Below, one piece after another: positions 1 through 20,269 of a stretch of DNA of 20,269 nt. The stretch lies in IMG/VR virus record IMGVR_UViG_3300025073_000187, positions 1 to 20,269 of that record, one strand, 5' to 3'. This stretch comes from a virus. The position numbers and the translations under genes were made by a program. Position 1 is the stretch's first letter; the number at the start of each line of letters is the position of its first letter. The notes under the pieces were generated by a model, which saw only the letters and a list, made by a program, of their open reading frames with translations, was not told the origin of the DNA and did no database searches.

Positions 1-12
1 TAAAGATGTCAT
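1..12 (-). CDS. Start of a further tail/baseplate gene (partial)
   Basis: An ATG at base 12 follows immediately after the TAA of the upstream gene (13-15). A GGAG motif at 21-24, inside the last codons of that gene, lies 8 bases before it. Only four codons (M-T-S-L) are inside the window, so nothing can be said of function. The tight junction suggests translational coupling with the fibre-like gene before it and continuation of the tail operon beyond the window. Confidence 0.5.
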
Positions 13-810
13 TTAATAAACTCCATATAAACTAATTACAGTGTTTTCTAATAATTCTCTCCTTGCAGTATTACCAATAGTAACATACAATCTAACCCTA
101 GTAATTGCCGATGAACTTAAATATACACCACCATTTAATGACACTGACGCTATAGGAGATAAAAGGAAAAAAATACTATTAAATCCCATTGCCGTTTTGT
201 AAAGTTCAGAACTTCCAGAGTAATTTGGTATAATTGCAAATATTGATGTTGAATAACCTGTACTACCAGAAAAATAATTATTAATACTACCTATAGGAAT
301 ACCCCCAACAATATATTCACTTGCCATATATTCAGTAGTAGATGCACCAGAACCAGTTTGAATATATCGAACTCCTTTATAACTGTCACTTCCCGATACA
401 GAATTGAAATCACATGCTAACATAGTACTTGCACTTGTCACACTACCCGCAGCAGTACCCATTATTAATAAATGTGTATAATCTTGAGAAATACTATCAA
501 AATCTACCTGACCGGAACCTGTATGTTCTGCAAGTTTTACAATTCGATTACTAGATGATACAACATTAGTACTACCCGATATTGTTTGCGCGGCATATAA
601 AGTAAGCAATGTATCCATTTCTGAAAAATATGATGTTGACGAATTATCCATTTCGCTTATATCTGAAATTGCGGAACCAGCAAAACTATCAATTATCATC
701 ATATTACTATTAACTATTCCATCTAGGTTTGCTCGATACATTTCAAAACTCTGTTCTTTATCTACTTTATGATGATATAAATTTAAATTTAAATTTGTTG
801 AATTGCTCAT
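13..810 (-). CDS. Putative tail fibre / baseplate protein (265 aa)
   Basis: No family is recognised with certainty. The protein is rich in Ser, Gly and Thr and looks largely beta-stranded. It has no signal peptide or membrane segment, which fits an extracellular virion protein such as a receptor-binding or baseplate accessory subunit. It lies downstream of the distal tail, Tal-like and BppU-like genes, where Gram-positive siphophages usually encode fibres and receptor-binding proteins. The ATG at 810 follows the previous stop (819) by 8 bases, with only a weak AGGG-type binding site. The stop at 13 abuts the next ATG at 12. The structural role is inferred from position and composition only. 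Confidence 0.5.
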   Translation of the reverse strand: MSNSTNLNLNLYHHKVDKEQSFEMYRANLDGIVNSNMMIIDSFAGSAISDISEMDNSSTSYFSEMDTLLTLYAAQTISGSTNVVSSSNRIVKLAEHTGSGQVDFDSISQDYTHLLIMGTAAGSVTSASTMLACDFNSVSGSDSYKGVRYIQTGSGASTTEYMASEYIVGGIPIGSINNYFSGSTGYSTSIFAIIPNYSGSSELYKTAMGFNSIFFLLSPIASVSLNGGVYLSSSAITRVRLYVTIGNTARRELLENTVISLYGVY

Positions 811-818
811 TTTATTAT

Positions 819-1067
819 TTACCCTGTACTAGTGGTTATCGTTAAAGTTAATTCATTAACATTAATGTAATCAGGTAGTGTGATTCCGTCTAAAGCGTCC
901 GTTGCAGGAATTGTACTTGCAGACGTACTATTTAATCCAGATAAAATTGACCCTGAAATATCAGAAACCGATAAAGGATCATAAAATTCCAATAGACCCG
1001 TTCGAATTACATTACTTCCTGTAACAACATATAATGTTTTTTCTGTAATAGGATAATTATTTGGCAT
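819..1067 (-). CDS. Small baseplate-region protein (82 aa), unknown function
   Basis: A short protein with no recognised domain and no membrane segment. Its second half is rich in Ser and Thr (about residues 36-82) and ends in T-S-T-G. The ATG overlaps the preceding stop by one base (TAATG at 1065-1069), with a GGGAGA binding site in the end of the upstream gene, so it is almost certainly translated by coupling to the BppU-like protein. It could be a small baseplate linker or fibre adaptor. That is inferred from its place between the BppU-like gene and the fibre-like gene. Confidence 0.5.
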   Translation of the reverse strand: MPNNYPITEKTLYVVTGSNVIRTGLLEFYDPLSVSDISGSILSGLNSTSASTIPATDALDGITLPDYINVNELTLTITTSTG

Positions 1068-1414
1068 TATTCAATCTCCCTAATTAATGTAATAATTCCT
1101 TGCGCCGGAATAACCGTACTTCCATCAGAAAAAACAATTTTTGGTTGATAACTATATTTTCCCGCCAATCCATCTGTGTCTTCAGCGATAAATAAAATAG
1201 TAAAAATATTTGTTGCAGTTATACTTCCTGTTTTTGTTAATAACGCTGTACTCGAACCATATTCTGCCAATCTCAAGGTACAAGTTGCCCCAGTTAAATC
1301 AATTGCTGTTCCATTTTGATCAACAACAGTAAATTTAAGTTGATAAGTTGTTCCCGCAACAAATGAAACATCTCCAAGAGAGTTAATTGTGCTGTACGAT
1401 GTACTTAAAGCCAT
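1067..1414 (-). CDS. BppU N-terminal-like baseplate protein (115 aa)
   Basis: The sequence resembles the N-terminal Ig-like domain of BppU, the lactococcal phage baseplate upper protein that attaches receptor-binding modules to the tail tip. Visible features are an opening beta strand, the stretch G-T-T-Y-Q-L-K-F-T-V-V-D-Q-N-G (about residues 21-35), then D-L-T-G-A and a closing K-Y-S-Y-Q-P pattern near residues 87-92. This order (L-x-F-x-V-x-D-x-x-G-x-x-x-D-L-T-G-A) is typical of that fold. At 115 residues it is only this domain, with no C-terminal fibre part. A strong AAAGGAG site precedes the ATG. Downstream it overlaps the 82-residue gene by one base. Family call from sequence pattern; role from family. 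Confidence 0.6.
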   Translation of the reverse strand: MALSTSYSTINSLGDVSFVAGTTYQLKFTVVDQNGTAIDLTGATCTLRLAEYGSSTALLTKTGSITATNIFTILFIAEDTDGLAGKYSYQPKIVFSDGSTVIPAQGIITLIREIE

Positions 1415-1440
1415 ATTTATAACTCCTTTCTTTTATAAAA

Positions 1441-3564
1441 TTATGAACCTATTGAAACATACTCGATTATAAAATGATCTGTAGAAAAAATTGAATCGTA
1501 CATCGTAAATGATTGCAAATCGGATTCTTCTGCATATGTATAATCTTTTCTTTGCATTACCCCATTTATGTATACGCGTAGTGAATTTGCTAAATAAACC
1601 GACGATGCAGAAAAACTAGTTCCTGTACTTCCTGTCAAATCTTCAAGAGTAACAATATTACTTCCCGGCTCAAGCCCTGCTCCACCAATAAAAATACCAT
1701 TGCGAAACATGATTTGACCCCCTCCTGCCATATCGAGGGTTGCGTCAATTCCAATATTTCCATCTGCATCATATAATTTAGGATCGCGAATGGTTACACC
1801 GTCTTTATCTATTAAAATATTAGTAATACCCGTAGTAGAATTTATATTTTCAATCGATAAACTAGAACCAGCTAAAATTGTTCCAACCAAATTTGAACTT
1901 TTAGTTCCATAAACAATAATTCCATCAGGGGTAACAACTTTCCCAACAATTAATGATTTATTATTTTTCCAATCATTCCAATTAGAATAATTAAAATCTA
2001 CAGTAGATGTAGTTTGAATTGTATTTCCCATAAAATCTGAAAAAATAAAACTAGAATCATCTAATCTTTGTCGATTTGACAATGTTATTTTAAATTTTTC
2101 AGGATCATCATAAGTAAATTCATATTGTAATAATGTGGCAGTAATTGTATAACCTTTTCCTGTATCTACTGTAATTTGATCGCCTAATTCTAATTGATCA
2201 ATAAAATGAGAATAATCTTGTAGAGCAAGAAAATTTACAGAATTGATTGTAATTTGATAACGAGGAATAGATAGCTTTGCCAGTGTTTCTACAGCTTTAT
2301 CATATAATTTCTGTGTTTGCTCTTGAATTTCTGTTTCTGTCATAGAATCCGTTATAATGATAGTGTTATCAACAAATCCATTTTCAAAAATAAAATTATT
2401 TAATTCTAACCATTGAGCATTAGTAAAATTGTCGGTATTCGAAAAAGCCAATAAATCATTTACTGTTTCCATTCCTTGAGTTACCGATGAAATATCATCA
2501 ACTATTTCATCTACTATAATTGTTTGATCATTAACATAAGTCGTATCAGTTAATATTTGATTATCAATATCGGTTGTATCTAAACCTTGTTGTAATCTAG
2601 CCGCACGTACTGCTTGATCGGCACTTAGTTGAGCCTCATATTCTGCCAATAAAGCCTGTTCAATAAGCCAATTGGTTTGTAATTCGCCTAATTCAACCGC
2701 AGAAGCACTATAAGAATCAGCGTAACTATCAAACTTTGTTTCCCACGCGTCTATAGCAGTTATTAAACTTTGGCTCATCCAACTTGTAGTTTTATAATAA
2801 TCAAAATTATAAATTGTATTTGTACCCAAAGGATTCACGCTTCTAATAGTTAAATCTCCACCTCCGTTAGGATACAAACAAGTTGCAATTTCATCAGTAA
2901 TTTCATTATAATTTGTATTTAGAATTAGATTATCAAACGATAAAAATATATCTGTTTCATTTCCACTTCCACTAGATGAAACAATAGAAATAGTTCTATT
3001 CAAATAATCAAAATCAAAGATACAGCCATAAGATTTAGATGCTTCCTCATTTAATAATTGATATACGTTTGAATTAGACACATCAAACGTTCTATAAATA
3101 CTATTTAAACTTGATTCTACAGTTCCAATTTCCCAATTGGGAACCAAATTTATCACGTGTCCCATTAGCGAATCAGGATCAGTAGGGCTTCCAGAATTAT
3201 AAAGTAAATAAGTTCCAGAAAAAGCATTTATTTTTTTATAAACTAATTCCCCATCTAACGATACACAATCAACATCTTTAATATAAATACTTCCATTACT
3301 ATTTTCAGATACATCCGAAATTAAAAAATATCCCAAATCCCCTAACAAAACAATTCTTTTTCCAGCAATATAATCATATGCGTCTAAATCAACACCATCT
3401 ATTTCTTCTGGAAACTTAAAAGATAATTCAGATAATGCATTCCATTTAAATTTCAATTCGACTTCATATGCCGATTCTAAAGAATAAATTTGATCCAAAT
3501 TAGGATTGCATAAAGTCATAGATGGACGTTCCTGCTTGCTAAAATAATCAAAATTTTGTTGCAT
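1441..3564 (-). CDS. Tal-like tail tip / tail-associated protein (707 aa)
   Basis: Its position directly after the distal tail protein, its length, and an N-terminal half with beta-rich baseplate-hub character suggest the tail tip (Tal) protein that closes the tube and holds downstream fibres. A Glu/Asp/Ala-rich helical stretch around residues 280-370 may form a coiled coil. The C terminus (about residues 640-707) has a V-Y-I-N-G-V-M-Q-R-K-D-Y module seen at the ends of several phage tail proteins. No lysin or protease motif is evident. The frame opens with TTG at 3576, but I choose the ATG at 3564: GGAG at 3571-3574 is 6 bases upstream, and the start then follows the Dit stop (3566) by one base. 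The binding site lies in the last codons of Dit, so the two are coupled. Confidence 0.65.
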   Translation of the reverse strand: MQQNFDYFSKQERPSMTLCNPNLDQIYSLESAYEVELKFKWNALSELSFKFPEEIDGVDLDAYDYIAGKRIVLLGDLGYFLISDVSENSNGSIYIKDVDCVSLDGELVYKKINAFSGTYLLYNSGSPTDPDSLMGHVINLVPNWEIGTVESSLNSIYRTFDVSNSNVYQLLNEEASKSYGCIFDFDYLNRTISIVSSSGSGNETDIFLSFDNLILNTNYNEITDEIATCLYPNGGGDLTIRSVNPLGTNTIYNFDYYKTTSWMSQSLITAIDAWETKFDSYADSYSASAVELGELQTNWLIEQALLAEYEAQLSADQAVRAARLQQGLDTTDIDNQILTDTTYVNDQTIIVDEIVDDISSVTQGMETVNDLLAFSNTDNFTNAQWLELNNFIFENGFVDNTIIITDSMTETEIQEQTQKLYDKAVETLAKLSIPRYQITINSVNFLALQDYSHFIDQLELGDQITVDTGKGYTITATLLQYEFTYDDPEKFKITLSNRQRLDDSSFIFSDFMGNTIQTTSTVDFNYSNWNDWKNNKSLIVGKVVTPDGIIVYGTKSSNLVGTILAGSSLSIENINSTTGITNILIDKDGVTIRDPKLYDADGNIGIDATLDMAGGGQIMFRNGIFIGGAGLEPGSNIVTLEDLTGSTGTSFSASSVYLANSLRVYINGVMQRKDYTYAEESDLQSFTMYDSIFSTDHFIIEYVSIGS

Positions 3565-3565
3565 A

Positions 3566-4357
3566 TTACGCTCCAATTTGTCTTAAGAATTGATATGTTA
3601 AAGACAATGTAGAAACACTTGAGCCACTAACCGCAAGCACGTTTACGCCGGGAACAAATCTTAAAAAATTCTTATTAAATTTGCTTAATATTGGAGAACC
3701 AGTAGAACTTGTAATAATTCCTAAATCATTATTTACATTAACAATTTCAGACCCCAACAATCCAGTAAATGAAAAAATTCTATCATCGTCATTAGCATTC
3801 GTCATAGATAAGTTTCCACCACTCGTTCCCATTGTAAAATTTAATGTTGGATATAAATACCCATTATCACAATGACTATTATTTTGAAAAGTGATAGATG
3901 TTGGTAAAGGATTTGTATATGTAATTGTTTTTGATCGAGTATAAGCAAATTGAGAATCTAACTTACATGTTCCTGATACTCCATATACAACATTGCCAAT
4001 TCTTCGAACTACAGGATCAGTAAATATGCATTGCATATAATATTCATCCATATCGTCTTGCATAATAGCAAAGTTTCTATAACTTGATTTATTAAATAAC
4101 CAATTTAAAATAAAACTCAACATAGAAGCAGTAATTTCATTTTCCGAAAAGAAAGCTACAGGAAATTCTAATCTGGAAGTATATTGTATTCCATAAAAAT
4201 AAGGTTTTGGCTTTTTGTAAATAAAAGTCTCTAAAATTTCAGTATTGCCACTAGCCTTATTGCTACTCATTCCTCCTGCTTCTATACTCGCTATTTGTAA
4301 ACCATAAGTATCTGAATCGATACTATCATAAACAAAAGATTTAGCGTGAAATGCCAT
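3566..4357 (-). CDS. Distal tail protein (Dit, Siphotail family)
   Basis: Dit forms the hexameric ring that joins the tail tube to the tail tip and baseplate. The 263-residue length is usual for the family. The N-terminal half contains the run F-I-Y-K-K-P-K-P-Y-F-Y-G-I-Q (about residues 45-58) followed by R-L-E-F-P-V, a pattern typical of Siphotail proteins. The C-terminal half is beta-rich (galectin-like in known Dits). It follows the tape measure gene and precedes the Tal-like gene, the standard order. AAGGAG lies 9 bases before the ATG. A 13-bp hairpin ends just upstream of this site, so part of the transcription from the tape measure gene may stop before this gene. Confidence 0.75.
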   Translation of the reverse strand: MAFHAKSFVYDSIDSDTYGLQIASIEAGGMSSNKASGNTEILETFIYKKPKPYFYGIQYTSRLEFPVAFFSENEITASMLSFILNWLFNKSSYRNFAIMQDDMDEYYMQCIFTDPVVRRIGNVVYGVSGTCKLDSQFAYTRSKTITYTNPLPTSITFQNNSHCDNGYLYPTLNFTMGTSGGNLSMTNANDDDRIFSFTGLLGSEIVNVNNDLGIITSSTGSPILSKFNKNFLRFVPGVNVLAVSGSSVSTLSLTYQFLRQIGA

Positions 4358-4371
4358 AATAATTTCTCCTT

Positions 4372-4406
4372 AAAAGGGAAGATGCAATTTATACATCTTC
4401 CCTTTT
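4372..4406 (-). terminator. Hairpin terminator between tape measure and Dit genes
   Basis: A perfect 13-bp inverted repeat (4372-4384 with 4394-4406) and a 9-base loop. Read on the minus strand the stem AAAAGGGAAGATG is followed by TTTT and then at once by the Dit ribosome binding site. Read on the plus strand it is followed by a longer T-rich run. It can terminate in both directions. On the minus strand the short U tract suggests partial termination or mRNA end protection. Confidence 0.75.
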
Positions 4407-4434
4407 TTATTTTATTTTATATCTATATTTATGT

Positions 4435-7400
4435 TTATGTTTGAAATAGTTGCGCTCCTCGTGTATAACCACGTTTTGTTAAACTATTGTTTAATTGTTT
4501 GATAACCTCATTAGCCACGACTCTAACATCACCTAGAACATTTTCATCTAAATTGCCTTCAACATTAATTAAATTTTGAATTACAATATCTCCAACGGAA
4601 CTTATGTTTCCCCCGATTATATTTGTAGTTAAAGAATTTAATAACGAAGACAATCTATCTCCTCGTAAGAATGTATCGGCTCTAAACCCACCCGTAACCA
4701 TTTCTGGTGAGAAACCATATTTTCTACCACCAGTAACCATTTCAGGAGAACTAGGATCATACCTAAATCCACCAGTAACCATCTCTGGCGAAAAGCCTTG
4801 ACCTTTTCTACCACCAGTAACCATTTCAGGAGAATCTATAGGATCGGCTCTAAACCCACCTGTAACCATCTCAGGAGTAAAACCCTCTCGTCCATTACCT
4901 CTAAACCCACCAGTTACCATTTCAGGAGTAAAACTTTCTCCTTCTGCCCTAAATCCACCAGTAACCATCTCAGGAGTAAAACCACGATTGGCTTTTCCAA
5001 AAGTCCCATTATCATTACCACTATCACCAGGAACATATGGTTTGCCACTACTGAAATCGCTTTTTCCAAGAATAACATCTAAAAGATTGTTATACTCTTC
5101 CAATGCTCTTACAGCCTCATTCCACGCACGAACAATATCTTCTTCAATGCCGGAACCATAAACTTCATTCCATGCTACCAATTCTTCATATAAATCTGGC
5201 CCCATTTGCGCCATTCGTTCTAATGCGGCTTGACCAATCAAGCCAGATTTACTTAAAAATTCATCGATTGCATCAATAGTGTCTTGCAAAACATCATATT
5301 CTTGATCTAATAAGTCAAATTGGGTTTGTAATAAGGTCTTTTGGTTTTCGATATATTGTTTATATAATTCATATTCTTCGTCAAGACGATTTTCCGTTAA
5401 TTCTATTTCGTGTTCTCTTTGAGTTTCATCTAAATCAGAAAGTTCTTCTTCTAGTTCTTCCCGTAATTCCAATTGACGCTTTTTTGATTCCGCTGAATCG
5501 TCTAATGCTAGTATAGCCAATTCTTTTTGAAGTTTTTGAATAGATTTATTTTTATCTGCAATTTCTTCTTGATAATCTAATTCATCTTCTTGTGTTTGAA
5601 GAATTTCTTTTCGAGCATCGATTATCTTTTCATAATCTTCTAACTGTTTATCTAAAGCGTCTTGCTGTTGCTTTAGTATTTCTTGTTCTTGACGGAGAGC
5701 ATCTTGCTTTTCACGAATCAATTCTTTTTCAGCTTCTTTTTCTTGCCGAATAAGATTAATAATCATCTGGTAGAGGTTTGCGCCGGAATATGTAGGTTCT
5801 TCTTTGGCTTTTTCAGCCCCACCTCCACCACCGCCACCTCCACCACCGCCACTTTTAGGCGGCTCAGAAGGTGTACCTTGATGCGCATTTGCCCAATCAT
5901 AACCCATTGAACCATATGCAATGCCTTCATCGTCTACTGTTACATGAAAACGAATATAATAATCACCAGCCGCCGCCAATGCCGCTAATCTAACTCTATC
6001 TAAAACAGCAATGGCTTCCTCACCCGCGCCTGACATAGCCAATGTAACGAATTCGGTCATGCCTTGAACAACGGCAGAAGTATTTGCATCAATAAGGCCC
6101 CAGGCTGTTCCAATATCGTCCATCATTTTAAAAGCCGCTTGCTGTATTGCTAAAGCTTGAGCGGGGTGAAGACGACTTAAATCCATTTGCATAACACGTT
6201 GTAGCATCATTCCATAAATAATGCGTCGTGTTGCTAATTCATGTTCAGCGGCAAGTGCATCAACCGCCCTAGAGGTATTGTTAAATTCTTCTTTTAATTT
6301 AATTAACTCAGCCCTTTGTTCATCAGAAAAAGGCTGTGCTTCAACCCTCATAATTTGTACTCTTAATTCCGCTAATTTATCAACAAGTTCATTATGACTT
6401 TCTATATAACTATCACGAGCATCGGTCATACTTGTATCTAAAGAAGCCGCAAGATCACTAAAAAGACCAGCAATTTCATTGCGCGCATCTTCGGTAGCAG
6501 GAATTAAATCATTTTTAATCATCTCGACCCATGCACCAACAAGGTCTGCTTGTATATACAATTCAGCACTATAAGGATTAGCTTCAGAAACACCTCTAGC
6601 TTGCAAAGCAACTAAATCTGCTTGTGCTTGAATATACGCCCTTACTGCTTCTTCGTTTAGTACTAATTGATCTCCTTCAAGTACAAGAAAATCAGTATAA
6701 TCCTTATTGACAGCAGATAATGCCGCAATGTCATCAGCAGATAATTGTTGTCCACTTTGCGATTTGCTTAATAAATCTAAATAAACTTTTAATTCAGTAT
6801 TTAAATTTGTAATTATTGTAGATAAATCGCCAAACCCCCCCGCAATTTGAGGGGCAATAGTTAATGGTTTTGGAAGATTAACGTTACCGCCAACATCTTT
6901 CCAATCATCAACCTCTGATTTCATTGCTCCCCTTCTACTTACACCAACATCTTGCCAGCCAACAGAAATATCAGCTAATACATTAACATAATGTTCATAT
7001 TCAATTATAAGAGACTTAGCAGCAGAAATTTCATTATTTAAAGTCTCATATTCTTTACCCATTAATCCGGTAATATCTTTATGAGTCTCTAAATATTTAC
7101 CTAGTTGAGTTAATTGTTCTTCGGGAGTGCCATATAAATCAACTCTTTGCCACGCGGGGCCAGCCCCACTCATCGTTTTTGCTTCTAGGAATTTTTTTTG
7201 TTCTTCATAGGCGCGTCTATTCTTATTAATGAACTCTATTTCTTCAAATTTTGCTTTTTCTTTAAGCCATTCGATATTTTCATCAATCGCTTGACTATTC
7301 CTATCAATTGCGTCTGAATATAGTGTAATGCCCTCAGTTAACCCACCATATTTAGTATTTACAATTGTTTGTATATCAAGCAATCTAATTAAATCATCTG

Positions 7401-8004
7401 AATTTTTATTTTGTTTGTTTGCTAATGCTTCATATTCTTTGGCTAAACTAGAAAGTTCGTTTTTATTATCGTCTGTTTGACGTTTTAGTTTTTCAAAATT
7501 AGTATAGGTTTCAACCGCTGAAGTATTCAATCTATTAAATAAAGCGATTAAACCAACAATAGCTAGACCTAAAGTCATTCCTCCTAAAGAAATAGACAAC
7601 GCATTTACTGCCGTACTAGTCATAGTGACAGTACCAGTTAAGCTAATAAACGCGGTAATTAATGTATATATTGTACTAGTTAATCCAGGTATAACCAAAG
7701 CAAGTTTAGTTATCATGAAAGTAGCTAAAGCTACTAATGCTATATTAAGAACCCCCAAATTATCTGCAACTTCTAATAACACAATACCAAACTCAAGAAA
7801 TTTTTTTACCAATTCTTCAGTAATGGTATCTTGAACTACTTTTTCCCAAGTCGCAGTAAATTTATTAGTGGTTGCCTCTAGACCTTCCATATATATACCG
7901 AATCTTTGGGCGGCAAGTCCAGAGGATTCAGTTTGAATTTTTTGTGCTTCTAATACTTGGTTGTAATTCTCCATAAGTGCGATGAAATTTTCACGTTGCC
8001 GAAC
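4435..8004 (-). CDS. Tape measure protein, exon 4 (C-terminal 1189 aa)
   Basis: This exon carries protein residues about 523-1711. It opens with V-R-Q-R-E-N-F, conserved in phage tape measure proteins. Two or three hydrophobic segments follow (about residues 600-680), then long helical parts. A run of 11 glycines lies near residue 1240, then a very Glu/Lys/Gln-rich coiled coil (about 1265-1440), then seven PEMVTGG repeats (about 1528-1630) and a final 80-residue helical tail. No lysozyme or peptidase motif was seen. The first ATG inside the exon is at 7974, and a gene caller would start there, but ten in-frame conserved codons upstream show the true coding begins at 8004. The TAA at 4435 is followed by the Dit terminator. 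Confidence 0.82.
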   Translation of the reverse strand, partial: VRQRENFIALMENYNQVLEAQKIQTESSGLAAQRFGIYMEGLEATTNKFTATWEKVVQDTITEELVKKFLEFGIVLLEVADNLGVLNIALVALATFMITKLALVIPGLTSTIYTLITAFISLTGTVTMTSTAVNALSISLGGMTLGLAIVGLIALFNRLNTSAVETYTNFEKLKRQTDDNKNELSSLAKEYEALANKQNKNSDDLIRLLDIQTIVNTKYGGLTEGITLYSDAIDRNSQAIDENIEWLKEKAKFEEIEFINKNRRAYEEQKKFLEAKTMSGAGPAWQRVDLYGTPEEQLTQLGKYLETHKDITGLMGKEYETLNNEISAAKSLIIEYEHYVNVLADISVGWQDVGVSRRGAMKSEVDDWKDVGGNVNLPKPLTIAPQIAGGFGDLSTIITNLNTELKVYLDLLSKSQSGQQLSADDIAALSAVNKDYTDFLVLEGDQLVLNEEAVRAYIQAQADLVALQARGVSEANPYSAELYIQADLVGAWVEMIKNDLIPATEDARNEIAGLFSDLAASLDTSMTDARDSYIESHNELVDKLAELRVQIMRVEAQPFSDEQRAELIKLKEEFNNTSRAVDALAAEHELATRRIIYGMMLQRVMQMDLSRLHPAQALAIQQAAFKMMDDIGTAWGLIDANTSAVVQGMTEFVTLAMSGAGEEAIAVLDRVRLAALAAAGDYYIRFHVTVDDEGIAYGSMGYDWANAHQGTPSEPPKSGGGGGGGGGGGAEKAKEEPTYSGANLYQMIINLIRQEKEAEKELIREKQDALRQEQEILKQQQDALDKQLEDYEKIIDARKEILQTQEDELDYQEEIADKNKSIQKLQKELAILALDDSAESKKRQLELREELEEELSDLDETQREHEIELTENRLDEEYELYKQYIENQKTLLQTQFDLLDQEYDVLQDTIDAIDEFLSKSGLIGQAALERMAQMGPDLYEELVAWNEVYGSGIEEDIVRAWNEAVRALEEYNNLLDVILGKSDFSSGKPYVPGDSGNDNGTFGKANRGFTPEMVTGGFRAEGESFTPEMVTGGFRGNGREGFTPEMVTGGFRADPIDSPEMVTGGRKGQGFSPEMVTGGFRYDPSSPEMVTGGRKYGFSPEMVTGGFRADTFLRGDRLSSLLNSLTTNIIGGNISSVGDIVIQNLINVEGNLDENVLGDVRVVANEVIKQLNNSLTKRGYTRGAQLFQT
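4680..4984 (-). repeat. Seven-copy PEMVTGG-coding repeat in tape measure gene
   Basis: Seven copies of a unit encoding (G-F)-(T/S)-P-E-M-V-T-G-G-(F-R or R-K), spaced by 36-51 bases with variable linkers such as A-D-P-I-D, Y-D-P-S and G-N-G-R-E. The core P-E-M-V-T-G-G is unchanged in all seven while codons vary (ACCATTTC/ACCATCTC, TCAGG/TCTGG), so the peptide seems to be under selection rather than freshly duplicated. Two short frames on the plus strand here arise only from the repeat. Confidence 0.9.
5818..5850 (-). repeat. Eleven-glycine tract in tape measure gene
   Basis: GGN codons encode eleven consecutive glycines between P-P-K-S and A-E-K-A-K. It looks like a flexible linker separating the globular/hydrophobic centre of the tape measure protein from its charged coiled-coil region. 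Third-base variation (GGT, GGA, GGC, GGG) argues against a simple slippage product. Confidence 0.85.
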
Positions 8005-9522
8005 TTTTCTGTTGCTTTCGCACCGTGAATATGCTACTAACCGTTATTCTTCAACGGCGATTAAGTATTTCTACTTAATTCTGCAATTTCAATATGTTAT
8101 AGTTGCAGAGCAGACCATATCTTTTTCTTATATAAAATAAGAAAGATGACGCGGACATTTATATCACTATAAATATCCAATTGGTCGTTACGGATTTTCA
8201 AAAATTATAAAAACTGACTAAAAATAGTGTGTAGTTTAGTCAAATCTTTTCGATAAATTTCAATTAATTTTATATTATTATCTTTGCAAATACTTCTTTT
8301 TTCTTCCATTCGTTTATAATAAACAGGTTTTTCAGGCATTCCAAAAAATTCTATAAATACACTTTTATTTATTACCCAATCAACTCTTTTCAAACCACAT
8401 CTTTTATCATTACAATGTAGGTTATATAATTCTTCTTTTTTATATTCGATACTATTATTTATTAAATAATTTGTAATAGATAATTCAGATTTTGAAAAGC
8501 ATAAATCGTTATTTAAAGAATAATAAATATTAGATTCTCCATATAGTGAGGAATTTGCATCTAATTGTGCTAACTCACAAGCATTTCTGTAACCCCCAAA
8601 ACGCCTTTCATATGTTTTCATAGATGGAAGTCCAAATGCAGCAAGTTCTGATCCATAAGGAGTTCTCCCTAACTTATTGCCTAATTCTTGTAATTGCTGT
8701 ATCATAATATTTTCATCATACCATTTTACGCTCTTTTCTTTACTCTTGTGCAATCCAAATTTTAACGCCATCGTTCGTATACTTTCAGGAGTTCTATTAA
8801 AAAAATATTTTTCACACAAATATTTATTTGTATAATCAGGATAGTATTTTTTTAATAATGCTATATTTTCATCAGTCCAATCTTGATTTATTTTAAATCC
8901 TAATTTACTTATCTTAGTGCGAATTGCAGATAGTGTTCTATTTAATTTTTTAGCAATATCAGCATAAGACATCAAATTATAATTAGAAATTATAAAGTCA
9001 ATTTCTTTAGACGTATAATCTCTATTTTTTTCAACAATTATTCCTAATTCGGAAGCTTTATGTCGTATTGAATCAATGTCATTATTTTCTAGTTTTTCCA
9101 TCAATAAAACATAATTTCCATAGGGATATAACTCCTTTAATATTTCAAGTCTATTTTCAGTCCATTGATATCTGCCTATGCCTAGTTCTGTAACCAATTT
9201 ATAAATAGCATTTTTATTCCTGTTTATATGTTTGGCTATTTCATCAATGGAAATTTTTCCATAGTTATTTATTAAATATTCTTTATCTTGCGTTGTAAAT
9301 ACTTTTATTTTTCCCACGATTATTTCTCCAGAAATATTTGCTACACATCAAATATTTCTAATAAATTATTGTTTATAATTTTTGAATCTTTCCTCGGAGT
9401 TGTCTACTTCTAGAGTTTCCCCGATATGGTCATCTTCTGAAATTTTTATTTTACCACACATTTATGCATGATAAAAAATGCAAATTTCCATATGTCACCA
9501 TATGTTCTGGCATTCTATTTTT
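8005..9522 (-). ncRNA. Group I intron 3 with homing endonuclease gene
   Basis: About 1518 bases between the codons for A-G and V-R-Q-R. P1: exon CUGGU pairs with intron GCCAG (plus 9507-9511), leaving a U.G pair at the splice site. P2: CATATG-GTGA-CATATG (9489-9504), a perfect stem with a GNRA loop. P3: GAAGATGAC (9429-9437) pairs with GTCATCTTT (8142-8150). P8: TTCTTAT/ATAAGAA (8121-8139). The S element AAGATATGGTCTGC is at 8110-8123. A 13-bp stem (8198-8210 with 9373-9385) encloses the endonuclease gene. Problem: to keep the protein frame the intron must end with A at 8005, but group I introns normally end in G, and the nearest G (8004) shifts the frame. The exact 3' end is therefore uncertain by one base. 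Confidence 0.85.
8205..9317 (-). CDS. Intron 3 homing endonuclease, Myb-like repeats plus PD-(D/E)XK-like domain (370 aa)
   Basis: Four Myb/SANT-like helix-turn-helix repeats occupy about residues 6-47, 51-93, 100-141 and 147-190, each ending in a pattern like S-I-R-x-K-x-x-x-L-G. Residues about 206-252 match the homing-endonuclease-associated repeat (L-G-R-T-P...L-P-S...Y...R-F-G-G-Y-x-N-A). The C terminus (about 268-365) looks like a PD-(D/E)XK-fold or Vsr-related nuclease: R-V-D-W-V (D313), I-E-F-F-G (E323), then a helix and L-I-E-I-Y. E278 may be a further acidic residue. The usual lysine after the ExK position is not evident. It would cut intronless alleles so that the intron is copied in. 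The start is GTG at 9317, with GGAGA at 9325-9329. It is homologous in layout to the gene in intron 1. Confidence 0.8.
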   Translation of the reverse strand: MGKIKVFTTQDKEYLINNYGKISIDEIAKHINRNKNAIYKLVTELGIGRYQWTENRLEILKELYPYGNYVLLMEKLENNDIDSIRHKASELGIIVEKNRDYTSKEIDFIISNYNLMSYADIAKKLNRTLSAIRTKISKLGFKINQDWTDENIALLKKYYPDYTNKYLCEKYFFNRTPESIRTMALKFGLHKSKEKSVKWYDENIMIQQLQELGNKLGRTPYGSELAAFGLPSMKTYERRFGGYRNACELAQLDANSSLYGESNIYYSLNNDLCFSKSELSITNYLINNSIEYKKEELYNLHCNDKRCGLKRVDWVINKSVFIEFFGMPEKPVYYKRMEEKRSICKDNNIKLIEIYRKDLTKLHTIFSQFL

Positions 9523-9756
9523 ACCAGCAATAGCATTTGCAACAGCACTTTGTTCTACCTCATTCATGTTCTCCCACTTACCAGCAATTTCGTCTAAAAC
9601 ATCGCCCATTGGACGGAATGAGGTTTCTGAATCACGTAGTTTAATGTTTACTAAGGAGAGTGCTTTTTCTACATCGTTGATATTTGTAACTTCATCTTCG
9701 AATAATTTACCTAATTTTATTGCTTGGAGTCGTGCGAATATGGTTTTGAAGGATTC
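9523..9756 (-). CDS. Tape measure protein, exon 3 (78 codons)
   Basis: Exactly 78 codons, reading E-S-F-K-T-I-F-A-R-L-Q at the start and V-A-N-A-I-A-G at the end, both strongly conserved in phage tape measure proteins. It contributes protein residues about 445-522. It lies between intron 2 (ends G at 9757) and intron 3 (begins at 9522). An open frame extends past both ends into intron sequence (ATG at 9774, stop at 9451), which would mislead a gene caller into predicting a 107-residue protein. Confidence 0.88.
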
Positions 9757-10019
9757 CAATTTTGTTATCGCCAAGCTTTTTATCTTGACTTCTTATGCTT
9801 TTCCATTGCATAAGTTCGGCGTACATTTTTATCCACAAGGGATAACGGATACTCTTGGAGAGATTATATTTATTCACTCTCTACGCTCTACGGTATCAAA
9901 AAACCTTTCGCTATTTTTTTGATTACCTCGGTATTTTCCATTTTTATTATTTGGAGGAATTCACCGATTTTACCCATTCATAATTTTATGCATTACTGTA
10001 TAAAACGGCAATTAATCTT
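9757..10019 (-). ncRNA. Group I intron 2, 263 nt, no endonuclease gene
   Basis: The exon ends ATTGGT and continues in GAATCC, giving I-G|E-S-F. The intron starts after U (10020) and ends in G (9757), as group I introns do. P1: UGGU pairs with GCCG (plus 10006-10009) with U.G at the splice site. P2: an outer TTTTAT/ATAAAA stem closing CA-GTAA-TG (9984-10005), again a GNRA loop at the same distance as in introns 1 and 3. A probable P7 is GCGU/ACGC and P8 is TTATCC-CTTGT-GGATAA. The 3' end AACAAAATTG resembles those of the other two. No coding frame of note; either the ancestral compact form or one that lost its gene. Confidence 0.83.
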
Positions 10020-10179
10020 ACCAATGCTATCCGCACTTTTTCTAGTGGTTGCCGAAACGATTGACACGTAACTAGCCAGCTCGTCAAAGCTGACTCCGGC
10101 TTGCTGTGCAGAATTTGCAGACCTTTGCATAGCACTACTAATTTCTTCCACTGACGTCGCATACTGATTGTCTAATGCC
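10020..10179 (-). CDS. Tape measure protein, exon 2 (160 nt)
   Basis: The exon reads (V)-A-L-D-N-Q-Y-A-T-S-V-E-E-I-S-S-A-M-Q-R and continues through S-A-N-S-A-Q-Q-A-G-V-S-F-D-E-L-A to R-K-S-A-D-S-I-G, a hallmark stretch of tape measure proteins. Its first base completes the split valine codon from exon 1 and it ends on a codon boundary. At 53 codons and with no start codon it is missed by ordinary gene finding. It lies between intron 1 (ends G at 10180) and intron 2 (begins A at 10019). Confidence 0.88.
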
Positions 10180-11737
10180 CAATCTGTTACTTCGAGTTCG
10201 ACAAAACTCTTATGACCTCAATAGAGGCGTTTAGGAATTTCTTCCTAAATCAGCAATTTTAATACCTCACATAGTATTTGCTGTTCCGACTGTATATTCA
10301 CCCTCATAAGAGGGGGATGACTTCAGGATACTTGTTACCAAATACCCCCCGCAGTCTGTAGAGGTTCTTTATTTTATATTTAATGAATATATTCTTCAAA
10401 AATAAACAAAAGATTACTTAAATCTTTTTTATATAAATCCAAAAGTGAAACGTTATTATTTTTACAAATTTCCATTTTATTTTCTGATTTATCGGCATAC
10501 CCCTGATCACGCTCCAATCCAAAATATTCTACAACTAATCCATCTTGTAAAACCCAATCGGCCCTATATTTTCTGTCAAAAAACGGAATAAATTCAGAAT
10601 ATAAAACTTCTTTTGTATATGAAATATTATTATCAATAAAAAAATCAGTAATATCTTTTTCTGGAATAGAATAACATAAATCTCCATTTTTAGAAAAGCA
10701 TCTTTTTCCCATACTGGAATCCGAAAATATATCTACATTGGCTAAAACTAAGGCATTTGTATAACTTCCAAAACGATCATAATAAGTGTCAACAGAAGGG
10801 AGTCGCCTATCTTTTTGAACATCGTCTATGGACGGAGTCCTTCCTAATTCTTCTTCCAATATCTTAAGTGATTGTAATAAATCATCATCTGAAAAATCCA
10901 TCAATATTTTTCTTTGACGAAATGGTTCTATTTCCAATATTCTACAGCGTCCTTCAACAAAAATAGCTGATCTTTTTAATTTTCTACCCATTTCTATTGA
11001 TGTCATATTCACATAATTTTGTAAAATAAATCTATCTTCTTCATCCGTAGCAAATTTTACAGCAGTAAACTTTTCACCATTGGATTTTATTCTATTTAAA
11101 CCCATTTCGCGAGCCTTTTTGCCAATTGCCTTCCAGCTTTTGTTTAATGTTTCGCAAATAAAAATCTTATTTCCGGTTGGAAAATTATCAATCAAAAATT
11201 GTTTATCTTCTTCTGTCCACCAAAATCCAGATTTTACATTTAGTAAATTAGCCATTCCATGAATACAAGCTTGAGTTCTTCCTAAATCTTTTGCTATTTC
11301 TTTATAGGTTTTATGTAAAGAATTTTTCTTTATATATTCTTTTTCTTCTTCAGAAAAATATCTTGATCCATCCGATTTTATATTTCTTTTTAAACCTAAT
11401 TCACTTGCCTTACTAGCAAGAGAACCTTTACTTCTTTTAAATCGTTCAATTAATTTTTCCATTGGCTCTGTTGGATATAATTCTATAAATAAATTTAAAT
11501 CTTCTTCGCTCCAAACATTTTTCATATCAATTTTTTATTACTTCCTTATCCATTATTTTATTATCTTATTATTTCATTAAATATAAAACAAAGTCTTCCT
11601 TCGGTCTGACCTTTGTGAATAGGCTTTAACCGATATAGTCATCTTCTAATCGGCAATATTACAAAAAATTATATCAGTAAATATAATAATTTACAATACC
11701 GCCAACCCATGTGTTACCACATGTTCTGGCAAAACTT
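10180..11737 (-). ncRNA. Group I intron 1 with homing endonuclease gene
   Basis: 1558 bases. P1: exon CUGGU pairs with GCCAG (plus 11726-11730), U.G at the splice site. P2: CATGTG-GTAA-CACATG (11708-11723), a perfect 6-bp stem with a GNRA loop. P3: GATGAC (11638-11643) with GTCATC (10316-10321). The R-like element CTACAGACT (10353-10361) and S-like element ATATACAGTC (10288-10297) form P7 GACUG/CAGUC. P8: CCCTC-TTAT-GAGGG. A 15-bp stem with one G.U (11579-11593 with 10367-10381) encloses the endonuclease gene, placing it in a peripheral loop (P6 type). The last base is G (10180), and the join V-S-K-L-V|A-L-D-N restores a conserved stretch. Confidence 0.9.
10380..11525 (-). CDS. Intron 1 homing endonuclease, Myb-like repeats plus PD-(D/E)XK-like domain (381 aa)
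   Basis: Same layout as the gene in intron 3. Helix-turn-helix repeats lie at about residues 5-45, 57-97, 102-143 and 160-197 (for example W-T-E-E-D-K-Q-F-L-I-D-N-F-P then A-I-G-K-K-A-R-E-M-G-L). A homing-endonuclease-associated repeat is at about 216-264 (E-L-G-R-T-P...L-P-S-V-D-T-Y...R-F-G-S-Y-T-N-A). The C-terminal nuclease-like domain (about 280-378) has R-A-D-W-V (D323), V-V-E-Y-F-G (E333) and E289. The acidic residues align with those of the intron 3 protein. Expected role: cut of intronless tape measure alleles. The ATG at 11525 has only a distant AAGGAAG, so translation may be weak. The stop codon lies in the stem that encloses the gene. Confidence 0.8.
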   Translation of the reverse strand: MKNVWSEEDLNLFIELYPTEPMEKLIERFKRSKGSLASKASELGLKRNIKSDGSRYFSEEEKEYIKKNSLHKTYKEIAKDLGRTQACIHGMANLLNVKSGFWWTEEDKQFLIDNFPTGNKIFICETLNKSWKAIGKKAREMGLNRIKSNGEKFTAVKFATDEEDRFILQNYVNMTSIEMGRKLKRSAIFVEGRCRILEIEPFRQRKILMDFSDDDLLQSLKILEEELGRTPSIDDVQKDRRLPSVDTYYDRFGSYTNALVLANVDIFSDSSMGKRCFSKNGDLCYSIPEKDITDFFIDNNISYTKEVLYSEFIPFFDRKYRADWVLQDGLVVEYFGLERDQGYADKSENKMEICKNNNVSLLDLYKKDLSNLLFIFEEYIH

Positions 11738-12909
11738 ACCAGCTTTGACACAACATCTTGTGTATCTTCCGCTTCCAACTTGAAACCATTAATAATTGCA
11801 GTTAAAGCTTCTGTAGATTCTGCCGCTTCCATATTTCCAAGTTTAGACATCATCATGGTAGAACGCATTAACTCGCTAATTTCTTCTACTGTTTTACCTT
11901 GCCTCGCCCACTCCAGGGAACCCCGACTAATCTGTAGCGTTGTAGACCCTAGCTCTAAAGCCAACTGATTATATTTACTTGCCAACTGACCAATTTTTTG
12001 ACTACTCTCCCCCGTAACAATTTGAGTATTAGTTAATTCTTTATTCAAATCTCGAATATACTCAATACCATCTCGAATCTTTCTCATAGTACCATAAATT
12101 GCCATCGTGCCTACGCCCCATACGGCAATTTTCTTAATACCAACATCTAACATCGAAATAAAGTTAAATCCTGATTTATTAGCACTTCTCATTTTCTCGG
12201 CGGCTTGGGCAACTGAATTACCTAAATTACCAAACGCTATTCTAACATCCTCTAACGTTGCCTTCCCTCTTTTAAATTGATCAAAAATAGCATTATAATC
12301 TTTCAACGCAGATTGTATATCTGTCTTATTAAAAACGTCTTTATTTTTTATTTTCAATCTTTCTAACGCTTGCTCTTGCCTTTTAATAGCAATTTCTTTT
12401 TGACGATCTAATTTTTCATTTTGAGCATAAGCCTCACGCAACATTCTTTCTTTTCTCAGATTATATTCTTGATCCATCTGATAAGCAGAACGATACATTT
12501 GTTCTTGTTGCTTTGCAAATTTTTCAGCTTCTTTTCTTGCTTGATCAATATTTTGAGCGGTACTACGAGATGCTAATTCCCACTTCCCTCCACTTTCGGC
12601 AATTTTCAAATACGCTTGTTGTACCAAATTCAATTTGTCACGATATTGAACGATTGCCCCTGTCACTTCTCCCGATGGGCTTTCAAAAATTTTAACTTTT
12701 CCAAATGCTTGCACATCGCCAAAAAGTTTTTCTACTTCTCTTTTTGCACTTTGAATAGCTTCATGATTTACTCTATCATCAAACAGTACAATTTTTCTTC
12801 CCGCCGCTAATTGATTTAATGTGGCTTGTACTTTTGAAAACTGTTGTTGAAGTTGTGCTTGATCTACAATCGCTTCAACTATAACTTGATATTTATTACT
12901 AGGTGGCAT
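11738..12909 (-). CDS. Tape measure protein, exon 1 (N-terminal 390 codons)
   Basis: The start has a strong GGGAGGT site 7 bases before the ATG. Residues about 120-200 are Glu/Lys/Gln/Arg-rich and probably coiled-coil. The later part matches the conserved tail-length tape measure domain (PhageMin_Tail type), with a hydrophobic patch near residues 262-275, then L-N-K-E-L-T-N-T-Q-I-V-T-G, E-W-A-R-Q-G-K-T-V-E-E-I and A-I-I-N-G-F-K-L. It ends with V-S-K-L plus two bases of a valine codon. An open frame continues 21 codons into the intron before a stop at 11674, but those residues (from F-A-R-T-C-G on) are intron sequence. Confidence 0.88.
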
Positions 12910-12939
12910 TAAAAACCTCCCTTCTTATAAAATTTATTT

Positions 12940-13953
12940 TTATAAATTAAACATGGTATCAATAACTTCTTCGGTATGATCCTTAGAGTAATCTAGAGTT
13001 GTCTTAGGGTCTGAGTGATGTAAAAATATTTGAACTTGCTCTAATGGAAATTTTTTAGGAAGACCAGTATTTTTATCTATAATTCTGGTATCTGCACCTT
13101 GCAACATACATTCCGTTCGACTATGCCTATAAGAATGGGGAAAAATATTTATTTCTTTTCCTTCCAATTCGGTTATAACTTTACGAATTTTCATAGTCCA
13201 TTCATATAGAATCTCATATGATGCTTCTCGCTTATTTTCACCCTTTCCTACAACCCATAAACAGTCTATATTATCTTCACCTCTTTCATCTAACCATTGT
13301 CTAATCAATTCTTTTGTATCATCTAAATATACTAAAGAAAATACCTTTCCTCGTTTTCCTATTACCGAATTAGTTTTATTTCCATTTAATAAATTATATT
13401 TTTTTATTTGAGCAACTTCGTTTCGTCTTGCCCCACTATCAAACATAATCATATGAAGTACGGCAAGCTGTATTTCTCCCATTTCAATTAGCTTTTGCCG
13501 CACTCGCATAATCTGATCAAAAGTCATAAAAAAATCATTCTCGTCTGTTCTTACTCTTTCTTTAGGCAAACCTTTTACTTTCTTTGCGACATTGGTTAAA
13601 TACTCATATTCATCACTGTCTTCAATATAAGTTAACATAGACCGACACGCACTCATTATGCGATTTGTTCTAGCATTAGACATTTGACAGTCATCACTTA
13701 ACCAGAGACTCAATTTTCTAAAATCTTTTTTAGATAAATTTAAAAAGAATTGATTATCGCAAAATCTTTTTACAAACAATGCAATAATCCTAAGATCGTT
13801 TGCATACTGCATTAATGTAGTTTTCTTTATTTTTCTCTGACGATACTCTTGAAGAAAATCGTCAATTATTTCTAAATTTTCTACATTAACCAATTTATAT
13901 TCTTCTTCGTTATAAATTCTATTATAAATTTGTTTTTTTTTCATTTTTTCCAT
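12940..13953 (-). CDS. Tyrosine recombinase / phage integrase family protein (337 aa)
   Basis: Site-specific recombinase that breaks and joins DNA through a tyrosine. The N-terminal core-binding domain spans about residues 25-125 (SAM-like helices) and the catalytic domain about 140-330. The catalytic set is visible: R176 in G-A-R-R-N-E-V, a lysine in G-K-R-G-K (200-204), H273-x-x-R276 in H-S-Y-R-H-S, H313 in L-H-H-S, and nucleophile Y322 in T-T-L-D-Y-S. It looks intact. The frame begins at 13953; the ATG at 13944 forms an ATGA overlap with the resolvase stop and is an equally good start, as neither has a strong binding site. It lies between the resolvase and the tape measure gene. It could integrate the phage or resolve genome multimers; no attachment site was found. 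Confidence 0.85.
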   Translation of the reverse strand: MEKMKKKQIYNRIYNEEEYKLVNVENLEIIDDFLQEYRQRKIKKTTLMQYANDLRIIALFVKRFCDNQFFLNLSKKDFRKLSLWLSDDCQMSNARTNRIMSACRSMLTYIEDSDEYEYLTNVAKKVKGLPKERVRTDENDFFMTFDQIMRVRQKLIEMGEIQLAVLHMIMFDSGARRNEVAQIKKYNLLNGNKTNSVIGKRGKVFSLVYLDDTKELIRQWLDERGEDNIDCLWVVGKGENKREASYEILYEWTMKIRKVITELEGKEINIFPHSYRHSRTECMLQGADTRIIDKNTGLPKKFPLEQVQIFLHHSDPKTTLDYSKDHTEEVIDTMFNL

Positions 13954-14420
13954 TCTCGTTTCTTTATTATTCCTTTATCCAACATATAACAAAGACCGAC
14001 TCCACATGCATCAGATTGATCATCATTTTCAAAATTTAAATAGGGCCATCTTTCTTTTATTTCTCTTTGTACATCTTTTTTATCGGCCCTCCCGTTACCC
14101 GTAACTGCTTTTTTCACAGTTGACGGAGCATAAAATAGTTGCTCACAATCCCAAAAAACATAAGAAATTACACCAATAACTTTGAATAATGCTTGAGTAC
14201 TAATGGAATAACGAGAAAAACCTTGTTCAAAGACAACAATATTTGTCGGATATTTTTCCCTAAGTTTTAGAAAAAAATCAGCAATTATTTTTAATCTATT
14301 TGCATGATTATATTTTGCATTTGTTTGGATACTAAATACTTGCTTTGGTTTTCCTGTTTCAGATTCAAAAATACAAATTCCAGTATTGGCAAGAGATGAA
14401 TCTATTGAATATATGTACAT
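13941..14420 (-). CDS. RuvC-like Holliday junction resolvase (159 aa)
   Basis: A RuvC-type RNase H fold nuclease that cleaves four-way DNA junctions. The N-terminal strand carries S-I-D-S-S with D7, the second acidic residue is E65 in V-F-E-Q-G, and the third site is D134-x-x-D137 in D-D-Q-S-D-A. The conserved stretch P-S-T-V-K-K...G-N-G-R-A-D-K-K-D-V (99-117) is also typical. Length fits the family. AAAGGA lies 7 bases before the ATG. The stop overlaps the recombinase start region. In phages such enzymes debranch replication intermediates before packaging; here the coupling to a tyrosine recombinase suggests a joint recombination cassette. The gene follows a strong terminator, so it probably has its own promoter or depends on readthrough. 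Confidence 0.85.
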   Translation of the reverse strand: MYIYSIDSSLANTGICIFESETGKPKQVFSIQTNAKYNHANRLKIIADFFLKLREKYPTNIVVFEQGFSRYSISTQALFKVIGVISYVFWDCEQLFYAPSTVKKAVTGNGRADKKDVQREIKERWPYLNFENDDQSDACGVGLCYMLDKGIIKKREWKK

Positions 14421-14429
14421 AAAAATTCC

Positions 14430-14449
14430 TTTAAATTTTAAAATTTAAA
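14430..14449. promoter_or_regulatory. 20-bp AT palindrome upstream of the resolvase gene
   Basis: TTTAAATTTT followed by its exact reverse complement, directly between the terminator at 14452-14481 and the resolvase binding site. It could be an operator or an extension of the terminator U tract. In so AT-rich a genome chance is possible, and no promoter hexamers were identified with it. Confidence 0.3.
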
Positions 14450-14451
14450 AA

Positions 14452-14481
14452 AAAAGAGTATGCCAAAGGGCATACTCTTTT
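14452..14481 (-). terminator. Strong intrinsic terminator after the holin-like gene
   Basis: A perfect 13-bp stem (14452-14464 with 14469-14481), 4-base loop (CTTT on the minus strand), and a following run of nine T on the minus strand. It closes the transcript of the holin-like gene, whose stop is at 14502, and separates it from the resolvase/recombinase pair. Confidence 0.88.
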
Positions 14482-14501
14482 AATAAAAATAATTATTTTT
14501 A

Positions 14502-14807
14502 TTATTGCTTTTTACTTGTGAGTTTATCAAACTCATGGGCCTTAGTTCCTAAAAATACAGTTGTAAAAATCATCGCTACAATTGCAAAAATTGGAGCGAT
14601 TTGATTTAAAATATCTGTTGGAACATATGTAACAGTAAAATAACCAGCCAAAGCAATAACCGCGGCTACTACAAAAAATACCCACTTTCTAGCTTCGGAT
14701 GCTAATTCTTGATATTTTCCACTTCTTTCTAAAATAAAACTGGCTACCACAGCACTTCCACCTGAAGCGAATAGCCAAGTTAAAAATTGAACTAATGTCA
14801 TTGTCAT
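14502..14807 (-). CDS. Small three-helix membrane protein, holin candidate (101 aa)
   Basis: Three hydrophobic segments at about residues 5-25, 41-61 and 66-88, with charged ends (K-A-H-E-F-D-K at the C terminus), and 101 residues in total. Size and topology fit a class I holin, which makes the membrane hole that lets the phage lysin out. No endolysin is encoded next to it in this window, so lysis function is inferred. It is preceded by a good AAGGAGAA site 9 bases before the ATG and followed by the strong terminator at 14452-14481. An alternative is a small tail-associated or host-interaction membrane protein. Confidence 0.55.
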   Translation of the reverse strand: MTMTLVQFLTWLFASGGSAVVASFILERSGKYQELASEARKWVFFVVAAVIALAGYFTVTYVPTDILNQIAPIFAIVAMIFTTVFLGTKAHEFDKLTSKKQ

Positions 14808-14820
14808 AAATAGTTTCTCC

Positions 14821-15300
14821 TTAAACTTTAATATAAACTATTCCTCTTTTTTTAAATTCACTTTCTAGAATTTCTAAAAAAGGAGTCCAAAAGTCTCTTG
14901 CGGCTGTCCAAAAACCGCTTCCGAAAAGTGGGCCTGAACCACCACCAGCAACTAAATCAATCAGCATATCGCGAATATCATCTCCTCCAATCCAATAATT
15001 AGAGCCGTGTATAAAATCATCGGGATCATGAGAAAGTAAATCTGAATCGGCATAAATTTGATAAGAAATTCCTCGTCCACTAGACTTTAAAGGTTTCTTC
15101 TCCCACATTCCCAATAACCCTCCTGAATCTCCTTGTCGCGCATATGCCTTTGGACTATTAGCCTGATAAATAATTGTATCGATTAATCCTGCATCATCGG
15201 CCAATAAATCTAATAATTTTTGTGCTACACTTTCCATAACGCCACTCATTATAGAAACTAAACCTTTAGTTAATTGTTCATCATTATAATATTGTGGCAT
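14821..15300 (-). CDS. Tail/neck-region protein of unknown function (159 aa)
   Basis: Not firmly recognised. It has a Ser/Gly-rich middle, the motif D-D-F-I-H-G-S near residues 93-99, and a C-terminal part with G-P-L-F-G-S-G-F-W-T-A-A-R-D-F-W-T-P-F (about 123-141), then L-E-I-L-E. That end resembles small phage structural proteins of the HK97 gp10 kind, but the match is by eye and weak. No membrane segment. The start has GAGGAG, which is also the end of the zinc-ribbon gene (stop at 15308), so the two are coupled. A structural role is inferred from its place in the tail operon. Confidence 0.45.
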   Translation of the reverse strand: MPQYYNDEQLTKGLVSIMSGVMESVAQKLLDLLADDAGLIDTIIYQANSPKAYARQGDSGGLLGMWEKKPLKSSGRGISYQIYADSDLLSHDPDDFIHGSNYWIGGDDIRDMLIDLVAGGGSGPLFGSGFWTAARDFWTPFLEILESEFKKRGIVYIKV

Positions 15301-15307
15301 TTATAAT

Positions 15308-15586
15308 TCACTCCTCATCTACAAAGTTTTCTTTTTTATTATTCTGACAACCCTTTTGTTTATATTCTTTTTTATATTCGCAAACACTACAAAAAAGATA
15401 TTTTTTGAAATAAGTAACTCCATCTGAAATTTTTTTATCAACAATTAACACTAAAGAATTTTCTTCACATTCAGGACACTTTTTATGATAACCATTATTA
15501 AAAGAATCTTCTTTATCTTCATAATATTTATTTTTGCTTTTGCTTTTGCTTTTGCTTTTGTGTTTAGCAAACTTATTCTTCTTCAT
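15308..15586 (-). CDS. Small zinc-ribbon protein (92 aa)
   Basis: A basic N terminus with a Ser-Lys repeat (about residues 8-20) is followed by a four-cysteine zinc ribbon: C37-x-x-C40 and C66-x-x-C69, about 25 residues apart. The fold would bind one zinc ion; such proteins bind nucleic acid or partner proteins, and nothing shows which. The ATG at 15586 has no recognisable ribosome binding site, and the gene before it ends 14 bases upstream, so it may be translated by coupling. The reading frame is open upstream to overlap the previous gene in +1 frame, but no slippery site is seen. Confidence 0.6.
   Translation of the reverse strand: MKKNKFAKHKSKSKSKSKNKYYEDKEDSFNNGYHKKCPECEENSLVLIVDKKISDGVTYFKKYLFCSVCEYKKEYKQKGCQNNKKENFVDEE
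15531..15560 (-). repeat. Hexanucleotide repeat coding Ser-Lys
   Basis: About four to five tandem TTTTGC units on the plus strand (AAAAGC on the minus strand), encoding K-S-K-S-K-S-K at the start of the zinc-ribbon protein. In-frame length change by slippage would alter only the number of Ser-Lys pairs. Confidence 0.7.
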
Positions 15587-15599
15587 GATGAAATTAAAA

Positions 15600-16241
15600 T
15601 TATTGAACCTTTTTCTTTCTTGGTTTCCTTACAGGCTCCGCAGAAGGAGTTTCTTTTCTAGGCTTGCCTGTTTCTGTAAGACCTGGATATTTTTTATTTA
15701 ATTCATCTAAATTATTTGTAAATTCTTTAGATATATTTTTTAGTGTATCCACATCAATGTTTTTAATTTTATCCAGTAAATCAATTACTTTGATAGAAAT
15801 GTCATTAACAATTTTACCTACAGAATTACTTAGAAGAATTTCTGTTTCTTTAATTTTAACAACTTCATTTAATTCTTTTTCAAATTCTGAATAATTGTAA
15901 ATTTCCGAAACCAATTTTCCCCATAATCCACTATTATATACTAAATCTATACTCAAACTTTCCACATCAATATTTGTCAATCTCTCAACAATTTCTAAAA
16001 TTAGCATATATTTACTTGCTATATATTTAGTGGATATATTTTCTTCTACGTTATCTTCGTATAAACAATTGATATAATTTTGAATTATTTCTACCTTATT
16101 GGAAATAGAAATATACGGAATTAAACTTATTTTATATGTTTCTTCTCCGATATCAAACCTTATTACTTTTTCAGCAATAGGAGCCAAATCAATTTTTGAC
16201 TTTTCGATTTCGCTTTTTTCATTTTTACTTTTAGCTGGCAT
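15600..16241 (-). CDS. Possible tail assembly chaperone (213 aa)
   Basis: No firm family call. A charged N terminus (about 1-20) precedes a compact alpha-rich body with I-R-F-D-I-G-E-E-T-Y-K-I near residues 27-38, and the last 25 residues are basic and Pro-rich (P-R-K-P-R-K-K-K type). Between the tail tube and tape measure genes siphophages usually encode tail assembly chaperones that coat the tape measure protein, and this is the best candidate here by size and place. Those genes often use a -1 frameshift near the end; I saw no good heptamer, and a -1 shift at the A-rich end would add only a few residues. AAAGGG precedes the ATG. Confidence 0.4.
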   Translation of the reverse strand: MPAKSKNEKSEIEKSKIDLAPIAEKVIRFDIGEETYKISLIPYISISNKVEIIQNYINCLYEDNVEENISTKYIASKYMLILEIVERLTNIDVESLSIDLVYNSGLWGKLVSEIYNYSEFEKELNEVVKIKETEILLSNSVGKIVNDISIKVIDLLDKIKNIDVDTLKNISKEFTNNLDELNKKYPGLTETGKPRKETPSAEPVRKPRKKKVQ

Positions 16242-16253
16242 GAAAATTACCCT

Positions 16254-16709
16254 TTATTTTAAAAAATTTTTTATATGATCAAAATTAGAGCGTACAATTT
16301 CAAAAATTGCAGTAGCAATCCCCAATAACCATATAATCTTATTTGACAAAACTTCTTTGATAATTAATCTAATATCAATTTTATTTTTTTCTTCTGCTTC
16401 ATCAAATCTTTTTTTTACTCCCCCAATTTCAACCTTTAATTCAGAAGTCAACTGACCAACTGTTTTAATTTCATATCGCATAGAAGCTAATGTATCTCCC
16501 ATACTATTCATAACCTGAATATTTTTTTCAAAAGCGGTTTCCAATCGACATAATACAGCTTCTAAAACGTTGCCTTGAGTATCTATATTATTAATTGAAA
16601 CTCTCATATCTTCCACTCTGTCTTCTAGTCTATCTACGCGCTCAAATAAATGTTTTACGTCATTACATGCTGTTACACATCTAGGGTTATCATTGCTTTG
16701 ATCTGTCAT
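16254..16709 (-). CDS. Coiled-coil protein with C-terminal membrane anchor (151 aa), XhlA-like
   Basis: Heptad-rich helices from about residue 15 to 115 (V-D-R-L-E-D-R-V-E-D-M-R pattern) are followed by one hydrophobic segment near the C terminus (I-I-W-L-L-G-I-A-T-A-I-F) and a short basic tail. This layout resembles XhlA-type proteins, which associate with holins in Bacillus phages. I choose the ATG at 16709 rather than the one at 16715: the GGGGGT site is 8 bases from the former and only 2-3 from the latter. The holin candidate lies 1.4 kb downstream in the same transcript. The family call is tentative; a tail protein with a membrane anchor is the alternative. Confidence 0.5.
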   Translation of the reverse strand: MTDQSNDNPRCVTACNDVKHLFERVDRLEDRVEDMRVSINNIDTQGNVLEAVLCRLETAFEKNIQVMNSMGDTLASMRYEIKTVGQLTSELKVEIGGVKKRFDEAEEKNKIDIRLIIKEVLSNKIIWLLGIATAIFEIVRSNFDHIKNFLK

Positions 16710-16810
16710 AAGCATTTACCCCCACGTTCTAAAATTATTTAAGTTTTTATTATCGAGCATAATTCAATATGACACCTCGCTAGTTCTTTTATTTATTATA
16801 TTTCTACTTA

Positions 16811-17668
16811 CTATGTTTCTATTTGCATCTCCCACAATTTCTCAATTTCCTCTTTGGAAATATCGTTTAATTTTGCTTTCCACCCGTAAAATTCTATTGC
16901 GGCTTCATTGTAGGCTAGAGCAGCTTCGAGTTCTGTTGGGAAGTAACCAATGTGTAATTTCTTTCTATTATAAGTCAATTGCGACCCCCATTTATTTTTA
17001 CATTTCTGATAATAAACACCAATATATTTACTTGTAGAAACCATATTCTTCTTGCGTCCTAATTGAATGCGTGATATTTTATCAGTTATTTCTTTATTAA
17101 GAGATAATCCAAATCGACAATTCTTTTCACCCTTTCTTGATTCTGATATTCGTCGCCTAGTTTCTTCTGAAGCCGGTTCTCTTTTATTTCTAGAAATACG
17201 CATCTTATGAAGGGTATTTTCAGTATGTTTTTTTCCAAACCAAACACTGTTTTTTCCTCCATTAGCCATTGACAATTTTTGTTTAGTTTCTTCTGATTTC
17301 GGCTTTCCCTTATTTATATCAGATAACTTTTTTCTTGTTTCTACCGATGGGTCTAAAAGGCCATCACCCCCTCTTGTGAGATTATACCCTTCACCATCAT
17401 CTCGATAAGAATTGTAATAAGAAATCCAATAAATTTCCATTAATGGCAAGTTTTCATTAGAACATTCTTGAATTATCCAATATTTAAAAATATCTTTGCC
17501 ATATTTATTATATATATTTTGGAGATATCCATTATCGTGTCTATTCAATCTTAATTCACTGTGATGCTTTTTCCATCTTCTAAATATGTTTTTGGCATAA
17601 CCTATGTACTTTTTTCCATTTAATATATTCTCTATACAATATATTCCACTTATTATATTCTTTTTCAT
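16811..17668 (-). CDS. Free-standing GIY-YIG homing endonuclease with AP2 domain (285 aa)
   Basis: The GIY-YIG nuclease domain covers about residues 5-100: G8-I9-Y10, Y21-I22-G23, catalytic-type R30, E78 and a closing Y-N-L-T-R-G-G-D-G. NUMOD3-type DNA-binding repeats follow at about 105-205 (K-K-L-S-D...G-K, E-E-T-R-R-R-I-S-E-S-R-K-G). The C terminus (about 214-268) is an AP2-like domain (K-Y-I-G-V-Y, K-W-G-S-Q-L, H-I-G-Y-F-P-T-E-L-E-A-A-L-A-Y-N). It lies between two complete genes, after the tail tube terminator, and no intron core is seen around it. AAGGAAAA precedes the ATG. It probably cuts a site in a related phage lacking the gene and so spreads with its flanks. Confidence 0.88.
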   Translation of the reverse strand: MKKNIISGIYCIENILNGKKYIGYAKNIFRRWKKHHSELRLNRHDNGYLQNIYNKYGKDIFKYWIIQECSNENLPLMEIYWISYYNSYRDDGEGYNLTRGGDGLLDPSVETRKKLSDINKGKPKSEETKQKLSMANGGKNSVWFGKKHTENTLHKMRISRNKREPASEETRRRISESRKGEKNCRFGLSLNKEITDKISRIQLGRKKNMVSTSKYIGVYYQKCKNKWGSQLTYNRKKLHIGYFPTELEAALAYNEAAIEFYGWKAKLNDISKEEIEKLWEMQIET

Positions 17669-17729
17669 TTTCTCTGATTTTCCTTTTTTATAAATTACTT
17701 ATTATAAATTATATTCTCTGAATTAAATT

Positions 17730-17797
17730 AAAAAGGGGAAGGTTGTCAGAGAAGCAACTTTTCGGTAGAGTAATTACTTCTACCTATCCCCTATTTT
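17730..17797 (-). terminator. Branched terminator after the tail tube gene
   Basis: An outer stem, AAAA plus AGGGGA paired with TCCCCT plus TTTT (17730-17739 with 17787-17797, one bulged U), encloses two small hairpins: GGTAGA/TCTACC (17764-17769 with 17779-17784) and GTTG/CAAC (17742-17745 with 17755-17758). On the minus strand the outer stem ends in a T run, so it can terminate the tail tube transcript before the endonuclease gene. The T run on the other strand makes it potentially bidirectional. Confidence 0.65.
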
Positions 17798-17849
17798 TTA
17801 TTTTACCATAAAGTTACAAATTTGTTTAACTTTAATTTATAAATTTATG

Positions 17850-18875
17850 TTAAGCTTGTGCTTGTACTGTCATGGTGTCTGTTAAAGACCCGCTGGTGCT
17901 ATCATAATAAGTACTCGTAATCACACAAGTACTATCTGCCAGAACAGCAGAAGTAGCAGTAATTAATCCGGCGGCACTTACCGTAAAGGTAGTACAACCT
18001 GAAGTTCGGGTAAAACTACAGGAAGTCGTAACATTCACGTTCGCGTATGTGCCCCCTCTGATCCCAAGAACCGTAATTTGAGAAGTATCGGGAAGATCAC
18101 TCACATCGAAAGTAACAGTACTGGGGGTGGCCGCAATGTCCGTATATGCCACCGAGGTAGTACTTGCGGGAACCCACCAAACTTTGTAGTAATAATCTCC
18201 GCCTGTAGCTGCTTCCACAACAGCAGTACCTTCCAGGTTATCACTCGATACACCATTAGCATTCAAACTCATATTATAGTTACCAGACAGGTTAAAGTTT
18301 GGAATATCAATAATCAAATCATAAGTTTTAGTATTTGATGCATCTCTTACTTCACTAATAAGAGTTAGGTGAATACCAGTTGGAGGTAGTGTAGCATAAC
18401 CTACAACCTGATCAACCAGAGTTTCACTATAATCATAAATACAGTCAACGGTTTGATTTAAACCACCAGAAACAGTAATAACCGCCCCTGAAGGAGTAAT
18501 ATTTTGAATTGTGCCGTTAGGGAGAATTACACCAACGGTTGAACTAGTTGGAGTTTCAGAAAGAGTGACAGAACCACCACTTAATGTTTTCGATTCTTTC
18601 TTACAAACAGTATAGGTACTGTTAGTAACAGTAGTACCCGCATTTAATGCAATAATCGATTTATTAAATGTTGCGGATTCAACCTTAACAGAAACTTCAC
18701 GATCATGATAATAAGTATACAATAGTGGGTTGTTAATACCACCACGCACATCTGTTTTTTGAGTAGTAATTCCAAACGCACTAGTAATATTAGCTTTGCC
18801 TAGAAATAGTAAAGCATCAGTGGTTGCGTCTCTACCAATTACATCAGCCACACTAACTAAAAATTCATTTGCCAT
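17850..18875 (-). CDS. Major tail tube protein with C-terminal Ig-like domain (341 aa)
   Basis: The tube subunit of the tail. Residues about 1-245 form the tube domain; the opening V-A-D-V-I-G-R-D and the stretch D-V-R-G-G-I-N-N-P-L-L-Y-T-Y are like tail tube proteins of Bacillota phages. Residues about 250-341 are Ser/Thr/Val-rich with repeated T-V-S and T-C-V-I-T-S patterns, consistent with a bacterial Ig-like (Big_2 type) domain on the outside of the tail. Base composition is less AT-rich than in neighbours, as expected for a highly expressed gene. AAGGAG lies 10 bases before the ATG, and a dedicated terminator follows. No membrane segment or signal. Confident on position and sequence character; fold inferred. 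Confidence 0.75.
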   Translation of the reverse strand: MANEFLVSVADVIGRDATTDALLFLGKANITSAFGITTQKTDVRGGINNPLLYTYYHDREVSVKVESATFNKSIIALNAGTTVTNSTYTVCKKESKTLSGGSVTLSETPTSSTVGVILPNGTIQNITPSGAVITVSGGLNQTVDCIYDYSETLVDQVVGYATLPPTGIHLTLISEVRDASNTKTYDLIIDIPNFNLSGNYNMSLNANGVSSDNLEGTAVVEAATGGDYYYKVWWVPASTTSVAYTDIAATPSTVTFDVSDLPDTSQITVLGIRGGTYANVNVTTSCSFTRTSGCTTFTVSAAGLITATSAVLADSTCVITSTYYDSTSGSLTDTMTVQAQA

Positions 18876-18906
18876 ATTTTACGCTCTCCTTTTAAAATTT
18901 ATAAAT

Positions 18907-19704
18907 TTATACATTACCTAATTTCCCTCCATCTACCATTTCTGGATGCTCAGTAAGATAAGCATCAGTCGAAACCAAAATACTAGAGTATCTTCCTTTT
19001 TTATCAATTGGAGATAGGAAGTGTTTTATGATTTCTGAACCATTTTTAGATTTTATTTGACCAGAAATTTCCAGAGGGGAGTAAAGATTATGATTATAAG
19101 ACAATATTAATCTTTCAAAATGCTTGTTAAATTGATATAATGTATAGTCTTCAATTTCATGTATAGTCTTATGCATTATTGAACAAAATGCCCATATTTC
19201 ATCCTCTAATGATAAATTCGAAAATTTACGAGAACTATATTGCAGAACTTTTTCCAACTCAGGATGATATTCTTCTACATATTCAACAGATGATCCGTTT
19301 TGATTTAAGATAATTTCTCGTATAACTTCAAATTCTTGTTCTGTAAAAACAGTTGCGCCAATTTTTATACTAATCTCTAGCGATACATCAGAAAACCCTA
19401 TGTATACATCGTCATCGTGTTTAGTAATAATTTCTAAAAACCTTATCAATGAAACATCTAAAGATTCGCCCAAATCTTTACTCCATTGAGAATTAATGTA
19501 TATTAATAAAAACTTTAAATATGATGCTTTAATTATTTCTTTTTGAGAAATAAAGTCTTTTGGATATTGAAAAATTTTATAATATAAACTTTGGGCCTCA
19601 AAATCTTTTAATTTTATCGGATAAAATTCTACACCTTTATATATTTGAGGAAGTCCAAACATATCGTTCTTATTATTATAAAACTTTTTTGTAATTTTTC
19701 TCAT
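18907..19704 (-). CDS. Unrecognised protein before the tail tube gene (265 aa), ends in PEMVDGGK
   Basis: No known family is recognised. It is mostly alpha-helical with many aromatic and acidic residues, has no membrane segment, and begins immediately after the upstream stop (ATG at 19704, TAA 19705-19707). Its last 17 residues contain P-E-M-V-D-G-G-K (18922-18945), a near copy of the P-E-M-V-T-G-G repeat found seven times in the tape measure protein. The gene lies between the neck-like and tail tube genes, so a role in tail assembly, such as a chaperone for the tape measure protein, is a reasonable guess but not shown. Confidence 0.5.
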   Translation of the reverse strand: MRKITKKFYNNKNDMFGLPQIYKGVEFYPIKLKDFEAQSLYYKIFQYPKDFISQKEIIKASYLKFLLIYINSQWSKDLGESLDVSLIRFLEIITKHDDDVYIGFSDVSLEISIKIGATVFTEQEFEVIREIILNQNGSSVEYVEEYHPELEKVLQYSSRKFSNLSLEDEIWAFCSIMHKTIHEIEDYTLYQFNKHFERLILSYNHNLYSPLEISGQIKSKNGSEIIKHFLSPIDKKGRYSSILVSTDAYLTEHPEMVDGGKLGNV

Positions 19705-20247
19705 TTATACCGCCCAATTGCAAAAGATTATCGATTTTCCTACAAATGGAGTATAGCCAACAACCCTAAGACGACAACGAGGATTCATTCTTGCATCAAA
19801 GTATAACTTTCCTAATCCTCCCACATCTGCACCATTAAAAATTCTAATTAATTCTTGTGCTAACATATCGGCTCTTGTCTGATAATTACTAAGTTGAGCA
19901 ACCTTCGCGTGAGGGTATATTTCCATGCCTATAGAAATATTCCCTACAACATAATTCACAGGATCGGCGGTTAAAACAGAAATTCGTAATTGGCAACATT
20001 CTTCTACCCATGCCGAATCTAACCCCGTTGTCATAAACACCCTACAATCCGTCATAGTTTTTAAACCATCGTAAATCAACGCTCCCTTTTGAGATTTTGT
20101 AAGATCAGGATGGGAACTATCTTCTTTCCAGGCATTTGCATCATTATATTGTAATAACTTCCACACTAATTCACTATTATCAATTAAGTGTGTTATGCAA
20201 TTATAGGGTAAAATAGGGAGAATACCAAAATCATTATAGTTTGACAT
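19705..20247 (-). CDS. Neck / tail-completion-like protein (180 aa)
   Basis: Two genes upstream of the major tail protein, in the place of the tail terminator or tail-to-head joining genes. The 180-residue length fits, and the middle (M-T-D-C-R-V-F to I-S-V-L-T-A-D) has the alternating hydrophobic pattern of these small beta/alpha proteins. No definite family match by eye. The ATG at 20247 is 12 bases from a GAGGAG site, slightly long; an ATG at 20254 sits 6 bases from that site but opens only a six-codon frame (M-A-N-V-K-L-stop). The stop at 19705 abuts the next start, so the two genes are coupled. Confidence 0.5.
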   Translation of the reverse strand: MSNYNDFGILPILPYNCITHLIDNSELVWKLLQYNDANAWKEDSSHPDLTKSQKGALIYDGLKTMTDCRVFMTTGLDSAWVEECCQLRISVLTADPVNYVVGNISIGMEIYPHAKVAQLSNYQTRADMLAQELIRIFNGADVGGLGKLYFDARMNPRCRLRVVGYTPFVGKSIIFCNWAV

Positions 20248-20269
20248 TTGCCATAAATTCTCCTCATTA

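Follow-up and report, generated by a model that had tools for sequence, protein, structure and literature searches.

We consider it highly probable that a single tape measure protein (TMP) gene of an uncultured bacterial virus is split into four exons by three self-excising group I introns. The gene lies on the minus strand of the IMG/VR record IMGVR_UViG_3300025073_000187, of which positions 1 to 20,269 (20,269 nucleotides, hereafter the window) were analyzed, and its features are collected in Table 1. Judging by its profile matches, it codes for a TP901-type TMP, the protein that sets tail length. In the mechanism we propose, three group I ribozymes would excise themselves from the TMP pre-mRNA and thereby join four exons into the message for one 1711-residue protein. 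Introns 1 and 3 would belong to one family, with a homing-endonuclease-like gene in the P6 loop, and intron 2, which lacks an ORF, to another. The introns would be mobile, with relatives either lacking them or bearing others at the same or neighboring sites, and the intron-bearing domain would have been exchanged between lineages. The continuity of the exons, the ribozyme cores, the uninterrupted and recurrent insertion sites and the mosaic of the exons can be read directly from the sequences; splicing in the infected cell is what they lead us to expect.

Table 1. Exons, introns, core helices and intron-encoded ORFs of the TMP gene (a slash marks a splice site; paired strands are separated by "with")
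Feature	Position	Strand	Remarks
TMP exon 1	11738-12909	-	390 codons + 2 nt; 3' end CTG GT/
Group I intron 1	10180-11737	-	1558 nt; 3' end ...AACAGATTG
Intron 1 P3	GATGAC 11643-11638 with GTCATC 10321-10316	-	core helix
Intron 1 P7	GACTG 10356-10352 with CAGTC 10292-10288	-	core helix
Homing-endonuclease-like ORF, intron 1	10380-11525	-	381 aa; PF18780, 52.7 bits
TMP exon 2	10020-10179	-	160 nt; in-frame join; alignable with uninterrupted homologues
Group I intron 2	9757-10019	-	263 nt, without ORF
Intron 2 P3	ATGGGT 9977-9972 with ATCCGT 9850-9845	-	core helix
Intron 2 P7	GCGTA 9886-9882 with TACGC 9823-9819	-	core helix
TMP exon 3	9522-9756	-	235 nt (234 if end is U9523); alignable with uninterrupted homologues
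Group I intron 3	8004-9521	-	1518 nt; alternative bounds 9522-8005
Intron 3 P3	GATGAC 9434-9429 with GTCATC 8150-8145	-	core helix
Intron 3 P7	GACCA 8186-8182 with TGGTC 8117-8113	-	core helix
Homing-endonuclease-like ORF, intron 3	8205-9317	-	370 aa; PF18780, 45.3 bits
TMP exon 4	4435-8003	-	runs to stop codon; phrog_4211, E 1.2e-34

A first-pass annotation of the window had joined the four coding pieces into 1711 codons, and with its coordinates they do form one reading frame of 5136 nt, i.e. 1711 codons and a stop, with 0 internal stops. Exon 1 matches both the PhageMin_Tail model PF10145 (48.4 bits, above the cut-off of 33.2) and TIGR01760 (34.6 bits, cut-off 28.8). Exon 3 is recognized by PF10145 with 25.7 bits, which lies below the same cut-off of 33.2, and the two exons cover consecutive stretches of that profile (1-88 and 137-201). 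The matches to phrog_4211 are likewise collinear, with exons 1, 3 and 4 corresponding to 375-716, 783-843 and 2221-2450 respectively. Among related loci (designated by L numbers), a long open exon also follows the insert in the sister phage L002, and the downstream exon in L150, L165, L167 and L183 is open over 626-932 codons. Split genes are known from other phages, e.g. nrdA of an Aeromonas phage, and the four segments might by analogy be translated separately into proteins that assemble with no need of splicing. However, exon 2 with its 53 codons has no ORF in a list limited to those of at least 60 amino acids, the sole listed minus-strand ORF over exon 3 (9451-9774) begins within intron 2, and L163 has an exon of 34 nt flanked by two introns; a gene operating in pieces is hence hardly credible.

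Examination of the inserts recovered the elements that had been described in the first pass, namely a P1 helix with a U.G pair, a GNRA-capped P2, and P3, P7 and P8; all of these, and P4 as well, can be drawn in each of the three, including intron 2, for which P7 and P8 had been called only probable. The P1 strands are CUGGU/..GCCAG in intron 1, UGGU/..GCCG in intron 2 and CUGGU..GCCAG in intron 3, the U.G pair falling on the 5' splice site of introns 1 and 2 as read from the sequence. A junction script arrived at this P1 for intron 2 and, in the case of intron 1, scored a different pairing partner higher. The P2 hairpins are CAUGUG-GUAA-CACAUG, CA-GUAA-UG and CAUAUG-GUGA-CAUAUG in introns 1, 2 and 3 respectively.

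Covariance models of the intron 3' half (R1 and R2), built without any sequence from the window, matched every insert: R1 recovered intron 2 (9892-9757, 135.7 bits, E 1.2e-28), and R2 recovered intron 1 (10362-10180, 147.2 bits, E 1.5e-36) and intron 3 (8192-8004, 148.8 bits, E 5.7e-37). The first two matches stop exactly at the predicted 3' splice sites and the third at G8004; positions 10180, 9757 and 8004 are all G, as expected of the omega-G; the alternative end of intron 3 is A8005. Elsewhere, R2 matched the first intron of L210 weakly (E 0.013), and neither model confirmed the inserts of Geobacillus E3 and L188, the latter having no R1 match at the insert and no R2 match at E up to 1. 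Searching named phages by blastn with the 3' core of intron 1 or of intron 3 gave only chance-level matches (best E 0.8 and 0.7 respectively).

The helices are also maintained by compensatory changes. In the intron-2 family, whose structure was drawn by hand on one row of the alignment, 97.8% of 536 cells are paired over 51 pairs, and 36 of these pairs show double changes, a count equalled in 0 of 500 shuffles. When the intron-1/3 family was analyzed over its 3' half, with RNAalifold's own structure from the same alignment, 31 of 40 pairs were doubly changed (again equalled in 0/500 shuffles). P3, P4 and P7 of this family are paired in 189 of 192 cells (shuffled mean 170.8; reached in 0/1000); their double changes, at 6 of 16 pairs, are moderately above shuffles (30/1000 reach the count), and the number of their pair types is not (946/1000 reach it). 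A pseudoknotted P3-P7 core with covariation was accordingly recovered. An additional P7.1 stem between P7 and P3' distinguishes subgroup IA; this stem has double changes at 5/5 pairs in the intron-2 family and at 8/10 in the intron-1/3 family (3' half), placing the introns in subgroup IA by this feature.

The Rfam group I model had been suggested as a test in the first pass and turned out negative: RF00028 (Intron_gpI) had 0 matches when run on the window as a whole, on individual intron stretches or on the insert of L002. With E allowed up to 10, it still had 0 in the whole of intron 2 and in the 3' part of either intron 1 or intron 3. Absence of a group I model hit had been named as evidence against introns, and this outcome applies to RF00028 alone. 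It carries little weight because the same model also remains silent, at E up to 1, on four phage loci carrying homologues of intron 2. With R1 and R2 matching each insert and the sites uninterrupted in other phages (see below), the inserts are very probably group I introns, and the proposal of three of them in one TMP gene is upheld.

The third junction departs by one base from the usual geometry. The first-pass annotation had described two exact junctions and one that is off; the odd one is indeed that of intron 3, but R2 ends this intron at G8004 rather than at A8005, which puts the in-frame end of the 5' exon at A9522. This version also gives 1711 codons and differs in one residue (I for V). 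The U.G pair is present at 9523; combining U9523 with the omega-G at 8004 breaks the frame and leads to a stop at codon 540, and junction 3 therefore needs an A either at the end of the 5' exon or at the 3' end of the intron. The same one-base offset is found in two other phage lineages represented by three contigs (L165/L173 and L183), which rules out an assembly slip. Two other solutions were discarded: no slippery heptamer for translational frameshifting was seen by eye, and a 3' site at 7999 was dropped because two residues before a conserved Q would be lost.

That the canonical rule yields no in-frame splice here could also mean that the gene is dead, with endonuclease genes and other inserts having broken the TMP and the exons being remnants. 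This is very improbable: all four pieces are open over 5136 nt, junctions 1 and 2 are exact, compensatory changes preserve the ribozyme helices, the phages sharing the offset have long open exons on either side of it, and loss of the TMP would be lethal to a tailed phage. Alternatively, intron 3 might be spliced canonically at U.G and omega-G, making a frameshifted TMP of 539 residues the main or a regulatory product and the full-length protein a product of minor alternative sites. The intact U.G in P1, the R2 intron end at 8004 and the geometry common to L165/L173 and L183 agree with this. However, L150, L178 and L167 share this intron, and in them its end is canonical and in frame (AACAGATTTTG/GTA), suggesting that the intron 3 site is normally used in frame, and no relative suggests use of a truncated product; we thus regard this alternative as unlikely. 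The shared offset offers an inexpensive and direct probe of how strictly the U.G and omega-G rule is followed in nature.

The relatives provide uninterrupted alleles of the insertion sites. In L150, L165, L167, L173, L178 and L183 the reading frame runs on through the sites of introns 1 and 2 (A and B), that of intron 3 (C) is uninterrupted in L002, and none of the three is interrupted in 6 of 26 survey loci or in Perkons, Sundance and NIIg3.2. Conversely, homologues occupy the intron 1 site in L210 and L163, and the intron 3 site is also occupied in L150, L167, L165, L173, L178, L183 and L163. Altogether introns recur at seven sites in a TP901-domain stretch of about 190 codons. Of the 15 distinct relatives that were newly found, 9 have an interrupted TMP, and the contig of one relative found earlier has four introns in its TMP. 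In a tree, the introns group according to where they are inserted (99/99 for five C-site introns and 100/100 for eight B-site introns), with 10 of 18 inner branches weak. The differing intron sets of relatives in the same short stretch suggest a favored landing place for mobile elements. In a set of 38 stretches, 29 seem to be coding sequence matched by chance; of these, L179 and L185 passed a loose P7 filter. The automated junction search, which required U and G ends, favored a 7999-type site for L187, L190 and L193, fused introns 1 and 2 of L163, and misranked L206 and partly L188, L189, L192 and L211; L163 and the misranked loci were read by hand.

The exons themselves form a mosaic. Compared with the TMP of L002, that of the window is 89, 45 and 97% identical in amino acids over its N-terminal, middle and C-terminal parts, and against L192 the corresponding values are 45, 74 and 34%, the outer parts being covered partially. 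These comparisons mark the segment that carries the introns as a swapped allele, and homing with co-conversion may have caused the mosaic. More broadly, we tentatively suggest, with slightly less than even confidence, that the TP901 domain is a long-lived sink with at least seven sites in about 190 codons, which is repeatedly invaded, shared between phages and transmitted along with its exons as one cassette, such that endonuclease-driven conversion reshapes the TMP, and in which some intron 3 lineages have a conserved non-canonical junction with an A at the 5' exon or intron 3' end. One tail-protein domain gathers group I introns repeatedly, up to four per gene, and standard annotation fragments such a TMP, with the Rfam model silent. 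The series of present and absent introns and the exon mosaic between sister phages offer a natural test of homing and co-conversion as drivers of evolution in an essential structural protein.

Phage group I introns are chiefly known from genes for DNA metabolism, terminase and lysis. The first pass had considered three in one TMP an unusual density; the number stands but is not unique, as one relative has four and the TMP gene of Vibrio phage ICP1 has four exons and three introns proven by RT-PCR (PMC10448857). The ICP1 TMP has no significant match to the TP901-domain profile (best E 0.7), so the intron sites are not comparable. Its homing endonuclease is of the HNH type (PMC10448857), unlike the window ORFs with PF18780 and possibly a PD-(D/E)XK-like domain. 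Here, sites are common to different phages and the domain is mosaic. Several introns in one essential gene are likewise described for the major capsid protein of the zeta group of crAss phages (five fragments, several group I introns; PMC7886860) and for the polymerase and terL genes of Bastillevirinae (up to three; PMC11878797), which are other genes, whereas here sites recur across phages in one tail-protein domain. Within the open-licence literature, three introns in one TMP are hence already known, and the recurrent-site pattern is new.

Named phages contain homologues of intron 2 at the DNA level (best E 7e-28), and its family core from P3 to P9.1 can be aligned over 205-255 nt across ten loci, with members in Staphylococcus, Clostridioides, crAss-like and cyanobacterial phages. 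These lie, for example, in or next to genes annotated as helicase, terminase, DNA polymerase and major head protein, and at several loci the annotation places a homing endonuclease (LAGLIDADG, HNH or unspecified) next to the match, unlike intron 2 here, which has no ORF and resides in a TMP gene. At least 120 IMG/VR stretches contain the core pattern; among the 120 examined, only L098 matched the TP901-domain profile, and a preference of the family for TMP genes was rejected.

The ORFs in introns 1 and 3 had gone unmentioned in the first-pass finding. They sit between the strands of P6 (drawn by eye), are 28% identical to each other, and are putative homing endonuclease genes, judging from their sequences. 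Their alignment (A3) was made without the poorly aligning L009 and L010. The intron 1 ORF has a helical N-terminal part followed by PF18780 and a C-terminal domain; a PDB sequence search with it had a best E of 0.67. Its AF2 model is of moderate quality (pLDDT 69, pTM 0.36), and Foldseek placed the catalytic domain of I-Bth0305I (PDB: 3r3p) third (probability 0.96, E 0.089), behind two unrelated chains. VIA ranked it second (Z 8.1 over 88 residues) after a mitoribosomal chain (Z 8.4), so that these fold matches are close to noise. I-Bth0305I is a homing endonuclease of phage-intron origin, and its likeness to the predicted C-terminal fold, a comparison of fold only at 15% identity over 88 residues with the N-terminal and PF18780 parts outside the match, suggests that this domain may be PD-(D/E)XK-like.

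The window is a virus record of 20,269 bases. Its tape measure gene (TMP), which encodes a TP901-type domain, occupies the minus strand in four coding pieces that join into 5136 nt, or 1711 codons, with a single stop at the end (Table). Pieces 1 and 3 match consecutive parts of PF10145 (PhageMin_Tail); the matches of pieces 1, 3 and 4 to phrog_4211 are collinear. The same gene is present at 99.99% identity in contig 3300025117_000036 (121,859 bases). The first-pass annotation had read the three interruptions as group I introns. The Rfam group I model RF00028 gives no match to them, and likewise none in four phage loci with intron 2 homologues that served as a control; this model is called incomplete in PMC11878797.

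Tape measure gene, its inserts and neighboring features, with insertion sites given by their distance in nt from the intron 3 site
Feature	Locus	Position	Remark
Tape measure gene	window	12909 to 4435 (-)	four pieces
Insert 1 (site A)	window	10180-11737 (-)	1558 nt
Insert 2 (site B)	window	9757-10019 (-)	263 nt
Insert 3 (site C)	window	8004-9521 (-)	1518 nt
TMP intron, intron-2 family	TPWB06 (L012)	5920-6173	
TMP intron, intron-2 family	LIBA6276 (L015)	1994-2282	
TMP intron, intron-2 family	ES-S-0173-01 (L020)	1495-1783	
TMP insert	Geobacillus virus E3 (L026)	7754-8057	~304 nt
Exon between two introns	L163	5453-5486	34 nt; region 5453-6755
Homing-endonuclease-like gene	window	16811-17668 (-)	
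Integrase-like gene	window	12940-13953 (-)	PF00589
Tandem PEMVTGG repeats	window	4682-4983 (-)	
Intergenic hairpin	window	14453-14480	
TMP domain fragment	L213	21-164	
Insertion site	L210	-562	
Insertion site	window, L210, L163	-394	L163 by hand
Insertion site	L163, L189, L192	-360	by hand
Insertion site	L198, L210	-246	
Insertion site	window	-234	
Insertion site	L002/L003, L163, L202/L203, L208, L188, L206, L211	-226	L188, L206, L211 by hand
Insertion site	window, L163, L150/L178, L165/L173, L167, L183	0	

A DNA search with intron 2 recovered 148 named phage records at E <=1, 122 of these Staphylococcus, with best e-values from 7e-28 to 8e-2 among the 20 matches listed. Genes overlapping or adjoining the matches bear the annotations helicase, DNA polymerase, terminase, major head protein and tape measure. 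Alignment of its core with 10 named-phage homologues supported the helices P3, P4, P5, P6, P7, P7.1, P8, P9 and P9.1. On a structure hand-drawn on one row, which favors it over slid controls, 97.8% of 536 cells are paired and 36 of the 51 pairs show double changes, neither value being reached in 500 shuffles; P5 is the weakest helix (84.8%). R1, a covariance model of the 3' half of this family built from the 10 homologues without the window, recognized intron 2, with a match (9892-9757, E 1.2e-28) that stops exactly at the predicted 3' splice site. Across the family as a whole there is no tie to tape measure genes (1 of the 120 IMG/VR stretches listed).

LIBA6276, ES-S-0173-01, TPWB06 and Geobacillus E3 have TMP inserts in the same domain stretches. 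The first three inserts are introns of the intron-2 family, without annotation as such in the feature tables examined; the exon upstream of that of LIBA6276 is annotated as an ATPase. The E3 annotation splits the TMP into distinct N- and C-terminal proteins, one on each side of the insert. In the alignment this insert shares its codon boundary with the TPWB06 intron, and it is recognized by neither R1 nor R2, the model of the intron-1/3 family. Of 231 named records carrying a homologous domain, the best 60 contain one two-piece case, E3 (two records).

A pattern search of IMG/VR with the conserved 5' core of introns 1 and 3 yielded 38 stretches: the introns of the near-identical contig 3300025117_000036 account for two, and seven more are true homologues (L150, L163, L165, L167, L173, L178, L183), with L165 and L173 being 99.3% and L150 and L178 99.9% identical; the remaining 29 appear to be chance hits within coding regions. 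Across 12 introns of this family, 189 of the 192 cells of P3, P4 and P7 are paired (shuffled mean 170.8; reached by 0 of 1000 shuffles). The double-change count for these helices is weaker, at 6 of 16 pairs, a value that 30 of 1000 shuffles also reach; pair types are no more numerous than in the shuffles. In the 3' half 31 of 40 pairs are double-changed (0 of 500 shuffles), as counted on an RNAalifold structure derived on the same alignment. R2, built from the 3' half of 10 introns without the window, gives one match to intron 1 (10362-10180, E 1.5e-36) and one to intron 3 (8192-8004, E 5.7e-37), its training set holding a close relative of intron 3 (L165, 88% identical in the region) and, as nearest to intron 1, a sequence at 68%. 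Across families the models are weak: R2 finds intron 2 at E 0.0016 with a wrong end, and R1 finds intron 3 at E 0.4. R2 also matches introns at B0 and B2, insertion sites near B, in nine loci (L002, L003, L163, L198, L202, L206, L208, L210, L211; E 1e-14 to 5e-9), these introns all lying outside its training set, and each match ends on the 3' splice site from exon comparison (in L206 the second-ranked candidate). For intron 1 of L163 the match runs 1 base beyond the end used in training (5453 vs 5452). Nine loci regarded as uninterrupted (L025, L027, L028, L194, L197, L199, L204, L205, L212) yield only three R2 matches at E <=1 (0.063, 0.31 and 0.34).

Introns 1 and 3 contain ORFs of 381 and 370 aa, placed by eye between the two P6 strands in both; the products share 28% identity and a common PF18780 repeat. 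In a structure of the intron 1 product modelled from a three-row alignment (pLDDT 69, pTM 0.36), the C-terminal domain recovers the catalytic domain of I-Bth0305I with Foldseek (probability 0.96, E 0.089, rank 3) and in VIA (Z 8.1, rank 2, a mitoribosomal chain being ahead at 8.4), a resemblance that is only suggestive. A further homing-endonuclease-like gene of the window lies among the late genes (phrog_314, E 4.1e-35; also phrog_5123, GIY-YIG, E 1.4e-14). Neither R1 nor R2 matches its region, which L002 and L003 also contain, apart from divergence in a patch at ~17381-16968.

At junction 3 the U.G pair of P1, which marks the 5' splice site, lies at 9523 and the R2 match ends on G8004; combined, U9523 and G8004 fall one base short of frame, with a stop at codon 540. 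This offset is not an assembly slip, because L165/L173 and L183 share the window sequence at both ends of intron 3. We favor a 5' exon end at A9522 with the 3' end at G8004, giving the protein AIAG-I-RQ, and rank below it an A-terminated intron giving AIAG-V-RQ. The same intron in L150/L178 and L167 has a canonical end, between AACAGATTTTG and GTA, and L202 shows AACAGAAAAG as a normal intron end.

Related loci present these sites in the empty state. L002 and L003 are 89-93% identical to the window in nucleotides on either side of the domain. None of the three window sites is interrupted in L002, whose own intron (1584 nt, containing an ORF of 385 aa) lies 8 nt downstream of the site of intron 2 in the window; in L003 an insert occupies the same positions. 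Six loci with an intron 3 homologue (L150, L165, L167, L173, L178, L183) read through sites A and B in frame. Using the exon 1 stretch before site A (alignment A5) as query, we recovered 26 IMG/VR loci, of which six show a single uninterrupted match over all three sites (L194, L197, L199, L204, L205, L212) and 20 have matches that nearly adjoin in protein position but are separated by gaps of 260 to 1831 nt in the DNA. Ten, all interrupted, were already in hand; the other 16 reduce to 15 distinct loci (L202 and L203 are 99.99% identical), nine of them interrupted. R2 matches an intron outside its training set in six of these nine (L198, L202, L206, L208, L210, L211), L189 and L192 belong to that set (R1 E 0.002 and 0.022, respectively), and L188 has no support from R1 or R2.

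L163, originally found via its intron, has four TMP introns, two of them separated by a very short exon (Table). Introns 2 and 4 of L163 share a 105-nt stretch at 96% identity, which suggests that an ORF-less intron may recently have been copied to another site of this gene. The 3' cores of 21 introns give a tree in which 10 of the 18 inner branches are weak; five C-site introns (99/99) and eight B-site introns (100/100) each group as a clade, and the C-site intron of L163 lies outside its site clade.

Nucleotide identity in 40-codon windows along the spliced genes of the window and L002 is 96-100% over codons 1-180, 47-68% over codons 321-561 and 90-100% over codons 542-781. Because of a second, milder patch of divergence at codons 161-300 (69-86%) and single 40-codon windows further downstream that drop to ~81%, the exchanged stretch is delimited less cleanly on its left than on its right. 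The amino acid identities of the N-terminal, middle and C-terminal segments are 89/45/97% with L002 and 45/74/34% with L192, where the outer two segments are covered for 156 of 325 and for 99 of 598 residues. These values indicate that the segment with all the introns has been exchanged in either the window phage or L002. Such an exchange would follow from co-conversion during homing, as it would from ordinary recombination.

An RT-PCR-proven tape measure transcript of phage ICP1 with four exons and three introns is described in PMC10448857, which calls tape measure genes frequently interrupted. More than one group I intron per gene is reported for crAss-like phages (PMC7886860) and for Bastillevirinae (PMC11878797). 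A limited search of the open-licence literature found no earlier report of the recurrent site pattern or of the swapped intron-bearing domain, both of which merit specialist follow-up.

Although this is a late structural cluster, an integrase-like gene lies immediately upstream of the window TMP; Perkons and Sundance likewise have an annotated integrase a short way upstream of their TMP, and by eye L163 has a similar-looking ORF there. The repeats near the TMP C-terminus read PEMITGG in L002 vs PEMVTGG in the window, a difference that resembles concerted evolution, the two genes being otherwise similar. The intergenic hairpin is perfect and terminator-like (AAAGAGTATGCC-AAAG-GGCATACTCTTT). Finally, L213, a MAG contig titled Deferribacterales UBA4806, contains a fragment 73% identical to 48 residues of the TMP domain, possibly a host hint or contamination.
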